Below, one piece after another: positions 1 through 64,000 of a DNA stretch of 64,000 nt. How positions within the stretch are numbered: the first letter of the stretch is position 1; every line of letters begins with the position of its first letter. A program made the translations under genes and the position numbers. The notes beneath the pieces are model-generated. The model had not been told where the DNA came from. It did no database searches and saw only the letters and a program-made list of their open reading frames with translations. This DNA is from Pseudooceanicola endophyticus (GTDB taxonomy: Bacteria > Pseudomonadota > Alphaproteobacteria > Rhodobacterales > Rhodobacteraceae): assembly GCF_018760365.1 (NCBI RefSeq), contig NZ_JAHIAB010000002.1, positions 1-64,000 of the forward strand, read 5' to 3'.

Positions 1-761
1 GTCTGGACATTATAGCCGACCATGCCGCTGTGCCGGGCGCTGGTCGCCATGGCCCGGGCATCGGGATCGGTCAGGGAGATCTGCCCGTCGGGCGTATTGG
101 TCAGGGCCTTCTCCATTGCCTTCAGCCGCGCGATCTCCTGCCGAATATGGCCATAGCGACGGGCGAGATGCGCGACCTTGTCAGCCCGTGCCTCACCCTC
201 TTCCTGGCGGTCGATGCGGGCCATGTCATCGACATACCGCGAGACATCGGCCTCCAGATGGGCCAGGCGGCTGGCGATCTTGTTCTTGGTGAAGTTGCGG
301 TCGCGCTTGTTGACCGCCTTGAATTTACTGCCGTCGATGGCGACGCAATCGCCCCTCAGCACCCCGATCCGCCGACACAGTTCCACGAATTGCGCGCAGG
401 TCTTGCGGATCGCTGCCCCGTTATCGCGCCGGAAATCGGCGATGGTCTTGTGGTCCGGCGCCAGGCGGCCGATCAGCCACATCAGCTCGACATTGCGTCC
501 CGCCTCACGCTCCAGGCGACGGCTGGACGGGATGCGGTTCAGATAGCCGTAGATGAAGAGCTTCAGCAGCACAGCCGGATGGTAGCCCGGGCGACCGGTT
601 CGGGCGGGCACACAACGCTCGAAGCCGAGCGCCGGGAGATCAAGTTCCTCGACGAAGAGGTCAACGACACGGACCAGGTGGTCCTCGCCGATCCAGTCCT
701 CAAGACGATCAGGGAAAAGCGTGACCTGTTCGCGGTCGATGCCATCGATGAAACCCGCCAT
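1..761 (-). mobile_element. IS1182-family transposase, N-terminal part (cut by window edge)
   Basis: About 253 codons of a transposase read leftwards from an ATG at 761, preceded by GGGAG, and run off the window. The translation starts MAGFIDGIDREQVTLFPDRL, has the DUF772-type N-terminal block (GRPGYHPAVLLKLFIYGY, SRRLEREAGRNVELMWLIG, LAPDHKTIADFRR) and enters the DDE core (CVAIDGSKFKAVN). The last visible residues are GMVGYNVQ, the usual IS1182-family motif leading to the second Asp. No frameshift is seen in the visible part. The IS end should lie between 762 and about 850, close to the 3' end of the GNAT pseudogene, but I could not define the terminal inverted repeat without the other end. 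Confidence 0.88.
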
Positions 762-843
762 CCCTGTCTCCCGCTGCCTCGCGGAAGCTTACCACGAGAC
801 CGCGTTTCCACACAGCCTCGGCCCTTAGTTGTCGATCAGGGGC

Positions 844-1355
844 CTATTCAGAAACGATACGCCGGAACACATCATTAAGGTATGCTTGGTCCTGGGTCGT
901 GAAATGTGTCGTGCCGACTTTCTCGAACCCCTGCGTCAGGGAGAAAGCGATCGCTGGCGTGTTCTCTGCGTTGCTCGTCCGCCAGACTGAGCGGGCATCT
1001 GCACGGCGCGCATAGTCCACCCCCTGCGCGAGCAGTGCCTTCCCGATCCCCTTGCCGTGGTGTCGAGGCTGAACATAAAGGGTCGCGGTTTCCATGGTGG
1101 AACACCCTGGCACAGGGGCTTCCTTGCCCCGGCTGAGACGGATGAAACCATCGATGCCGTCTTCGTTTTCCGACACGATCACATGTGCGTCCGGGTCTTC
1201 GAGCACGGCAGCCAGGTTGGGTTTGGTGAACGCGTTCAGGGCATAATCGGCGAAAAGGCGTTCACGCCTTTCCGGATATAGGTTCCCAGCCAAACCTCGA
1301 TCGAGAGGGCGGCAAGAGCTGCGGCGTCAGATGGCTGCCCGGCGCGGAATTTCAC
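844..1355 (-). pseudogene. GNAT N-acetyltransferase, frameshifted
   Basis: The coding signal of a GNAT acetyltransferase is split over two frames. From a GTG at 1355 the protein reads VKFRAGQPSDAAALAALS, then IEVWLGTYIRKGVNAF. It must shift at the A-run 1253-1256 (TTTT on the coding strand) to continue as FADYALNAFTKPNLAAVL through the acetyl-CoA loop (RHHGKGIGKALL) to a stop at 844. One extra T would restore a single ORF of about 170 residues. The C-terminus, YLNDVFRRIVSE, ends next to the IS1182 element, so the last residues may come from the insertion. The frameshift could also be a sequencing error in the homopolymer. Confidence 0.75.
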
Positions 1356-1760
1356 GGTTCAGTTCCCAGTCTTCTGCGACATGCTGCGACGTTAGGAGAA
1401 GATTGCAATCCCGGCAATCTCCGCACTCCAGACCTCCCGTGCGGTGCGTGGTGACGGCCCGGCTTGAGCGGAAGATGCCCGGCAGCCGGGTCGGGAATGC
1501 TTTGCAGAGGATGTGCGGGCGCCCCCTGTTGCAGGGCCGTGTCGCCCAGCGGGAGCCGCATTTGCAGGGTATTCGCCCCTCGTGGGGTGTGTCGTCAAAA
1601 CCGACGTTCCTGTCAGCTGCCCGATCCGGGCGCTTCGGTTTCTTCACCCCTTGGCCGGGGCTTGCCCGCCGCGGCTGAGGACCTTCGGGTTCGGTCTGGA
1701 CGGCGCCGGACCCGGCGGGCGGGCACAGGTTGGCCTGGGGCGTTTGTGTCGGCGGGGGGG
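1356..1760. other. Intergenic stretch, no gene recognised
   Basis: Between the GNAT remnant and the terminator-like hairpin of the ABC operon I see no ORF with recognisable protein sequence, no RNA gene and no clear repeat. Open frames here look like GC-driven noise (rich in Arg, Gly, Pro and Ser). It may be decayed DNA flanking the insertion element. Confidence 0.5.
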
Positions 1761-1786
1761 ACGCCTCCCGGGGGGCCGGGAGGCGC
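1761..1786 (-). terminator. Hairpin behind the amino-acid ABC operon
   Basis: GCCTCCCGG (1763-1771) and CCGGGAGGC (1776-1784) form a perfect 9-bp stem with a 4-nt loop, 5 bases after the stop codon of the ATPase gene. No clear U-run follows on the minus strand, so it may act as a weak intrinsic terminator or mRNA 3'-end stabiliser. Confidence 0.6.
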
Positions 1787-1791
1787 CTGTC

Positions 1792-2520
1792 TCAATGGGC
1801 CATGCCGATGAAGCTGCGCAGCTCGGGGGTCTTCGGATTGGCAAAGACCTCTTCCGGGCGGCCGACCTCGTGAATGCGGCCCTGATGCATGAACACGAGA
1901 CGCGAACAGACGTCGCGGGCAAAGGCCATCTCATGGGTGACCATGACCAGGGTCATGCCCTCCTTCGCGAGGTCGCGCACCACCTGAAGGACCTCTGCCA
2001 CCAGCTCCGGATCCAGCGCCGAGGTGACCTCGTCGCACAGCAGCGCCGTGGGTTCCATCGCCAGCGCCCGGGCGATGGCGACGCGCTGCTGCTGGCCGCC
2101 CGAGAGCTGGTCGGGATAGCTGTCGAACTTGTCGGCCAGGCCCACGCGCTCCATCATCCGGCGGGCCATGGCCTCGGCCTCGGCCTTCGGTTTCTTCTTC
2201 ACCACCTGCTGGGCCAGCATGACGTTCTGCCCGGCGGTCTTGTGCGGGAACAGGTTGAACTGCTGGAAGATCATGCCGACCTTCTGGCGCAGGTTCCGCA
2301 GGTGCAGCTCGTCGTTGACCAGCTGCTGGCCGCCGACGGTGATGGCCCCTTCGTTGATGGTCTCCAGCCCGTTGATGCAGCGCAGCAGGGTGGATTTGCC
2401 CGAGCCCGACTTGCCGATCAGCGCGATCACCTCGCCCTTCTCGATCTTCAGGTCGATGCCCTTGAGGACCTCGTTGCTGCCGTAGCTTTTGCGCAGGGCG
2501 TCAATGGCGATGAGCGACAT
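1792..2520 (-). CDS. Polar amino-acid ABC transporter, ATP-binding protein
   Basis: A 242-residue ATPase of the GlnQ/HisP type that energises import of an amino acid or close relative at the inner membrane. Visible motifs are Walker [10 protein letters not shown] (36-44), Q-loop FQQFNLFPH, signature LSGGQQQR (139-146), Walker B ending CDEVTSALD (162-170) and the H-loop in VTHEM. Length is typical. The start overlaps the end of the upstream permease gene by 20 bp, so it is the last gene of the regulator, binding protein, permease, permease, ATPase operon. Family is certain; the substrate cannot be told from sequence. Confidence 0.93.
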
Positions 2521-3157
2521 TCATTTTCCTTTCAAGCACCTTGGCGCTGTAGGACAGCGGGAAGCACAGGCAGAAGTAGATGAGGGCGACCAGCCCGTAG
2601 ACGGTGAAGGGCTGGAAGGTGGCATTGGCCAGAATGGTGCCGGCCTTCGTCACCTCGACGAAGCCGATGATCGAGGTCAACGCCGTGCCCTTCACCACCT
2701 GCACCGAGAAGCCCACCGTCGGCGGGATCGAGATCTTCAGCGCCTGCGGCAGCACCACATGGCGCATCTGTTCGAAATAGGTCATGCCCAGGGATGCCGA
2801 GGCCTCCCACTGGCCTTTCGGGATGGCGGTGACGCAGCCGCGCCAGATTTCCGCGAGGAAGGCCGCAGTCCACAGGATCAGCGCCACGGTGGCGGCAACC
2901 CAGGGGGCGACGTCGATGCCGAACAGGCCCAGGCCGAAGAAGGCCAGGAACAGCTGCATCAGCAGCGGCGTGCCCTGGAACAGCTCCGTGTAGCCCTTGA
3001 CCAGGATCTGCAGCCAGCGCGACTTGCCGATCCGCGCGAACAGCAGCACCAGCCCCAGCAGGCCGCCGCCCGCGAAGCTGACCAGCGACAGCACGACGGT
3101 CCAGCCGGTGGCATGGATCAGCGCCATCACGATGGCGGAGAGCGTGAACTGGGTCAT
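2501..3157 (-). CDS. Polar amino-acid ABC transporter, permease
   Basis: A 218-residue HisM/HisQ-type inner-membrane permease with the N-terminal hydrophobic segment VMALIHATGWTVVLSLVSF and several further membrane segments. The EAA loop reads EASASLGMTYFEQMRHVVLP, the contact site for the ATPase. It overlaps the preceding permease by 4 bp (ATGA) and the following ATPase by 20 bp, indicating translational coupling. With its neighbour it should form the heterodimeric channel of the importer. Confidence 0.92.
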   Translation of the reverse strand: MTQFTLSAIVMALIHATGWTVVLSLVSFAGGGLLGLVLLFARIGKSRWLQILVKGYTELFQGTPLLMQLFLAFFGLGLFGIDVAPWVAATVALILWTAAFLAEIWRGCVTAIPKGQWEASASLGMTYFEQMRHVVLPQALKISIPPTVGFSVQVVKGTALTSIIGFVEVTKAGTILANATFQPFTVYGLVALIYFCLCFPLSYSAKVLERKMNVAHRH

Positions 3158-3831
3158 CGCGTGGCCCTCCGTCTGGTGGCAAAGATCATGTCGCCGAAGC
3201 GCAGCAGCGCAAAGCGCAGCACGATGGCCAGCCCGAGGTAGATCAGCGTCGAGGCAAAGTAGGCCTCGAAGGCGCGGAAGGTGCGCGACTGGGTGAAGTT
3301 CGCCGCATAGGTCAGGTCCTGCACGGCGATCTGGCTGACCACCGAGGACCCCAGCATGACGATCACCACCTGGCTGGCCAGCGCCGGCCAGATCTTTTGC
3401 AGCGCGGGCACCAGCACCACGTGGCGGAAGGTCTGGATCGGCGACATGGCCAGCGAGGCCCCGGCCTCGAACTGGCCCTTGGGGGTGGCCTCGATGCCGG
3501 CGCGGATGATCTCGGCGCTGTAGGCCCCGAGGTTGATCACCATGGCCAGCATGGCGGCGGCGACCTCGTTCATGTGCACGCCGATGGCGGGCAGGCCGAA
3601 GAAGATGAAGAACAGCTGGATGAGGAAGGGGGTGTTGCGGATCAGCTCGACGTAGATGGCGACGATCCAGCCCAGCCAGCGCGGCCCCTGGGTGCGGGCC
3701 CAGGCGCAGAAGATACCAAGCGCGATGCCGCAGATGCCGCCGACGAGGATCAGCTGGATGGTCATCCAGATCCCCGACAGGAACACCGGCCAGTAGGTCG
3801 CCACCCAGTCGAAGTTGAAATGATAGCTCAT
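3154..3831 (-). CDS. Polar amino-acid ABC transporter, permease
   Basis: A 225-residue membrane protein of the same HisM/GlnP-type family as the next gene. It has TM segments near residues 20-40 (IQLILVGGICGIALGIFCAW), 75-100 and 190-210, an ELIRNTPFLIQLFF block, and an EAA loop containing EAGASLAMSPIQTFRHVVL. It lies 61 bp behind the binding-protein gene and overlaps the second permease by 4 bp. It supplies one half of the predicted heterodimeric translocation pore. Confidence 0.92.
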   Translation of the reverse strand: MSYHFNFDWVATYWPVFLSGIWMTIQLILVGGICGIALGIFCAWARTQGPRWLGWIVAIYVELIRNTPFLIQLFFIFFGLPAIGVHMNEVAAAMLAMVINLGAYSAEIIRAGIEATPKGQFEAGASLAMSPIQTFRHVVLVPALQKIWPALASQVVIVMLGSSVVSQIAVQDLTYAANFTQSRTFRAFEAYFASTLIYLGLAIVLRFALLRFGDMIFATRRRATR

Positions 3832-3892
3832 GTCGGAACTTTCGGGAGGAAGGCGAACGCCCCGGGCGGGGCCGGGGCGTTCTGGATCGGGG

Positions 3893-4681
3893 TTACAGGT
3901 CCGCCGGCAGGTCCATGCCCAGCCACTTCTCCGAGATCTTGTTCAGATCGCCGTCGGTCTTGGCCTCGGCGATGATCGCGTCGACCTTGTCCTTCAGCGC
4001 CGGCTCGTCCTTGTTCATGCCGATGTAGCAGGGCGAGTTCTTGATCAGGAACTTCATCTCGGGCTTCTTGGGCGGGTTGCGCGCGACGATGGCGGCGGCC
4101 ACGACGTTGCCGGTGGCGATCGCCTCGACCTGGCCCGACAGGAAGGCCGAAATGGTGCCGTTGTTGTCCTCGTAGCGCTTCAGCGTGGCATCGGCGGGGG
4201 CGATCTTGGTCAGTTCCAGATCCTCGATCGAACCGCGGGTGACGCCGACCGTCTTGCCCGCCAGATCCGCCGCGCCGCCGATCTTGGTGTCGGCGGGGGC
4301 GAAGACGCCGTTGTAGAAGGGCGCATAGGCGGTCGAGAAGTCGATCACCGCCTCACGCTCGGCGTTCTTGCCCATGGAGGAGATCACCAGATCCACCTTG
4401 CCGGTCTGCAGGTAGGGGATGCGGTTCGCCGAGGTCACCGGCACCAGCTCCAGCTTGACGCCCAGCTTGTCGGCGATCAGGCCGGCCATGTCGATGTCGT
4501 AGCCCTGCGGCTTCATGTCGGTCCCGACCGAACCGAAGGGCGGAAAGTCCTGCGGCACGGCGATCCGGATCGTGCCCTTGGAGGTGATGTCCGAAAGCGC
4601 GTCGGCAGAGGCGGTCTGCGCCCCCGCGATCAGCGTCAGCGTTGCGGCGGCGGCGGCAATAAAGCGGCGCTTGGTCAGCAT
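3893..4681 (-). CDS. Amino-acid ABC transporter, periplasmic substrate-binding protein
   Basis: A 262-residue SBP_bac_3 (family 3) binding protein. It begins with a signal peptide, MLTKRRFIAAAAATLTLIAG followed by a small-residue region ending ASA. The mature domain has the typical IRIAVPQDFPPFG, GYDIDMAGLIADKLGV and DLVISSMGKNAERE blocks of polar amino-acid and opine binders. The start lies only 3 bp behind the stop of the GntR regulator, so both are co-transcribed. Ligand specificity is open. Confidence 0.92.
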   Translation of the reverse strand: MLTKRRFIAAAAATLTLIAGAQTASADALSDITSKGTIRIAVPQDFPPFGSVGTDMKPQGYDIDMAGLIADKLGVKLELVPVTSANRIPYLQTGKVDLVISSMGKNAEREAVIDFSTAYAPFYNGVFAPADTKIGGAADLAGKTVGVTRGSIEDLELTKIAPADATLKRYEDNNGTISAFLSGQVEAIATGNVVAAAIVARNPPKKPEMKFLIKNSPCYIGMNKDEPALKDKVDAIIAEAKTDGDLNKISEKWLGMDLPADL

Positions 4682-4684
4682 GTG

Positions 4685-5431
4685 TCAGTTCCCCAGATGT
4701 GTTTTTTCTGATTGGTCCGAAGGCTCGGAAGGGTTTTCCGGGCGTTTGGTCTTCGTGCCTTCGCCCGGTGCCCGGTCCAGTCGAAGGGTGGTGCGCAGGC
4801 TCCCCAGGGGATCCGGCGCGATATCCGTGTTCAGGCCCGCCTCGACATCCTCGAGGTGATCGAAGCTCAGCTGTGCGGCGCGGGTCATGTCGCCGGCGGC
4901 CAGCGCGTCGACGATCTCCACGTGGTCGCGGTGCGAGGCGAGGGCGTTGCGTTCGGACTGGTAGCAGAGCGAGATCAGGATGGTGCGCGCGGTCAGGGTC
5001 TGCAGCAGCTCCACCAGCGCGCGGTTGCCCGAGGCCTCGGCGATGCGGACATGGAAATCGCCCATCAGGTAGATCAGCGTGCTCTTGTCGCCCTCGGCAA
5101 TCGCGGCGCGCTCTTCCTCGATATGGGTGCGCAGCCGCGCGATGGCGGCGGGCGGGAAGGGCCGCGCCTTGGCCAGGAAGCCGTATTCGACAAAGCGGCG
5201 GGCGGCGTAGACCTGGTTGGCTTCTTCGGCATCGGGGGTGTTCACGAACCAGCCGCGCCGTGCCTCGACCCGGACGATGCGGCGGGTTTCCAGCCGCGTC
5301 AGGGCCTCGCGGATCAGCGTGCGCGAAACGCCGAAGGCCTCGGCCAGGCGGCTTTCCGACAGTTTCGATCCCGGCGGCAGGCGCCCCTCGACGATGGCGG
5401 CCAGCAGCGTGTTCTCAATTCCCCTGGGCAC
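4685..5431 (-). CDS. GntR-family (FCD) transcriptional regulator
   Basis: A 248-residue FadR/FCD-type regulator. The N-terminal winged helix contains LPPGSKLSESRLAEAFGVSR and LTRLETRRIVRVEARRGWFV; the C-terminal FCD domain keeps the metal-site type residues in DFHVRIAEASGN and SHRDHVEIVDAL. I chose the GTG at 5431 because GGGAG lies about 6 bp upstream and the N-terminus then begins just before the first helix. The frame stays open upstream, but those residues look like noise. As first gene of the amino-acid transport operon it probably senses the transported compound and represses its own operon. Confidence 0.88.
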   Translation of the reverse strand: MPRGIENTLLAAIVEGRLPPGSKLSESRLAEAFGVSRTLIREALTRLETRRIVRVEARRGWFVNTPDAEEANQVYAARRFVEYGFLAKARPFPPAAIARLRTHIEEERAAIAEGDKSTLIYLMGDFHVRIAEASGNRALVELLQTLTARTILISLCYQSERNALASHRDHVEIVDALAAGDMTRAAQLSFDHLEDVEAGLNTDIAPDPLGSLRTTLRLDRAPGEGTKTKRPENPSEPSDQSEKTHLGN

Positions 5432-5461
5432 GTGGGCTCCCGTCCGAATATGCAGATCAGT

Positions 5462-5473
5462 CTTGTATGCAAG
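5462..5473. promoter_or_regulatory. Candidate GntR/FCD operator
   Basis: CTTGTATGCAAG, a near-perfect 12-bp palindrome, lies 31 bp upstream of the regulator start. FCD-subfamily GntR proteins typically bind TTGTNNACAA-like palindromes, so this is the best candidate autoregulatory site. Inference from motif and position only. Confidence 0.45.
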
Positions 5474-5676
5474 AACTGCACGGCAGTTTCGGAGCGGGCA
5501 AGACGCGGCGGCAGGCTTGCGGGCAGGGCGATGCAAATCATCTGCCAGTTGCGTAGCAAATAAGCGATGGCCCCGTTGTTCTGAGGGCAACACCCGCGAA
5601 AGGGCCCCCGCGTGGCGCCCGCCGGGACGGCAATCCGGGGAATCAGCTGCCCGGCCAGAGCCGGGCAATGGGGGGC

Positions 5677-6642
5677 TCAGCCCCATTCGCGGGGCCGGGT
5701 GCGGGCCATCTCCGCAGGGATGGGGATGAATTCCTCGGTGTCGCCGGGGGGCAGGTGGAACGGGCCGCCGCTCCAGTCGGCGGCGTTCCAGTCCGCGCGG
5801 GCCTGTTCGATGCGCTCCTTCGAGGAGGACACGAAGTTCCACCAGATGTAGCGTGGCCCGTTCATGGTCGCCCCGCCCAGGGCCATCAGCCGCGCCCCCT
5901 GCGGCCCCGCCTTGACCGAGATCGCGTCGCCGGGACGGAACACCATCATGCGCCCGGCCTCGAAAAGGTCCCCGGCGACCTCGACGCTGCCCTCGGTGAT
6001 GTAGAGGCCGCGGTCCTCCTGGTCGTCGGGCAGCGGGAAGGCGGCGCCGGGGGCCAGCACGACATCCAGGTAGAAGGTCTCGGAGGGCAGGGCGACGGGG
6101 CTTTTCTTGCCATAGGCGGCGCCCAGGATCAGCCGCGCCTCGACGCCGTGATCGGCGATCACCGGCAGGGCTTCGCGGCCGTGGTGTTCGAAGGTGGGGG
6201 CGTCTTCCTCCCGGTTCTCGGGCAGGGCGATCCAGGTCTGGATGCCGAACAGGCTGTGCGGGGTGCCCCGGGTCGCGGCGCTGGTGCGTTCGGAATGGGT
6301 GACACCGCGCCCCGCGACCATCCAGTTGACCTCTCCGGGATAGATCATCTGGTGGCTGCCGATGCTGTCGCGATGCTCGAACTCTCCCCGATACAGGTAG
6401 GTGACGGTGCCCAGGCCGATATGCGGATGCGGGCGCACGTCGATGCCGCCCTCGGTCAGGAATTCCGCCGGGCCCATCTGGTCGAAGAAGATGAAGGGGC
6501 CGACCATCTGCCGCTTCGGCGAGGGCAGGGCGCGGCGCACCTCAAAGCCGCCGATGTCGCGGGCCCGGGGAATGATCAGCGTCTCCAGCGCCTCGCAGCC
6601 GAAGCCGGGGCAGCTCGGGTCATGGGTGGGGTTCCAGCTCAT
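5677..6642 (-). CDS. Pirin-family protein
   Basis: A 321-residue bicupin of the pirin family. The N-terminal cupin carries the metal-site motif of pirins (DVRPHPHIGLGTVTYLYRGE, with the second histidine-rich part GRGVTHSER) near residues 68-120; the C-terminal pirin_C domain covers about 180-290. Bacterial pirins of this type often have quercetinase or redox-regulatory activity; which applies here is not visible. It is the last gene of the minus-strand block starting with the XapX gene, 39 bp behind the MFS gene, so it is probably part of a stress or detoxification operon. Confidence 0.9.
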   Translation of the reverse strand: MSWNPTHDPSCPGFGCEALETLIIPRARDIGGFEVRRALPSPKRQMVGPFIFFDQMGPAEFLTEGGIDVRPHPHIGLGTVTYLYRGEFEHRDSIGSHQMIYPGEVNWMVAGRGVTHSERTSAATRGTPHSLFGIQTWIALPENREEDAPTFEHHGREALPVIADHGVEARLILGAAYGKKSPVALPSETFYLDVVLAPGAAFPLPDDQEDRGLYITEGSVEVAGDLFEAGRMMVFRPGDAISVKAGPQGARLMALGGATMNGPRYIWWNFVSSSKERIEQARADWNAADWSGGPFHLPPGDTEEFIPIPAEMARTRPREWG

Positions 6643-6681
6643 TTCGGGTCTCCTCTCCTGTGGAACGGGCGGGCCGGAGCA

Positions 6682-8244
6682 TCAGCGCTTCGGCCCGATG
6701 AAGTGGCGGACCCGGGGCGGGTCCGTGCCCTGGTGCAGGGTGCGCAGCCGGGCATGGTGATCCAGGTCGGCATGGCTGACCCTTTCGTGTTGCGCGAGGT
6801 GCTCTGCCCAGCTGGGCAGGTGGAAGCTTTCCAGCCACAGGCCCGGGGTCTCGACGCATTCGTGGACGTGCCAGCGGGTCGCGCCGTTGCGCAGCCGCTC
6901 ATGGGCCACGGGGGGCAGCAGGGCCAGAAAGGCCTCGCGGTCCGGGGGGGCGATGCGGTATTCCACCAGCACCATGGCAGAGCTGTCACGGGCCTGTCCA
7001 TCGGTCACCTCGGGCGCCATCGGCCAGGCCTGCGCGGGGCTCAGATCGGCCCCCTCGGCCTGGCCCAGCGGCAGGCGCAGCGTGACCAGCAGCCCCAGGG
7101 CCAGCCCGGCGGTGGCCAGCAGAAGCGCACCCGGCACCGAAAGCGCGGTTGCCACCTGGCCCCAGACCAGGGACCCCAGGGCCATGGAGCCGAAGAACAC
7201 CATCAGGAAGACCGCCAGGCCCCGCGCCCGCACCCAGCCCGGCAGTGCCGTCTGCGCCGAGACGTTGAACGAGGTCAGCACGGCGATCCAGGACAGCCCG
7301 CCCAGGAAGGCCGCCACCAGCAGCGGCGCCAGCCCGGTGCCCAGCGTGCCCAGCCGCACCGTGCCATCCGCCGAGGCACGCCGCTGCAGCCGGGGCAGCA
7401 GCAACGCCCCGGTGACGGCTCCGGCACCGACGACGCCCATCAGCGCGCCGTAGAGCGTGGAGCCACCGCCCTCGATCCCGCGGGCGATCAGCGGCAGCAG
7501 CGCCCAGTAGGCCGAGGCGAACAGGAAGAAGGCGGCGGCGCGCAGGGCCGTGTCGCGCATGGCGCGGTTGTGGCGGACATGGCGCAGCCCGGTGGCCATG
7601 TCCTGCAGCAGCGATCCGCCCCCCGAGACCGGCAGCGCCGGCGGCGGCTGCCAGAGCACCAGCGCGATCAGGATCGCCACGAAGCTGAGCGCGTTCAGCG
7701 CGAAGGGGGCGGCCAGCCCGACACCGGCGATCAGCACGCCGGCGATGGCCGGGCCGATGGCCCGGGCGATGTTGATCCCCATGGAATTCAGCGCGATCGC
7801 CGGGCGCAGCTGGTCGCGGGGCACCAGTTGCGGCACGATGGCCTGCCAGGCCGGGGCGACAAAGGCCGCCCCGGTGCCGATCATCAGCGTGAAGGCGATC
7901 AGCAGGGCTGGGGTCATCCGCCCGGCCCAGACCAGCAGGGTCAGGGTGCTGACCACGACCAGCAGCACCAGGTTGATGGCGATCAGCATCCGTCGCTTGT
8001 CCAGCCGGTCCGCCAGGGCGCCGGCCAGCAGCGCGAAGCAGAACACCGGCAGGGTGGTCGCGGCCTGCACCAGCGTCACCACGGCGGGGCTGGGATCAAG
8101 CGTGGTCATCAGCCAGCCCGACCCGACATCGTTCATCCAGGTGCCGATGTTGGAGATCAGCGTCGCCGTCCACAGCAGCGCGAAGGCGCGCTGGCGGAAG
8201 GGCGCATAGGCCCCCGCCGGGGCGGCGTCACCACTGGATGACAT
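6682..8244 (-). CDS. MFS transporter (MFS_3/EntS type) with C-terminal ABM-like domain
   Basis: A 520-residue protein. Residues about 15-405 form a 12-TM major facilitator of the MFS_3 (DUF894) group (FALLWTATLISNIGTWMNDV at the start; LADRLDKRRMLIAINLV as the loop 2-3 motif). The last 100 residues are a soluble domain (MVLVEYRIAPPDREAFLALL, TRWHVHECVETPGLWLESFH) resembling antibiotic-biosynthesis monooxygenase folds, a known architecture in this group. The ATG at 8244 lies inside the 3' end of the preceding GNAT gene (17-bp overlap). Likely an exporter of a small toxic or signalling molecule. Confidence 0.9.
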   Translation of the reverse strand: MSSSGDAAPAGAYAPFRQRAFALLWTATLISNIGTWMNDVGSGWLMTTLDPSPAVVTLVQAATTLPVFCFALLAGALADRLDKRRMLIAINLVLLVVVSTLTLLVWAGRMTPALLIAFTLMIGTGAAFVAPAWQAIVPQLVPRDQLRPAIALNSMGINIARAIGPAIAGVLIAGVGLAAPFALNALSFVAILIALVLWQPPPALPVSGGGSLLQDMATGLRHVRHNRAMRDTALRAAAFFLFASAYWALLPLIARGIEGGGSTLYGALMGVVGAGAVTGALLLPRLQRRASADGTVRLGTLGTGLAPLLVAAFLGGLSWIAVLTSFNVSAQTALPGWVRARGLAVFLMVFFGSMALGSLVWGQVATALSVPGALLLATAGLALGLLVTLRLPLGQAEGADLSPAQAWPMAPEVTDGQARDSSAMVLVEYRIAPPDREAFLALLPPVAHERLRNGATRWHVHECVETPGLWLESFHLPSWAEHLAQHERVSHADLDHHARLRTLHQGTDPPRVRHFIGPKR

Positions 8245-8527
8245 CGGCGGTTTCCTCTCGGTGGCGCATGGCGTAGCCGCGCACGAAGGGGCACAGGGGC
8301 ACGATGCGCTGGCCCTTCTCGCGGGCATCGGCGAACAGCCGCAGCGCCAGCGCCCGGGCAATGCCCAGCCCGCGCATCCTGTCGGGGACGGCGGTGTGAT
8401 CGGCGATGATCAGCTGCGGCGAGACCTTGGAGATGGTCAGTTCTCCCTCGCCCTCGACGCCCTCGACGGTGGCGGCATAGCGCGCCTTGCTGTCGGTTTC
8501 AGTATAGGTGATCAGCGGGTCGGTCAT
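8228..8527 (-). CDS. Small GNAT-family N-acetyltransferase (YjdJ/COG2388 type)
   Basis: A 99-residue minimal GNAT protein. It has a beta-strand core (GELTISKVSPQLIIADHTAV), the acetyl-CoA loop MRGLGIARALALRLF and the family-typical ending IVPLCPFVRGYAMRH. The start at 8527 (MTDPLITYTE) is preceded by GGAGGAC. These minimal enzymes lack the N-terminal half of larger GNATs; substrates are unknown. It sits between the amidohydrolase and MFS genes and overlaps the latter, so it is cotranscribed. Confidence 0.88.
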   Translation of the reverse strand: MTDPLITYTETDSKARYAATVEGVEGEGELTISKVSPQLIIADHTAVPDRMRGLGIARALALRLFADAREKGQRIVPLCPFVRGYAMRHREETADVIQW

Positions 8528-8538
8528 GGTGTCCTCCT

Positions 8539-10416
8539 TCAGACGGCAAAGCACGAACAGCCGAGCGCGCCCCAGAAGGCGCCCTTGTCCTGCACGGGGA
8601 TCGGGTTGGCCCAGGCGATGCCATGGGCATGGCCATGCAGGCCGCAGTCACTGCCGCAGCCGTCATGGCAGGCGCGCATCGACATCTCGGCCGGGGCCAG
8701 CGGGGTGTCGCGCTGGGCCGGGCTGGCGAAGCGGGCGCTGACCGACCAGTCGGGGCTGGCCGGCGACATCGGCGGGTCGAGATCGGCGAAGGCGTCGCTG
8801 GCGAAGACCACCCGCCCGCCGACCATCGTCAGCACAGAGCGCAGGCCGCGGATCTGCGCCTCGGGCACATGCATGTAATCGCCCGAAAGCACGGCCAGGT
8901 CGGCATACATGCCCGGCTCCAGCCGGCCCTTCACCTCCTGCTCGCCCGAGAACCATGCCGATCCGGTGGTCCAGAGCGCCAGGGCCTCTTCGCGGCTCAG
9001 CAGGTTCTCCTCGTCATACAGCGACAGCCCGCCGACGGTGCGCCCGGTGGTCAGCCAGGACAGCGCGACCCAGGGGTCGTAGCTGGCGACCCGGGTGGCA
9101 TCGGTGCCCCCGCCCACCGGCAGGCCGGTCTTCAGCATGGTGCGGATCGGCGGCGTCGCGCGGGCCGCGTGGGCGCCGTAGCGGGCCGTGAAATACTCGC
9201 CCTGGAAGGCCATCCGGTGCTGCGTGGCGATGCCGCCGCCAAGGGCCTTGATACGCTCGATGTTGCGGGCGCTGACGGTCTCGGCATGGTCGATAATGAA
9301 GCGGGTGCGGAACGGCGTGCCGCCGGTGACGCGTTCGAACACGTCGAGGAACCGGCTGATCGTCTCGTCATAGGTGGCATGGATGCGGAACGGCCAGTCG
9401 TTCTCGGCCAGCAGGGCGACGATGCGTTCCAGCTCTTCCTCCATCACTGGGGCGGGATCGGGGCGGGGTTCAAGGAAGTTCTCGAAATCCGCCGCCGACC
9501 AGGCCAGGTTCTCGCCGGCGCCGTTCATCCGCAGCCAGTCGTCGCCGGCGCCGGGCTCGGTCATGGCGATCCAGCGTTCGTAGTCGTTCAGCTCCTGACC
9601 GGCGGTCTGGGCAAAGAGGTTGTAGGCGATGCGCAGCGTCATCAGCCCGTCGCGGTGCAGTTCCTGCACGACGTCGTAATCCTCGGGGTAGTTCTGGCCG
9701 CCGCCGCCGGCATCGATGACCGAGGTGATGCCCAGCCGGTTCAGCTCCCGCATGAAATGGCGGGTGGAGTTCAGCTGGTCGGCGCGTGGCAGCACCGGGC
9801 CCCTGGCCAGCGTCGAATAGAGGATCAGCGCCGAGGGGCGGGCGATCAGCATCCCCGTGGGATTGCCCTTCGCGTCGCGCTCGATCTCGCCGCCGGGCGG
9901 GTTCGGGGTGTCGCGCCCGATCCCCAGTACCCGCAGCGCCGCGCGGTTCAGCATCGCCCTGGAATAGAGGTGCAGCAGGAAGACGGGCGTGTCGGGGGCG
10001 GCCTCGTTGATCTCCTCCAGCGTCGGCAGGCGGCGCTCGGCGAACTGGAATTCGGACCAGCCGCCGATCACCCGCACCCATTGCGGCGCGGGAGTATTGG
10101 CGGCCTGCAGCCGCAGCATGGTCAGCGCATCCGAGAGCGAGGGCACGTTTTCCCAGCGCAGCTCCATGTTGTAGCTCAGCCCGCCGCGGATCACGTGGGT
10201 ATGGCTGTCGTTCAGCCCCGGGATCACCCGGTGCCGGCCCAGGTCGATGACCCGGGTGCCGGCGCCGGCCAGGGCACGGATCGTCGCCTGGTCGCCGGTG
10301 GCGGTGATGCGCCCGTCGCGCACCGCCAGGGCCTCGACCTCGGGGCGGGCGGGATCGAGCGTGGTGATCCGGCCATTGACCAGGATCAGCTCGGGGGTGT
10401 CGTCGGGCGCGTTCAT
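8539..10416 (-). CDS. Amidohydrolase (YtcJ-like, amidohydrolase_3) with Cys/His-rich tail
   Basis: A 625-residue metal-dependent hydrolase starting MNAPDDTPELILVNGRITTL. Metal-site motifs are NDSHTHV near residue 70, FRIHATYDE, FIIDHAETVSARN and VGGGTDATR. The last roughly 45 residues are unusual for the family: CHDGCGSDCGLHGHAHG, then WGALGCSCFAV, with six cysteines and several histidines, possibly a metal- or thiol-binding appendix. The start overlaps the stop of the isochorismatase-like gene (ATGA), so the two are coupled. The substrate is not predictable. Confidence 0.9.
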   Translation of the reverse strand: MNAPDDTPELILVNGRITTLDPARPEVEALAVRDGRITATGDQATIRALAGAGTRVIDLGRHRVIPGLNDSHTHVIRGGLSYNMELRWENVPSLSDALTMLRLQAANTPAPQWVRVIGGWSEFQFAERRLPTLEEINEAAPDTPVFLLHLYSRAMLNRAALRVLGIGRDTPNPPGGEIERDAKGNPTGMLIARPSALILYSTLARGPVLPRADQLNSTRHFMRELNRLGITSVIDAGGGGQNYPEDYDVVQELHRDGLMTLRIAYNLFAQTAGQELNDYERWIAMTEPGAGDDWLRMNGAGENLAWSAADFENFLEPRPDPAPVMEEELERIVALLAENDWPFRIHATYDETISRFLDVFERVTGGTPFRTRFIIDHAETVSARNIERIKALGGGIATQHRMAFQGEYFTARYGAHAARATPPIRTMLKTGLPVGGGTDATRVASYDPWVALSWLTTGRTVGGLSLYDEENLLSREEALALWTTGSAWFSGEQEVKGRLEPGMYADLAVLSGDYMHVPEAQIRGLRSVLTMVGGRVVFASDAFADLDPPMSPASPDWSVSARFASPAQRDTPLAPAEMSMRACHDGCGSDCGLHGHAHGIAWANPIPVQDKGAFWGALGCSCFAV

Positions 10417-11102
10417 CGGGCCGGGACCGGATCGTGGCGCTTGCCGGTGTGGATCGAACGGTGCGGCGCGCCGTGGACCATCGTGTAGGCATAGTCCACG
10501 CCCATGCCGTAGGCGCCGGAATGTTCGCGCACCAGCGCCATGACGGCATCGTAGGTGTCGCGGCGGGCCCAGTCGCGCTGCCATTCTAGCAGCACCTGCT
10601 GCCAGGTCACCGGCACCACGCCGACCTGCTGCATCCGCTGCATGGCGTAGTCGTGGGCCTCCTTCGTGGTGCCGCCCGAGGCATCGGCGACCATGTAGAT
10701 CTCAAGATCCGTATCGGCCAGGCAGGACAGCGCGAAGGTCGTGTTGCAGACCTCGGTCCACAGCCCCGAGACGATGACCTTGCCGGCGCCGGCGGCGGCA
10801 TGGCCCAGCAGCGCGTCGCGCACCTTCTGGTCGTCCCAGGAGTTCATCGAGCTGCGCTCCAGCAGCGGGGCCTCGGGGAAGACATCCAGCAGTTCGGGGT
10901 AGGTATGCCCCGAGAAGGCGTCGGTCTCGACCGTGGTGATGGTCGTGGGCACGTCGAAGATGCGGGCGGCCTTGGCCAGGCCCACGGTGTTGTTCTTCAG
11001 CACCTGGCGGTCGATCGACTGCACGCCGAAGGCCATCTGCGGCTGGTGGTCGATGAAGATCACCTGGCTGTTTTGCGGGGTCAGAACCTCGAGCTGCGAC
11101 AT
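10413..11102 (-). CDS. Isochorismatase-like cysteine hydrolase (YcaC-related)
   Basis: A 229-residue isochorismatase-fold protein. Asp19 in VIFIDHQPQMAFG and Cys119 in VSGLWTEVCNTT fit the Asp/Cys catalytic pair of this fold. The C-terminus is longer than in nicotinamidases and resembles YcaC-type hydrolases. The true substrate of YcaC proteins is unresolved. It is translationally coupled to the amidohydrolase gene, suggesting consecutive hydrolysis of an amide-type compound. Confidence 0.88.
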   Translation of the reverse strand: MSQLEVLTPQNSQVIFIDHQPQMAFGVQSIDRQVLKNNTVGLAKAARIFDVPTTITTVETDAFSGHTYPELLDVFPEAPLLERSSMNSWDDQKVRDALLGHAAAGAGKVIVSGLWTEVCNTTFALSCLADTDLEIYMVADASGGTTKEAHDYAMQRMQQVGVVPVTWQQVLLEWQRDWARRDTYDAVMALVREHSGAYGMGVDYAYTMVHGAPHRSIHTGKRHDPVPAR

Positions 11103-11165
11103 CGGTTTATCCTTTGGGAGAGAGGGCTTGCAGGGCGGCAGGGCCGCAAGAGAGGGGGGATGGGG

Positions 11166-11212
11166 CCGGACCCTCCGGGGACCCGGAGGAGGGGGAGGAC
11201 AGGAGGGTCCGG
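11166..11212 (-). terminator. Intercistronic hairpin
   Basis: CCGGACCCTCC (11166-11176) and GGAGGGTCCGG (11202-11212) are perfectly complementary over 11 bp with a 25-nt loop, in the 159-bp gap between the alpha/beta-hydrolase and isochorismatase-like genes. It may be an attenuator or RNA processing/stability element within the operon. No U-run is seen. Confidence 0.5.
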
Positions 11213-11261
11213 CGGGTGTGGCGGGCCGGTCCGGGAGGGACGGCGCCGGTCCGCCAAGGGC

Positions 11262-12098
11262 TCAGCCTTCGATGAAGGACAGCAGGTCGGCGTTCAGCAG
11301 CTCGGCGTTGACGGTCAGCATGCCGTGGGACAGGCCCGGGTAGGTCTTCAGCGTGCCGTTGGAGAGCAGCTCGATGGATTTCAGCGCGGAATCGGCGATC
11401 GGCACGATCTGGTCGTCCTCGCCGTGCAGCACCAGCACCGGCACGGTGATCGCCTTCAGATCGGCGCTCTGGTCGGTCTCGGAGAAGGCCTTGATGCCGT
11501 CGTAATGCGCCTTGGCGCCACCGGTCATGCCCTGGCGCCACCAGTTCTGGATGACGCCTTCCTGGGGCTCCGCGCCGTCGCGGTTGAAGCCGTAGAAGGG
11601 CCCCGCCGGTACGTCGCGGAAGAACTGCGCGCGGTTAGCGGCAAGGGCGGCACGGAAGCCGTCGAAGACCTCCATCGGCAGGCCCTCGGGGTTGGTTTCG
11701 GTCTTCAGCATCAGCGGCGGCACCGCCGAGACCAGCACCGCCTTGGCGACCCGGCCGGCGGGCTGGCCGTATTGCGCGACATAGCGGGCGACCTCACCGC
11801 CGCCGGTGGAATGGCCGATATGGACAGCGTCCTTCAGGTCCAGCGCCTCGGCGACGGCGAAGGCATCGGCGGCGTAATGGTCCATGTCGTGGCCGTCCCA
11901 GACCTGATCGGAGCGGCCATGGCCGCGGCGGTCATGGGCCACGACCCGGTAGCCCTTCGACAGGAAGAACAGCATCTGCGCATCCCAGTCATCCGAGCTG
12001 AGCGGCCAGCCGTGGTGGAAGACGATGGGGCGGGCATCCTTCGGGCCCCAGTCCTTGTAGAAGATCCGGACATTGTCCTTGGTGGTCACGAAACCCAT
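11262..12098 (-). CDS. Alpha/beta hydrolase (non-haem haloperoxidase/arylesterase type)
   Basis: A 278-residue alpha/beta hydrolase beginning MGFVTTKDNVRIFYKDWG. The nucleophile is Ser97 in GHSTGG, the acid Asp228/229 in LHGEDDQIVP and the base His258 in GLSHGM. FHHGWPLSSDDWD and VVAHDRRGHGRSD are the oxyanion-hole and lid-side motifs typical of bacterial cofactor-free haloperoxidases/perhydrolases (BpoC and arylesterase-like). The native reaction is probably ester or lactone hydrolysis. A signal peptide is absent, so it is cytoplasmic. The gene follows the XapX gene by 35 bp. Confidence 0.9.
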   Translation of the reverse strand: MGFVTTKDNVRIFYKDWGPKDARPIVFHHGWPLSSDDWDAQMLFFLSKGYRVVAHDRRGHGRSDQVWDGHDMDHYAADAFAVAEALDLKDAVHIGHSTGGGEVARYVAQYGQPAGRVAKAVLVSAVPPLMLKTETNPEGLPMEVFDGFRAALAANRAQFFRDVPAGPFYGFNRDGAEPQEGVIQNWWRQGMTGGAKAHYDGIKAFSETDQSADLKAITVPVLVLHGEDDQIVPIADSALKSIELLSNGTLKTYPGLSHGMLTVNAELLNADLLSFIEG

Positions 12099-12133
12099 GG
12101 CGTGAATTCCTTTTGGGAGAGGAGAAAAGAAGG

Positions 12134-12400
12134 TCAGTCCCTGTCGGGGGCGGCAGGGGGTGCGTCGCCCTGCGGCAGCCGCCCGAACAGGTGCGGCAGG
12201 CATTGCGTCCGGATCCAGGCGGCATCCGCCGTCCCGCCCTGCAGGCAGTGACGCAGCAGCGGTATGCTCTGTTCGCCGATCAGGATGCCCAGCAATCCGA
12301 CAAGGGCGATCACCGGCGGCGCCGGTGAACGTACCGACAGCAGGCTGTAGAGAACGCCGACCAGAAGGCCCGTGGCGAGAGAGATCAGGTAGATCCGCAT
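12134..12400 (-). CDS. XapX domain-containing small membrane protein
   Basis: An 88-residue protein starting MRIYLISLATGLLVGVLYSL. The first 55 residues form the two-helix hydrophobic XapX (DUF1427) domain with SPAPPVIALVGLLGILIGEQ; the rest is a soluble tail (LPHLFGRLPQGDAPP). XapX proteins have no established function but are often encoded beside hydrolases. It is the first gene after the AraC pair on the same strand, so its promoter probably lies in the 245-bp gap 12401-12645. Confidence 0.85.
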   Translation of the reverse strand: MRIYLISLATGLLVGVLYSLLSVRSPAPPVIALVGLLGILIGEQSIPLLRHCLQGGTADAAWIRTQCLPHLFGRLPQGDAPPAAPDRD

Positions 12401-12645
12401 CGGCAGGCTCCGAATGTGAGGAACGGGGGCGGGACCGTCGGAAGGTCCGGGCAACTGTCAGCAGGCTAACGATCCCGGCGCGGGGACTCTTGTCTGTGAG
12501 GCTCCTGTTTTTGACGAAATGATCTTGAAAGAACGGTGCGGGCCCGACCGTGACGAAAATGGGCAAGCTGTTCACAAAAAAGAGAAAACCGGAAGGGACG
12601 GGCCCTGGCCCGGAACGGCCTTGATGGGCGGATTGAACGATCGGG

Positions 12646-13548
12646 TTAGGGCAGGGCGTTGGGCTGCGCGGTGCCCAGCGTCCCGGTTTCGGCAGGGCGC
12701 GTGCGGGGGGTGGCGGTACAGGACTTGCGCCAGGTGCCCGGCGCCTCTCCCATGATCCCCGAGAAGACCCGGGTCAGGTGGCTCTGGTCGGCAAAGCCGC
12801 AGGCCAGCGCCACCTCCGAGATCGGCATGGGGCTGCGCAGCAGGTCGCGGGCATGGGCGATGCGGTATTCGGTCAGCCAGCGCAGCGGCGTCTTGCCGAA
12901 ACTGATCTTGAAGGCCTTGCCGAAGTAGCTGCGCGACAGGGCGCAGGCCTCGGCCAGCTCGTCGAGGGAGACCTGACCGGTCAGGCGGGCGGCCAGCAGC
13001 TCGGTCGCGCGGGCTTCCTGCCAGGGCGCCAGCCCGCCCTTGCGCGGCGCCGGGAAACGCACCCCGCCATAGCGCTGCACCAGATGCGCCAGCACCGCGC
13101 AGCCCATCTGGTCGAGGAACAGCCGGCTGGCCTCCTCGGGCTGCTTCAGCGCCGGCAGAAGCGCCTGGGCCAGCCCGTGCAGGGCGGCATCCGGCGTGCC
13201 ATGCGGCGCGCTGAGAGAGGTGAATTCGGGGCGCCCGGCGGCCTCGGCGAAATCGCGCAGCCCGGTGAAGGGAATGCGGAAGGCGATGGCATCGCGGCCC
13301 TCGGGGTAGTCGGCGCGCCAGCTCGAGCGCAGGTCGCGGATCGAGATCGCCCGTATCGGCCAGGGCCCCTCGTCGATCAGCTGGCCGTCGCGCCAGAGCC
13401 GCTGCATCGGCAGGGCCTTCATCTGCACCTCGACCAGGAAGCCGTCCTCGCCCGGGGGCGGCGCGGGCAGGGAGATGGCGGCGCGCTGCTGTCGCAGGCG
13501 GCGCACGGTCATCGATGACAGGGCCAGGGTCGGGGGCTGGGGGGTCAT
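12646..13548 (-). CDS. AraC-family transcriptional regulator
   Basis: A 300-residue regulator. Residues 1-185 form the ligand/effector-type N-terminal region (RAISIRDLRSSWRADYPEG, AIAFRIPFTGLRDFAEA). Residues about 190-285 carry the two AraC HTH motifs (VSLDELAEACALSRSYFGKA; PISEVALACGFADQSHLTR, then RVFSGIMGEAPGTWR). Its ATG overlaps the stop of the upstream HTH-less paralogue (ATGA). It precedes the XapX-to-pirin block in the same direction and is its likely activator. Confidence 0.92.
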   Translation of the reverse strand: MTPQPPTLALSSMTVRRLRQQRAAISLPAPPPGEDGFLVEVQMKALPMQRLWRDGQLIDEGPWPIRAISIRDLRSSWRADYPEGRDAIAFRIPFTGLRDFAEAAGRPEFTSLSAPHGTPDAALHGLAQALLPALKQPEEASRLFLDQMGCAVLAHLVQRYGGVRFPAPRKGGLAPWQEARATELLAARLTGQVSLDELAEACALSRSYFGKAFKISFGKTPLRWLTEYRIAHARDLLRSPMPISEVALACGFADQSHLTRVFSGIMGEAPGTWRKSCTATPRTRPAETGTLGTAQPNALP

Positions 13549-14144
13549 TGGCGGGGGCCTCCGCCGGAGCCCGGGAACGGGCGGACGACCCCGGGCGGGG
13601 GACGGCCATAGCTGTGGACAAGATGGGCGCAGAGCGCGAAGGCGATGGGGCGCAGTGCGGTTTCGCCCGGGCGGCAGGGGCCGAAGCCCGGCAGCAGCGC
13701 CTGGGCCAGGGCGGCCAGCACCGGATCGATCCTGCCGCGCAGGCAGCGCAGCAGCGCGCCGCCGGTGTCCGACAGCTCTGCCACCCCGGCCAGCAGCACC
13801 TTCGGGCAGAGGATGGCGATGCCTCGCAGCGGCTGGCGCAGGCAGATCGCCGCGCCCTCCCTCAGGTCGACCAGGCAGGCCGAGCGGCGCGGGAACAGCC
13901 GTTCGGGGCCGCGACTGCCATCGGGGCGGATGTCGGCATGGCGGGTGGGCGCCAGGTAGAGCATCAGGAAATAGGCATCCCGCGCCGCCAGGTGGACTTC
14001 CTGGCCCAGCGGCCCGGGCGCGGCGGTCTCGATCAGGCTGGCGCAGAGCCGGGCCTGGCCGGTGGGACGTACCGACAGGCTGGGGGCGGCGTTCAGCCCG
14101 AAGGCGGGGCCGATGCCCGCGCGCATGTCTTGGCGGGGTGTCAT
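13545..14144 (-). CDS. HTH-less paralogue of the adjacent AraC regulator
   Basis: A 199-residue protein with no DNA-binding domain. Its second half aligns by eye with the N-terminal region of the next gene: LAALAQALLPGF versus LHGLAQALLPAL, and FALCAHLVHSYG versus CAVLAHLVQRYG. It stops about where the AraC HTH region would begin, after PGVVRPFPGSGGGPRQ. The frame is intact and its stop overlaps the start of the full AraC gene, so it seems to be a retained gene, not simple decay. It could bind the same effector and modulate the regulator by heterodimerisation. The start MTPRQDMRAG at 14144 is the first good ATG. Confidence 0.7.
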   Translation of the reverse strand: MTPRQDMRAGIGPAFGLNAAPSLSVRPTGQARLCASLIETAAPGPLGQEVHLAARDAYFLMLYLAPTRHADIRPDGSRGPERLFPRRSACLVDLREGAAICLRQPLRGIAILCPKVLLAGVAELSDTGGALLRCLRGRIDPVLAALAQALLPGFGPCRPGETALRPIAFALCAHLVHSYGRPPPGVVRPFPGSGGGPRQ

Positions 14145-14298
14145 GCAGTCTCTCCTGGGCGCTGGGGGCATCGGGGACGGGGGCGCCCGCGCCGGCCGGC
14201 GCAGGTGCAGTTTGCTACGCGGGCGGGATCGGGTCTTGTCGATTCCTACCGCTTTCGACACGGGGGGAGGGGCGCGGGCGCGCCCCGCGGCCGCAGGA

Positions 14299-14910
14299 TC
14301 AGCCGGCCAGCAGGTCGGCCAGGGCGCGGATCTCTGCCGGGCGGACCTCGTGGCCGCCCTCATGCACCTGCGAGGTCACCTCGGCCCCCTGATCGGCATA
14401 CCAGCGCAGCAGTTCGGCGCTCATCGGCCAGGGGCAGATCGGGTCGTGTCGCCCGGCGGTGATCAGCACCCTGCGGCCCGTCAGGTCCACCGGCTGCGGG
14501 CTCCAGGGGATCAGGGGATGCAGCAGGCCGATCCGGTCGAACACCCCGGGCTGCGCCATGGTCACCGCCGCCAGGATGTTGGCGCCGTTGGAATAGCCGA
14601 AGCCGTAGACCGGGCTGCCGGGATGGGCGGCCTTGTGCGCCGCGACGTATTCCGCCATCTGCGCCGTCCGCCGCGCCAGGTCCGCCATGTCGTAGACGCC
14701 TTCGCCGGTGCGGCGGAAGAACCGCGCCGCGCCGCCTTCGAAAACATCCCCCCGGGGCGAGACGATGCCCGCCCCAGGATGGATCTGGCGCACCAGGTCG
14801 AAGAACTGGTTCTCGTCGCCGCCGGTGCCGTGGAAGGCGAAGATCAGCGGCGCCCCCGGGTCGGGCGCCCGGGTGCGGGCGATGTAGGCATCAAGGGTGG
14901 TCATGCTCAT
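14299..14910 (-). CDS. Alpha/beta hydrolase (phospholipase/carboxylesterase, MhqD-like)
   Basis: A 203-residue esterase. Residues Ser107 (GYSNGAN), Asp156 (TAGRHDPICP) and His187 (HEGGHEV) form an intact triad; PLIFAFHGTGGDEN provides the oxyanion hole. The gene begins 4 bp after the ring-cleaving dioxygenase. The same pair (mhqO-mhqD) in Bacillus is induced by quinones and catechols, so a role in hydrolysing ring-fission products or quinone adducts is plausible. It is cytoplasmic, with no signal peptide. Confidence 0.87.
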   Translation of the reverse strand: MSMTTLDAYIARTRAPDPGAPLIFAFHGTGGDENQFFDLVRQIHPGAGIVSPRGDVFEGGAARFFRRTGEGVYDMADLARRTAQMAEYVAAHKAAHPGSPVYGFGYSNGANILAAVTMAQPGVFDRIGLLHPLIPWSPQPVDLTGRRVLITAGRHDPICPWPMSAELLRWYADQGAEVTSQVHEGGHEVRPAEIRALADLLAG

Positions 14911-14914
14911 GACA

Positions 14915-15847
14915 TCAGGCTCCGATCGGCGGCAGCAGCTCTTCGATGCGGGCGCGGTAGGGTTCGTAGCGCGCCGGCAACTTCAGGGCCTGGCCGAGGT
15001 GGGCGGTATCCTCGTCCCGGTCGAAGCCGGGCTCGTTGGTGGCGATCTCGAACAGCACGCCGCCGGGGGTGCGGAAGTAGATCGCCCAGAAATAGTCGCG
15101 GTCGATCACCGGGGTCACCTGGTAGCCGGTGTCCAGCAGGGCCTCGCGGACCCGGGCCTGGGCGGCGCGATCCTCGACCGCGAAGGCGATGTGGTGCACG
15201 GATCCGGCGCCCTGCGCGGCGGCCCGGCCCCCGGAGACGGCCTCCAGGTCGATGGTGTCGGCGGCATTGCCGCCCTCGATCCGGTAGCGGGTCACGTCGC
15301 CCTGGGTCTCGTCCTTCTGGTAGCCCATGAAGCCCAGCAGCTCGGCGGTGGCAGCGCTGTCGCGCAGCCGCATCCGGGCGCCGTGGAAGCCCAGGATCCC
15401 GGCCTCTTCGGGCACGCCGGCCCCGGTCCAGGCGGTGCGACCGCGATCGGCGCTTTCCACCAGGGCAAAGCCATCACCATCGGGCCCGGCGAATTCCAGG
15501 CGTTTCTCGCCCAGGAAGCTGTCTTCCTTCAGCCCGCTCGCCCCCTGCGCCGCCAGGCGGTCCTTCCAGAAGCCGAGCGCGCCTTCGGGCACGGCGAATT
15601 CGGTCACGCCGACCTCACCGGTGCCGCGACGGCCCTGGGTCATCTGGCCGAAGGGGAAATAGGTCATCACAGAGCCGGGGGTGCCGATCTCGTCGCCGTA
15701 ATAGAGGTGATAGACCTCGGGGGCGTCGAAGTTGACGGTCTTCTTGACGCGGCGCAGGCCCAGGGTTTCGGTGAAGAAACGGTTGTTCTGTGCCGCATCC
15801 GCTGCCATCGAGGTGACGTGGTGCAGGCCCTTGATATCCTTGATCAT
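14915..15847 (-). CDS. Ring-cleaving dioxygenase of the VOC/glyoxalase superfamily (MhqO-like)
   Basis: A 310-residue tandem VOC protein. The first module starts GLHHVTSMAADAAQNNRFF (His9/His10); the second contains VHHIAFAVED and VLFEIATNEPGF, which supply the metal-binding His and Glu. Length and ending (DTAHLGQALKLPARYEPYR) are those of the MhqO/YkcA family, predicted extradiol-type dioxygenases acting on hydroquinones. ATG at 15847. The divergent LysR gene is the probable regulator. Confidence 0.9.
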   Translation of the reverse strand: MIKDIKGLHHVTSMAADAAQNNRFFTETLGLRRVKKTVNFDAPEVYHLYYGDEIGTPGSVMTYFPFGQMTQGRRGTGEVGVTEFAVPEGALGFWKDRLAAQGASGLKEDSFLGEKRLEFAGPDGDGFALVESADRGRTAWTGAGVPEEAGILGFHGARMRLRDSAATAELLGFMGYQKDETQGDVTRYRIEGGNAADTIDLEAVSGGRAAAQGAGSVHHIAFAVEDRAAQARVREALLDTGYQVTPVIDRDYFWAIYFRTPGGVLFEIATNEPGFDRDEDTAHLGQALKLPARYEPYRARIEELLPPIGA

Positions 15848-15925
15848 CTTGATCTTCCTTCGATGAGGTTCGCTGTTGAAGCCAAGATAGGCCGGTGTAC
15901 TCTTTTGAAGAATAGAAACTGTTTT

Positions 15926-15948
15926 CCATTTACTATGTCGAAAAATGG
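15926..15948. promoter_or_regulatory. Candidate LysR operator between dioxygenase and LysR genes
   Basis: CCATTT (15926-15931) and AAATGG (15943-15948) are inverted repeats separated by 11 bp, in the AT-rich 117-bp intergenic region of the divergent pair. Size and position fit a LysR-type box controlling both genes. Inferred from symmetry. Confidence 0.5.
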
Positions 15949-15964
15949 TAACAATCATGGCGCC

Positions 15965-16882
15965 ATGCAGAGCATCAAGCCGATCCGGGTCTTCCTGACC
16001 GTCATCGAACAGGGCAGCTTTGCCGGGGCCGCGCGCAGCCTGCGCATGACCCCGGCCTCGGTCACCCGCATCATCGCCCAGCTGGAGCAGGATCTGGGCC
16101 AGCAGCTGCTGCTGCGTACCACGCGCCAGGTGTCGCTGACCGGCGCGGGGGCGATGGTTGCGGCGCGCTACCGGCCCGTGGTGCAGGACTTCGACCGCGT
16201 CACCGAGGAGGTCACCCGCACCACCCGGCCCGATCGCGGACGGCTGGCGATCAACGCGCCGATGTCCTTCGGGATGCGGCTGATGCCGGGCCTGCTGGCC
16301 AGTTTCCGGCTGGCCTATCCGCATATCACGCTGGACCTGCAGCTGACCGACCGGCTGGTCGACATCCTGGATGAACGCTGCGACCTGGCGATCCGCATCG
16401 CCGATCCGCCGGGCGACAAGTCGACGATCTGGCGCCGCATCTGCGAGGTGCCGCGCCGGGTGGTGGCCGCGCCCGCCCTGTTCGAGCGCATCCCGCGCCC
16501 CGACCAGCCCGAGGAGCTGCTGCCCGAGCATTGCCTGTCCTACGACGCGGGCGGTGGCGCCGAGACCTGGACCTTTGCCCGGGGCGGCCTGCGCCGCCAG
16601 CTGCGCGCCGGCGCCGAGATCGTCTCCAACAACGGCGAGTTCCTCTATGAAATGGCGCTGTCGGGCAACGGGCTGGTCAATCTCCCGGAGTTCCTGCTGC
16701 ATGACGGGCTGGCCTCGGGGCGGCTGGAGGCGGTGCTGCCGGACTGGCAGCTGCCGCCGCTGACGCTGATGCTTTACTATCCGCCCTACGACAAGCTGCC
16801 GCCGCTGGTGGAAACCTTCACCGACTTCTTCGAGGCCTATATCCGCGATCTGGACAGTTTCGATTTCGGTCCGGGTGGCTGA
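15965..16882 (+). CDS. LysR-family transcriptional regulator
   Basis: A 305-residue LTTR. The N-terminal HTH reads IRVFLTVIEQGSFAGAARSL and VTRIIAQLEQDLGQQLL; the C-terminal effector domain starts near residue 88 (GRLAINAPMSFGMRLMPGLL). I prefer the ATG at 15965 over that at 15935 because the latter lies inside the predicted operator. It belongs to the large aromatic/quinone-responsive LTTR group and probably controls the divergent dioxygenase-hydrolase pair. Confidence 0.9.
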   Translation: MQSIKPIRVFLTVIEQGSFAGAARSLRMTPASVTRIIAQLEQDLGQQLLLRTTRQVSLTGAGAMVAARYRPVVQDFDRVTEEVTRTTRPDRGRLAINAPMSFGMRLMPGLLASFRLAYPHITLDLQLTDRLVDILDERCDLAIRIADPPGDKSTIWRRICEVPRRVVAAPALFERIPRPDQPEELLPEHCLSYDAGGGAETWTFARGGLRRQLRAGAEIVSNNGEFLYEMALSGNGLVNLPEFLLHDGLASGRLEAVLPDWQLPPLTLMLYYPPYDKLPPLVETFTDFFEAYIRDLDSFDFGPGG

Positions 16883-16910
16883 GGGGCAGGTCGGGGCGCA
16901 TCGCATCGGG

Positions 16911-18098
16911 CTACCGGATCCGCCGGAAGCCAAGCTGCAGCAGCACCGCCAGCGCGGCCAGCGCCCCTCCGGCCAGGCTGACCAGCGGCCAGCCGCCGCC
17001 CTGGTAGGCGGCACTTGCCACCCCGGATCCAAGCGCGCCGCCAAGGAACATCGCGCCCATGAAGAGGGTGGTGACGCGGGCGCGGATCTCTGTGCCCAGG
17101 GCGAAGACGGCGTGCTGGTTCGAGATCAGCGCGCCCTGGACGGCAAAGTCCAGCAGGATCACCCCGATCACCAGGCCGGTCAGCCCGGACCACAGGGCGA
17201 AGATCAGCCAGGAGGCCAGGGTCAGGGCCGCGCCCAGCAGGATCGCCAGATGCGGGCCGCGCCGGTCGGCGATCCGTCCGGCCAGCGGGGCGGCGGCGAT
17301 GCCGGACAGGCCGATCAGGCCGAACAGCCCGGCCACATCGGCGCCAAGATCGAATTTCGGGCTGCCGAGGTAAAGCGCCAGCACCGTCCAGAAGGCCGAG
17401 AAGGAGGCGAAGAGCAGGGCCTGGGTGAGCGCCGCCAGCCGCAGCACCGGCTGGGCGCGCCAGATATGCACGAGGCTTTTCAGCAGGCCCAGGTAGCGGG
17501 TGCCGGGCTGGGTCTCCTCGGCGGGCAAAAGCCGCGCCAGCCCCAGGCCGATCCCGGCCGCCACCGGAACGGCCAGGGCGAACATCTCGCGCCAGCCCCA
17601 GAATTCGGCGACCAGACCGGCGATGGTGCGGCTCAGCAGGATGCCGGCCAGCAGCCCCGCCATGACCGTGCCGACCACGGCGCCGCGCCGCTCGGGCCCG
17701 GCAAGGTGGGCGGCGAAGGGCACGATCTGCTGCGCCACCGTCGCCGTCGCCCCGACCAGAAGCGAGGCCAGCAGCAGCAGCGTGCCGCCGGGGGCCAGCG
17801 CCGCCAGGGCCAGCGCCACCGCCAGGGCCAGGAACTGCACCAGGATCAGCGTCCGGCGCGCCAGCACGTCGCCCAGCGGCACCAGCAGCACCAGCCCCGC
17901 AGCATAGCCCAGCTGGGTCGCCATCGGCACCAGGGCGGTGGCCCGACCGCCCAGGTCCCGCTCCATGATCTCCAGCATCGGCTGGTTGTAGTAGATGTTG
18001 GCCACGGCGGCGCCGGCGGCCACGGACATGGCCAGCAGCAGGCCGCGCGACAGCCGAGGGGCCGCCTCAAGGGCGGGGGTGTCGGGAACAGAGGTCAT
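16911..18098 (-). CDS. MFS transporter (YnfM/arabinose-efflux type)
   Basis: A 395-residue, 12-TM major facilitator. It begins with a short cytoplasmic stretch, then [20 protein letters not shown], a signature of the YnfM/YgaY-like DHA1 efflux group. The loop 2-3 motif is [14 protein letters not shown]; a second one, [15 protein letters not shown], is in the second half. It converges with the LysR gene at 16882 (28 bp apart). Export substrate unknown. Confidence 0.9.
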
Positions 18099-18213
18099 CG
18101 GGGTCTCTTGAAATCGCAGGAAGAAGGGCAGGATTGCGCTTGCCCCGAGATAGCGAAGGCAGGCTCATATCATTAGTCAGCCATTCCGATGTGCCGGAAT
18201 ATCATATGGAGGT

Positions 18214-18543
18214 ATGATGGATCTGACCAATGTCGCCGTCTTCGTGCAGGCGGTGCGCCTTGGCAGCCTCTCGGCGGCATCGAAACACCTTGGGCTGGCG
18301 CCGATGGCCAGCTCGCGCCGGCTGGCGGCGCTGGCGGAGGAACTGGGGCGCCGGTTGCTGCACCGCACCACCCGGGCCCTGTCGATGACGACCGATGGGG
18401 CGCTGTTCCTGGCCCATGCGGAGGCGATGCTGTGCCGCCGAGGCCGCCCGCGAGGTGCTGGAGGGGCCTTCGGGCGCTGCGATGGCGGCGCTGCAGGGCA
18501 GCGCGGACGTTCGGGCGACCCTCGCACCGCTCGGGGATCCGGC
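18214..18543 (+). pseudogene. LysR-family regulator remnant (HTH only, frameshifted)
   Basis: The first 72 codons are a good LTTR HTH: VFVQAVRLGSLSAASKHL, LAPMASSRRLAALAEELG, RRLLHRTTRALSMTT. After EAML (18432) one extra base puts the frame out; in the next frame the protein continues AAEAAREVLEGPSGAA, as LysR proteins do. It then jumps to unrelated MAALQGSADVRATLAPLGDP and stops at 18547. The whole effector domain is missing. So the gene carries a +1 shift at about 18433 and an internal deletion that fused it to the tail of another gene. Confidence 0.75.
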
Positions 18544-19029
18544 ATGACCCCGACACTGGCGCAGATGCTGGAGGGCGTGCCCGAAACCCGCCCCGGCTGC
18601 CGCCTGCTGTGGGAGGCCGGGATCAGGATCGGTCCCCGGATCGAGCTGGGGCAGGGGCCCTATGGCGCGCGCCGCCGCATCGACATCCTGGGCGGCGCCT
18701 TCCGCGGTGGCCCGGGGCTGGAGGATCTGCACGGTCGGGTTCTGCCCGGCGGCGCCGACCGGCAGCTTGACCGGCCCGACGGGGTGCGCGAGCTGGATGC
18801 GCTCTATGACATCGAGGTCCCGGAGGGCACGGTGCTGACCCTGCGCAACCGCGTGCTGATCGACGAGCGGCCCGGGATGGCGCGCTATGCGCTGTCTCAT
18901 GTCTCGGTGCTGGCACCCGAGCGGCCCTGGGCCTGGCTGTCGCGTCGCATCATCGTCGGCACGCTGACGCCGCGCCGTCCGGCGTTCGACGCGGTGGTGA
19001 TCCGCACCTTCGAGGTTGCCCTGCCGTAG
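18544..19029 (+). CDS. DUF3237 family protein
   Basis: A 161-residue DUF3237 (UPF0311-type) beta-barrel-like protein with the family blocks IGPRIELGQGPYGARRRIDI, GRVLPGGADRQLDRPDGVRE and WAWLSRRIIVGT. The ATG at 18544 overlaps the stop of the preceding out-of-frame tail (ATGA), suggesting it was once coupled to a gene now lost. The frame with the LysR remnant stays open through it, so a fused 271-residue LysR-HTH/DUF3237 product is formally possible but unlikely. Function unknown. Confidence 0.75.
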   Translation: MTPTLAQMLEGVPETRPGCRLLWEAGIRIGPRIELGQGPYGARRRIDILGGAFRGGPGLEDLHGRVLPGGADRQLDRPDGVRELDALYDIEVPEGTVLTLRNRVLIDERPGMARYALSHVSVLAPERPWAWLSRRIIVGTLTPRRPAFDAVVIRTFEVALP

Positions 19030-19032
19030 ACC

Positions 19033-19440
19033 CTAGCGCGCGGCGCAGCCCGGCGCCGTGCCGGTCAGCCCGTCGAGGATGGCGCATTCGGGGTCGTCAT
19101 CGCCATGGCACTGCGCCACCAGCCCTTCCAGACGGGCTTCCAGCGCCTGAAGCTCGGTGATCTTGGCGCGCACGGAGGCGAGGTTCTGTTCCGCCAGCGC
19201 CCGCACGTCGCGGCTGGCGCGGTGTTCATCGGCGTTCAGCGCCAGCAGCTTGCGGCATTCCTCAAGCGAAAAGCCCATCAGCCGGGCCTGCGCCAGCAGC
19301 CGCAGCCGGTCCAGAGTCTGATCCGAGAAATCGCGGTAGCCGTTGGCGCGCCGCTCGGGCGTGATCAGGCCGATATCCTCGTAATAGCGGATGGTCTTGG
19401 CGGGCAGGCCGCTGTGACGGGCGGCGTCGCTGATGTTCAT
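19033..19440 (-). CDS. cueR: MerR-family copper-responsive regulator CueR
   Basis: A 135-residue MerR protein. The N-terminal HTH is MNISDAARHSGLPAKTIRYY followed by EDIGLITPERRANGYR. A dimerisation helix spans 75-110, and the metal loop has Cys111 and Cys119 (CHGDDDPEC), equivalent to Cys112/Cys120 of Escherichia coli CueR, with Ser76 at the position selecting monovalent ions. It should activate Cu(I)/Ag(I) export genes, but no copA, copper chaperone or oxidase gene is nearby. A CueR-like box lies directly upstream. Confidence 0.9.
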   Translation of the reverse strand: MNISDAARHSGLPAKTIRYYEDIGLITPERRANGYRDFSDQTLDRLRLLAQARLMGFSLEECRKLLALNADEHRASRDVRALAEQNLASVRAKITELQALEARLEGLVAQCHGDDDPECAILDGLTGTAPGCAAR

Positions 19441-19457
19441 CTTGGTCTCCGGGTCAG

Positions 19458-19475
19458 CCTTCCAGATGCTGGAAT
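19458..19475 (-). promoter_or_regulatory. CueR-type operator upstream of cueR
   Basis: CCTTCCAG-ATG-CTGGAAT is a dyad with TTCCAG/CTGGAA arms and a 3-bp centre, matching the CTTCCAG-N3-CTGGAAG consensus of CueR/HmrR operators. It lies 18 bp upstream of the cueR ATG, which suggests autoregulation. A TATACA hexamer lies on its promoter-distal side. Confidence 0.65.
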
Positions 19476-19501
19476 GTATATTGCCCCGCGCAGGCGGGGT
19501 T

Positions 19502-20422
19502 TCAAGCCGGGGCGGCGGGCAGATCCAGCGCCCGGGTCATTTCAAGGAAGTTGCGCAGGGTGGCGCTGCTGTCGTCGCGCCGCCAGACCAGCCCGGTTTC
19601 CAGCTCGGGCACATCGCCCAGCAGATCGAGGTAGCGCACGCCCGACCGCGCCAGATGCTTCAGCGAGGCCGGCACCAGCGCGATCCCCATCCCGGCGGAC
19701 ACAAGGCTGATGATGGTCTGCATCTGGATCGCCTGCTGCACCACATGGGCGGTGCCGCCGCAGGCCGCGTAATAGCCCGTCACCAGATCGTAGAACGAGG
19801 GCGCGGCGCGGCGCGGAAAGACGATCAGCGGAGAGGAGATCACCGCCTCGGGCGGCAGCAGGCCATGATCCGTGGGCAGCCGTCCCGAGGTCAGCCAGGC
19901 CTCCGGCACGGCGGCGACCAGCGGTTCCGAGACCAGCCGGCGGTAAAGGAAGCTTTCGGGCAGCGGATCAGTGGCCGCGGGAATGATCAGCCCGGCCTGT
20001 CCGTGCCCCTCGCGCAGGGCGGCGATCTGCATGTCGCTGGTGGCTTCGCTCAGCGCCAGCTCGACCTCGGGGTAAAGCTGGCGGAAGCGGTGCACCAGCG
20101 CCGGCAGGATCGAATAGTCGGCGGTCGAGACGAAGGACAGCTCCAGCCGCCCCGAGGTGCCCGACAGGATCTGCCGCGCGGTCTCTCCCAGCCGGTCGAG
20201 ATCGGCGAGGGTGGCGGCGACATGGGGCAGGAACTGCGCCCCGAAGGGCGTCAGCGCGACCGAGCGCTTGGTGCGTTCGAACAGCGCCGCGCCCAGTTCC
20301 GCCTCCAGGGCGCGGATCGACTGCGACAGCGGCGGCTGGGTCATGCCCAGCCGCCCGGCGGCACGGCCGAAATGCAGAACCTCGGCCACGGCAAGGAAAT
20401 GGCGCAGCTGGCGGACATCCAT
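19502..20422 (-). CDS. LysR-family transcriptional regulator (divergent to ilvD)
   Basis: A 306-residue LTTR: HTH in the first 60 residues (MDVRQLRHFLAVAEVLHFGR, MTQPPLSQSIRALEAELGAA), effector domain from about residue 90 (GRLELSFVSTADYSILPALV). It belongs to the BenM/CatR-like branch with a full C-terminal half (VSAGMGIALVPASLKHLA). It is divergent from ilvD across 98 bp containing an AT-rich core (ATAATATATTT near 20451-20462). Control of ilvD is possible by arrangement only. Confidence 0.88.
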   Translation of the reverse strand: MDVRQLRHFLAVAEVLHFGRAAGRLGMTQPPLSQSIRALEAELGAALFERTKRSVALTPFGAQFLPHVAATLADLDRLGETARQILSGTSGRLELSFVSTADYSILPALVHRFRQLYPEVELALSEATSDMQIAALREGHGQAGLIIPAATDPLPESFLYRRLVSEPLVAAVPEAWLTSGRLPTDHGLLPPEAVISSPLIVFPRRAAPSFYDLVTGYYAACGGTAHVVQQAIQMQTIISLVSAGMGIALVPASLKHLARSGVRYLDLLGDVPELETGLVWRRDDSSATLRNFLEMTRALDLPAAPA

Positions 20423-20520
20423 TGATACTCTCCACGACCTAATCGGGGCACAATAATATATTTCACTCTAAGAAACGAGGGGGGTATCCTGCGCGCCAAC
20501 TGAATCTACGGGAGGGTTCG

Positions 20521-22365
20521 ATGCCCCAGTATCGTTCGAGAACCAGTACCCATGGTCGCAACATGGCAGGGGCCCGCGGCCTCTGGCGCGCCACCGGCAT
20601 GCAGGAGGGCGATTTCGGCAAGCCGATCATCGCCATCGTGAACAGCTTCACGCAGTTCGTGCCGGGCCACGTGCACCTGAAGGACCTGGGCCAGATGGTC
20701 GCCGCCGAGGTCGAGAAGGCCGGCGGGGTTGCCAAGGAATTCAACACCATCGCGGTCGATGACGGGATTGCGATGGGCCATGACGGGATGCTCTATTCGC
20801 TGCCCTCGCGCGAGATCATCGCGGATTCGGTGGAATACATGGTCAACGCGCATTGCGCCGATGCCATGGTCTGCATCTCGAACTGCGACAAGATCACCCC
20901 CGGCATGCTGATGGCCGCGATGCGGCTGAACATCCCGGCGATCTTCGTTTCGGGCGGCCCGATGGAGGCCGGCAAGATCGACATCGCCGATCTGGAAGCC
21001 AAGAAGATCGACCTGGTGGATGCCATGGTTGCCGCCGCCTCGGACAAGTACACCGATGCGCAGCTTCAGCATATCGAGGAAAACGCCTGCCCGACCTGCG
21101 GCTCCTGCTCGGGCATGTTCACCGCGAACTCGATGAACTGCCTGGCCGAGGCGCTTGGCCTGGCGCTGCCGGGCAACGGCTCCACGCTCGCCACCCATGC
21201 CGACCGCAAGGGCCTGTTCCTGGAAGCCGGCCGCAAGATCGTCGAGATCACCCGCCGCCACTACGAGCTGGACGAAGCCGGCCTGCTGCCGCGCGAGATC
21301 GCGACCTTCAAGGCGTTCCAGAACGCCATGAGCCTGGATATCGCCATGGGCGGGTCCACCAACACCGTGCTGCACCTGCTGGCGATCGCCAACGAGGGCG
21401 GCGTGAACTTCACCATGGACGACATCGACCAGCTGTCGCGCAAGGTGCCCTGCCTGTGCAAGGTCGCGCCCAACATCGAGAACGTCCACATGGAGGACGT
21501 GCACCGCGCCGGTGGCATCTTCTCGATCCTGGGAGAGCTGAGCCGCGCCGGCCTGCTGCATAACGACTGCGCCACCGTGCACAGCTCGACCATGGGCGAG
21601 GCGATCGCGCACTGGGACATCAAGGTCGCCAACAACCCCGAGGCCGAGCACCTGTTCAAGGCGGCCCCCGGCGGCGTGCGCACCACCCAGGCCTTCAGCC
21701 AGGACAACCGCTTCAAGGAGCTGGACACCGACCGCGAGAAGGGCGTGATCCGCTCCAAGGAACATGCCTTCAGCCAGGACGGCGGTCTGGCCGTGCTCTT
21801 CGGCAACATCGCCGAGGACGGCTGCATCGTGAAGACCGCAGGCGTCGATGCCTCGATCCTGAAGTTCACCGGCAAGGCCCATGTCTGCGAAAGCCAGGAT
21901 GCGGCCTGCAACAACATCCTGACCGGCAAGGTCAAGGAGGGCGACGTGGTGGTGATCCGCTACGAGGGTCCGCGCGGCGGTCCGGGGATGCAGGAAATGC
22001 TGTACCCGACCTCCTACCTGAAGTCGAAGGGCCTGGGCAAAGCCTGCGCGCTGCTGACCGACGGGCGCTTCTCGGGCGGGACTTCGGGCCTGTCGATCGG
22101 CCACGTCTCTCCGGAAGCGGCCGAGGGCGGCACCATCGGCCTGGTCGAGGATGGCGACACGATCGAGATCGACATCCCGAACCGCTCGATCCGCCTGGTG
22201 GTGGATGATGCGACCCTGGCGGCCCGCCGTGCGGCGCAGGAAGCCAAGGGCTGGAAGCCCGCGGCGCCGCGCAAGCGCAAGGTGTCCGCCGCGCTGAAGG
22301 CCTATGCGGCGCTGACCACCTCGGCGGCCAAGGGCGCGGTGCGCGACGTCGACCAGCTGGGCTGA
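20521..22365 (+). CDS. ilvD: Dihydroxy-acid dehydratase
   Basis: A 614-residue IlvD, the Fe-S dehydratase of valine, leucine and isoleucine synthesis, converting 2,3-dihydroxy-3-methylbutanoate to 2-oxoisovalerate and its isoleucine counterpart. Cluster and active-site parts are Cys122 ([12 protein letters not shown]) and Cys193/Cys196 ([17 protein letters not shown]). [17 protein letters not shown] lies near the C-terminus. Length matches the E. coli-type enzyme. GGGAGG precedes the ATG by about 5 bp. It ends at a strong bidirectional terminator shared with mqo. Confidence 0.97.
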
Positions 22366-22416
22366 GACGGGAAGGGCCGGGGCGACCCGGCCTGCCTTTC
22401 CCGCGACGACCAAACG

Positions 22417-22453
22417 AAAACGGCGGGCCGGTGATCAACCGGCCCGCCGTTTT
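22417..22453. terminator. Bidirectional terminator between ilvD and mqo
   Basis: AAAACGGCGGGCCGGT, then GATC, then AACCGGCCCGCCGTTTT form a long nearly perfect stem with A-runs before and T-runs behind, so it reads as an intrinsic terminator on both strands. It lies between the convergent ilvD and mqo genes. Confidence 0.92.
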
Positions 22454-22498
22454 CATGTCTGTCTGATGCCCGGGGGGCAGGGGCCCCCGCAGGCGGTC

Positions 22499-24064
22499 TC
22501 AGCGTGCGGCGGCGACCCGCAGGACGGTCTCCGGGGTCTCGGCCAGGGCCGCGATCTCGGGCGGCGGGGCCGGCAGGTCCAGCACCTGCGAGGTCTCGCT
22601 CCAGCTGCGGGCGGCTGCCACGGCGTCCTCGTGCAGCGTGTGGCCGTAGCTGGGCACGATGCGACGCAGCTTGGCCTGCCAGTCGGCCTCCACGCGCTCG
22701 GGGAAGACCTTCTTCAGCAGTTCCAGCATGATCGGCGCAGCGGTCGAGGCGCCCGGGCTTGCGCCCAGCAGCGCAGCAATCGAGCGGTCCGAACAGGCGA
22801 CGATCTCGGTCCCGAGCTTGAGCGTGCCGCCCTTGCCCGCTTCCTTCTTGATGATCTGCACCCGCTGGCCGGCCTGCCACAGCTTCCAGTCGCCGTCCTT
22901 GGCCGCGGGCAGGTAGGCGCGCAGGGCCTTCATGCGGGCGGCATCGGTCAGCAGCAGCTGCCCGACCAGGTATTTCACCAGATCGAGGTTGGTGGCGCCC
23001 ACCTGGGTGGTCGGCAGCAGGTTCTTCGCGGTCACCGACTTCGGCAGATCCAGCAGCGAGCCGGTCTTCAGGAAACGGGTCGAGAAGGTCGCGAAGGGGC
23101 CGAACAGCAGCACTTCGCGGCCATCGAGGAACCGCTTGTCGAGGTGGGGCACCGACATCGGCGGGCTGCCCACGGCAGCCTTGCCGTAGACCTTGGCATT
23201 GTGGCGCGCGACGACCTCGGGGTTGTCGCAGACCAGGAAGGAGCCCCCCACCGGGAAGCCGGCGTAGTCATCGGCCTCGGGGATGCCGGACTTCTGCAGC
23301 AGCGGCAGCGCGCCGCCACCGGCGCCCAGGAATACGAAGTTGGCGCTGATGACCTTGCGCGTGCGGGTATGCGTGTCGCGCAGCGACACCTTCCAGCCGC
23401 CGTCGGGCAGACGGTGCAGGTCGGTCACCTCGTGGCCGCACATCAGGGAGAAGTTCCCGGAACGCGACATCGCGGTCGCGAACTGGCGGGTGATCTCGCC
23501 AAAGTTCACGTCCGTGCCCTGCGGCGCCCAGGTGGCGGCCACGGGTTCGTTCGGATCCAGCCCCTCGATCATCTGCGGTGCCCACTGGGCGATCTCCGCG
23601 CGATCGGTAGAGAACTTCATGCCGGCAAACAGCGCGTTCGTGGAAAGCGCCTTGTAGCGGCTTTCCAGGAAGGCGCAGTTCTTCTCGCCCCAGACAAAGC
23701 TCATGTGCGGCGTGGAGTTGAGGAAGCTTTTGGGCTCCTTCAGCACGCCGGTTTCGACCTGGTGCGCCCAGAACTGGCGCGACACCTGAAACTGTTCGTT
23801 GATGTTGAGTGCCTTGGAGATGTCGACGCTGCCGTCTTCCATCTGAGGCGTGTAATTCAGCTCACAAAGGGCGGAGTGTCCCGTCCCTGCATTGTTCCAC
23901 CCGTTCGAACTTTCCTCGGCAACGGAATCGAGACGCTCGACCATCCCGATCGTCCAGCCCGGTTCGAGCTCCTGCAGGAGCACGCCAAGCGTGGCGCTCA
24001 TAATACCGCCGCCAACCAGCAGAACGTCGAGGTGCTGGTCCGCGTGCGTCTTGCTTTCCTCCAT
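22499..24064 (-). CDS. mqo: Malate:quinone oxidoreductase
   Basis: A 521-residue membrane-associated FAD enzyme that oxidises malate to oxaloacetate and passes electrons to the quinone pool. It has the FAD-binding [20 protein letters not shown] near residues 14-33 and the diagnostic [20 protein letters not shown] block. [14 protein letters not shown] and [20 protein letters not shown] follow, and the C-terminal part is LIPSYG-like ([14 protein letters not shown]). Length fits the family. It is monocistronic between the shared terminator and an AT-rich upstream region. Confidence 0.95.
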
Positions 24065-24316
24065 GGTGAAGGCCCTTTGTTGAGAGCTCCTCCCCGGGGT
24101 CTGATTTACTACGAACCCTTAAATAATCAATCGCTGCGTTGCGGAATATTTCGGCAACTAGGAGGTGAGCTAGCGCAATCAAGTGGACAAAGTGTCCTAG
24201 GGCGAAAAAAAAGCCACCGCGATTGCAGTGACTTAGTGTTAACGTAATGTGACAGTCTTATCTCTGCACCTGCACCTTCGAAAGATGCAAAAGCGTCCTT
24301 GCTATATTGTGGGCTT

Positions 24317-25138
24317 TTAACCGAATTTACCGCTAACATAGTCGTGGGTACGGGCTGCGCGGGGACTTTCGAAGATCTGTGCCGTTTCGCCCGATTCCAC
24401 CAGCTCTCCCAGATACATGAAGGCCGTGCGCTGAGAGACCCGCTGCGCCTGGCCCATGTTGTGCGTGACGATGGCGATGGTGAATCGCTCCTTCAGCTCC
24501 AGGATGGTCTCTTCCAGCCGCGCGGTCGAGATCGGATCGAGCGCAGAGGCGGGTTCGTCCAGCAGGATGACCTCGGGTTTGGTGGCGATTGTGCGCGCGA
24601 TGCAGAGCCGCTGCTGCTGTCCGCCCGAAAGCGACAGGCCCGAGGCCTGAAGCTTGTCCTTCACCTCGTCCCAGAGGGCGGCGCCGCGCAGCGCGGCCTC
24701 GACCCGGGCGTCCAGTTCGCTGCGGGCCTTCAGACCGGCAAGGCGCAGGCCGAAGGCGATGTTCTCCCAGATCGACATCGGGAAGGGGGTGGGTTTCTGG
24801 AACACCATGCCCACCTTCACCCGCAGCGCGTTGAGGTCGGTGCCCGGCGCCAGGATGTTCTGGCCGTCCAGCAGGATCTCTCCGGTGGCGTGCTGGCCGG
24901 GATAGAGCGAATACATCCGGTTCAGGCAGCGCAGCAGGGTGGACTTGCCACAGCCGGAGGGGCCGATGAAGGCGGTCACCTGGTTCCCGGGCAGATCGAG
25001 GGTGATGTCCTTCAGCGCATGGGTGGTGCCGTAATGGAAATCGAGGCCCCGGATCGAGAGGCGCGGCTTTGCGGCGCGCGCCACCCCGGTGAAATGGGCG
25101 GCCTCGGTGCGGGTCAGGTCGAGGGTGTCGGGGCTCAT
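24317..25138 (-). CDS. pstB: Phosphate ABC transporter, ATP-binding protein PstB
   Basis: A 273-residue ATPase with Walker [10 protein letters not shown] (59-67), PstB-specific [21 protein letters not shown]-loop [20 protein letters not shown], signature [16 protein letters not shown] and Walker [34 protein letters not shown] is the PstB C-terminal block. The ATG at 25138 overlaps the pstA stop (ATGA). It is the last gene of pstSCAB here; the usual phoU does not follow. Confidence 0.95.
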
Positions 25139-25986
25139 GCGCGGTCTCCTTTCGCGGTGACGGCCCGTGCCAGGACCGAGATCGCCAGCACGGTGAGGGT
25201 GATGAGGAAGGCGCCCGCCCAGGCCAGGGCCTGCCAGTTCTCGTAGGGCGAGAGGGCGAACTGGTAGATGGTGATCGGCAGCGAAGCCATGGGCCGCGTC
25301 ATGTCGAGGCTGAAGAAGCTGTTGGAGAGCGCCGTGAACAGAAGCGGCGCGGTCTCGCCCGAGATGCGGGCGATGGCCAGCAGCACGCCGGTGACAATGC
25401 CCGACAGCGCCGCCTTCCAGATCACCCGGCGGATCATGTGCCAGCGCGGGGCCCCCATGGCGAGGGCGGCTTCGCGCAACTGGTCGGGGACGAGGCGCAG
25501 CATGTTCTCGGTGGTGCGCACGACGGTCGGCACCACGAGGATCGCCAGCGCCACGGCCCCCGCCAGCCCCGAGAAATGGCCCACCGGGCGCACCAGCACC
25601 TGGTAGACGAAGAGGCCGACGATGATCGAGGGCACCGACAGCAGGATGTCGTTGAGGAAGCGCAGCACCTGCGCCAGCTTCGAATAGCGGCCGTATTCGG
25701 ACAGGTAGGTGCCGGCAAACAGCCCGATGGGGGTGCCGATCAGCACCGCCAGCCCCGAGAGCAGGAAAGAGCCGACGATGGCATTGCGCAGGCCGCCCTC
25801 GGACATCGGACCGGGGGTGTCCTGGCTCAGAACATGGGCATTCAGCGCCGAAAGGCCCTGCCAGCACAGATCGCCCAGGATCAGCGCCAGCACGATCAGC
25901 CCGAGGGCGGCCGAGGCGGTCGCAAGTAGCATCATCACGGCATTCAGCGCTTTGCGGCGGCGCAGGCGGGGAGAGGGGGACAGCAT
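25135..25986 (-). CDS. pstA: Phosphate ABC transporter, permease PstA
   Basis: A 283-residue permease with six membrane segments ([20 protein letters not shown] first) and the phosphate-permease EAA loop ([20 protein letters not shown]). Charged residues characteristic of PstA occur in [21 protein letters not shown] chose the ATG at 25986 ([12 protein letters not shown]) because GGAG stands 8 bp upstream and it lies just behind the pstC stop; a start at 26007 would overlap pstC. Confidence 0.93.
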
Positions 25987-25996
25987 CGGGGGTCTC

Positions 25997-26965
25997 CTAT
26001 CGGCCATTGCGGCGCGCCAGGCGGCGCAGCATCAGCTGGGCGGCGGCCAGCACCAGGAAGGTCAGCACGAACAGCACGAAGCCAAGCGCGATCAGCGCCG
26101 AACTGTAGGCGCCGGCGCTGGCCTCGTTGAACTCGTTCGCGATGGCGGCGGAAATCGTCGTGCCCGGTTGCAGCAGGCTGGCGGGCATCCGGTGGGCATT
26201 GCCGATCACGAAGGTGACGGCCATGGTTTCGCCAAGCGCCCGGCCCAGGGCCAGCATCATGCCGCCCACCAGGGCGGTTGCGGATTTCGGGAGGGTGATG
26301 TGGCGGGTGACCTCCCAGGTGGTCATCCCCATGCCATAGGCGGCCTCGCGCAGCATCGGCGGCGTGGTCAGGAAGATGTCGCGCGTCAGCGAGGCGACGA
26401 AGGGCAGCACCATCATGGCCAGGATCAGCGCAGCCGTCAGCAGCCCGATGCCGTAGGGCGGGCCGGCGAAAAGGGCCCCGATCCCGGGGATATTACCCAG
26501 CGTGGCGATCAGCAGCGGCTGGACCGTATGCTGCATGAGCGGCGCCAGCACGAACAGCCCCCAGATCCCGTAGATGATCGAGGGGATGCCGGCCAGAAGC
26601 TCGATCGCGATGCCGATGGGGCGGCGCAGCGGGCGGGGGCAGAGCTCGGTCAGGAAAAGCGCGATGCCAAGGCCCATGGGCACCGCGATGAGCATCGCGA
26701 GGACCGAGGTGATCACCGTGCCGTAGATCGCGGTGAAGGCGCCGTACCTGTCGGTCACGGGGTTCCAGACCTTCGCGGTCAGGAAGCCGGGGCCGAGGTC
26801 GCGGAAGGCGGGCCAGGCGCCCGCCGCCAGAGAGAGCGTCACGCCGATCAGCACCAGAAGCACCACGAGGGCCGCGCCCAGGCTGACCCCGTGGGCGATC
26901 CGGTCCGCGCGCAGGGCGCGGGCGCGCGGATCCGAGAGGGGCGGGGGAATGTCTATGGCGGTCAT
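25997..26965 (-). CDS. pstC: Phosphate ABC transporter, permease PstC
   Basis: A 322-residue permease starting [20 protein letters not shown]. It has the family segments [54 protein letters not shown] and the EAA loop [20 protein letters not shown]. With PstA it makes the channel. It is separated from pstS by 112 bp holding three hairpins, typical of a differential-expression boundary between the binding protein and the membrane complex. Confidence 0.94.
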
Positions 26966-26984
26966 GGCCTTTTCCAAAGCTAAG

Positions 26985-27066
26985 GCCCCGCCTTGCGGGC
27001 GGGGCGGTCCCGGAGGCGGGACGCATCGGGGTCGGACCGGGCGGAACGGAGCACTGTCCCGCCCGG
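26985..27066 (-). terminator. Hairpin cluster between pstS and pstC
   Basis: Three successive stems: GCCCCGCC/GGCGGGGC (26985-27005), GTCCCG/CGGGAC (27007-27022) and CCGGGCGG/CCGCCCGG (27037-27066). Their place after pstS suggests partial termination or 3'-end protection so that the binding protein is made in excess over PstCAB. Confidence 0.6.
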
Positions 27067-27077
27067 CCGAAACCAGG

Positions 27078-28136
27078 TCAGTTGGTGGCGTCGGTGTAGA
27101 CCGGCTTGCCGTCGCTGCCCTGGATCTGCTGCCATTCCTGCTTGACCAATGCCACGACGCTGTCGGGCATGGGGATGTAGTCAAGCTTGCCGGCAGCGGC
27201 ATCGCCGTTCGCATAGGCCCAGTCGAAGAACTTCAGCGCCTCGGCCGAGGCGGTCGCGTCCTTGGCATCCGAATGCATCAGGATGAAGGTGGCGGCGGTC
27301 ATCGGCCAGGTCGCATCGCCCGGCTGGTTGGCGAGGATCACGCCGAAGCCCGGCTGGCTGGACCAGTCGGCATTGGCGGCGGCGGCGGCGAAGGCATCGG
27401 CCTTGGGGGCGACGCGCTTGCCGGCGGCGTTGATCATGTCGGTGTAGGTCATGTGGTTCTGCAGCGCGTAGGCATATTCCACGTAACCGATGGAATTCGC
27501 GGTCTGGCCCACGTCGGCGGCCACGCCCTGGTTGCCCTTGGCGCCGATGCCGGTCGGCCATTCGACCGAGGTCGCAACGCCGACGTTGCTTTTCCAGTCA
27601 GCCGAGACATCGCCGAGATAGGTGGTGAAGTTGAAGGTCGTGCCCGAGCCGTCCGAACGGTAGACCACGGCAATCGCCTTGGAGGGCAGCTTCAGGTCGG
27701 GGTTCAGCTTGGCGATGGCCGGATCATCCCACTTGGTGATCTTGCCCATGTAGATCTTGGCCAGGGTCGGGCCGTCCAGCACCATCTTGCCGGGCTCGAT
27801 GCCGTCGATATGCACCACCGGGACGATGCCGCCCATGACGGTGGGGAACTGCACCAGGGTGTTCTGCTTCAGCGCGTCGCCCTTCAGCGGCGCGTCGGAG
27901 GCGCCGAAGGTCACGGTGCGGGCCTCGATCTGCTTGATGCCACCGCCCGAGCCGATGGCCTGGTAGTTCAGGCCGGTGCCGGTCTCGGACTGGTAGGTCT
28001 TCGCCCAGTCGGAATAGATCGGGTAGGGGAAGGTCGCCCCCGCGCCCGAGATGTCGGCGGCGCAGGCGGCACCTGCCGAAACGGAGAAAAGCGCGGCGCC
28101 GGCCAGAAGGGCCTTGCGGGTCATGCTGAGGGACAT
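27078..28136 (-). CDS. pstS: Phosphate ABC transporter, periplasmic phosphate-binding protein PstS
   Basis: A 352-residue binding protein with a signal peptide ([20 protein letters not shown], cleavage after GAACA). Phosphate-binding parts include [47 protein letters not shown] and [16 protein letters not shown]. It delivers inorganic phosphate to PstCAB. It is the first gene of the operon, with a Pho-box-like sequence about 100 bp upstream. Confidence 0.95.
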
Positions 28137-28236
28137 GGGGTCTCCTTTGCTGTGTCAGCGTCAACCGGTGCCGGGTCTGCCTGCCCTCGTGGCGGGCCGT
28201 GTCCGGGCGGTGTCGCGGCGCTGATGCACGGCGCAT

Positions 28237-28254
28237 GTGACAGGTCGGTGACGG
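28237..28254 (-). promoter_or_regulatory. Pho box upstream of pstS
   Basis: On the minus strand the sequence is CCGTCAC-CGAC-CTGTCAC, two 7-bp direct repeats with 11-bp period, matching the CTGTCAT-N4-CTGTCAT PhoB consensus. It lies 101-118 bp upstream of the pstS ATG and predicts PhoB/phosphate-starvation control. Confidence 0.65.
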
Positions 28255-28614
28255 GATTTGCGTGGTTCCGCCCTGTCGTGATCCCGGGGAGGTGCCTCAC
28301 GGAAACGTGGTTTTGCCCTTGTTTCGCAAGGTGATCCGGCGGTATGGCTTGGGCGCAGTCCCTGAAAAATCAGGAAATTCCCGGTGCGGCGGTCGGGGAG
28401 ATCGGGCCTGGACAGCGGCGCTTTGCGCAGGCCGGTCGGGCCGGGGGCATCACTTCTGCCTCGCGGCTTCGTGATGTTACGGGTGCGTGCAGTCTGTTGC
28501 AGCGGCGCGTGCCCCGCAGACCTTGCGCCGGCGGGGCCGGTTTCCCGGTCGACAGCCCGGGGGCAGGGTGGGAAACATATATCGGATCTTCGCAACCGAT
28601 CGGGCGATGCAGGC
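28255..28614. other. Intergenic region between pstS and the GGDEF gene
   Basis: About 360 bp between the Pho box and the diguanylate cyclase start. An open frame runs leftward into it from the GGDEF gene, but its residues look like noise and I see no gene. It should contain the diguanylate cyclase promoter, but no convincing hexamer pair stood out. Confidence 0.4.
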
Positions 28615-29937
28615 ATGACGACACAACAGCGTGGAACCGGACTGATCGAGGCCATGCGCCGGTTTTCCCTTCGGACATGGCTGATGCTGGGGATGCTGGT
28701 GGCCCTGCTGCCGGTCTTCGTGATGGGGGCGGTGGTCTATGCAACCTTCCACGGCCAGATCGCGCAGCCCTTCCGCAGCGTGCTGGTGGCGCAGCACCGG
28801 GTGATGCTGCCGCTCGAACGCCTGCAGGGAGAGCTGTGGGACCTGAGCACGGCCGTCAACGACTATGCCGACAACGGGGCCGAGGGCTTTCATCGCCGTT
28901 TCGAGGTTACCGAGGGCGAGGTCGCGCGCCACCTGGCGGCGCTGGAGGGCGCGATCGGAAGCTATGGCCGCTATGGCCCCGTCCTGCGCAGCGCGGAGGG
29001 CGAATGGGACGAGGTGCTGAAGGCTGCCGCCGCGGTGCAGCCGGGCTCTCCGGAAACCTCCGATCCGGCGTTGCAGCGCTTCGAGGACGTGGTGAGCGAG
29101 ACGGCGCGCCGCCTGGAAATCCTCTCGGAAGATTTGCGGCTTGAGAACGAGCAGAGCCATGCCCGGGCGCTGGCGGCGATCCGGCGGCTGGAATACCTGG
29201 CGGCGGGCGCGGCCGTGCTGACGCTGCTTTTCGCGGTGGCGGCGGTGCAGATCATCGACCGGGCGCTGATCAACAGCACCGACCGGCTGGTGGCCGGGGC
29301 ACTCAGCATTTCCTCGGGGGACCGGACGGGCCAGATCGACGTGACCGTGCCCCCGGAGCTGGCAAAGGTGGCCAATGCCTTCAATGCCATGACCCGCCAG
29401 ATCGTCCAGCAGGAGACCGCCCTTGCGCTCGCAGCCGAGACCGACAGCCTGACCGGGCTCAACAACCGGCGGGCCTTCGACCGGGTTCTGCATGAACAGG
29501 TCGACAAGCTGGGAACTCCCGGCAACGGCTTTGCGCTGATGATGCTGGATGTCGATCACTTCAAGCGCTTCAACGACACCCATGGCCACCTGGCCGGCGA
29601 CGAGGCGCTGCGTCAGGTCGCCGAAAGCCTGGCCTCCGAGGCCCGCGAAAGCGACATGGTGTTCCGCTACGGCGGCGAGGAATTCGCCGTGGTCCTGCCG
29701 GGTCTGCGCGCCGAGGATGCCTTTTCCGCCGCCGAGCGGGTGCGCCAGACGGTTGCCCGGCGCGGGGTCGTGCTGCCGGGCGGCGAACGGATCGCGGCGA
29801 CGGTCAGCATCGGGGTGGTGGCGCCGCTTTCGGCGGGCTCTTCGGAACAGGTGGTGGCCCGGGCCGACCGGGCGCTCTATGCCGCCAAGTCCGGGGGGCG
29901 CAACCAGGTGATCTCGGATGACCGGGCGCCGGTCTGA
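28615..29937 (+). CDS. Membrane-bound diguanylate cyclase (GGDEF, HAMP)
   Basis: A 440-residue protein that should make cyclic di-GMP from GTP. TM1 is around residues 20-45 (WLMLGMLVALLPVFVMGAVV), followed by a roughly 140-residue periplasmic sensor. TM2 is near 190-212, then a HAMP linker, and the GGDEF domain follows, with DSLTGLNNRRAFDRVL and an intact GGEEF A-site at 353-357. No RxxD-type I-site is seen at the usual place. The ATG at 28615 was chosen as the residue just before the charged/TM1 start; upstream codons look non-coding. Confidence 0.92.
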   Translation: MTTQQRGTGLIEAMRRFSLRTWLMLGMLVALLPVFVMGAVVYATFHGQIAQPFRSVLVAQHRVMLPLERLQGELWDLSTAVNDYADNGAEGFHRRFEVTEGEVARHLAALEGAIGSYGRYGPVLRSAEGEWDEVLKAAAAVQPGSPETSDPALQRFEDVVSETARRLEILSEDLRLENEQSHARALAAIRRLEYLAAGAAVLTLLFAVAAVQIIDRALINSTDRLVAGALSISSGDRTGQIDVTVPPELAKVANAFNAMTRQIVQQETALALAAETDSLTGLNNRRAFDRVLHEQVDKLGTPGNGFALMMLDVDHFKRFNDTHGHLAGDEALRQVAESLASEARESDMVFRYGGEEFAVVLPGLRAEDAFSAAERVRQTVARRGVVLPGGERIAATVSIGVVAPLSAGSSEQVVARADRALYAAKSGGRNQVISDDRAPV

Positions 29938-29982
29938 CACGCGCCATGCGCTGGACGCAAGGCGGGTCTGACGTGGCGATGG

Positions 29983-30011
29983 TTGCCCGGTGCGCCGCGG
30001 CATGGCACATA
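29983..30011 (+). promoter_or_regulatory. Candidate promoter of the CcsR-type sRNA
   Basis: TTGCCC (29983-29988) and CACATA (30006-30011) are separated by 17 bp, placing a start near 30018, just upstream of the small RNA. The hexamers are only moderate; a stress sigma factor (RpoH or RpoE type) may be used instead, as for related RNAs. Confidence 0.35.
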
Positions 30012-30017
30012 GTCTTC

Positions 30018-30130
30018 ACAAGACGTCATTGACGTCGAAGGGTTTTCCTGGGGCTCTCCTCCTCCTCCCTGAGCCTCGGAAATCAGCGGCAGCCCCACTC
30101 CTCCTCCCTAGGGGCTGCCGCGTTCCCCCC
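30018..30130 (+). ncRNA. CcsR/cuckoo-type small RNA with two CCUCCUCCC loops
   Basis: Two consecutive hairpins each show the anti-Shine-Dalgarno-like motif in a 14-nt loop. The first has a 7-bp stem (30050-30056 with 30071-30077, one G-U pair) and loop TCCTCCTCCTCCCT. The second has a perfect 11-bp stem GCGGCAGCCCC/GGGGCTGCCGC (30086-30096 with 30111-30121) and loop ACTCCTCCTCCCTA, and may also be the terminator. This is the architecture of the stress-induced CcsR (cuckoo) RNAs of Rhodobacter and other alphaproteobacteria. Those are usually processed from a transcript with an upstream DUF1127 gene; here only the GGDEF gene precedes it. The 5' end is estimated. Confidence 0.85.
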
Positions 30131-30360
30131 TTCCTCTTCCTTCCGAACATCGCTGACGAACCGGCAAGGCCCCGCGTTTTTGCGGCTGTCTCCATGCCAC
30201 CCCTCGACTGTTGCACGCGGCTCTGATCTGGCTGTGCGCGCCGGTCGGATGCGCCGCCACAGAAGCGCGCGGTCCGGTCCGGAAAAAACACGGTCGAAAG
30301 CCGGTGCCACCGCCCTAGGTTGCGGGCAAAACGGGCAGGACGCGAGAGGCAGGAGATAAG

Positions 30361-31197
30361 ATGCAGGCAATGCAGCGGAGCATCCGGGCAGGGGTCTTGG
30401 CCCTGTGCGCGGCATCCGTTCTGGCGGGGTGTTCCGGGGGCCCCCGCACCGGCAAGATGGCGGCGCCGCGCGAATTGCGCGCGCAGGACTATCGTGCCAA
30501 GGGCATCCCGAAGGTCTTTGGGGATACCAAGCCCCATGAATGGAAGGGCGTGACCCCGGATCTCTACCAGGTGCACGGCATCGATGCCTCGCGCTACCAG
30601 GGCGATATAAACTGGGCCCAGGCCCGGGCCCATGGCGTGGCCTTCGCCTGGCTGAAGGCCACCGAGGGCGGCGATTACATCGATCCGGGCTATGCGGTGA
30701 ACGCGCCGCGCGCCCGTGCCGCCGGCGTGCCGGTGGGCGCCTACCACTTCTTCTATTTCTGCCGTACCCCGGCAGAGCAGGCGAACTGGTACATCAAGAA
30801 CGTGCCCTACGTGCCCGGCGATCTTCCGCCGGTGCTGGACATCGAGTGGAATCACCAGTCCAAGACCTGCCGCCGTTTCCCCGACCCCGAGACGGTGCGT
30901 CAGGAGATTCGCCAGTTCGTCAATATCGTGACACCGCATTACGGCACCCCGCCGGTGATCTATACGACACCGGATTTCTTTGCCGATAACGACCTGGGCT
31001 CGATGGTGGGTTACGAATTCTGGCTGCGCTCGGTGGCCGGGCACCCGTCGGAAAGATACCCCAACGAACGTTGGAGCTTCTGGCAATATACCGGGACGGG
31101 CGTGGTGCCGGGGATCAGCGGCATTGTCGACATAAACGCCTTTGCAGGCGACCTGGAAACCTGGCTGGTCTGGCGCGCGTTGCGTCAGCAGGGCTAA
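30361..31197 (+). CDS. Glycoside hydrolase family 25 (lysozyme-like) lipoprotein
   Basis: A 278-residue protein. A lipoprotein signal peptide ends at the lipobox LAGC (Cys24). The GH25 domain covers about 70-275: VHGIDASRYQGDINWAQARA (Asp75), FAWLKATEGG, VPVGAYHFFYF and the catalytic VLDIEWN (Asp160, Glu162). The C-terminal WSFWQYTGTGVVPGISG is also typical. It probably cleaves peptidoglycan beta-1,4 bonds at the cell envelope. ATG at 30361 follows AGGAGATAAG. Three cysteines in the catalytic domain are notable for a periplasmic enzyme. Confidence 0.93.
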   Translation: MQAMQRSIRAGVLALCAASVLAGCSGGPRTGKMAAPRELRAQDYRAKGIPKVFGDTKPHEWKGVTPDLYQVHGIDASRYQGDINWAQARAHGVAFAWLKATEGGDYIDPGYAVNAPRARAAGVPVGAYHFFYFCRTPAEQANWYIKNVPYVPGDLPPVLDIEWNHQSKTCRRFPDPETVRQEIRQFVNIVTPHYGTPPVIYTTPDFFADNDLGSMVGYEFWLRSVAGHPSERYPNERWSFWQYTGTGVVPGISGIVDINAFAGDLETWLVWRALRQQG

Positions 31198-31210
31198 AGG
31201 CGTACAACCC

Positions 31211-31238
31211 GCAGGTGTGGCCGAGATGCTGCACCTGC
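31211..31238 (+). terminator. Hairpin behind the GH25 gene
   Basis: GCAGGTG and CACCTGC form a 7-bp stem with a 14-nt loop, 14 bp after the GH25 stop. No U-run follows, so termination is only suggested. Confidence 0.4.
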
Positions 31239-31370
31239 ACTGTAACACGCTACAAGCTTGCGTGAGATGGGTATTTTGCGAGCGCTGTCACATTGAAGAA
31301 ATATTCTGCGGACATATACCCTTTAACAGTTGCCCGCAGCGATGCGGGGCCGGCAAATGTGGAGCATGAC

Positions 31371-32198
31371 ATGGCGTTCGATGCGCCGCGAGCGTCAGGT
31401 CGCGAACTTGTCCGTACGGTCTTCCTGTCAGACTTCCATCTTGGCGCACGCAGCGCCCAGACTGACAGGATCCTCAGGTTTCTAAGGCGTTTCCAGGCCG
31501 AGAAGATCTACCTGGTCGGCGATATCTTCGACATCTGGCACGGCGGCAAGGTGCATTGGGACGACACCCATGATGCCATCATCATGGAGCTGGTCGGCCA
31601 TGCCGAACGCGGCGCCGAGGTGATCTATCTCACGGGGAATCACGATGCCATGCTGCGGCGTGCGGAACAGTCTCCGATCCGCCAGTGGACCATGGCCGAA
31701 ACCGCGATCCATCACAGCGCCGATGGCCGTCGCTACCTGGTCGTGCATGGCGACCAGTGCGATCCGCGCATGCTGCGCTGGCACTTCATGACCCGTTTCG
31801 GCAGCCGCGTCGACGGCACCGCGCGGGCCGCCAACGACCTGCTGCGCCGCATCCGCAACCTGCCCGAGGCGCAGCGGACCTTCCTCGAATGGGGAATCGA
31901 CCGCGTCCACTCCTTCCTTGCCATGGGGCCGCGCTTTGAGGCGCGCGTGACCGAGCTTGCCCGGGCCCATGGCTGCGACGGCGTGGTCTGCGGCCATTCG
32001 CACCAGCCGGCCCTGCGCGAAAGCCAGGGCTTCCTCTTCGCCAACTGCGGGGACTGGGTGGACAGCCAGACCGGGCTGGTGGAACTGTCCAATGGAACCA
32101 TGCGTTTGCTCAACGAGGCCGAAGAGCCTGCGCCGGCGATTGCCGCCGCGCGTCCAGAACCCCTGTCGGAGGGAAGCATATGGAAAGCGTCCTCCTGA
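31371..32198 (+). CDS. LpxH-like metallophosphoesterase
   Basis: A 275-residue calcineurin-fold phosphoesterase with all metal motifs: FLSDFHLGARS (Asp21, His23), VGDIFDIWHGG (Asp51), LTGNHDAM (Asn90, His91), VVHGDQCD and VVCGHSHQPAL. It resembles UDP-2,3-diacylglucosamine pyrophosphatases, but alphaproteobacteria usually use LpxI for that step, so a different lipid or sugar phosphate may be the substrate. The ATG at 31371 is preceded by GGAG. It overlaps the GT21 gene by 19 bp and leads a four-gene operon. Confidence 0.87.
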   Translation: MAFDAPRASGRELVRTVFLSDFHLGARSAQTDRILRFLRRFQAEKIYLVGDIFDIWHGGKVHWDDTHDAIIMELVGHAERGAEVIYLTGNHDAMLRRAEQSPIRQWTMAETAIHHSADGRRYLVVHGDQCDPRMLRWHFMTRFGSRVDGTARAANDLLRRIRNLPEAQRTFLEWGIDRVHSFLAMGPRFEARVTELARAHGCDGVVCGHSHQPALRESQGFLFANCGDWVDSQTGLVELSNGTMRLLNEAEEPAPAIAAARPEPLSEGSIWKASS

Positions 32199-33331
32199 TC
32201 ATCTGCCCGGTGCTTGTGGCGATCCCGCTGGCCGTGCATCTGATGACCCTGACCCTTGCCGCCTGGCGCTATCGCGGCGCGGAACCGCCCGTGCGTCCCT
32301 TCTTGGCAAGCCCCCCGGTGACCCTGATCCGACCGGTGCGCGGCCTTGATCCGGCCGAGCTGGCAACGCTCGCCTCGACCTTCAAGCTGGATTATCCCAA
32401 CCTCGAGATCCTGTTCTGCGCGGCGGAAGGGGACGACCCGGCGCTGCCCTTCATCCGCGACCTGATGGCGGCACGTCCGAAGGTCAATGCCCGCATCCTG
32501 GTCGGTGATCGTCATTTCAGCGGCAATCCCAAGCTCAACAATGTCGAGAAGGGCTGGGAGGCCAGCACCGGCGAGATCGTGGTGATGACCGACTCGAACC
32601 TGATGCTGCCCGAGGATTACATCTGGCGCCTGGTCGAGCGTTTCGAACCCGGCGTCGGCATGGTGTCGGGGCCGCCGATCGGGCGCGGTGCCGAAAACGT
32701 CTGGGCCGCCGTGGAATGCGCCTTCCTGAACACCAACCAGGCCCGCTGGCAGCTGGCGGCGGACGCGCTTGGCCATGGCTTTGCCCAGGGCAAGACGCTG
32801 GCCTACCGCCGCGACGTTCTGGAGGCGGGCGGTGGCGTGCAGGCGCTGGCCGGCAACCTCGCCGAGGACGTGGCCTCCACCAAGATGGTGCGCGCCCAGG
32901 GCCTGCGGGTCCGCCTGACCAACCGCCTTTACGACCAGCCGGTGCCGAAACGCACGCCCAGGACCGTCTGGGCGCGCCAGCTTCGCTGGTCGCAGATCCG
33001 CCGCGAAGGCTTTCCGCTGATCTTCCTGGCCGAGATCCTTCAGGGCCCGCTCCTGTCGGTGGTGGGGCTGGCGGGGCTGTGGTCCATGGGGGCGCTGCCC
33101 GACTGGACCGTGCCGATCCTGCTGTGCGGCTGGTACGGCATGGAATGGGGCATGGCGCGGCTGGCGGGCTGGCCCTCGGGGCTTCGGGATCTGTTTGCCA
33201 TGATCCTGCGGGACCTCTTGCTGCCGGTGGTGTGGTACGCCACATGGTTCGGAGGAGGGCTGACCTGGCAGGGCCAGGCCGTGACCCGCAAGAAGTCGTC
33301 CCGCACGAAAGGACATCATGTTCGGACTTGA
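32180..33331 (+). CDS. GT21-type glycosyltransferase (ceramide glucosyltransferase-like)
   Basis: A 383-residue membrane glycosyltransferase. TM1 is at 5-28; the catalytic domain has D1 in CAAEGDDPALP (85/86), D2 in VVMTDSNLML (138), D3 in NLAEDVASTK (230) and ARQLRW (265-270), the (Q/R)XXRW motif of ceramide glucosyltransferases and HpnI. C-terminal TM segments are at about 283-345. It should transfer a sugar to a lipid on the cytoplasmic face; acceptor unknown. The start overlaps the phosphoesterase by 19 bp and its end overlaps dedA by 14 bp. Confidence 0.88.
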   Translation: MESVLLIICPVLVAIPLAVHLMTLTLAAWRYRGAEPPVRPFLASPPVTLIRPVRGLDPAELATLASTFKLDYPNLEILFCAAEGDDPALPFIRDLMAARPKVNARILVGDRHFSGNPKLNNVEKGWEASTGEIVVMTDSNLMLPEDYIWRLVERFEPGVGMVSGPPIGRGAENVWAAVECAFLNTNQARWQLAADALGHGFAQGKTLAYRRDVLEAGGGVQALAGNLAEDVASTKMVRAQGLRVRLTNRLYDQPVPKRTPRTVWARQLRWSQIRREGFPLIFLAEILQGPLLSVVGLAGLWSMGALPDWTVPILLCGWYGMEWGMARLAGWPSGLRDLFAMILRDLLLPVVWYATWFGGGLTWQGQAVTRKKSSRTKGHHVRT

Positions 33332-33899
33332 GAGCATCGTGGCCCTGATGTCGGCCAAGGGTCTCTGGATCGTCGCTCCTATCGCAGTCATCGAAGGTCC
33401 CATCGTCACCGTGATCGCGGCCTGGCTGGCCTCGCGCGGGGTGTTCGATCCGGTCAGCCTGACACTGGTGGTGATTGCCGCCGACCTGTTCGGGGACGGG
33501 CTGATGTATGCGCTTGGCCGCTGGGGTCTGGGCCATGTGCCGCCGAAGCTTCGGCTGAAATTCGGCCTGAACCGCGCCCGTCTGACCCAGCTGGCAAAGC
33601 ATTTCGAGGTCAAGGGCGGACGTACCCTGATCATCGGCAAGATCACCCATTCGGCGGGTTTTCTGGTGCTGGTCTCGGCGGGTCTTGCGAAGATGCCGGT
33701 GGCGCAGTTCCTGTGGTACAACCTGATCGCCACCGTGCCCAAAAGCCTGGCTTTCGTCGTGCTGGGCTACACGCTGGGCTCGGCCTACACCAAGATCGAC
33801 GGCTGGATCGGCAAGGGATCCCTGATCATGGCCGGGGTGCTGGGCGTCGTCGCCATCACCTGGGTCATCCGCCGCGGGATGCACCGGAAATGCAACTGA
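33318..33899 (+). CDS. DedA-family membrane protein
   Basis: A 193-residue DedA/VTT protein with four to five hydrophobic segments. The first re-entrant region is VAPIAVIEGPIVTVIAAWLA (conserved acidic residue Glu26), then VVIAADLFGDGLMYALGRWG. The usual arginine/proline motif is replaced by IIGKITHSAGFLVLVSAGLA. DedA proteins flip lipid phosphates such as undecaprenyl phosphate. Between two glycosyltransferases it could move the lipid carrier or product. Confidence 0.87.
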   Translation: MFGLESIVALMSAKGLWIVAPIAVIEGPIVTVIAAWLASRGVFDPVSLTLVVIAADLFGDGLMYALGRWGLGHVPPKLRLKFGLNRARLTQLAKHFEVKGGRTLIIGKITHSAGFLVLVSAGLAKMPVAQFLWYNLIATVPKSLAFVVLGYTLGSAYTKIDGWIGKGSLIMAGVLGVVAITWVIRRGMHRKCN

Positions 33900-34591
33900 G
33901 CGTCTCCTGCCTGATCCCCGCCTATAACGAGGCGGGCCGCATCGGGCCCGTGCTGGAGGTGCTGCGCGCCTGCCCGGCGGTGGACGAGATCCTGGTGATT
34001 GATGACGGGTCTTCCGACGACACCCTGTCGGAGGCCGAGACGGCGCTGGCGGGCGATCCGCGTGCCCGGCTGCTGTGCCAGCCGCAGAACGGCGGCAAGT
34101 CCCGCGCCGTGGCCCGCGGCATCCACGAGGCCCGCGGCAGCCACCTGCTGCTGCTGGATGCCGATCTTCAGGGCCTGACCCCGGAGGCGCTGGAGCAGCT
34201 GATCGCCCCGGTGCGCAGCGGGCGGGCCGGGGTATCGATCTCGCTCCGGCGGAATTCTCCCTGGCTCTGGCGGGCCATCGGTCTTGATTACATCTCGGGG
34301 GAGCGCGTGCTGCCGCGTGCGCTGCTGGCGCCGCGTAGCGCGGAAATCGCGGCCCTGCCGGGTTTCGGGCTTGAGGTCTTCATGAACCGGATCTGGCTGC
34401 ACGAGGGGCTGCGCATCGCCGTGGTGCGCTGGCCCGGTGTCGACAGCCCCTGGAAATCCCAGAAGCTGGGCCGTCTGGCCGGGCTGAAGGCCGATGCGAA
34501 GATGATGCGAGAGATCTTCGCACTGGTCTCTCCGCCGGAGGCGCTGGCCCAGATCGCCCGGATGCGGGCCCGGCGGGTGGCGCGCTCCTGA
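33890..34591 (+). CDS. Glycosyltransferase family 2
   Basis: A 233-residue cytoplasmic GT-A enzyme starting MQLSVSCLIPAYNEAGRIGP. The nucleotide-sugar site is ILVIDDGSSDDTL and LLLLDADLQGLTPEAL (DxD). It has no C-terminal membrane helices, unlike DPM1/ArnC-type enzymes with TM tails. ATG at 33890 overlaps the dedA stop by 10 bp. Likely acts with the GT21 enzyme in the same glycolipid pathway. Confidence 0.88.
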   Translation: MQLSVSCLIPAYNEAGRIGPVLEVLRACPAVDEILVIDDGSSDDTLSEAETALAGDPRARLLCQPQNGGKSRAVARGIHEARGSHLLLLDADLQGLTPEALEQLIAPVRSGRAGVSISLRRNSPWLWRAIGLDYISGERVLPRALLAPRSAEIAALPGFGLEVFMNRIWLHEGLRIAVVRWPGVDSPWKSQKLGRLAGLKADAKMMREIFALVSPPEALAQIARMRARRVARS

Positions 34592-34790
34592 ACCGCTGCT
34601 AGCGCTCACAGCAGGCAAGAGCGCTTTTGCCCCTGCCGTCGTCTTCCTGTCACTTGCGCGTGATCGCGTGACCTGCGATGCCGGTCCGAAGGGAGAGGCG
34701 CCGCGACGTTGCGCGCCGCCCGGATTCCACCACATGCCCGTTCTCCCGGCCCGCCGGTGCGCACGGATGCCACTTGCAGGAGGCCCGCTC

Positions 34791-35954
34791 ATGGCCATTC
34801 GCACCCCCTGGCGCGCGGTCGCCGCCGCCATGGCCTTCAACGGCATGTGCATGGGCACATGGGCCGCCCGCGTGCCTGCCGTGATGGAGCAGCACGGGCT
34901 GAACAAGGGTTCTCTGGGGATCTACCTGCTGCTGCTGGGCATCGGCGCGCTGGCCTCCTTCCCGCTGGCGGGCCGGGCGGCGGACAAGCTGGGGGCGGGG
35001 CGGGTCACCAACTGGCTGGCCTTCTGGATCGTCGGCTCCATGCTGTTCGTCTCGGTGGCGCCGGGGCCGGTGGGCCTGGGCGTGGCGCTGTTCCTGTTCG
35101 GGGCAGGGCACGGGGCGATGGATGTCACCATGAACTCCTGGGCGGCCGAGGTGCAGCGCCACATGGGCCGCGCGGTGATGTCCTCGATCCACGCGATGTG
35201 GAGCGTGGGCACCGGAACGGCGGCGGCGCTCGGCTTCGTGCTGGTGCGGCTGGGCACGCCGATGCCGCTGCATTTCCTGATCGCGGCGCTGGTGATGGTG
35301 TGCATCCTGCTGCCTTTCATGCGCATTCCCTGGGTCTCGGAACAGCGCGCGCCGGGCAAGTCCAAGGGCAAGCTGTTCGCGATCCCGCGCGGCGCGCTGG
35401 TGCTGGTGGGGCTGATCGGCCTGTCCTCGGGTCTGGGAGAGGGCGCCATGGCGGACTGGAGCGCGGTCTTCCTGGCGCAGGGGATCGGCGCGACCGAGGC
35501 GCAGGCGACGCTGGGCTTCGCCGTCTTCTCGGGGGCGATGTTCCTGACGCGGGTGCTGGCAGACCGGGTGATCACCTGGGCGGGGCCGGTGCCGGTGGCG
35601 CGGGGCGGCGGGCTGACGGCGGCGCTTGGCGTGGCCATGGCGGTGCTGCTGCCGGGCCTGCCGGCGGCGCTGGCGGGCTTCGCGCTGATGGGGGTGGGCT
35701 ATGCCACGCTGATGCCGCTGGCGGTCAGCCGGGCGGCCTCGGATCCCGATGTGCCGCCGGGACAGGCGCTGGCCTCGATCTCGACACTGGGCTATGGCGC
35801 GATGCTGCTGGGCCCGCCGGTGATCGGGCAGCTTTCGCAGATGGGATCGTTGCGGCTGGCCTTCCTGCTGCTGGGCGCCTTCGCGCTGCTGGTGGCGGTG
35901 ATCGCCCCGGTGCTGGGCCCGGCGCGCACGGCGGGAAGTCGCCGCCTGGCGTGA
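34791..35954 (+). CDS. MFS transporter (YbjJ/fucose-permease-like)
   Basis: A 387-residue 12-TM major facilitator starting MAIRTPWRAVAAAMAFNGMC. AARVPAVMEQHGLNKGSLGI and GHGAMDVTMNSWAAEVQRHM are hallmarks of the YbjJ/MOT-like sugar-permease branch. The ATG at 34791 has AGGAGG 8 bp upstream. It lies 199 bp behind the GT2 gene, so co-transcription with the lipid operon is uncertain. Substrate unknown. Confidence 0.88.
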   Translation: MAIRTPWRAVAAAMAFNGMCMGTWAARVPAVMEQHGLNKGSLGIYLLLLGIGALASFPLAGRAADKLGAGRVTNWLAFWIVGSMLFVSVAPGPVGLGVALFLFGAGHGAMDVTMNSWAAEVQRHMGRAVMSSIHAMWSVGTGTAAALGFVLVRLGTPMPLHFLIAALVMVCILLPFMRIPWVSEQRAPGKSKGKLFAIPRGALVLVGLIGLSSGLGEGAMADWSAVFLAQGIGATEAQATLGFAVFSGAMFLTRVLADRVITWAGPVPVARGGGLTAALGVAMAVLLPGLPAALAGFALMGVGYATLMPLAVSRAASDPDVPPGQALASISTLGYGAMLLGPPVIGQLSQMGSLRLAFLLLGAFALLVAVIAPVLGPARTAGSRRLA

Positions 35955-36006
35955 CTTTTTCCGCCGAAACGCCACCTTGTCGCCAACACGACAAGGAGCG
36001 CGCGTG

Positions 36007-36492
36007 ATGAAACGGCTGATCCCTGGGCTGATGGCGATCCTGATGGCGCCCGGCCTTGCCGCGGCGCAGGACGCGCCGCAGCTTCCCCCCTACAGCGATG
36101 ACCGCAGCACCCCCGAGGCAGTGCTGCATTCCTATTACAACGCCATCGACCGCCACGAGGTGTTGCGCGCCTGGAGCTATTTCGCCCAGGAGCAACGCCC
36201 CGATTACGATACCTTCAAGGCGGGCTATACCGACACCCGCTCGGTCACGCTGCTGCTGGGCGAAGCGCAGCCCGAAGGTGCTGCCGGTACGACCTACTGG
36301 AGCGTTCCGGCCGCGATCACCGCCACCGATGCCGATGGCACGGCGAAGGTCTTTGCCGGTTGCTACACGCTGGCCCAGCCCGATCCGCAGATCCAGGACA
36401 CCCCGCCCTTCGCCCCGATCGCGATCCGCGAGGGGGTGCTTCAGCCCTCCGACAAGACCCCCGAGGAGGCCCTGCCGAAAAGCTGTTCCTGA
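36007..36492 (+). CDS. Small periplasmic protein of unknown function
   Basis: A 161-residue protein with a signal peptide (MKRLIPGLMAILMAPGLAAA, cleavage before QDAPQ). The mature part begins STPEAVLHSYYNAIDRHEVL, AWSYFAQEQRPDYDTFKAGY, a pattern suggestive of an NTF2-like fold. The family is not recognised with certainty. AAGGAG stands about 10 bp before the ATG. It converges with the antiporter gene (6 bp apart). Confidence 0.75.
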   Translation: MKRLIPGLMAILMAPGLAAAQDAPQLPPYSDDRSTPEAVLHSYYNAIDRHEVLRAWSYFAQEQRPDYDTFKAGYTDTRSVTLLLGEAQPEGAAGTTYWSVPAAITATDADGTAKVFAGCYTLAQPDPQIQDTPPFAPIAIREGVLQPSDKTPEEALPKSCS

Positions 36493-36498
36493 GGGCGG

Positions 36499-39105
36499 TT
36501 ATTCGGCGGCCTTCTCGGGCACCGGCGGCGGGGTCTCTGCCGCCGGTTTAGCGGCTTTTGCGGCGGCCTTGTCCTCGCTCGGCTCTTCTTCGTTGCCCAG
36601 CATGATGCGCAGCTTCTCGCGGGCGGTGTCGGACATGTCGCGGTCCTCGGCCATGCGCAGGATCGCCTTGCGGATGCCCTTGCGGGTGGTCAGCATCTTG
36701 CGGAAGCGCGCCTCGTCCAGCACCAGCAGGGTGGTGGGCGCGATGGCCTGCACATCGCCGCGATACCGTTCCCCGGTCAGCAGCGAGATCGAGCCGAACA
36801 TGTCGCCCCGGCCCAGCCGGTTGGTCTGCTTCGGGCCACGGATCTCGACCGCTCCGGAGGCGATGAAGAAGACCGAACGCGGCATGTCCGAACGCCGTCG
36901 CAGGATTTCCCCGGGGCTGGCAAAGCGGGTGACCATGGTCTTGGACAGCTGCTTCAGCGTCGCCTTGTCGAATTCGGCGAACAGCGGGATCTGCTGCGCC
37001 AGATCGACCTTGCGCACCGCCAGGTCCAGCTTCGGGCGCGCCCGCTCGCGGTTGGCCTTGGCATCCAGTTTCTGGATCAGCGTCAGGTGCAGCTCGGGGC
37101 CGATCAGCCCCTCTTCCATCAGGTCGTCCAGTTCCTGTCGCTCCAGCCGCAGGCCGGTACGGCGGATGAACTTGCGCTCCAGCTCCTCGGCATAGCCGGG
37201 ATATTGCAGCTTCAGCGCCTCCTGGGCCTGTTCCACCGCTTCGATCCGGCGCTCGACCAGCTCGTGCAGCAGTTCGGCGACGCGGCGGCGGTGGATGCGG
37301 CGGATGCGGGTGTCGATGAAATCGTGCAGCCCCTTCAGCACCAGCCGCTGCGCCAGCAGGAATTCGAAGCGATCCGCCGTCAGCACCGCCAGTGGCCGCG
37401 AGATCCGCGTGCGGTTGTCGAGGAACACCGCCATGCGGAAGCGGCTGTCAAAGCCCAGGGCCTCGCGGTAGGCGGCGCGGTAGCCGGTACGCCCGGAAGA
37501 GCGCGCGCCTTCCAGAACCCGCTCGGACAGGGCGCGGACCTGTTCGTAGACCTTGGCCGACATCAGGCCGCCTTCATAGCCGCGATCCACCAGGTCCAGC
37601 TCGTGACCGGCCAGGGCGATCAGCCCCAGGGTGATGCGGTCGCGGTCCAGAATGCCTTCCTCGCTTTCCGCCTGATCGACGGCAGCATCAAGGCGTTCGG
37701 CGAAATCCTTGGCCTCGGCGCGCACGATCTCCTTGGTCAGGTCCAGGTGCTCGGCGGCGCGGGCCACCCGTTCGCGCACGCTTTGCAGCGCCACGGCGAC
37801 CACCTGTTTCGACAGCGCCACGTCGATGGGCGAGAGCCGGTCCAGCTTCAGCCGCCCGATCACCGCGCGCAGAGAGATCCCCTGCACGATCAGCGTGAAC
37901 AGGGTAAAGCCGGTGGCCAGAATGCCGACCGCGTGCTTGGTCTCATCAAGGATCAGCGGGTTCTCGGTCACCGCCAGGGCCAGGGCGAGGGTCACCGCGC
38001 CACGCAGGCCGCCCCAGAGAATGGCGATCTTGTAGGGCGTCTCGACCTTGGGCGAGAGCCGGGTGAGGGTCAGCAGCGGCAGCAGCACGAACAGCACCAC
38101 GGCGCGCGCGGCGATGGCCGCGACGGCGACGATACCGACATAAAACAGGTCGATCCAGGTGGCGGTCTCCATCAGCTTGGGGATCAGGATCGCCGCCAGG
38201 ATGAAGATGAGGGCCCCGGCCCAGTGCGCCAGCAGGTCCCAGACCTCGCGCAGCTTGTCCCAGCGGACCGGGTCGATCCGACCCGGGCCGGTAAAGTTCA
38301 GCGCCAGACCGCAGACCACCACCGAGATCACGCCCGAGGCCGACAGGAACTGTTCCGAGATGATGTAGGACAGATAGGGCAGCGCCACCGAGACACTGAC
38401 CTGCGCCAGTTCGAAACGGTTGAACTGCGCCATGATCCACAGGCCGATCCGCGCCATGACCCAGCCCACAAGGGCACCGGCGCCGACCAGGTAGGGGAAG
38501 GTCTCAAGCGTTTCGAGGATCGTCGGCTCGGGGGTGGCGACCATGGTGAAGGTGATGAACAGGCCGAACAGCGCGATGGCGGCAGCATCGTTGAGCAGGC
38601 TTTCCCCCTCGATGATGCGTCCCAGCCGTTTCGGCGCCGAGAGCGACTTGAAGATCGAGGCCACCGCCGAGGGGTCCGTGGTCGAGACGACCGAGCCCAC
38701 CAGCAACCCCGTCGCCATGGAGACGATGCCCATCCAGTAAAGCGAGAAGCCGATCGCCAGCGTCGAGAGCACGACCGCCACCACCGCGAGCAGGATGATC
38801 GGCACCCAGTCGTCCAGCATCCGCCGGATGTCCATGCCCAGTGTCACCTGGAACAGCAGGGTGGGCAGGAAGATGTAGAGGAAGGCATTGGCCTTGATCG
38901 GCAGGTCGGTGATCGTCGCGGCGATGAAGTTCAGCGAATTTGCGAAGTTCACCGACAGGAAGACGGCTGCGCCCGACCCGATCAGCATCCCGACCACGGC
39001 CAGGATCACGGTGAAGGGCAGTTTCAGCCGCTCGGCGAGGGGTTCGCACACCCCCACGATCAGGAAGAGGCTGGCAACGATGGTGGTAAGGGCGACGATC
39101 TCCAT
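36499..39105 (-). CDS. CPA1 sodium/proton antiporter with C-terminal cyclic-nucleotide-binding domain
   Basis: An 868-residue protein. Residues about 1-420 form an NhaP/SOS1-type exchanger with TTDPSAVASIFKSLSAPKRL and IIEGESLLNDAAAIALFGLF, the ion-binding ND-type motif. A long, mostly helical cytoplasmic region (about 430-700) follows. The CAP_ED cyclic-nucleotide-like domain spans about 715-815: FAEFDKATLKQLSKTMVTRF, FFIASGAVEIRG, GRGDMFGSISLLTGERY. The tail is Ala/Pro/Glu-rich. Layout resembles plant SOS1-like exchangers. It should export Na+ or K+ against protons with regulation by its cytosolic domain. The usual cNMP-binding arginine pocket is not obvious. Confidence 0.9.
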   Translation of the reverse strand: MEIVALTTIVASLFLIVGVCEPLAERLKLPFTVILAVVGMLIGSGAAVFLSVNFANSLNFIAATITDLPIKANAFLYIFLPTLLFQVTLGMDIRRMLDDWVPIILLAVVAVVLSTLAIGFSLYWMGIVSMATGLLVGSVVSTTDPSAVASIFKSLSAPKRLGRIIEGESLLNDAAAIALFGLFITFTMVATPEPTILETLETFPYLVGAGALVGWVMARIGLWIMAQFNRFELAQVSVSVALPYLSYIISEQFLSASGVISVVVCGLALNFTGPGRIDPVRWDKLREVWDLLAHWAGALIFILAAILIPKLMETATWIDLFYVGIVAVAAIAARAVVLFVLLPLLTLTRLSPKVETPYKIAILWGGLRGAVTLALALAVTENPLILDETKHAVGILATGFTLFTLIVQGISLRAVIGRLKLDRLSPIDVALSKQVVAVALQSVRERVARAAEHLDLTKEIVRAEAKDFAERLDAAVDQAESEEGILDRDRITLGLIALAGHELDLVDRGYEGGLMSAKVYEQVRALSERVLEGARSSGRTGYRAAYREALGFDSRFRMAVFLDNRTRISRPLAVLTADRFEFLLAQRLVLKGLHDFIDTRIRRIHRRRVAELLHELVERRIEAVEQAQEALKLQYPGYAEELERKFIRRTGLRLERQELDDLMEEGLIGPELHLTLIQKLDAKANRERARPKLDLAVRKVDLAQQIPLFAEFDKATLKQLSKTMVTRFASPGEILRRRSDMPRSVFFIASGAVEIRGPKQTNRLGRGDMFGSISLLTGERYRGDVQAIAPTTLLVLDEARFRKMLTTRKGIRKAILRMAEDRDMSDTAREKLRIMLGNEEEPSEDKAAAKAAKPAAETPPPVPEKAAE

Positions 39106-39195
39106 GTCGTGGGGCGGGTCCGTTCGGGTCTTGAGACAGTATGGGGCAGGGGCGCAGGTTCCGGTGCGCCGGGTTCTTTCAGCATATAGGAAGGT

Positions 39196-39218
39196 GCGGG
39201 GGGAAATCTTCCCCCCGC
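39196..39218. terminator. Perfect hairpin behind the thiamin operon
   Basis: GCGGGGGGAA-ATC-TTCCCCCCGC, a 10-bp perfect stem with a 3-nt loop, lies between tenA (end 39306) and the antiporter start (39105). It is a likely transcription end for thiMED-tenA; no U-run is present. Confidence 0.55.
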
Positions 39219-39305
39219 TTGCGGAAAGTGGCGGGGATTTTCCGAACTTGCCCCACGGAAGGGCGGAAAACCGTAGGCCTTTGAAAAATGTCCGTGATCA
39301 GGGCG

Positions 39306-39971
39306 TTACGGCTGCGCCCAGCCACGGCGGTGATGGGCGCTGTCCCAGAAGTGCCATTCGTGCCAGCTGGCGCGGGCGAAGGCGGCGTGCATCCGGGCGC
39401 GGGTTTCGGGGCTGGCGGCCCCGGCGGTGCGGTTCACCAGCGCCAGCATCTTGCGTACCCCCTCGGCGAAGGCCTCTCCGGCATAGGTGTCGATCCAGGC
39501 GCGGTAGGGGTTTTCGGGGGCGGCGGTGGTGGCGATCTGCTGGCCGATCTCGTGGTAGATCCAGAAGCAGGGCAGGATGGCGGCCAGAAGCTCGGGGAAG
39601 TCGCCCAGGGCGGCGCGCCCGGCCAGGTAGCTGACGTAGTGATCGCAGGCCTGCGAGGGGCCGGTTGCCGCGTAGTCCTGCGCGCTGACCCCGAACAGGC
39701 CCATGTAATGGGCATGCAGCCCGCGCTCGACCGCGATGGCATTGCCGGCGGACTGGGCAAGCTGCTGGATCGCTTCGGCATCGGGGGCGCGGGCGGCGGC
39801 CAGCGCCAGCACCCTGGCATAGCCCTCAAGGTAGTGGGCATCCTGGATGATGTAGCCGCGGAAGGTCTCGGGTGGCAGGGTGCCGGCGGCCAGGTCGCGG
39901 TTGAAGGGCATCTCGGCGATCTGCTGTTGCAGCTCGGCGGTGGCGGTCCAGAGGTCGTCGGTAAAGCTCAT
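39306..39971 (-). CDS. tenA: Aminopyrimidine aminohydrolase / thiaminase II (TenA)
   Basis: A 221-residue TenA. Catalytic residues fit: Asp44 (IIQDAHYLEGYARVL), Cys135 (AILPCFWIYHEIG) and the C-terminal Glu in ASWHEWHFWDSA. TenA hydrolyses 4-amino-5-aminomethyl-2-methylpyrimidine to HMP in the salvage of degraded thiamin. It overlaps thiD by 4 bp and is the last gene of the riboswitch-controlled operon, which fits a salvage role. Confidence 0.94.
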   Translation of the reverse strand: MSFTDDLWTATAELQQQIAEMPFNRDLAAGTLPPETFRGYIIQDAHYLEGYARVLALAAARAPDAEAIQQLAQSAGNAIAVERGLHAHYMGLFGVSAQDYAATGPSQACDHYVSYLAGRAALGDFPELLAAILPCFWIYHEIGQQIATTAAPENPYRAWIDTYAGEAFAEGVRKMLALVNRTAGAASPETRARMHAAFARASWHEWHFWDSAHHRRGWAQP

Positions 39972-40774
39972 GTCGGGGTCTTCTCGAGGGCGTGGAAATG
40001 ATGCACCGGGCCATGGCCGTGGCCCACGCGCAGGCGGTCCGCCCCGGCGATGGCGGCGGTGATGTAGGCCTTGGCGGCGGCGGTGGCCCGGGCCAGCGGC
40101 AGGCCGTGGCCCAGCTGGGTCGCCAGGGCCGAGGACAGCGTGCAGCCGGTGCCATGGGTGTTGGCGGTGGCGATGCGGGGCGCTTCGAAGGTCTGCTGGC
40201 CGTCGGCATCGACCAGCAGGTCGGGGCAGGCGCCGCCGGGCAGGTGGCCGCCCTTCAGCAGCACCGCACGGGGCCCAAGGGCCAGCAGGGCGCGGGCCTG
40301 CGCCTGCATCTGCGCGGGGCTGTCGGCCTCTGCGGTGTCCAGCAGGTCGGCGGCCTCGGGCAGGTTCGGGGTGATCACGCTGGCCCGCGGCAGCAGGTGG
40401 CTGCGCAGCGCTGCCACGGCCTCGGCCGCCAGCAGCCGGTCGCCGCCCTTGGCCACCATCACCGGATCCAGCACCACGGGGCAGTCCAGCCCCGCCAGCA
40501 GCTCGGCCACCAGAAGGACGATCTCGGGGCTGCCCAGCATTCCGATCTTCACCGCGTCGATGCGGATGTCGTCGCGGATCGCCTGCATCTGGGCGCGGAT
40601 CATCGCAAGGTCGGTCAGCGCCACCGCCCGCACCCCTTGGGTGTTCTGGGCGGTCAGGGCGGTGATCACGCTCATGCCGTAGCCGCCATTGGCGCCGATC
40701 GCCTTCAGGTCGGCCTGGATACCGGCCCCGCCCGAGGCATCGGATCCGGCGATGGAGAGGATATTGGGGATCAT
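39968..40774 (-). CDS. thiD: Hydroxymethylpyrimidine/phosphomethylpyrimidine kinase
   Basis: A 268-residue ribokinase-fold HMP(-P) kinase that phosphorylates the thiamin pyrimidine twice. It starts with the ThiD signature ILSIAGSDASGGAGIQADLK and continues NGGYGMSVITALTAQNTQGV, VVLDPVMVAKGGDRLL, VLLKGGHLPGG and the GTGCTLSSALAT anion hole with catalytic Asp region. It overlaps thiE and tenA by 4 bp each. Confidence 0.95.
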   Translation of the reverse strand: MIPNILSIAGSDASGGAGIQADLKAIGANGGYGMSVITALTAQNTQGVRAVALTDLAMIRAQMQAIRDDIRIDAVKIGMLGSPEIVLLVAELLAGLDCPVVLDPVMVAKGGDRLLAAEAVAALRSHLLPRASVITPNLPEAADLLDTAEADSPAQMQAQARALLALGPRAVLLKGGHLPGGACPDLLVDADGQQTFEAPRIATANTHGTGCTLSSALATQLGHGLPLARATAAAKAYITAAIAGADRLRVGHGHGPVHHFHALEKTPT

Positions 40775-41385
40775 GCGCGGCTCCAGGCTTGCAGGATTTC
40801 GGCGGTGGCAAGCCCCATGTCCGGCGCCCTTGAGATCGCCGAGACGACGGCCATGCCGGCGGCACCGGCGGCCTTCAGCGGCGCGGTGTCGGCATGGGTC
40901 AGCCCGCCGATGGCCAGGCAGGGCAGGGCGGTGCGGGCGATGATCCGCGCCGCGCCTTCCAGCCCCAGCGGCGTGGCATGGTCCGACTTGCTGGCGGTGG
41001 CGCGCACCGGGCCGATGCCCAGGTAATCGACGATGCCTTCGGGGATCGCGGCCAGCTGGGCGTCGGTATCGACGGACAGGCCCAGGATCATCTCGGGTCC
41101 GATCAGGTCGCGGATCAGCGCCGGGTCGCCATCGCTCTGGCCGATGTGCAGCCCGTCGGTGCGCAGCGCCAGCGCCACGTCGACCCGGTCATTGAGGAAC
41201 AGCTTCGCGCCCAGCGGCGCCAGCCGGTCCGACATCTCGCGCGCGAGGCGGGCAAAGTCGGCATCGGCCAGCGTCTTGTCGCGCAGCTGGATCCAGGGCG
41301 CCCCGGCGCGGGCCGCGGCCTCGGCCTGGGCCAGGGCAGAGCGCGGCGCACCGGCATCGGTGATGAAGCAGAGCGGGGGGATCAT
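40771..41385 (-). CDS. thiE: Thiamine phosphate synthase
   Basis: A 204-residue TIM-barrel enzyme joining HMP-PP and HET-P to thiamin phosphate. Motifs: PWIQLRDKTLADADFARLAR, LFLNDRVDVALALRTDGLHI, YLGIGPVRATASKSDHATPL and LAIGGLTHADTAPLKAAGAA with a phosphate-binding C-terminal glycine. ATG at 41385 overlaps thiM by 4 bp. Confidence 0.95.
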   Translation of the reverse strand: MIPPLCFITDAGAPRSALAQAEAAARAGAPWIQLRDKTLADADFARLAREMSDRLAPLGAKLFLNDRVDVALALRTDGLHIGQSDGDPALIRDLIGPEMILGLSVDTDAQLAAIPEGIVDYLGIGPVRATASKSDHATPLGLEGAARIIARTALPCLAIGGLTHADTAPLKAAGAAGMAVVSAISRAPDMGLATAEILQAWSRA

Positions 41386-42191
41386 GCGGGGATCTCCTCG
41401 ATCCGGGCGCCGGCGGTCAGGTCGTTGGGGCCAAGCGCGTGCAGCGCATCCAGGAAGGCTACCTGGAAACTGCCGGGACCCTCGGCGCTGCGGCCCGCGA
41501 CCTCTCCGGCAAGGCCGTAATAGGCCAGCGCGCCAAGGGTGGCGCGGAACGGATCCTGATCCACGGTGAAGGCTGCGACCAGGCCGGTCAGCGCGCAACC
41601 CAGGGCGGTGACGCGCGGCATCATCGGATGGCCGTTGCGGATGCGGGCCGCGCGGTGGCCGTCGGTGACGAAATCCACCGGCCCGGTCACCGCGACGGTG
41701 CAGCCTGCCTGCAGGGCAAGACGGGTCGCGGCGGCCTCTGCCTCGGCCACGCTGTCGGCGGCATCGGCGCCGCGCCCGGCACGCAGCTGCCCCGCCAGCG
41801 CCAGCACCTCGGAGGCATTGCCGCGGATCACGCTGGGCCGCAGCGCCAGCAGCCGCGCCCCGAGGGTGCGGCGAAAGCCCGTGGCCCCCACCGCCACCGG
41901 GTCCAGCACCCAGGGCTTGCCGCCGGCCACGGAGGCGGTCGCGGCGGCTTCCATCGCGCCGCTCCAGGCCGGGTCGGCAGTGCCGATATTGATGCTGAGG
42001 GCCTGGGCGATACCGGCGAATTCCGCCGCCTCGGCGCTGGAATGCACCATCGCCGGAGAGGCGCCCGCCGCCAGCATCACGTTGGCCTGAATGTTCATGG
42101 CCACGAAATTGGTGATGTTCTGCACCAGCGGCGCCGTGGCCCGCATATGCGCCAATGTCTCGGAAAGTCGTGTCTCGGTCAGCTCGGTCAT
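41382..42191 (-). CDS. thiM: Hydroxyethylthiazole kinase
   Basis: A 269-residue ThiM that phosphorylates hydroxyethylthiazole from salvage. Blocks: PLVQNITNFVAMNIQANVML near the start, ANVMLAAGASPAMVHSSAEA, NIGTADPAWSGAMEAAATAS, PWVLDPVAVGATGFRR, VIRGNASEVLALAGQ and VTALGCALTGLVAAF with the catalytic Cys. First gene of the thiM-thiE-thiD-tenA operon, 68 bp downstream of the TPP riboswitch. Confidence 0.95.
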   Translation of the reverse strand: MTELTETRLSETLAHMRATAPLVQNITNFVAMNIQANVMLAAGASPAMVHSSAEAAEFAGIAQALSINIGTADPAWSGAMEAAATASVAGGKPWVLDPVAVGATGFRRTLGARLLALRPSVIRGNASEVLALAGQLRAGRGADAADSVAEAEAAATRLALQAGCTVAVTGPVDFVTDGHRAARIRNGHPMMPRVTALGCALTGLVAAFTVDQDPFRATLGALAYYGLAGEVAGRSAEGPGSFQVAFLDALHALGPNDLTAGARIEEIPA

Positions 42192-42259
42192 GGCGCTCCT
42201 CTTTCTCGCACATGATGAGCGGCAAGAAAGAGCCGGGACCTGAGGCGCATTGGCGGGGT

Positions 42260-42340
42260 CCCTGCGCCTCCCTCCGCCAGCATTATCTGGTTCAGGTTCA
42301 AAGGGTCCGTCTCAGCCTGTGGGGCGCCCCTGTCGCAGGG
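42260..42340 (-). promoter_or_regulatory. TPP riboswitch (THI element)
   Basis: The minus strand shows the conserved TPP aptamer: GGCTGAGA (42310-42317), ACCCTTTGAACCTGA, CCAGATAATGCTGGCGGAGG, closed by a P1-like stem CCCTGCG/CGCAGGG (42334-42340 with 42260-42266). It lies upstream of thiM. Downstream of the aptamer, 42192-42259 contains GC-rich sequence that may sequester the thiM ribosome-binding site when TPP binds. Confidence 0.95.
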
Positions 42341-42617
42341 GCAGGTGTTTCACAGCGCTGCCCGGCTGTCAAAGCGTAACGGTGCCGAACCGGGCGGCGG
42401 GGCATTTTCCCTTTGCTTCCAGTTGGCTGCCTGACCGGTGCGCGCAGCGCTCCGGCCTCTGCCGGGATCACGGGATTGCCCAAGGGTTAGGCAGCTCCCT
42501 GACCGGAAAGTCAAAAAATGACCCGTTGCGGGAAATATCCCGTGTCCTGTTGCGAATTTCGGTCGCATGCGCCCTGACGCCCGCCAAGGCTGGGCCTACA
42601 GGACAGGGAGATACAAC
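42341..42617. other. Shared promoter region of thi operon and NMT1-type operon
   Basis: No gene is seen. Towards the importer it holds the dyads GTCA-AAAAA-TGAC (42509-42521) and CGGGA-AATA-TCCCG (42530-42543), possible operators for the plus-strand operon. A second aptamer for the plus strand was looked for and not found. GACAGGGAG precedes the ATG at 42618. Confidence 0.4.
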
Positions 42618-43604
42618 ATGTTCCGGACTCACCTCGCTTCGGCGGCCGCGCTTCTGGCGATGGCGGCCCCTCTGGCGGCGCAGGACCTCACCAAGGTGAC
42701 CTTCGGCACCAACTGGGTGGCCGAAGCCGAGCACGGCGGCTTCTATCAGGCCGTGGTGGATGGCACCTACAAGGATTGCGGCCTGGATGTGACCATCCTG
42801 CCCGGCGGTCCCCAGGTGAACAACCAGGCCCTGCTGCTGGCCGGCAAGATCGACTTCTACATGGGCTCGACCCTGGGCGCCTTCTTCGGCGTCGAACAGG
42901 ACCTGCCGCTGGTCGATGTGGCAGCGCTGTTCCAGAAGGACCCGCAGGTCCTGCTGACCCACCCGGGCAAGGCCAAGACCTTCGAGGATCTGAAGCCGAT
43001 GAAGATGATCGTGGCCGATGCCACGCCCTATTACAGCTGGCTGAAGGCGGCCTACGGCTTCACCGACGAGCAGCGCCAGACCTATACCTTCAACTCGGCC
43101 CCCTTCATCGTGGACGAGAATGCCGCCCAGCAGGGCTATGTCTCCTCCGAGCCGTTCTCCATCAAGCAGCAGACCGGCTGGGCGCCGGATGTCTGGCTGC
43201 TGGCCGACCATGGCTACACCGCCTATGCGACGACGATCCAGACCATGCAGGGCACCATCGACAAGTCTCCTGAGGTTGTTCAGTGCTTCGTCGATGGCTC
43301 GATCAAGGGCTGGTACAACTACCTCTACGGGGATCGCTCGAAGACCGATGCGATGATCAAGGAGGTGAACCCCGACATGTCCCAGGAGGCCATCGACTAC
43401 GCCGTGCAGGCGATGAAGGACCAGGGCATCGTGGATTCGGGCGATGCGCTGACCCTGGGCATCGGTGCCATCACCGACGCCCGCGAAAAGGACTTCTACG
43501 ACAAGATGGTCGAGGGCGGCGTCGTGAAGGCGGGCCTGGATATCTCCAAGGCCTACACGAAGCAGTTCGTGGACAAGGGCGTCGGCATGGATCTGAAGAA
43601 GTAA
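42618..43604 (+). CDS. NMT1/THI5-like ABC transporter substrate-binding protein
   Basis: A 328-residue periplasmic binding protein with signal peptide MFRTHLASAAALLAMAAPLA. The NMT1 domain begins KVTFGTNWVAEAEHGGFYQA, then LDVTILPGGPQVNNQALLLA and KIDFYMGSTLGAFFGVEQ. Relatives bind pyrimidines (ThiY: formylaminopyrimidine), nitrate-like anions or aromatic acids. The position opposite thiMED-tenA suggests a pyrimidine-type ligand, but a riboswitch is lacking on this side. First gene of a nine-gene operon. Confidence 0.9.
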   Translation: MFRTHLASAAALLAMAAPLAAQDLTKVTFGTNWVAEAEHGGFYQAVVDGTYKDCGLDVTILPGGPQVNNQALLLAGKIDFYMGSTLGAFFGVEQDLPLVDVAALFQKDPQVLLTHPGKAKTFEDLKPMKMIVADATPYYSWLKAAYGFTDEQRQTYTFNSAPFIVDENAAQQGYVSSEPFSIKQQTGWAPDVWLLADHGYTAYATTIQTMQGTIDKSPEVVQCFVDGSIKGWYNYLYGDRSKTDAMIKEVNPDMSQEAIDYAVQAMKDQGIVDSGDALTLGIGAITDAREKDFYDKMVEGGVVKAGLDISKAYTKQFVDKGVGMDLKK

Positions 43605-43608
43605 CCTT

Positions 43609-44394
43609 ATGATCGCTGACCTCGGAAACCGCGCGCCGATCCTGAACGTCCGTTCTGTCGACAAGACGTTCAACAAGGGGGTCGTCGCGCTCCGCCGGTT
43701 GTCCCTGACGGTGAACGAGGGCGATTTCATCTCGCTCCTCGGCCCGTCGGGCTGCGGCAAATCCACGGCCCTGCGCCTGATCGCAGGGCTGATGGAGCCC
43801 TCCATCGGCAAGATCGACTGGACCGGGGGGCAGGGCGCCGACGATCTGGGCGTGGTGTTCCAGGAACCGACCCTGATGCCCTGGGCGACGGTGGCCAAGA
43901 ACGTCTGGACGCCGTTCCGCCTGCGCGGCCAGTCGTTCCGCTCCGTGAAGGACCGGATCGAGGAGGCGCTCTCTCTCGTCGGGCTTGAGAAATTCGCCAA
44001 TGCCTATCCGCGCGAGCTGTCGGGCGGCATGAAGATGCGGGTCTCCATCGCCCGCGCGCTGGTCACCCGACCGCGCCTGATCCTGATGGACGAACCCTTT
44101 GCGGCTCTGGACGAGATCACCCGCCAGAAGCTGAACGACGACCTGCTGAACCTGAAGGCGCGCACCGGGGCGACGGTGATCTTCGTCACCCATTCGGTCT
44201 TCGAAAGCGTCTTCCTGTCGGACCGCATCCTGGTGATGGCCGCCCGCCCGGGCCGCATCATCAAGGAGATCCAGGTCCCCGAACCCTATCCCCGCGGCAT
44301 CGAATGGCGCACCTCGGCGGAATATGCCCGCATCGCGCGCGAGACCTCGGACACGCTGCACGGCGCCACCGGCGCCACGGAGGCCGCAGAATGA
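43609..44394 (+). CDS. ABC transporter ATP-binding protein (NitT/TauT/ThiZ type)
   Basis: A 261-residue ATPase: Walker [10 protein letters not shown] (45-53), VVFQEPTLMPWATVAKNVWT, signature LSGGMKMRVSIARA, Walker B LILMDEPFAALDE and H-loop FVTHSVFESVFLSDR. The subfamily is that of nitrate, taurine and thiamin-precursor importers. It is 4 bp behind the binding protein and overlaps the permease by 4 bp. Confidence 0.93.
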   Translation: MIADLGNRAPILNVRSVDKTFNKGVVALRRLSLTVNEGDFISLLGPSGCGKSTALRLIAGLMEPSIGKIDWTGGQGADDLGVVFQEPTLMPWATVAKNVWTPFRLRGQSFRSVKDRIEEALSLVGLEKFANAYPRELSGGMKMRVSIARALVTRPRLILMDEPFAALDEITRQKLNDDLLNLKARTGATVIFVTHSVFESVFLSDRILVMAARPGRIIKEIQVPEPYPRGIEWRTSAEYARIARETSDTLHGATGATEAAE

Positions 44395-45260
44395 GCCTGA
44401 CCGACACCACCCCCGCCGCCGAACCCATTGAAGGGCCCCTGCACGACGCCCAGGAAGAGCGCAAGGCCCGGCGCAAGAAGATGGAGAAGATCGCCAAATA
44501 CGTGCTGCCCGTCCTCGTGATGGCGCTGGCGATCTGGTACTGGGACCGGCTGGTGGTCTGGAACAACATCCCGAAATACATCCTGCCCGGCCCGGGGCTG
44601 GTGATGAAGACGCTGTTTTCCGACTGGGGCATCCTGTCCTCGGCGCTGCTGGTGACGCTGAAGATCACCGCCATGGCGCTGGGCGTCGCGGTGATCGGGG
44701 GGGTGGCGATCGCGGTCATCTTCTCGCTCTCGCGCTTTGCCGAGATGTCCTTTGCCCCCTTCGCGGTTATCCTTCAGGTGACGCCCATCGTCTCGATCGC
44801 GCCGCTGATCTTCATCTACATCGACAACCGCTTCATCGCGCTGCTGTTCTGCGCCTGGATCGTGGCCTTCTTCCCGATCCTGTCGAACACCACGCTGGGG
44901 CTGAAATCGGTCGATCACAACCTGTCGGACCTGATGACCATCTACCGCGCCAACCGCTGGCAGCGGCTGCGCTACCTGCAACTGCCCTCGGCGCTGCCCT
45001 ATTTCATGGGCGGGCTGCGCATCGCGGGCGGTCTGGCGCTGATCGGCGCGGTGGTCGCGGAATACATCGCCGGCACCGGCGGCATCGGGTCGGGGCTGGC
45101 GTTCCGCATCCTGGAGGCCAGCTACCGGCTGAACATCCCCCGCATGTTCGCGGGGCTGATCCTGATCGCGGCAACCGGGGTGATCATCTACGGGCTGACC
45201 TCGCTGGTCAGCTGGCTGGCGCTGCGCAAGTGGCACGAAAGTGCGCTGAACCGAGAGTAA
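44391..45260 (+). CDS. ABC transporter permease (NitT/TauT/ThiX type)
   Basis: A 289-residue permease with a charged N-terminal stretch (EERKARRKKMEKIAKY), first TM at about 38-55, and five further segments including AMALGVAVIGGVAIAVIFSL and AFFPILSNTTLGLKSVDHNL. The EAA-like loop is MTIYRANRWQRLRYLQLPSA. It completes the importer with the two preceding genes, starting in an ATGA overlap. Confidence 0.92.
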   Translation: MSLTDTTPAAEPIEGPLHDAQEERKARRKKMEKIAKYVLPVLVMALAIWYWDRLVVWNNIPKYILPGPGLVMKTLFSDWGILSSALLVTLKITAMALGVAVIGGVAIAVIFSLSRFAEMSFAPFAVILQVTPIVSIAPLIFIYIDNRFIALLFCAWIVAFFPILSNTTLGLKSVDHNLSDLMTIYRANRWQRLRYLQLPSALPYFMGGLRIAGGLALIGAVVAEYIAGTGGIGSGLAFRILEASYRLNIPRMFAGLILIAATGVIIYGLTSLVSWLALRKWHESALNRE

Positions 45261-45264
45261 AGAC

Positions 45265-46533
45265 ATGGCACTTCCCAAACTTCCCGGCGGCCCCGTCCGG
45301 CTGACCAATCTTTCCGTGCCCGGCTACCTGGTGGGGGCAAGCACGCCCTTCGCGCCGGCCTCCGTCGCGATCCGGGACGGAAAGTTCACCGCCGACACCA
45401 CCGGCCTGCCGCAGATCGACATGCGGGGCGCCATCGCCTTCCCCCGCTTCGTCGAGGCGCATACCCACCTCGACAAGGGGCACATCACGCCCCGGATGCC
45501 GAACCCCACGGGCACCTTCGAGGGCGCGCTTGGCGCCGTGGGCGCCGATGCCGCCGCCCGCTGGACCACCGAGGACGTGCGCGCCCGCATGACCTTCGCG
45601 CTGAAATCGGCCTATGCCCATGGCACCGGCGCGATCCGCACCCATCTGGACAGCCAGCCGCCCAAGGACGGCATCGCCTGGCCGCTCTTTGCCGAGGTGC
45701 GCGCGGAATGGGCCGACCGGATCGCGCTACAGGCCTCCTGCCTGGTGACCTGCCTTTACCTGACCGACCCGGCCTTCCAGGGTACGGCGGACTGGGTGGC
45801 GAAGACCGGTGGCATCCTGGGCGCGGTGACCTATCCCAACCCCGATCTTCAGGCGCAGCTGGATATCTTCTTTGATACGGCGGATGCGCGCGGCCTGCAC
45901 ACCGACATCCATGTCGATGAAACCATGGACCCGACCGTCAACACCCTGCGCGACATCGCGAAGACGGTGCTGGCGCGCGGCTATGACCGCAAGCTTCAGG
46001 TCGGCCATGTCTGCTCGCTGTCCACCATGCCCGAGAAGGAGGCGCTGGAGACCCTCGACCTGGTGGCTGAGGCCGGGATCGACGTGGTTTCCCTGCCGAT
46101 GTGCAACCTCTACCTTCAGGACCGCCACGCCGGGCGCACGCCCAGGAACCGCGGCATCACCCTGGTGCACGAGATGGTCGAACGCGGCATCAACGTCTCG
46201 TTTGCCTCCGACAACACCCGCGACCCGTTCTACGCCTATGGCGATCTGGACATGATCGAGGTGATGCGCGAGGCGATGCGGATCGGCCATCTGGACCATT
46301 CCGACTACCCCTGGTTCCGCAGCTTCCTGGCGAACCCCGCCGCCGCCTGCGGCTTCGACACCCCCGATTTCGCCCCGGGCAAGCGCGCCGACATGGTGAT
46401 CTGCAATGCCCGCAACTGGACCGAGCTGTTCTCGCGTCCGCAACATGACCGCCTCGTGATGGTGGGAGGCGCCTGCATCGACACGACGCTGCCCGATTAC
46501 GAGGACCTCGACGACATCATGAGGATCGCCTGA
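45265..46533 (+). CDS. CodA-like amidohydrolase (cytosine deaminase family)
   Basis: A 422-residue amidohydrolase. Its metal and catalytic residues follow E. coli CodA spacing: His66 and His68 (VEAHTHLDKGH), His216 and Glu219 (TDIHVDETMD), His248 (KLQVGHVCSLS) and Asp316 (SFASDNTRDPFYAYG). It should hydrolyse an amino-N-heterocycle or related ring. The remainder diverges from housekeeping CodA, so the substrate is probably not cytosine itself. It follows the permease by 4 bp; the gene order implies action on the imported compound. Confidence 0.88.
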   Translation: MALPKLPGGPVRLTNLSVPGYLVGASTPFAPASVAIRDGKFTADTTGLPQIDMRGAIAFPRFVEAHTHLDKGHITPRMPNPTGTFEGALGAVGADAAARWTTEDVRARMTFALKSAYAHGTGAIRTHLDSQPPKDGIAWPLFAEVRAEWADRIALQASCLVTCLYLTDPAFQGTADWVAKTGGILGAVTYPNPDLQAQLDIFFDTADARGLHTDIHVDETMDPTVNTLRDIAKTVLARGYDRKLQVGHVCSLSTMPEKEALETLDLVAEAGIDVVSLPMCNLYLQDRHAGRTPRNRGITLVHEMVERGINVSFASDNTRDPFYAYGDLDMIEVMREAMRIGHLDHSDYPWFRSFLANPAAACGFDTPDFAPGKRADMVICNARNWTELFSRPQHDRLVMVGGACIDTTLPDYEDLDDIMRIA

Positions 46534-46534
46534 C

Positions 46535-47932
46535 ATGGACCTCGACGGCTGCATCAAAGCCCTTTCGCACCTCGACCTCGACACCAAGCCGGTTTCGGTG
46601 AAGGCCAAGAGCCGGGATTTCTTCTGGTATTCGCCCGTGCTGAAGGCGCGGCTGGATCACGTCACGGCGGATTTCGTCGTCTCGCCCACCTCCGAGGCCG
46701 AGGTGATCGAGGTGCTGAAGACCTGCTATGCCCATGACGTGCCGGTCACCGCGCGCGGCACCGGCACCGGCAACTACGGCCAGGCCATGCCGCTGGCGGG
46801 GGGCTGCGTGCTGAACCTCGCCAACATGAACAAGGTGAAGGAGATCCGCCCCGGTTCCGTCGTGGTCGAACCCGGCGCCGTGCTGCGCGACCTCGATGCC
46901 GCCTGCAAGGGCGACAGCGGGCAGGAGCTGCGCATGTTCTCCTCCACCTGGGCGACCGCGACCATCGGCGGCTTTGTCGCCGGGGGCTCCGGCGGGGTCG
47001 GGGGCATCCGCTGGGGGTCCTTGCGCGATCCCGGAAACATCATCCGCCTGCGCGTCGTGACCATGGAGGCCGAGCCGCAGATCCAGGAGATCACCGGAGA
47101 GGACCTGACCCGCGTTGCCCATGCCTATGGCACCAACGGCATCATCACCGAGCTGGAGATGCCGCTGACCGCCGCCTACGACTGGGTCGGCATGTTCGTG
47201 ACCTTCCCCGATTTCGGTGAAGCGCTGCGCTATGCCTACGATCTGGCCAGCCAGGACGGCATCCTGCTGAAGCTGATCTCGGTCTTCGAACCGCCCGTCG
47301 CGCATGACTACTTCCTGCGGGTGAAACCCCATGTGACGCCCGATCAGACGGTGCTGGCGATCATGGTGGCGCCGCAGTCGATGGCAGGCTTTGAAACCTT
47401 CACCGCCCGCCACGCGGGCGCCGAGGTGATCTACCGCAGCGATCAGACGCAGTGGACCAAGGCGCCCGGTCATGTCTTCGAATACGGCTGGAACCACACC
47501 ACCCTGCGCGCGATGAAGATCGACCCCTCGATCACCTATCTGCAAACCTCCTACGGGACCGAGGATCCGGTGGCGAAGGTGCTGGAGGCGCGCGCGGCCT
47601 TCTCGCCCGAATGCCTCCAGCATATCGAGGTGACGCGCAGCGGTGGCCGCGTGAACATGGCCGGGCTGACGCTGGTCAAGTTCACCACCGAAGAACGCCT
47701 GGACGCCATCGTCGCCGAGCACGAGGCGATGGGCATCCCGAACTTCAACCCGCACCGCTACACGCTGGAAGAGGGCGGGCGGCAGGCCACCGATGCCCGC
47801 CAGCTGGAATTCAAGCGCCAGGTCGATCCCAAGGGTCTGCTGAACCCGGGCAAGATGATCTCCTGGGATGATCCCGACTGGGGCTATGAGACGATGTACG
47901 CCTGGCCGGGGCTTCGGAAGGCGGCCGAGTGA
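46535..47932 (+). CDS. FAD-binding oxidoreductase (FAD_binding_4, GlcD/VAO family)
   Basis: A 465-residue flavoprotein of the VAO/PCMH fold. The FAD-binding part is about 40-215 (VPVTARGTGTGNYGQAMPLA, ATIGGFVAGGSGGVGGIRWG, VAHAYGTNGIITELEMPLT); the C-terminal cap ends with HRYTLEEGG and DPKGLLNPGKMI, the GlcD-type tail. No oxygenase or molybdenum partner is present. It starts 1 bp after the amidohydrolase stop and overlaps the next gene. Probable oxidation of the ring product. Confidence 0.87.
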   Translation: MDLDGCIKALSHLDLDTKPVSVKAKSRDFFWYSPVLKARLDHVTADFVVSPTSEAEVIEVLKTCYAHDVPVTARGTGTGNYGQAMPLAGGCVLNLANMNKVKEIRPGSVVVEPGAVLRDLDAACKGDSGQELRMFSSTWATATIGGFVAGGSGGVGGIRWGSLRDPGNIIRLRVVTMEAEPQIQEITGEDLTRVAHAYGTNGIITELEMPLTAAYDWVGMFVTFPDFGEALRYAYDLASQDGILLKLISVFEPPVAHDYFLRVKPHVTPDQTVLAIMVAPQSMAGFETFTARHAGAEVIYRSDQTQWTKAPGHVFEYGWNHTTLRAMKIDPSITYLQTSYGTEDPVAKVLEARAAFSPECLQHIEVTRSGGRVNMAGLTLVKFTTEERLDAIVAEHEAMGIPNFNPHRYTLEEGGRQATDARQLEFKRQVDPKGLLNPGKMISWDDPDWGYETMYAWPGLRKAAE

Positions 47933-48516
47933 TGGGACGCCGCGCGCTGGTGGTCTATGCCCACCCCTGCGAGGAAAGCTTTGCCGGGGCGCTGCATGCG
48001 CAGACCGTGGCGGGCCTGTCGAAAGGGGGGTGGGAGGTCGATGACTGCGATCTTTATGCCGAGGGGTTCAGCCCGGTGCTGACCGCCGAGGAGCGCCGCA
48101 ATTATCACAACCTCGACGTCAACACCCTGCCGGTGCAGGGCTACGTGGACCGCCTGCGCGCCGCCGATGCGCTGATCCTCGTCTTCCCGGTGTGGAACAT
48201 GTACTACCCGGCGATGCTGAAGGGCTTCTTCGACCGGGTCTATTTGCCGGGCGTCTCCTTCAAGATGCAGAACGGGGTGACGGTGCCGGCGCTGTCGAAC
48301 ATCCGCAAGCTGGGCGCGGTCTGCACCTATGGGGGCGCGCGCTGGAAGGCGCGGCTGGCGGGCGATCCGCCGCGCCGCGCGGTGATGCGGGCGGCCTGGG
48401 GCTCGACCCGGCTGGCCTCGCGCCGCTTCCTGGCCCTCTACGACATGAACCGGGCCACCGAGGTGCGCCGCAAGGCCTTCCTTGGTCAGGTCGGACAGGA
48501 AATGGAGACCTTCTGA
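47932..48516 (+). CDS. NAD(P)H-dependent oxidoreductase, flavodoxin_2 fold (first copy)
   Basis: A 194-residue FMN/FAD-binding protein of the NQO1/MdaB/KefF type: RALVVYAHPCEESFAGALHA, VDDCDLYAEGFSPVLTAEER, ALILVFPVWNMYYPAMLKGF (cofactor loop) and RKLGAVCTYGGARW. The ATG at 47932 overlaps the previous stop; a GTG at 47929 in the same frame is an alternative. It probably reduces a quinone-like, nitro or ring intermediate with NAD(P)H. The next gene is a paralogue. Confidence 0.87.
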   Translation: MGRRALVVYAHPCEESFAGALHAQTVAGLSKGGWEVDDCDLYAEGFSPVLTAEERRNYHNLDVNTLPVQGYVDRLRAADALILVFPVWNMYYPAMLKGFFDRVYLPGVSFKMQNGVTVPALSNIRKLGAVCTYGGARWKARLAGDPPRRAVMRAAWGSTRLASRRFLALYDMNRATEVRRKAFLGQVGQEMETF

Positions 48517-49136
48517 TGAAGGCGCTCGTCGTCTATTGCCACCCTTCCGGCGAAAGCTTCACCGCCGGGATCCGGGACCTTGTCCTGAAGCACCTGAGCG
48601 AGGCCGGGGCCGAGATCCGCCTGCGCGACCTTTACGCCGAGGGGTTCGATCCGGTGCTGCCGCTGCCGGAATGGACCGGCTACCTGGAGACGCCGGCGAA
48701 CCGTGCCCCGGTCGAAGACCACTGCGCCGATCTGGAATGGTGCGACACGCTGATCTTCGTCTACCCGACCTGGTGGTACGGGTTGCCGGCGATGCTGAAA
48801 GGCTGGCTGGACCGGGTGTTCCTGCCCGACGTGGCCTTCCTGATGCCCAAGGCGGACGGAGAGGTCATCCGCCCCGGCCTGCATCACATCACCCGCCTTG
48901 GCATCTTCACCACCTGCGGCGCCTCCTGGTGGCTGACGCGCTTTGTCGGCGCGCCGGGACGGCGCACCATCGCGCGCGGCCTCGGCCTGCTGCTGCACCG
49001 GCGCGCCCGCCGCGCCTTCGCTGCCCATTACCTGATGGACAGCTCCACCCCGGAAAGCCGCCGGAAGCACCTCGCGCGGGTGTCGCGCCAGATGACCCGC
49101 CTCCTGCGGCCGCTGAAACAAGGATCCCAGACATGA
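48516..49136 (+). CDS. NAD(P)H-dependent oxidoreductase, flavodoxin_2 fold (second copy)
   Basis: A 206-residue paralogue of the preceding gene: MKALVVYCHPSGESFTAGIR, IRLRDLYAEGFDPVLPLPEW, TLIFVYPTWWYGLPAMLKGW and RLGIFTTCGASWW. Divergence between the two copies is clearly high, pointing to distinct roles or a heterodimer. Start and stop overlap their neighbours (TGATG and ATGA), so expression is coupled. Confidence 0.87.
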   Translation: MKALVVYCHPSGESFTAGIRDLVLKHLSEAGAEIRLRDLYAEGFDPVLPLPEWTGYLETPANRAPVEDHCADLEWCDTLIFVYPTWWYGLPAMLKGWLDRVFLPDVAFLMPKADGEVIRPGLHHITRLGIFTTCGASWWLTRFVGAPGRRTIARGLGLLLHRRARRAFAAHYLMDSSTPESRRKHLARVSRQMTRLLRPLKQGSQT

Positions 49137-49927
49137 GCGCCCGCGACTGGAAAGAGTTCCGCGCCCCCGAGTTCATCGGCCTCGACCCGATGAAGACCAT
49201 CGCCGTCCTGCCCGTCGCCGCGATCGAGCAGCACGGGCCGCATCTGCCGGTCGGCACCGACACGATCATCAACGAGGGCAACCTGGCCCTGCTGAAGCAA
49301 CGCGCCCCCGCCGACATGGACATCCGCATCCTGCCGGTGCAGGCGGTCGGCAAGTCGAACGAGCACCTCTGGGCCGCCGGGACCATCACGCTGTCGGCGG
49401 AAACCGCCCTGCGCGCCTGGACCGAAATCGGGCTGTCCGTCGCCCGCGCCGGCATCCGCAAGCTGGTGATCATGAATTCCCACGGCGGCAATGCCGACCT
49501 GATCTCCATCGTCTCGCGCGAGCTGCGGGTGCAGGCGGGGATGTTCTGCGTGCGCCTTGGCTGGGGCGCCACCGGCGGGCCGCAGGGCCTTTATTCCGAG
49601 CAGGAGCGTACCTACGGCATCCACGGCGGCGACAGCGAGACCAGCCAGGTGCTGAACTTTGCCCCGAACTGCGTTGAGATGTCCTTGGCCGAGGATTTCC
49701 GATCCTCCGCCGAGACCTCGCTGTTCTCTCCGATCGGGCCGGTGGCCTATGGCTGGACGGCGGCGGACTGCAACCCGAAGGGCGTTGTGGGCGAGGCTCA
49801 TCTTGCAACCGCAGAAAAGGGTGCGACCCACGCGGAGACCGTCGTCGATGGCATGATCGCCCTGCTGCGCAAGGTCGAAGCCCAGTCGCTGGACGGTTTT
49901 GCCCCGGCCATGGCGCCGGGGCTCTGA
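49133..49927 (+). CDS. Creatininase-family amidohydrolase
   Basis: A 264-residue creatininase-fold metal enzyme. Metal residues occur as Glu32 and His34 in AAIEQHGPHLPVGTD with Asp43, plus MNSHGGNADLIS and GIHGGDSETSQVL. The family includes creatininase and the archaeal ArfB formamide hydrolase acting on a formylaminopyrimidine, so hydrolysis of a cyclic or formyl amide is plausible. Last gene of the operon, followed by a strong terminator. Confidence 0.9.
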   Translation: MSARDWKEFRAPEFIGLDPMKTIAVLPVAAIEQHGPHLPVGTDTIINEGNLALLKQRAPADMDIRILPVQAVGKSNEHLWAAGTITLSAETALRAWTEIGLSVARAGIRKLVIMNSHGGNADLISIVSRELRVQAGMFCVRLGWGATGGPQGLYSEQERTYGIHGGDSETSQVLNFAPNCVEMSLAEDFRSSAETSLFSPIGPVAYGWTAADCNPKGVVGEAHLATAEKGATHAETVVDGMIALLRKVEAQSLDGFAPAMAPGL

Positions 49928-49930
49928 TCA

Positions 49931-49964
49931 CCGGGCCGGGCGGGGCCATTTCCGCCCGGCCCGG
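49931..49964 (+). terminator. Terminator of the NMT1-type operon
   Basis: CCGGGCCGGGCGG (49931-49943) pairs perfectly with CCGCCCGGCCCGG (49952-49964), 13 bp with an 8-nt loop, 4 bp after the creatininase gene. TTTATCC follows at about 11 bp. It marks the operon end. Confidence 0.75.
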
Positions 49965-50376
49965 CGGGACCGGTTTATCCACAAGGTCCCGGGGCGGCAT
50001 TGCGACCCCCTTTGTTTGCGGGGTGTCCGGCCAATTCTTAATGGCCACGCAGCCGCGGGCCAAATGGGGTGACAATCGGTCGCGCCTTGCCATGTGCGGG
50101 AATTTCATGGTGCTGGTCAGGGGTTACCGGTTTGCAGCGCCGCAGCTCTGGCCGCGTTTCCAAATGCAGCTGTCACCGGCATTTTTCCGACGCGTCCGTA
50201 GGATCCTTTTTCGGAAACGAAGCTGTCGAAAAATTGCCCAGGGTGATAGGTTGTTATTGCGGCAGGATATATTCTTGCGCGGCGAATGTGTTTTTCCTTG
50301 AAACCACCACCGGGAAGGCGCCTTATGCAACCACAGGGTGCACGTTGTGCACGGGGGTCGCGTTCGGGAGGCTCGA
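49965..50376. other. Intergenic region, no gene recognised
   Basis: About 410 bp without a recognisable gene. It is less GC-rich than its surroundings and includes a TATATT element (50268-50273) that could be a -10 box for the downstream gene. Short open frames here give no familiar sequence. Confidence 0.4.
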
Positions 50377-51951
50377 TTGGAAGTCGCAAGGTCAGACGAT
50401 GCGGCGGACTGGGATGAGGACAGGGAAGAGGCCGCGCTTTCGGCGATGCAGCATGTCATCGACGGCGGGTACCTTGGCCAGACCTCCCGCCTGAGGGCCA
50501 TCCTCGAATACCTTGTTCATGAAGAACTGGCCGGTCGGGGGGCGCGCATCAAGGCCTATGCGATCGGAACCGAGGTTCTGGGTCGGGGCGCGGACTTCAA
50601 TCCCTCAAGCGACAGTATCGTCCGGGTCGAAATGGCCCGCCTGCGCCGGGCGCTGGAGTTGCATGACGCCGGAGAGGGCCGGAACTGCCCGCTGCGCATC
50701 CATTTCTCGCGCGGGAGCTACCGGCCGCAGTTCCTGCCCAATCCCGCCTATGTCTCCTGCGAACCGCCGCCCTCCGGCCGCCGTCGGGCGCTGCTGCGCC
50801 AGGTGATGCTGGTGGGGCTGCTGCCGGCCATGCTGGTCATCCTGCTGATGGTCACGCCCGGGATCGGCCGGCTGAGCGATCTGCTCTCGCCGCCGCCCGG
50901 TACGGTGAAGATCCATCTGCGCGGGGTCGGGGAACCGCTGCGCACCGGGCCGCTGGTGATGGAGGTCGGCAAGGTGCTGTCGGGCTTCGAGATGCTCGAC
51001 CTGGTGATGCCGGGGGGGCTGGGGCGGCCTCTGCCCGATTCAGGGCCGCAGGACTACGTGCTGGAGGTGGTGCATTCCGGCGAGATGGGGATGCTGATCC
51101 TGCGCCATGGTTCGGACCGTCATATCCTGGCCACCAAGGTCGCGACCCTGGAAACCGGCGGGGTGACTCCGGTTTCGCCCTGGTCGCAGGGCGAGGGGCT
51201 GAGCCCGCTGGAGCGCCTGGCGGCGTCGCTGGTGCAGGGGCAGGGGCCGCTGTGGCGCGATGTCCTGCAAGAGGGGGAGAGCGGGCGCGTGATGGGCTGC
51301 GCGGCGGACCTCTACATGGCGCTGTCCACGGGTGGCGCGCCAGAGACGCCCGGCTGCGCCACGCCGGGACTGCTGCGCGAGGCGCCGGTCTTCCTGCGGG
51401 CGCTTGCGATGCTGACCGGAGACAGCCCGCCTTCCGCAGAGGCCGCCCGCCCGGAGGTGAGCGGCGGCGTGTCGCCGCTGATGCAGTACGCGCTGTTCCG
51501 GGCACGGCTGGCCCGGGGCGAGCTGCCCGGCGCGATCGCGGCCGGGCGCATGGCGGTGCGGCTCAATCCCCATGATGCCACGGTTCTGGCCGGAGTCGGC
51601 GGGCCGCTTGCGCGCCTGGGCCCGGCGGAAGAGGCGCTGAGCTACCTGACGCGGGCGCAGCTTCTGCAGCCCGCGCCGGACCCGGCCCGGGCCTTCGACC
51701 TGTTCCTGGCCGGCTTCCGGCGGGGGGACGACACGGTGATGCAGGCCGCTGCCGGAGCGCTGTCGGGCAGCGCCCGGGCCGATCACCTGGCCGCCCGGGT
51801 CATCGCCCTGCGCCAGCCCGTGGACCGCGAAACGCTGCGCGACCTGCTGCGCCGGGAAGGGGCCCCGGCGCTGTTCCGCCCCGAGGACGGCTTCGGCCCC
51901 TCCCTGCGCGAGGCGCTGCTGGGCGCGCTCGAGGGCGGGCAATCTTTCTGA
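50377..51951 (+). CDS. Membrane-anchored regulator-like protein with N-terminal DNA-binding-type domain and TPR-like C-terminus
   Basis: A 524-residue protein. Residues about 30-120 match the domain found in many alphaproteobacterial 'adenylate cyclase/TPR' proteins: RLRAILEYLVHEELAGRGAR, IKAYAIGTEVLGRGADFNPS, SIVRVEMARLRRALEL and IHFSRGSYRPQF. One TM segment follows (about 139-160, RQVMLVGLLPAMLVILLMVT), then a periplasmic part with TPR-like repeats (GAIAAGRMAVRLNPHDATVL). No cyclase domain is present. I prefer the TTG at 50377 because GGGAGG stands 7 bp upstream; GTG codons at 50338 and 50347 are alternatives. Topology suggests a one-component signal transducer. Confidence 0.72.
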   Translation: MEVARSDDAADWDEDREEAALSAMQHVIDGGYLGQTSRLRAILEYLVHEELAGRGARIKAYAIGTEVLGRGADFNPSSDSIVRVEMARLRRALELHDAGEGRNCPLRIHFSRGSYRPQFLPNPAYVSCEPPPSGRRRALLRQVMLVGLLPAMLVILLMVTPGIGRLSDLLSPPPGTVKIHLRGVGEPLRTGPLVMEVGKVLSGFEMLDLVMPGGLGRPLPDSGPQDYVLEVVHSGEMGMLILRHGSDRHILATKVATLETGGVTPVSPWSQGEGLSPLERLAASLVQGQGPLWRDVLQEGESGRVMGCAADLYMALSTGGAPETPGCATPGLLREAPVFLRALAMLTGDSPPSAEAARPEVSGGVSPLMQYALFRARLARGELPGAIAAGRMAVRLNPHDATVLAGVGGPLARLGPAEEALSYLTRAQLLQPAPDPARAFDLFLAGFRRGDDTVMQAAAGALSGSARADHLAARVIALRQPVDRETLRDLLRREGAPALFRPEDGFGPSLREALLGALEGGQSF

Positions 51952-52068
51952 GCGCGCGGCGCGGCCATTCCACGCAGCCCCGGCCCCCGAAGGGCCTCCG
52001 GATGCCGCTACGTCTTGCACCCCCGGAAAAAGTCTGGAAGCTTTCAAGGCAGTAACCGGAGTAGTGCC

Positions 52069-53820
52069 TTGCAGACGACCGAGTCCTCCTCGACCTTCCG
52101 CCACAAGCTGGAATCCCTGGTGCGGCAGATCTATCCGGATCAGGACGTGCCGGCCCTCTCCCAGGCGCTGATCACCGCCTTCTGGCCCGAGGACAGCAGC
52201 CGCCGCAAGCGCGGTCGCGTGCCCGGCAACCGGCAGTGGTCCGAACGCGACGCCCTGGTCATCACCTATGGCAACTCCATCGTCGATGGCCAGCACAAGC
52301 CCCTGGACCTGCTGCGGGATTTCCTGACCAACCGGCTGTCGGGCGTGGTCAACGGGGTCCATATCCTGCCCTTCTTCCCCTATACGTCCGACGACGGTTT
52401 CGCGGTGACGGATTATCGCGCGGTGAACCCGATCCTGGGCGACTGGTCCGACATTCGCCGCATCGGCGAGGAATTCCTGCTGATGTCGGACCTGGTGCTG
52501 AACCATGTCTCCAGCTCCTCGGCCTGGTTCAACGCCTACCGCCAGGGCCATCCGCCCTATGACCGTTTCTTCTTCGAGGCATCCCCCGGCGAGGACCTCT
52601 CGATGGTGGTGCGTCCGCGCACCCACCCGCTGCTGCGCGAGGTCTCGACCGCGAACGGGACCAAGCATGTCTGGTGCACCTTCAGCCACGACCAGGTGGA
52701 TCTGGACTTCCGCAACCCCGAGGTGCTGAAGGAATTCCTGCGGGTGATGCGGCTGCATGTCGACAACGGGGTGCGCATCATCCGCCTCGATGCGGTGGCC
52801 TTCCTGTGGAAGGAGGTGGGCACGAAATGCATCCACCTTCCCCAGACCCATGCCATCATCCGGCTGATGCGGCTGTTCTTCGACTATGCCTCGGAAAGCC
52901 TGATCCTGCTGACCGAGACCAACGTGCCGAACGCGGAAAACCTCTCCTACTTCGGCAACCGCAACGAGGCCCACGCGGTCTACAACTTCTCGCTGCCGCC
53001 GCTGATCCTGCATGCCATGCTGGCGGGCACGGCAAAGAACCTGATCCGCTGGCAGGCGACCATGCCGCCGGCGCAGCTGGGCTGTGCCTATCTGAACTTC
53101 ACCGCCTCCCACGACGGGATCGGGATGCGCCCCGCCGAAGGCATCCTCAAGCCCGAGGACACCGCCCGCGTCATCCAGTCGATCCGCGATTTCGGCGGTC
53201 GCGTGTCGATGCGGGCGCTGCCCGATGGCGGTGAAAGCCCCTATGAGCTCAACATCACCTGGTTCGAGGCGATGAAGGGCACCTTCGCGGGCGAGGACGG
53301 GCACCAGCTGGAGCGTTTCCTGGCTTCCCAGACCATGATGATGGCGCTGGAAGGCATTCCCGCCTTCTACATCCACGCGCTGCTCGGCACGCCCAACGAT
53401 CAGGAAGGGGTCGAGAAATCCGGTCACAACCGGGCAATCAACCGCCGCCGCTGGGATTACCGGGAGCTGCTGGACCTGCTCGACGATCCCGCCTCGACCC
53501 AGGCGCAGGTGCTCTCGGAAATGCGCCGCCGCATCGGCGTGCGCCGCCGCCAGCGCGCCTTTCACCCCAATGCCACCCAGTTCACCCTGCAGGTCGATGA
53601 CCGCATCTTCGGCCTCTGGCGTCAGAGCCTCGATCGGGACCAGTCGATCTTCGCGCTGCACAACGTGTCCGATGCGACGATCGAGATCGACCCGCTGGCG
53701 ATCAACCTCATCGACGGAGAGGATTGGATCGATCTGCTCAGCGACGAGACGATCAATCCCGGCGGAGCGCCGATTTCCTTCGCGCCCTATCAGTGCCGGT
53801 GGATCACCAACCGGGGCTGA
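52069..53820 (+). CDS. GH13_18 phosphorylase (sucrose/glucosylglycerate phosphorylase-like)
   Basis: A 583-residue alpha-amylase-family phosphorylase of the sucrose-phosphorylase subfamily. Catalytic residues: nucleophile Asp241 (RIIRLDAVAFLWKEVG), acid/base Glu284 (LLTETNVPNAENLSYFG), stabiliser Asp349 (FTASHDGIGMRP). The opposite-strand neighbours make glucosylglycerate, so glucosylglycerate phosphorylase (releasing glucose 1-phosphate and glycerate) is more likely than sucrose phosphorylase. Start TTG at 52069 has GGAG 8 bp upstream. The gene is convergent with gpgS. Compatible-solute turnover inferred. Confidence 0.88.
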   Translation: MQTTESSSTFRHKLESLVRQIYPDQDVPALSQALITAFWPEDSSRRKRGRVPGNRQWSERDALVITYGNSIVDGQHKPLDLLRDFLTNRLSGVVNGVHILPFFPYTSDDGFAVTDYRAVNPILGDWSDIRRIGEEFLLMSDLVLNHVSSSSAWFNAYRQGHPPYDRFFFEASPGEDLSMVVRPRTHPLLREVSTANGTKHVWCTFSHDQVDLDFRNPEVLKEFLRVMRLHVDNGVRIIRLDAVAFLWKEVGTKCIHLPQTHAIIRLMRLFFDYASESLILLTETNVPNAENLSYFGNRNEAHAVYNFSLPPLILHAMLAGTAKNLIRWQATMPPAQLGCAYLNFTASHDGIGMRPAEGILKPEDTARVIQSIRDFGGRVSMRALPDGGESPYELNITWFEAMKGTFAGEDGHQLERFLASQTMMMALEGIPAFYIHALLGTPNDQEGVEKSGHNRAINRRRWDYRELLDLLDDPASTQAQVLSEMRRRIGVRRRQRAFHPNATQFTLQVDDRIFGLWRQSLDRDQSIFALHNVSDATIEIDPLAINLIDGEDWIDLLSDETINPGGAPISFAPYQCRWITNRG

Positions 53821-53845
53821 GCGCCCCTGGCAAGCGCCGCGATTG

Positions 53846-54008
53846 CATATTTATGGAAAGATGAAAGCCGAAGGGCGTGCCCGCATCAGCGGGTGCGAGT
53901 CCGTATTTGGGGAAAGATGAAAGGAGCGCGCGCGCCTCCCCCCATTTTCTTGTTCCAAATACCTCGGGGGAAACGGCGCGCAGCGCCGGCGGGGGCAGAG
54001 CCCCCTGA
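53846..54008. repeat. Repeated, hairpin-prone intergenic element
   Basis: GGAAAGATGAAAG occurs twice (about 53854-53866 and 53920-53932), each preceded by TATTT. The second copy opens a large imperfect inverted repeat closed by CCAAATA near 53956-53962, around a GCGCGCGCGC core. It is followed by GGGGGCAGAGCCCCC (about 53992-54006). Similar TATTT/CCAAATA and GGGGGC-AGA-GCCCCC elements are common between genes in Rhodobacterales. It lies between the convergent phosphorylase and gpgS genes and may act as terminator. Confidence 0.5.
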
Positions 54009-54019
54009 CCGGTTCAAAT

Positions 54020-55240
54020 TCAGGCGAATTCCTTCAAGTCCTCGGCCACTGCCTTCAGCATGTCCGACATCAGGTCGGGATCCGCCGCATGGACCCGGTT
54101 CCAGGTCGGAATGAACGGGGTCTCGTGCGGATTCGCCAGGAAGGCCTGTCCGGCCTCGATGATGTTCTCGGCGAAAAGTTCGGCGGCAATCTCTTCCTGG
54201 TGGCGGTCGATGAAGAGGCCGTTGGCCTTGGCGTCGTTGTAGTAGCAGTCCAGCAGATCCAGGGCCGAGCGATAGTAGGTGGCCTTCAGGGTGCGGAACA
54301 CCTCTTCGGTGAAGACCGTGCCATCGGCGGCCAGCTTGCGGAACACCGCCTTGCAGATGTCGATCGACATCCGGCTCAGCCCTTGGGTCTTGTCTTCCTG
54401 GCTCAGGTCCTGGTGCTTGTGGTCGTAACTGTCGGCGATCTCCACCTGGCAGACCGATTTCGGGGCCATGTTGCGCCAGGCCTCCGAGAGCACGCCGATC
54501 TCCAGCCCCCAGTCAGAGGGGATGCGCAGGTCGGGAAGCGCCGTGGTGCGCATCGCCATCTCGCCCGAGAGCGGGTAGCGGAAGGCGCGCAGGTAATCGA
54601 GGTAGTCGCGATCCCCGATGGTGCGCTTCAGCGCGATCAGCAGCGGCGAGACCAGCATCCGGCTGACCCGGCCGTTGATCTTGTTGGCGCCGACCCGGGC
54701 GTAATAGCCCTTGGAAAGCTGGTAGGGGAAGGTGGGGTTGGCCACCGGGTAGACCATCCGGGCCAGCATGTCGCGGTGGTAGGTCACGATATCGCAGTCG
54801 TGGATCGCCACCACCGAGCTGTCGGCGCAGGCGATCAGGAAGCCCAGGCATCCCCACACGTTCTTGCCCTTGCCGGGCTCGATCGGGCCGAGGCCCAGAT
54901 CCTCAAGTCGCTTGTGGATCGCCTGCATCCGGGGGCTGTCGTTCCAGATGACCACGTGGTTCTGCGGCAGCACCGAGAAGAACTGCCGCGCATGGCGATA
55001 CTGGTCCTCGCTCGCCCGGTCGAGGCCGATGACGATGCGGTGCAGGTAGGGGACCTGCGAGAGCTCTGCCAGGATGTTGGGCAGCGCATCGCCCTCCAGC
55101 TCCGAGTAGAGCGAGGGCAGCACCAGGCTGATCTTGCGCACCGTGGCAAAGCTTGCCAGTTCGCGGCTCATGTCCTCGGTGCTGCGGGTGCGGAGGTTGT
55201 GGATGGTGGCGATATTGCCGTTCTGGTGAAAGTCTGCCAC
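54020..55240 (-). CDS. gpgS: Glucosyl-3-phosphoglycerate synthase (GT81 GpgS-like)
   Basis: A 406-residue GT-A enzyme of family GT81. It contains RKISLVLPSLYSELEGDALP, RIVIGLDRASEDQYRHARQF, the metal site AIHDCDIVTYHRDMLARMVY and ELGIGVLSE-like SDWGLEIGVLSEAWRN. It should join a nucleotide-activated glucose to 3-phosphoglycerate, the first step of glucosylglycerate synthesis. The start is a GTG at 55240 behind AGGAGCC, 12 bp after the phosphatase stop, so both form an operon. Confidence 0.9.
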   Translation of the reverse strand: MADFHQNGNIATIHNLRTRSTEDMSRELASFATVRKISLVLPSLYSELEGDALPNILAELSQVPYLHRIVIGLDRASEDQYRHARQFFSVLPQNHVVIWNDSPRMQAIHKRLEDLGLGPIEPGKGKNVWGCLGFLIACADSSVVAIHDCDIVTYHRDMLARMVYPVANPTFPYQLSKGYYARVGANKINGRVSRMLVSPLLIALKRTIGDRDYLDYLRAFRYPLSGEMAMRTTALPDLRIPSDWGLEIGVLSEAWRNMAPKSVCQVEIADSYDHKHQDLSQEDKTQGLSRMSIDICKAVFRKLAADGTVFTEEVFRTLKATYYRSALDLLDCYYNDAKANGLFIDRHQEEIAAELFAENIIEAGQAFLANPHETPFIPTWNRVHAADPDLMSDMLKAVAEDLKEFA

Positions 55241-55252
55241 CGGAGGCTCCTG

Positions 55253-56035
55253 TCAGGTTTCCGTCAGGTTCGATAGTAGCGGCTGGATCATTTCGTTCCA
55301 GCCTTCCGGACCCATTTTCGTGCTGCGGCGGATTTGCCCTGTCGCTTCGCCGGGCAGCGGCGGCAGGCCGGTGCCATGGGGGTTCCCGATAATGAAACCC
55401 AGGTCGGCGGTTTCCAGCATTTCCCGGTCATTGGGCGCATCGCCAAGCGCGACCATGCGGGGGGCGTCGTACTGCGCGGCGATCTCGGCCATGCGGTCGG
55501 CCTTGGTGCCGCCGAAGGAGAGCGTCAGGTAGCGGCCGCCGCGCCGGGCCGTCACGCCGCGTTCGGCCAGAGCGGCGATGAAGGCGGCCTCGCTCCCGGC
55601 ATCGCCGTCCCAGAGCCCGGGTTCGGAGAAGCTGCGCCGGCAGGCCATGGCGGCGCCCTCGGGCGACAGGCCCGCATCTTCGGCCACCCCGTCGGGGCCG
55701 AGATCGCCAAAGCCCCGGAAAGGCGCCCGCAGTTCGGCGGGCAGGTCTTCGAGGAGGGCGCGCAGGCGCTGGTAGTCGGGGCCTAGCGCGGGGGCGGGCG
55801 TTTCGGCAGGCAGCAGGCCCGCGCCGTTTTCGACGATGGCGGGCCAGCGCGACAGGCCCATGCGCGCGCGCAGCGCCGCGATCTCGGGGCCGGTCTTGGA
55901 CGAGGCCAGGATCACCGGGATCGCGTGCCGGGCCAGCCCTTCAAGGGCCGGACGTGCCGGGTCCCAGCCATAGCTTGCATGATCCAGCAGGGTGCCGTCG
56001 AGATCGGTGAAGACGATGAAGGGGGGATGCTGCAT
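55253..56035 (-). CDS. HAD phosphatase (MpgP/GpgP-like)
   Basis: A 260-residue HAD-IIB enzyme of the mannosyl-3-phosphoglycerate phosphatase family. Catalytic Asp11 and Asp13 are in VFTDLDGTLLDH; VILASSKTGPEIAALRARMG is motif II, and ALGDAPNDREMLETADLGF carries motifs III/IV. With the next gene it would give glucosylglycerate by removing the phosphate. The ATG at 56035 (MQHPPF) is preceded by AGAGGTGA. Confidence 0.88.
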   Translation of the reverse strand: MQHPPFIVFTDLDGTLLDHASYGWDPARPALEGLARHAIPVILASSKTGPEIAALRARMGLSRWPAIVENGAGLLPAETPAPALGPDYQRLRALLEDLPAELRAPFRGFGDLGPDGVAEDAGLSPEGAAMACRRSFSEPGLWDGDAGSEAAFIAALAERGVTARRGGRYLTLSFGGTKADRMAEIAAQYDAPRMVALGDAPNDREMLETADLGFIIGNPHGTGLPPLPGEATGQIRRSTKMGPEGWNEMIQPLLSNLTET

Positions 56036-56083
56036 GTCACCTCTTGCCATCCCGGCCGGCCATGCGGTAGAGGATCGCCCGGC

Positions 56084-56159
<76 letters not shown>

Positions 56160-56267
56160 TTCAAGCCATTGATTTATATTTACTTTGCGCTTTCCCAAGA
56201 TGGGTTTGCGAAATGTTCCTAGGTTGCGTGAACTGAAGCAGACGATTTCCGGCGCCTTTCAGGAGGG

Positions 56268-57224
56268 TCACCGGGGCTCGGGTGCTGCCTCCTTTGACTG
56301 GAGGGCGCGGGTCAGGCCCCGGGCGATCACGTCGCTGACCCGCCGGACGGCGGCATTGGTGCGCAGGTCGCGATGGGCCACCAGCCAGACCGGCAGTGGC
56401 GGAATGGGCACCGGCAACGGCACCGGGATCAGCCCCTGGCGGCGCGCCAGCGCGACCGGCGAAAAACCGATGCCCGCCCCGCTTGCCAGCAAATGGGCGT
56501 AGACGATCTGGTCGTCGGTGCGCAGCGCGAAGGCGTCACGGGTGGTTTGCAGCCCGGCGGCGCGCAGCCCGTCGAGGATCAGCGTCGAGCGGTCGTAGCC
56601 CAGCAGGCGATGGGACAGCAGGCTTTGCGCCTCCGGTTCGGGCAGCCCGTGGGCCTGCACATAGCTGGGGGCGGCGAAGGCGCCCAGGCGCAGCTCTCCG
56701 ATCTTGCGGGCGATCAGTTCCGGCTGGGTCGGGCGCACCATGCGCACGGCGATGTCGGCATCGCGCCGCAGAAGATTGGCGACCTCGTCGCTGGCCACCA
56801 CGTCGATATGGATCTGCGGATCGCTCTGGCCGAGGGCGGTCAGGATCGGCGGCAGCAGGTAGGTCGAGACGACCCGGCTTGCGGTGATGCGCACATCGCC
56901 GGCAGGCACGGTCTTGCGACCGGTCGCGGCGCGCTGGAAGGCATCGGCCTCGGCGGCCATCGCCTCGGCCCGCACAAGCAGGTCGGCCCCGGCATCGGTC
57001 AGCACCACGCCCCGGCGCCCGCGCAGGAACAGGGTGGTGCCCAGCTGCGCCTCCAGCGCGTCGATCCGCCGCCCGAGCGTGGGCTGCGACAGGCCGGTGC
57101 GGCCCGCCGCAAGCGTCAGCGATCCGGCCCGGGCGACGGCCAGGAACAGGCGCACCGCGTTCCAGTCCAGGGCGCTGGCGGGCAGGGGGAAATCGGCATC
57201 GTGACGGGCGTCTACATCATTCAT
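56268..57224 (-). CDS. LysR-family transcriptional regulator
   Basis: A 318-residue LTTR: HTH at about 15-75 (LAVARAGSLTLAAGRTGLSQ, PTLGRRIDALEAQLGTTLFL), effector domain from about residue 105. It is of the group that often regulates an adjacent oxidoreductase. The start is ATG at 57224. It is divergent from the epimerase gene across a 93-bp region that contains a direct repeat. Confidence 0.9.
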   Translation of the reverse strand: MNDVDARHDADFPLPASALDWNAVRLFLAVARAGSLTLAAGRTGLSQPTLGRRIDALEAQLGTTLFLRGRRGVVLTDAGADLLVRAEAMAAEADAFQRAATGRKTVPAGDVRITASRVVSTYLLPPILTALGQSDPQIHIDVVASDEVANLLRRDADIAVRMVRPTQPELIARKIGELRLGAFAAPSYVQAHGLPEPEAQSLLSHRLLGYDRSTLILDGLRAAGLQTTRDAFALRTDDQIVYAHLLASGAGIGFSPVALARRQGLIPVPLPVPIPPLPVWLVAHRDLRTNAAVRRVSDVIARGLTRALQSKEAAPEPR

Positions 57225-57226
57225 TT

Positions 57227-57277
57227 CTGAATGGTAGTGCTTCGCCTGCGGCCATGGAAGTCTCTTTCCTGAATGGT
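57227..57277. promoter_or_regulatory. Direct repeat between divergent LysR and epimerase genes
   Basis: CTGAATGGT occurs at 57227-57235 and 57269-57277, 42 bp apart (four helical turns) in the intergenic region. It is a candidate LysR site pair for both promoters. Confidence 0.45.
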
Positions 57278-57317
57278 CATCCTCATCCTGTCACAGCCAG
57301 TTCAAGGGAATGAACAG

Positions 57318-58313
57318 ATGAACCCGTCCGACATGTCCGATACATCCCATCGCCTGACCATCGCCGTCCTGGGCGCCAACGGGCGGCTTGGATCCAGCGT
57401 GGCCTGCGCGGCGGCCGCCCGTGGCCATCACGTGATCGCGGTGACCCGCACCGGTCGCCTGGCCGCCGAAGTGGCCGGCGCCCCGGGCCGGCCCGAGCCC
57501 CGGGCGGCGGATGCCCTGCAGGCCGGATCTCTGGCCGGCGCGATCCGCGGGGCCGATGTGGTGGTCAATGCGCTGAACCCGGTCTACACCGACTGGCCGA
57601 AGACCGTCCGGCCGATGGCGCGCAACGTGATCGCTGCCTGCGCGGCCACCGGGGCGCATCACCTGTTCCCCGGAAATGTCTACAATTACGGCGCGGGGAT
57701 GCCGGCGGTGCTGCGGGCGGATACCCCTCAGGTCCCGACGGCCCGCAAGGGGGTGATCCGCCGCGATGTCGAGGCGCTGCTGCGACAGGCCGCGGCCGAG
57801 GGGCGGGTGCGCACGACGATCCTGCGCGCCGGCGATTTCTACGGCGGGCCCCGTCCGGGCGGTTCGTGGTTCGACCTTGCCGTGGCCTCCCGGCTGGGCA
57901 AGGGGCGATTCGTCTATCCCGGGCCGATGGATCTGCCCCATGCCTGGGCCTATCTGCCCGATCTCGCGCGGGCCTTCGTGGCGCTGGCCGAAGCCCATGC
58001 CGCCCTGCCGGATTTCGCCGATCTGGGCTTTGCCGGCCATGTGCTGACCGGGGCCCGGATGAAGGCGCTTCTGGAAGGCGCGGCGGGGCGTCCTCTGAAA
58101 CCGGCGCGATTCCCCTGGACCGCGATCCGCGCGCTGAGTCTGGTGCATCCGATGTCGCGGGAAATCGCGGAAATGGCCTATCTCTGGTCCACGCCCCATG
58201 CCCTTGACGGCGCGGATCTTGAGGCCCTGATCGGCGCTTTGCCGCAGACCCCGCCCGAGGCGGCGGTGGCCGGGGCGCTGGCGGCGATGCAGGCGGTTCC
58301 GAAGGCCGCCTGA
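57318..58313 (+). CDS. NAD(P)-dependent epimerase/dehydratase-like (NmrA-type) protein
   Basis: A 331-residue Rossmann-fold protein: LTIAVLGANGRLGSSVACAA supplies the dinucleotide site, then DVVVNALNPVYTDWPKTVRP, HLFPGNVYNYG (YxxxN variant) and LRAGDFYGG. The usual catalytic YxxxK is not clear, so it may be a regulator or atypical reductase. The ATG at 57318 is chosen from MNPSDMSD and an AAGGG about 10 bp upstream. Divergent LysR suggests inducible expression. Confidence 0.82.
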   Translation: MNPSDMSDTSHRLTIAVLGANGRLGSSVACAAAARGHHVIAVTRTGRLAAEVAGAPGRPEPRAADALQAGSLAGAIRGADVVVNALNPVYTDWPKTVRPMARNVIAACAATGAHHLFPGNVYNYGAGMPAVLRADTPQVPTARKGVIRRDVEALLRQAAAEGRVRTTILRAGDFYGGPRPGGSWFDLAVASRLGKGRFVYPGPMDLPHAWAYLPDLARAFVALAEAHAALPDFADLGFAGHVLTGARMKALLEGAAGRPLKPARFPWTAIRALSLVHPMSREIAEMAYLWSTPHALDGADLEALIGALPQTPPEAAVAGALAAMQAVPKAA

Positions 58314-58554
58314 CGGGGGCGAAGCGGCGGGCGGGCTCGTGGCGCGAAGGGCACAACCGCGCAGCCTTCACATATCAAGCTAGTGTTGCGACCGGCTTCG
58401 GGGCAGAACGGCTGTGTCGGAGAAGGGCGGTCGCAAGAACCAATATCCGTCGGCCCCTCCGATGAGAACCGCGGTTCGGTCCGTTGCCTCCCGGGGCGGC
58501 GGGCCCGGCCTGCGCTCTGCTTTCAGGTATAGCCCCAAAGCGCGGAGAGGCGGG

Positions 58555-60990
58555 ATGACGGCACTGTTTCTTGGTCATGTGGTTCTGTTCTCGGCTTTCC
58601 CGCTGGCCTTCTCGATGTTGCAGCCGCTGTCCCGGAGGGTGCATTTCTACCTCTATCTCGCGGTGATCCTGCTGATCGGCGGCTTCCTGGGCAATGCCTA
58701 TGCGCTGAATCTGGGCGAGGGGCTGACGGTGTCGGGCGGCAACCTGTGCTACGGTGCCTTCATGATGACCTCGGTCCTCTTCGTGCTGCTGGAGCGGGAT
58801 ATCCTCGTGCTGCGGCATGTGATCCGGCTGGTGGTGGTGGTCGACCTGTTCAACATCCTGTTCTCGGTCCTGGTCACCACGACGCTGAACGCCCCGGGCG
58901 TCAGCAATCCGCACGGCACCCCGGCGGCGCTGTTCCGGCAATCGGTACCGCTGATCGTGCTGGGGGGCCTGCTGATCGTGGCCGAGCTGTTCGTGCTGTT
59001 CTTCTGGTTCGAACGGGTCAAGCGCTGGCGCGTGCCGGCGCCCTTCGTGGAACTGGCCTACCTGCTGGGCTTCGTGGCGGTGCTATGCGCCGACGGGATT
59101 GCCTTTCCGCTGATCGCCTTCGGCATGTCCCCCGAAATCGTCGCGGTGGTGATCGGCGGTCTGGGCGGCAAGGTGCTGACGGCGGCGGCCTATGCGGGGG
59201 CGCTGCTGATCTTCATGACGCTCTGGCGGCGCCGCTTCGTGCAGTACCTGGAGGCCGATGTCTTCACCTGGCGGGTCTTTCTGTCGACCTCGAGCGACCT
59301 GATCCGCACCCTGTCGGAGAACGAGCGCGCCCAGCGTCAGGCCGAGGCCGTGTTCCGCAGTGCGAACGACGGGCTGGCGGTGCTGGGGGCCGACGGGCGG
59401 GTGCTGCGGGCCAACGGGGCCTTCCGCCGGCTGACGGGGGCGCAGGAGGCGGCCCCGGCTCCGCTTTTCCATCATGCCGGGCACGTCCTGGGCCTGCCGC
59501 CGCGCCCGGACGAATCCTGGCGGGGCGAGGTGCGCTTCGGGGCAGAGCGTGCCGCACAGGGCATCCTGTCGGTCACGCCGGTTCCGGTGCTCGGGGCGGA
59601 TGAACGCACCTTCGTCTGTTCCCTGACCGACATCTCTGAGCAGAAGCGCGCCCAGGAAGAGCTTGACCATCTGGCGATGCACGATCCGCTGACCGATCTG
59701 GCGAACCGGCGGGCGCTGGATGCGGCATTGCGCGGGCTGGCGGAACCGGTGGCGCTGGCGATCCTCGATCTCGACCGGTTCAAGGATGTGAACGACAGTT
59801 TCGGTCATGTGGTGGGGGATGACCTGCTGTGCCAGGTGGCGCAGCGCATCCGCAGCGCCTTGCCCGAGATCGCGCGCGCAGAGTTCTTCCGGATCGGCGG
59901 GGACGAATTCGCCCTGCTGCTGCCCGGCACCGGTGAACCCGGTCTGCGCGCCGCCGTGAGCGCGCTGAACGCCGTTCTGGTGCCGCCCTTCACCCTGGTC
60001 AACGGCGCCGCCGTTGCGATGACGGCGACCTGGGGCGGCAGCCTGGGGCGCAGCGGTCGCGATGGGGATCTGTTCGCCCGGGCGGATGCCGCGCTCTACG
60101 ACGTCAAGCAGGGGGCCAAGGGCACGCTGGGCATCTACCAGGAACGTCTGACCCGTGCCGCCCAGAGGCGGCTGTCGCTGGGCCTGCGCCTGCGCGAGGC
60201 GCTGGAGCGGCAGATGCCCGAGGACGCACCGCCCCGGGACGGCGCCCTTTCGGTGGCCTATCAGCCGCAGATCGGGCGCGATGGCCGCCTTTACGGGTTG
60301 GAGGCGCTGGCGCGCTGGACCGATCCGGAGCTTGGGCAGATCTCGCCTGCGGAATTCATTCCCCTGGCCGAGGACCACGGGCTGATCGACCGGCTGGGCC
60401 GGTTCATGCTGCGGCGGGCCTGCCGGGACGGGGCGGGCTGGCTGGCGGCGGGGCTGGACCCGGGCCGGATCTCGGTCAATGTCTCGGCGCTGCAGATGCG
60501 CACCCCGGGGCTGGAAAGGCGCGTCGCGCGGGTTCTGAAAGAGACCGGCTTTCCCCCCCGGGCGTTGCAGCTTGAACTGACCGAGACCGTCTTCCTTGGC
60601 CGCGAAAGCGAGGTGCTGCCGATCTTCGAAAAGCTGAAGGCTCTGGGGGTGCGGCTGGCCGTCGATGATTTCGGCACCGGCTACTCCTCGCTCTCCTTCC
60701 TGCCGCAGCTGCCCTGGGACACGCTGAAGATCGACCGCAGCTTCGTCGCGCTGGCGGTCGGGGATCCGCGGCGCCGGGCGCTGGTGACGTCGATCACGGC
60801 CATGGCGAAGGGGCTGGACCTGACGGTCATCGCCGAGGGGGTGGAGGCCCCCGAGCAGCATGTGATGCTGCAGGAGATCGGCTGCGATGTCTTCCAGGGC
60901 TTCCTGTTCGCCCGCCCGATGCCCTCCAATGCGGTGCCCGCCTTCTGTGCCGGAATTGGGCCCGGAGATCCCCCGGCACTGGCCCGCTGA
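58555..60990 (+). CDS. GGDEF-EAL protein with seven-helix membrane sensor and PAS domain
   Basis: An 811-residue c-di-GMP protein. Residues 1-230 hold about seven hydrophobic helices (FLGHVVLFSAFPLAFSMLQP first). A PAS-type part is at about 265-370 (AEAVFRSANDGLAVLGADGR). The GGDEF domain is intact at 448-452, and the EAL domain has EAL at 583-585 and ELTETVFLG, VDDFGTGYSSLSFL, LKIDRSFV and VIAEGVEA. Both catalytic sites appear complete, so it could be bifunctional. The ATG at 58555 has GAGAGGCGGG upstream; earlier codons look unlike protein. Confidence 0.92.
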   Translation: MTALFLGHVVLFSAFPLAFSMLQPLSRRVHFYLYLAVILLIGGFLGNAYALNLGEGLTVSGGNLCYGAFMMTSVLFVLLERDILVLRHVIRLVVVVDLFNILFSVLVTTTLNAPGVSNPHGTPAALFRQSVPLIVLGGLLIVAELFVLFFWFERVKRWRVPAPFVELAYLLGFVAVLCADGIAFPLIAFGMSPEIVAVVIGGLGGKVLTAAAYAGALLIFMTLWRRRFVQYLEADVFTWRVFLSTSSDLIRTLSENERAQRQAEAVFRSANDGLAVLGADGRVLRANGAFRRLTGAQEAAPAPLFHHAGHVLGLPPRPDESWRGEVRFGAERAAQGILSVTPVPVLGADERTFVCSLTDISEQKRAQEELDHLAMHDPLTDLANRRALDAALRGLAEPVALAILDLDRFKDVNDSFGHVVGDDLLCQVAQRIRSALPEIARAEFFRIGGDEFALLLPGTGEPGLRAAVSALNAVLVPPFTLVNGAAVAMTATWGGSLGRSGRDGDLFARADAALYDVKQGAKGTLGIYQERLTRAAQRRLSLGLRLREALERQMPEDAPPRDGALSVAYQPQIGRDGRLYGLEALARWTDPELGQISPAEFIPLAEDHGLIDRLGRFMLRRACRDGAGWLAAGLDPGRISVNVSALQMRTPGLERRVARVLKETGFPPRALQLELTETVFLGRESEVLPIFEKLKALGVRLAVDDFGTGYSSLSFLPQLPWDTLKIDRSFVALAVGDPRRRALVTSITAMAKGLDLTVIAEGVEAPEQHVMLQEIGCDVFQGFLFARPMPSNAVPAFCAGIGPGDPPALAR

Positions 60991-61317
60991 GGGGAAGGTC
61001 GGCGGAAATGGCGGGCCCTTCCGGCGGGCTTTTTATGTTCGTGAATTGCGGCGGCGCATTCCAGATGACGGGCCCGTTCATTTCCGGATCTCCGGAATGA
61101 AGGAAGTTCTTTACATTATTCGGATGCCCGCCGGGAATAGCGCGTGAAGAGACCGGATTTCGACATGGATCGGGCCTGCCTGCCCCCGGGGGCGACGCCG
61201 CCTTGTTCGCGCCCGAGCGGCGTCGGGCAGGGGGATCTGATTTCCCCAAGGGTAACCTAAAGGGTTGTATGTATCTGGGCCGTTCCTCTTCATAATTTGG
61301 AAGCAGGCCCTTTTCGT
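60991..61317. other. Intergenic region with palindrome
   Basis: No gene is seen. A T-run TTTTT at 61030-61034 follows GGCGGGC and may end the GGDEF-EAL transcript by pairing with GGCCCGC at its stop (60981-60987). The sequence TTCCGGA-TC-TCCGGAA (61082-61097) is a perfect palindrome, perhaps an operator. Confidence 0.45.
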
Positions 61318-61764
61318 AATTATTTACGGACCCTCTGCGCTGTGTGGCTGACCGGGGGGGGCTTGCGCTGCTGCCCTCGACCAATATCGACCGGACCTCT
61401 TCCGAAAGCACCTTCGACACCGAGATCGGGACCTTCCGGATCACCAATGGCGGCCAGGAAAAAAGCGGCCTGGGCCTGCGGATGTCGGCGCGGGCCGAGG
61501 CACATCTGCCCTCGGTCGGGTCCGACCTGTGGCGGCCTCAGTGCGGGGCTGACCTTGCGCAGCTACGATGGTCGGTTCCCGGCGCTGACACGGGCCCGGG
61601 CGGACCGCGCCTACAGCCTTGGCGCCAGCCTTTCGCCGCGCCGCTTCACCCAGTTCGGCGCCAGTCCGGAGCTGAGCTGCGTCGCGCAGCGCACCCTGTC
61701 GAATGTCGCGCTCTAAACCTTCGACGCCGTCGATTGCGCGCTGGATTTTTTCTGCAACTTCTGA
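61318..61764 (+). pseudogene. Outer-membrane beta-barrel remnant (Slam/DUF560-like)
   Basis: A decayed 3' part of an outer-membrane protein gene. Frame A gives GLALLPSTNIDRTSSESTFD and EIGTFRITNGGQEKSGLGLR. At about 61530 the frame must shift to continue as SAGLTLRSYDGRFPALTRAR and LGASLSPRRFTQFGASPELS. A TAA at 61714 replaces an expected Tyr in LSNVAL(Y)TFDAVDCALDFF, and the natural end CNF-TGA is at 61762. The pattern resembles surface lipoprotein assembly modifier (Slam, DUF560) C-termini. Frameshift, nonsense codon and missing 5' part make it a pseudogene. Confidence 0.65.
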
Positions 61765-61909
61765 GCGGCCCCTGCGTGGAAACAGGGCAGAGCCGCCAAA
61801 TTGCCGGGATCGGCGCGGACAAAACGGGGATTCGTAAAAAATCGAGATTGATTTTTAAGTCACCCCGGCAAAGCGTGTCCTTCGGACCGCTGTCACGCAA
61901 GGAGTTCCC

Positions 61910-64000
61910 ATGGCCGGCTTTCCCACCTCAGCCCGGGTTGTCATCATCGGCGGAGGCGTGGTCGGCGTCTCGGCGCTCTATCACCTGGCCCGCGCCGGCT
62001 GGAGCGATTGCGTCCTGCTGGAGAAGAACGAGCTGACGGCGGGATCGACCTGGCATGCGGCGGGCAATGTGCCGACCTTTTCGGGGGACTGGGCGCTGAT
62101 GAACATGCAGCGCTATTCAGCCGAGCTGTATCGCCGCCTTGGCGCCGAGGTCGATTACCCGATGAACTACCATGTAACGGGCTCTGTCCGGCTGGGGCAC
62201 AGTGCCGACCGGCTGGAGGAATTCCGCCGCGTCGTCGGCATGGGGCGGCGCCAGGGCATGGGGATGGAGATCCTCTCGCCCGGGGATCTGAAGGGGCGCT
62301 ATCCCTTCGTGGAGACCGGCGGGCTGACCGGCGCGCTATATGATCCGAACGACGGTGATATCGACCCCGCGCAGCTGACCCAGGCGCTGGCCAAGGGCGC
62401 GCGGGCCGCCGGCGCCCGGATCGAGCGCTTCTGCCCCGCCACCGGCGTGCGCCGGGAGGGCGAGGACTGGGTGGTCGAGACCCAGAAGGGAGAGATCCGC
62501 TGCGAGATCGTCGTCAATGCCGCTGGCTACTATGCCGCCGAGGTCGCCCGCTGGTTCGGCCGCCGCCTGCCGATGGTGGTGATGAGCCATCAGTACCTGC
62601 TGTTCGACACCGTGCCCGAGCTGGAAAGCTGGTCGCGCGAGGTCGGTCACAAGCTGCCGCTGCTGCGCGATGTCGATGACAGCTACTACCTGCGGCAGGA
62701 GAAATACGGCTTCAACCTCGGGCCCTATGAATCCGCCTGCAAGGCGCACTGGATCACCCCCGAGGATCCCTTCCCGCAGGATTTCAGCTTTCAGCTGTTT
62801 CCCGATGATCTGGACCGGCTGGAGCCGCAGATCGCCGCCGCCATGGGGCGCGTGCCGCTGCTGGAACAGGCCGCACTGACCCGGGTGATCAACGGCCCGA
62901 TCCCCTATACGCCCGATGGCAACCCGCTGATCGGCCCGATGCCCGGGGTGCCCAATGCCTACGAGGCCTGCGTATTCACCTTCGGGATCTGCCAGGGCGG
63001 CGGCGCCGGCAAGGCGCTGGCGGAATGGATCACCGAGGGGCGCACGGAATGGGACATGTGGTCCTGCGACCCGCGTCGCTTCACCGGCTTCGAGGAGCCC
63101 GATTATGCCATCGCCAAGGGCAAGGAGATCTATGGCAACGAATATGCCATCCATTACCCGCACCATGTCTGGCCGGCGGCGCGCGACCGCAAGTGCTCGC
63201 CCCTGCATGAGGCGCTGAAGGCACGTGGCGCGCAGTTCGGCCCCTTCAACGGCTGGGAGCGCGCGCTGTGGTTTGCCCGCCCGGGCGATGACACCTCAGA
63301 GGCGGCGCAGCGCACCTGGCGTCGGGACGGCCCCTGGGAAGGTGCCGTGGCCGAGGAGGCCCGCGCGGTGCGGGATCATGCCGGGGTGCTGGACCTGCCG
63401 GGGTTCTCGCGCTTCCGCCTCAGCGGGGCGGGGGCGGCGGAGTGGCTGGCGCGGCAGATCACCGGGCGGGTGCCGCAGCCCGGGCGGCTGGGGCTGGGTT
63501 ACTTCGCCGATGAAACCGGCGGCATCGTGACCGAGATGTCGATGGCCTGTCTGGCCCCCGATACCTTCTGGCTGATCACCGCCGCCACCGCCCAGTCCCA
63601 TGACCGCGACTGGCTGATGAAGCATCTGGAGCCGGGGCTGGAGCTGCGGGACGAGACCGCGGACTGGACCACCCTGATCCTGACCGGCCCGAAGGCGCGC
63701 GATCTGCTGGCGCCGCTCAGTGATGCGGATCTCTCGCTTCCCTGGCTCAGCCTTCAGGAGGCGCAGGTGGCGGGCCGTCCGGTGCAACTGATCCGCGTCA
63801 GCTTCGCCGGAGAGCTGGGCTGGGAGCTGCACGCGCGCCCCGAAGACGCGCCGGCGCTGTGGGACGCTCTGGTGGCGGCAGGGGTGCGGCCCTTCGGGAT
63901 GTTCGCCCTCGACAGCCTGCGGATCGAGAAGGGCTATCGCGGCTGGAAGACCGATCTTTCCACCGAATACAGCGTGCTTCAGGCGGGGCTGGGCCGTTTC
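61910..64000 (+). CDS. Dimethylglycine/sarcosine dehydrogenase-like FAD protein with aminomethyltransferase domain (3' end outside window)
   Basis: About 697 codons visible. The N-terminal DAO domain starts VVIIGGGVVGVSALYHLARA and has STWHAAGNVPTFSG, the covalent-FAD-type site of DMGDH. An FAO_M-like middle part follows (GYRG-type region near RRFTGFEEPDYAIAKGKEIY). From about residue 440 the GcvT-like folate domain begins (FNGWERALWFA, LDLPGFSRFRLSGAGAAEWL). Such proteins demethylate dimethylglycine, sarcosine or related N-methyl compounds, passing the methylene to tetrahydrofolate. ATG at 61910 with GGAG 6 bp upstream. The last visible residues are LSTEYSVLQAGLGRF. Confidence 0.9.
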   Translation, partial: MAGFPTSARVVIIGGGVVGVSALYHLARAGWSDCVLLEKNELTAGSTWHAAGNVPTFSGDWALMNMQRYSAELYRRLGAEVDYPMNYHVTGSVRLGHSADRLEEFRRVVGMGRRQGMGMEILSPGDLKGRYPFVETGGLTGALYDPNDGDIDPAQLTQALAKGARAAGARIERFCPATGVRREGEDWVVETQKGEIRCEIVVNAAGYYAAEVARWFGRRLPMVVMSHQYLLFDTVPELESWSREVGHKLPLLRDVDDSYYLRQEKYGFNLGPYESACKAHWITPEDPFPQDFSFQLFPDDLDRLEPQIAAAMGRVPLLEQAALTRVINGPIPYTPDGNPLIGPMPGVPNAYEACVFTFGICQGGGAGKALAEWITEGRTEWDMWSCDPRRFTGFEEPDYAIAKGKEIYGNEYAIHYPHHVWPAARDRKCSPLHEALKARGAQFGPFNGWERALWFARPGDDTSEAAQRTWRRDGPWEGAVAEEARAVRDHAGVLDLPGFSRFRLSGAGAAEWLARQITGRVPQPGRLGLGYFADETGGIVTEMSMACLAPDTFWLITAATAQSHDRDWLMKHLEPGLELRDETADWTTLILTGPKARDLLAPLSDADLSLPWLSLQEAQVAGRPVQLIRVSFAGELGWELHARPEDAPALWDALVAAGVRPFGMFALDSLRIEKGYRGWKTDLSTEYSVLQAGLGRF

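Follow-up and report, generated by a model that had tools for sequence, protein, structure and literature searches.

A conserved eight-gene operon of Pseudooceanicola endophyticus with a probable role in the uptake and breakdown of the pterin ring of folate

An operon of eight genes, located at positions 42618-49927 on the forward strand of a 64,000-nucleotide stretch of DNA from Pseudooceanicola endophyticus (hereafter, the window), combines three genes for an NMT1-type importer with genes for a CodA-like deaminase, a FAD oxidoreductase, two NQO-like reductases and a creatininase-family hydrolase. On balance, we favor the view that this operon serves to take up and degrade the pterin (pteridine) ring, whether from folate itself or from its oxidation products; this substrate is drawn from the title of a single structure deposit (PDB: 6v42), and the individual steps are proposed from the protein families involved. 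The view is supported by the homology between the FAD protein and 6v42, the gene content around the nearest row to 6v42 in a tree, the synteny of the operon across related genomes, and a deaminase that has no equivalent of the Gln156 of cytosine deaminase. Further support comes from the pterin deaminase and "endoribonuclease" genes described in Variovorax, in the part of the source available to us (PMC9513972), and from a weak score of the hydrolase against the ArfB model.

A pterin deaminase takes part in the degradation of folate by bacteria (You et al. 2022, PMC9513972), and the available part of that account follows folate as far as deaminopteroic acid and terms the later steps elusive. 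The operon thus offers a testable gene set for these later steps of folate breakdown, in culturable strains, and links a flavoenzyme of solved structure, 6v42, to its likely partner genes. Our search of the open-licence literature recovered no publication on the operon.

Results and discussion

Organization of the operon

All eight genes lie on the forward strand. The first three encode the solute-binding protein of an NMT1/THI5-like ABC importer (42618..43604; Pfam NMT1, 1.4e-18, with weak PDB matches to NMT1/THI5-type proteins), the ATPase (43609..44394; Pfam ABC_tran, 3.2e-32, and no NCBIfam model at its cut-off among the 25 listed) and the permease (44391..45260; Pfam BPD_transp_1, 3.5e-20). 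They are followed by a CodA-like amidohydrolase, the proposed pterin deaminase (45265..46533; NF005759 "cytosine deaminase", 561.7 bits against a cut-off of 403), and by the FAD oxidoreductase related to 6v42 (46535..47932; phmmer score 560 bits). Two flavodoxin-fold NAD(P)H reductases of the NQO-like type come next (47932..48516; Pfam Flavodoxin_2, 1.7e-26, and 48516..49136; Pfam Flavodoxin_2, 8.3e-30, the latter with PDB matches to NQO1 and NQO2), which share 40% identity with each other, and the series ends with a creatininase-family amidohydrolase (49133..49927; Pfam Creatininase, 2.8e-63).

The coordinates, the strand and, through Pfam and NCBIfam profile matches, the protein families given in a preliminary description made from the sequence alone were all borne out; its count of nine genes has to be lowered to eight. 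A query with the 2OG-Fe(II) oxygenase found in many relatives returned no convincing match to a ninth gene in the window (best E 0.25). The tight packing described earlier is real, with an overlap or a gap of at most 4 nt at every junction read from the sequence. The binding-protein gene stops at 43604, 4 nt short of the ATPase start at 43609; the ATPase and permease genes overlap by 4 nt (44391-44394); a gap of 4 nt separates the permease stop (45260) from the deaminase start (45265), and one of 1 nt the deaminase stop (46533) from the start of the FAD gene (46535). A single nucleotide is shared by the FAD gene and the first reductase gene (position 47932), and another by the two reductase genes (position 48516), while the second reductase and creatininase-family genes overlap by 4 nt (49133-49136).

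Beyond the creatininase-family gene, RNA folding predicts a strong forward-strand hairpin at 49931..49964, with a 14-bp stem (arms 49931-49944 and 49951-49964) and a 6-nt loop; the 66-nt stretch that holds it folds at -39.6 kcal/mol (z -3.7). The terminator scan returned no site at 49931-49964; no T-run lies 3' of the stem. Of the "strong terminator" previously placed here the strong hairpin stands, and its designation as a terminator was not confirmed.

Conservation and accessory genes

The six core genes keep their order and strand in 52 of the 56 relatives whose loci are completely spanned, and the deaminases of the relatives are 54-68% identical to that of the window. The arrangement is therefore not due to chance: the same gene set recurs as a neighborhood, and an accidental grouping, which the preliminary description had named as a way in which its proposal might fail, is not borne out. 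Its notion of a single unit for the uptake and breakdown of an N-heterocycle is likewise supported.

Two further genes accompany the operon in many of the 56 complete relatives: a divergent RidA gene adjoins it in 40, and an extra 2OG-Fe(II) oxygenase gene is present in 34. The window operon has neither. The best match to the oxygenase elsewhere in the same genome was set aside, as it reached 42% identity, compared with 53-89% among the operon copies. The two RidA proteins that were scanned are both named Endoribonuclease L-PSP by Pfam. A gene specific to folate did not turn up next to the operon, which counts against the pterin view: one M20 peptidase query, tried as such a neighbor, matched its own source and nothing else among 100 loci, a search that remote peptidases would escape. 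PaoABC-type genes were observed close to two Rhizobiaceae operons, L086 and L114, with homologues in L046, and are too few to weigh.

The FAD oxidoreductase and its relationship to 6v42

The top PDB match of the FAD protein is 6v42 (56% identity, TM 0.94/0.93), followed at a distance by a match of 22% identity. The deposit title of 6v42 reads "flavin oxygenase ... involved in folate catabolism", and the earlier statement that no pathway with such a gene set had been described accordingly needs correcting; we found no publication on 6v42/6v43 in the open-licence literature. A tree of 52 rows unites 6v42 with the window protein in a 29-row clade with support of 100/100, within which the proteins of the window and other Rhodobacterales form a sub-clade separate from 6v42/6v43. 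6v42 retains every one of the 60 residues that are invariant across 25 FAD proteins (60/60); these indicate family and not substrate, since remote paralogues have them too. The row nearest to 6v42, L163 (support 99/94), comes from the same kind of operon as that of the window: its locus encodes a binding protein, a deaminase, the FAD protein, two reductases, a creatininase-family protein and a RidA protein. The gene set around the window FAD gene thus matches that around the row nearest to 6v42. The family relationship with 6v42 is clear, and the window protein may oxidize a folate-derived pterin or lumazine.

The most serious competing explanation, which we regard as less likely, is that the operon degrades some other N-heterocycle, such as another bicyclic ring, a purine-like one or a cyclic amidine, and that the substrate of the window enzyme differs from that of 6v42. 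The two proteins are, after all, only 56% identical, and FAD paralogues of 35-47% identity occur in clusters with other gene sets. Of the related clusters that combine a FAD protein, a creatininase-family protein and an NMT1 importer, those of Klebsiella and Pantoea also carry a PDR/VanB family oxidoreductase, and the extra genes among L124, L126, L162 and L164 are of the isochorismatase-domain, S15 peptidase-like, cupin or ureidoglycolate-lyase kinds. However, the FAD proteins of Klebsiella, Pantoea and these four loci all lie outside the 29-row clade that unites the window with 6v42. One of the paralogues, from a Nitratireductor locus (L112) with adjoining ureidoglycolate lyase and hydantoinase genes, does fall inside that clade, but its branch is long and its placement weakly supported (84/60). 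The boundary is also approached from the other side by L121 and L123, which have the importer, deaminase and reductase as in the window, yet whose FAD proteins fall just outside the clade. The common gene set around the window protein and the nearest row to 6v42 further argues against a different ring.

The relationship to thiamin

In the window the operon lies divergent from thiMED-tenA and its TPP riboswitch, and its importer belongs to the NMT1/THI5 family. These features would suit the earlier guess of a thiamin-derived pyrimidine as the substrate, such that HMP or a formylaminopyrimidine would be imported and the deaminase would act on its 4-amino group for salvage or breakdown. In two Paracoccus loci, thiD lies 3-4 kb downstream of the operon and is preceded by a TPP riboswitch of its own. 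However, these two are the only ones among 65 related loci with thi genes nearby, the usual divergent neighbor is RidA, and the 6v42 title names folate, not thiamin. The window riboswitch (42252-42341, reverse strand) precedes thiM and reads away from the operon, and an Rfam scan of 21 related loci revealed no riboswitch ahead of the operon in any of them. A thiamin-derived substrate consequently appears improbable, though the broader idea of a pyrimidine-like ring fits well enough, a pterin being a fused pyrimidine.

The CodA-like deaminase

The structure model of the deaminase matches both the E. coli cytosine deaminase (PDB: 1k6w) and the 5-methylcytosine deaminase (PDB: 4r7w), with which it shares the amidohydrolase fold, the His/His/His/Asp ligands and the catalytic Glu at an identity of about 24%. 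The metal-binding and catalytic residues H66, H68, H216, E219, H248 and D316 are invariant in 23/23 homologues. In contrast, position 162, which aligns with Gln156 of the E. coli enzyme, is occupied by T, S, G, A, P, L, M or H and in none of the 23 by Gln, nor is Gln found at positions 161 and 163. We take Gln156 to be the residue that reads the cytosine pyrimidine. The equivalents of D314 and W319, which we likewise assume to be functional residues of cytosine deaminase, are Asn and Phe. We dropped the label "cytosine deaminase" (NF005759) on account of the Gln156 position, and some of the genes that now bear this name may, as these observations suggest, act on another ring. Ordinary use of cytosine or 5-methylcytosine, which the above-cut-off NF005759 match and the nearest folds would favor, is the least probable reading of all, given the low identity to those enzymes, the absence of Gln in 23/23 and, as we see it, the lack of any use for the FAD enzyme, the creatininase-family enzyme and the two reductases.

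Two pterin deaminases have been characterized, Arad3529 and that of Variovorax. The published primer pattern for the Variovorax gene did not occur in any of 299 genomes, all from one family. With a Pantoea deaminase as query, 6 of 40 large genomes of the same family matched, and the end peptides of the Variovorax deaminase occurred in none of the loci compared with them.

The creatininase-family hydrolase

This protein is related by sequence to creatininase (PDB: 1j2t, 1q3k), ArfB and MftE, and scores below the cut-offs of the NCBIfam models for creatininase (70.4 bits against 235), MftE (87 bits against 172), IolN and ArfB, the named formylaminopyrimidine deformylase (a weak 21.7 bits against 180). 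Its residues E32, H34, D43 and H117 align with the creatininase motif, whereas Gly119 stands in place of Glu122 of creatininase, presumably a metal ligand. Creatininase proper was rejected on account of the score and this replacement.

A proposed pathway and comparison with known systems

Under the pterin interpretation, the NMT1-type importer would bring a pterin-type compound into the cell, and the CodA-like enzyme would remove the exocyclic 2-amino group, converting pterin to lumazine. The FAD enzyme, a relative of 6v42, might then oxidize the pyrazine part, and the creatininase-family enzyme could hydrolyze the resulting amide to yield a diaminopyrimidine. The two NQO-like reductases may supply reduced flavin or re-reduce quinonoid pterin or diaminopyrimidine intermediates. 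The set is probably completed by two partners that co-occur with the operon: RidA and, in a good part of the relatives, the 2OG-Fe(II) oxygenase, which would act on a side chain. More tentatively, one might envisage a whole undescribed route for the folate ring in Rhodobacterales and rhizobia, comprising an importer, a pterin deaminase, a flavin oxygenase and a ring-opening amidohydrolase, with an NQO-type pair that keeps 5,6-diaminopyrimidine or quinonoid intermediates reduced and an optional 2OG oxygenase to determine the range of side chains; we consider this possible without expecting it in full.

The closest described system is that of Variovorax sp. F1, in which folic acid is degraded by carboxypeptidase G and a pterin deaminase (PMC9513972). 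The part of that account available to us makes no mention of an importer, a flavin oxygenase or a creatininase-family step, and the window operon would differ in these respects. The two systems would be alike in the pterin deaminase, which is a proposed assignment in the window, and in the RidA-type genes that adjoin the operon in many relatives of the window: in V. paradoxus, according to the same partial source, "endoribonuclease" genes are conserved downstream of the pterin deaminase gene.

Organization and conservation of the operon

The operon comprises eight genes on the forward strand (42618-49927), and not the nine of the preliminary description. Pfam and NCBIfam assign them, in order, to an NMT1-type binding protein, an ABC ATPase, an ABC permease, a CodA-like amidohydrolase (here the deaminase), an FAD_binding_4 oxidoreductase (the FAD protein), two Flavodoxin_2 proteins (the reductases) and a creatininase-family protein. 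Each junction is an overlap or a gap of 1 or 4 nt, in keeping with the tight packing reported earlier; of the strong terminator claimed, the strong hairpin 3' of the last gene stands, but it lacks the T-run typical of an intrinsic terminator. A long ORF at 52015-53820 (forward strand) resembles, by eye, a GH13 sucrose-phosphorylase-type enzyme.

A deaminase scan of genome contigs recovered 65 loci (56 spanned completely, 9 cut by a contig end), titled as Rhodobacterales-type genera, which we take to belong to that order, or as Rhodobacteraceae, Paracoccaceae or Alphaproteobacteria assemblies. Genes were counted as present if they lay no more than 6.5 kb from the deaminase and matched at 45% identity or above (50% for the reductases). 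The genes for the binding protein, ATPase, permease, deaminase, FAD protein and creatininase-family protein occur on the same strand and in the same order in 52 of the 56 spanned loci, the kind of conserved neighborhood for which the preliminary description had proposed a search; both reductases were detected in 46. Among the exceptions, L024 yielded the deaminase alone and L029 just the deaminase, the second reductase and an oxygenase, and at these thresholds the creatininase gene was undetected in L036 and L038. The FAD protein is encoded, at E <= 1e-100, by 33 of 196 genomes sampled evenly from the order, with identity reaching 60% or above in 29; at the level of the class, 17 of 385 sampled genomes have it (both counts include the window genome).

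A 2OG-Fe(II) oxygenase gene belongs to the cluster in 34 of the 56 loci, immediately preceding the creatininase gene wherever both occur; a scanned copy has DIOX_N and 2OG-FeII_Oxy domains. A homology query found none in the window, and the best match elsewhere in that genome is 42% identical. Likewise, a RidA gene lies divergently upstream of the binding protein gene in 40/56 loci, a position occupied in the window by thiM and a TPP riboswitch; two scanned RidA proteins bear the Pfam name Endoribonuclease L-PSP. A RidA homologue, 55% identical to that of a related operon, is situated ~35 kb further along the window contig, with no operon genes seen adjoining it.

The deaminase

The window deaminase scores 561.7 bits against the NCBIfam cytosine deaminase model (cut-off 403), and structurally it is closest to cytosine and 5-methylcytosine deaminases (~24% identity). 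Across 23/23 homologues, neither the metal ligands nor the catalytic Glu and His vary. In the alignment, the site equivalent to Gln156 of E. coli cytosine deaminase, presumably the residue that reads cytosine, is occupied by Thr, Ser, Gly, Ala, Pro, Leu, Met or His. Because it is Gln in none of the 23, the cytosine deaminase label is doubtful, and the substrate is likely to be a different ring. The same model scores best for all ten deaminases of related clusters, at least five exceeding its cut-off and the remainder falling below. On Rhizobium and Agrobacterium plasmids (L115, L134), an annotated cytosine deaminase gene adjoins genes for an ABC importer, a 2OG oxygenase and a LysR protein, and the genes listed for the stretch include no FAD-binding oxidoreductase; the L115 protein passes the NCBIfam model (NF005759).

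The FAD protein and its relatives

The AlphaFold2 model of the window FAD protein (mean pLDDT 88.6) has as its top PDB match 6v42 (56% identity, TM 0.94), the runner-up being 22% identical. The 6v42 deposit is titled 'Crystal structure of the flavin oxygenase with cofactor bound involved in folate catabolism'. In a 52-row tree, a 29-row clade with 100/100 support unites 6v42, the window protein, the other Rhodobacterales copies chosen for the tree and proteins of Rhizobium, Agrobacterium and other alphaproteobacteria, leaving outside the paralogues of Klebsiella, Pantoea, Comamonadaceae and the window genome's second cluster. The Nitratireductor protein L112, from a differing cluster, falls inside on a long branch, and the L121 and L123 proteins lie just outside though their clusters resemble that of the window; both placements are against a clean line. 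The row closest to 6v42 (support 99/94) is L163, whose locus encodes a binding protein, a deaminase, an FAD protein, two reductases, a creatininase-family protein and RidA. Since this nearest row sits in a matching gene set, the enzyme solved as 6v42 is probably encoded in an operon of this type. All 60 residues invariant across 25 FAD proteins are retained in 6v42, an alignment result that shows kinship of family and not of substrate.

A stretch of the window at 61910-64000 (forward strand), continuing past its end, matches a DAO/GCV_T oxidase encoded near the L163 operon, with 68% identity across 704 residues. The second cluster of the window genome (contig C45, locus L088, 7398-12302, reverse strand) encodes a creatininase-family protein (42%), an FAD protein 36% identical to that of the window, a binding protein, a permease and an ATPase; the gene upstream resembles, by eye, a LysR regulator. 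In L125, three FAD proteins of this family stand in tandem in one genome (~8864 to beyond 11607), and the branch of one is very long. An isochorismatase-domain gene is common to FAD clusters L124, L126, L162 and L164 (58-65% identical to that of L162), and an S15 peptidase-like gene to L124, L125, L126 and L162 (45-49%); these five clusters possibly represent another N-heterocycle pathway.

A candidate pterin catabolic pathway

What the data establish is which genes are present, what families they belong to, that their order is conserved, and that the FAD protein is related to 6v42 at the family level. That the operon serves pterin catabolism we favor by a modest step beyond even chances, a substrate reading that hangs on the wording of one deposit title, that of 6v42; weighing the placement of L112 lowered our confidence very slightly. 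Most of the remaining probability goes to action on another N-heterocycle. Also counting against the pterin reading, FAD paralogues occur in clusters with differing gene sets, and our one query for a folate-specific gene, an M20 peptidase, found none adjoining the operon. The thiamin breakdown product guessed at in the preliminary description, from the thiM-thiE-thiD-tenA set (39306-42191, reverse strand) that lies divergent from the operon behind its TPP riboswitch (42252-42341, reverse strand), is rejected, as the four thi genes found matches in just two of 134 loci searched (L031 and L070, both Paracoccus, with TPP riboswitches 3-4 kb beyond the last operon gene, ahead of thiD) and no riboswitch precedes the operon in any of 21 related loci at Rfam's own thresholds; we take the adjacency in the window to be accidental.

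Under the pterin reading, the importer would bring in a pterin, hydrolytic deamination at C2 would convert it to a lumazine, and flavin-dependent oxidation of the pyrazine ring followed by amide hydrolysis would yield a diaminopyrimidine. The two NQO-like reductases might reduce quinonoid intermediates or supply reduced flavin, RidA might hydrolyze an imine or enamine, and the 2OG enzyme, where present, might oxidize a side chain.

Comparison with known systems

No account of either the operon or 6v42 emerged from our searches of the open-licence literature. In Variovorax sp. F1, carboxypeptidase G and a pterin deaminase degrade folate, and in V. paradoxus 'endoribonuclease' genes are conserved downstream of predicted pterin deaminase genes; that report leaves open the steps after the deaminase (PMC9513972).

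The window's creatininase-family protein falls far under the cut-offs of the creatininase, MftE and IolN models and scores weakly against the model for ArfB, by its name a formylaminopyrimidine deformylase-type amide hydrolase of the same family; by analogy, ArfB-like amide hydrolysis would at least be chemistry of a suitable kind once a pterin has been opened. It keeps the family-motif residues Glu32, His34, Asp43 and His117, and differs from creatininase in having Gly119 at the place of creatininase Glu122.
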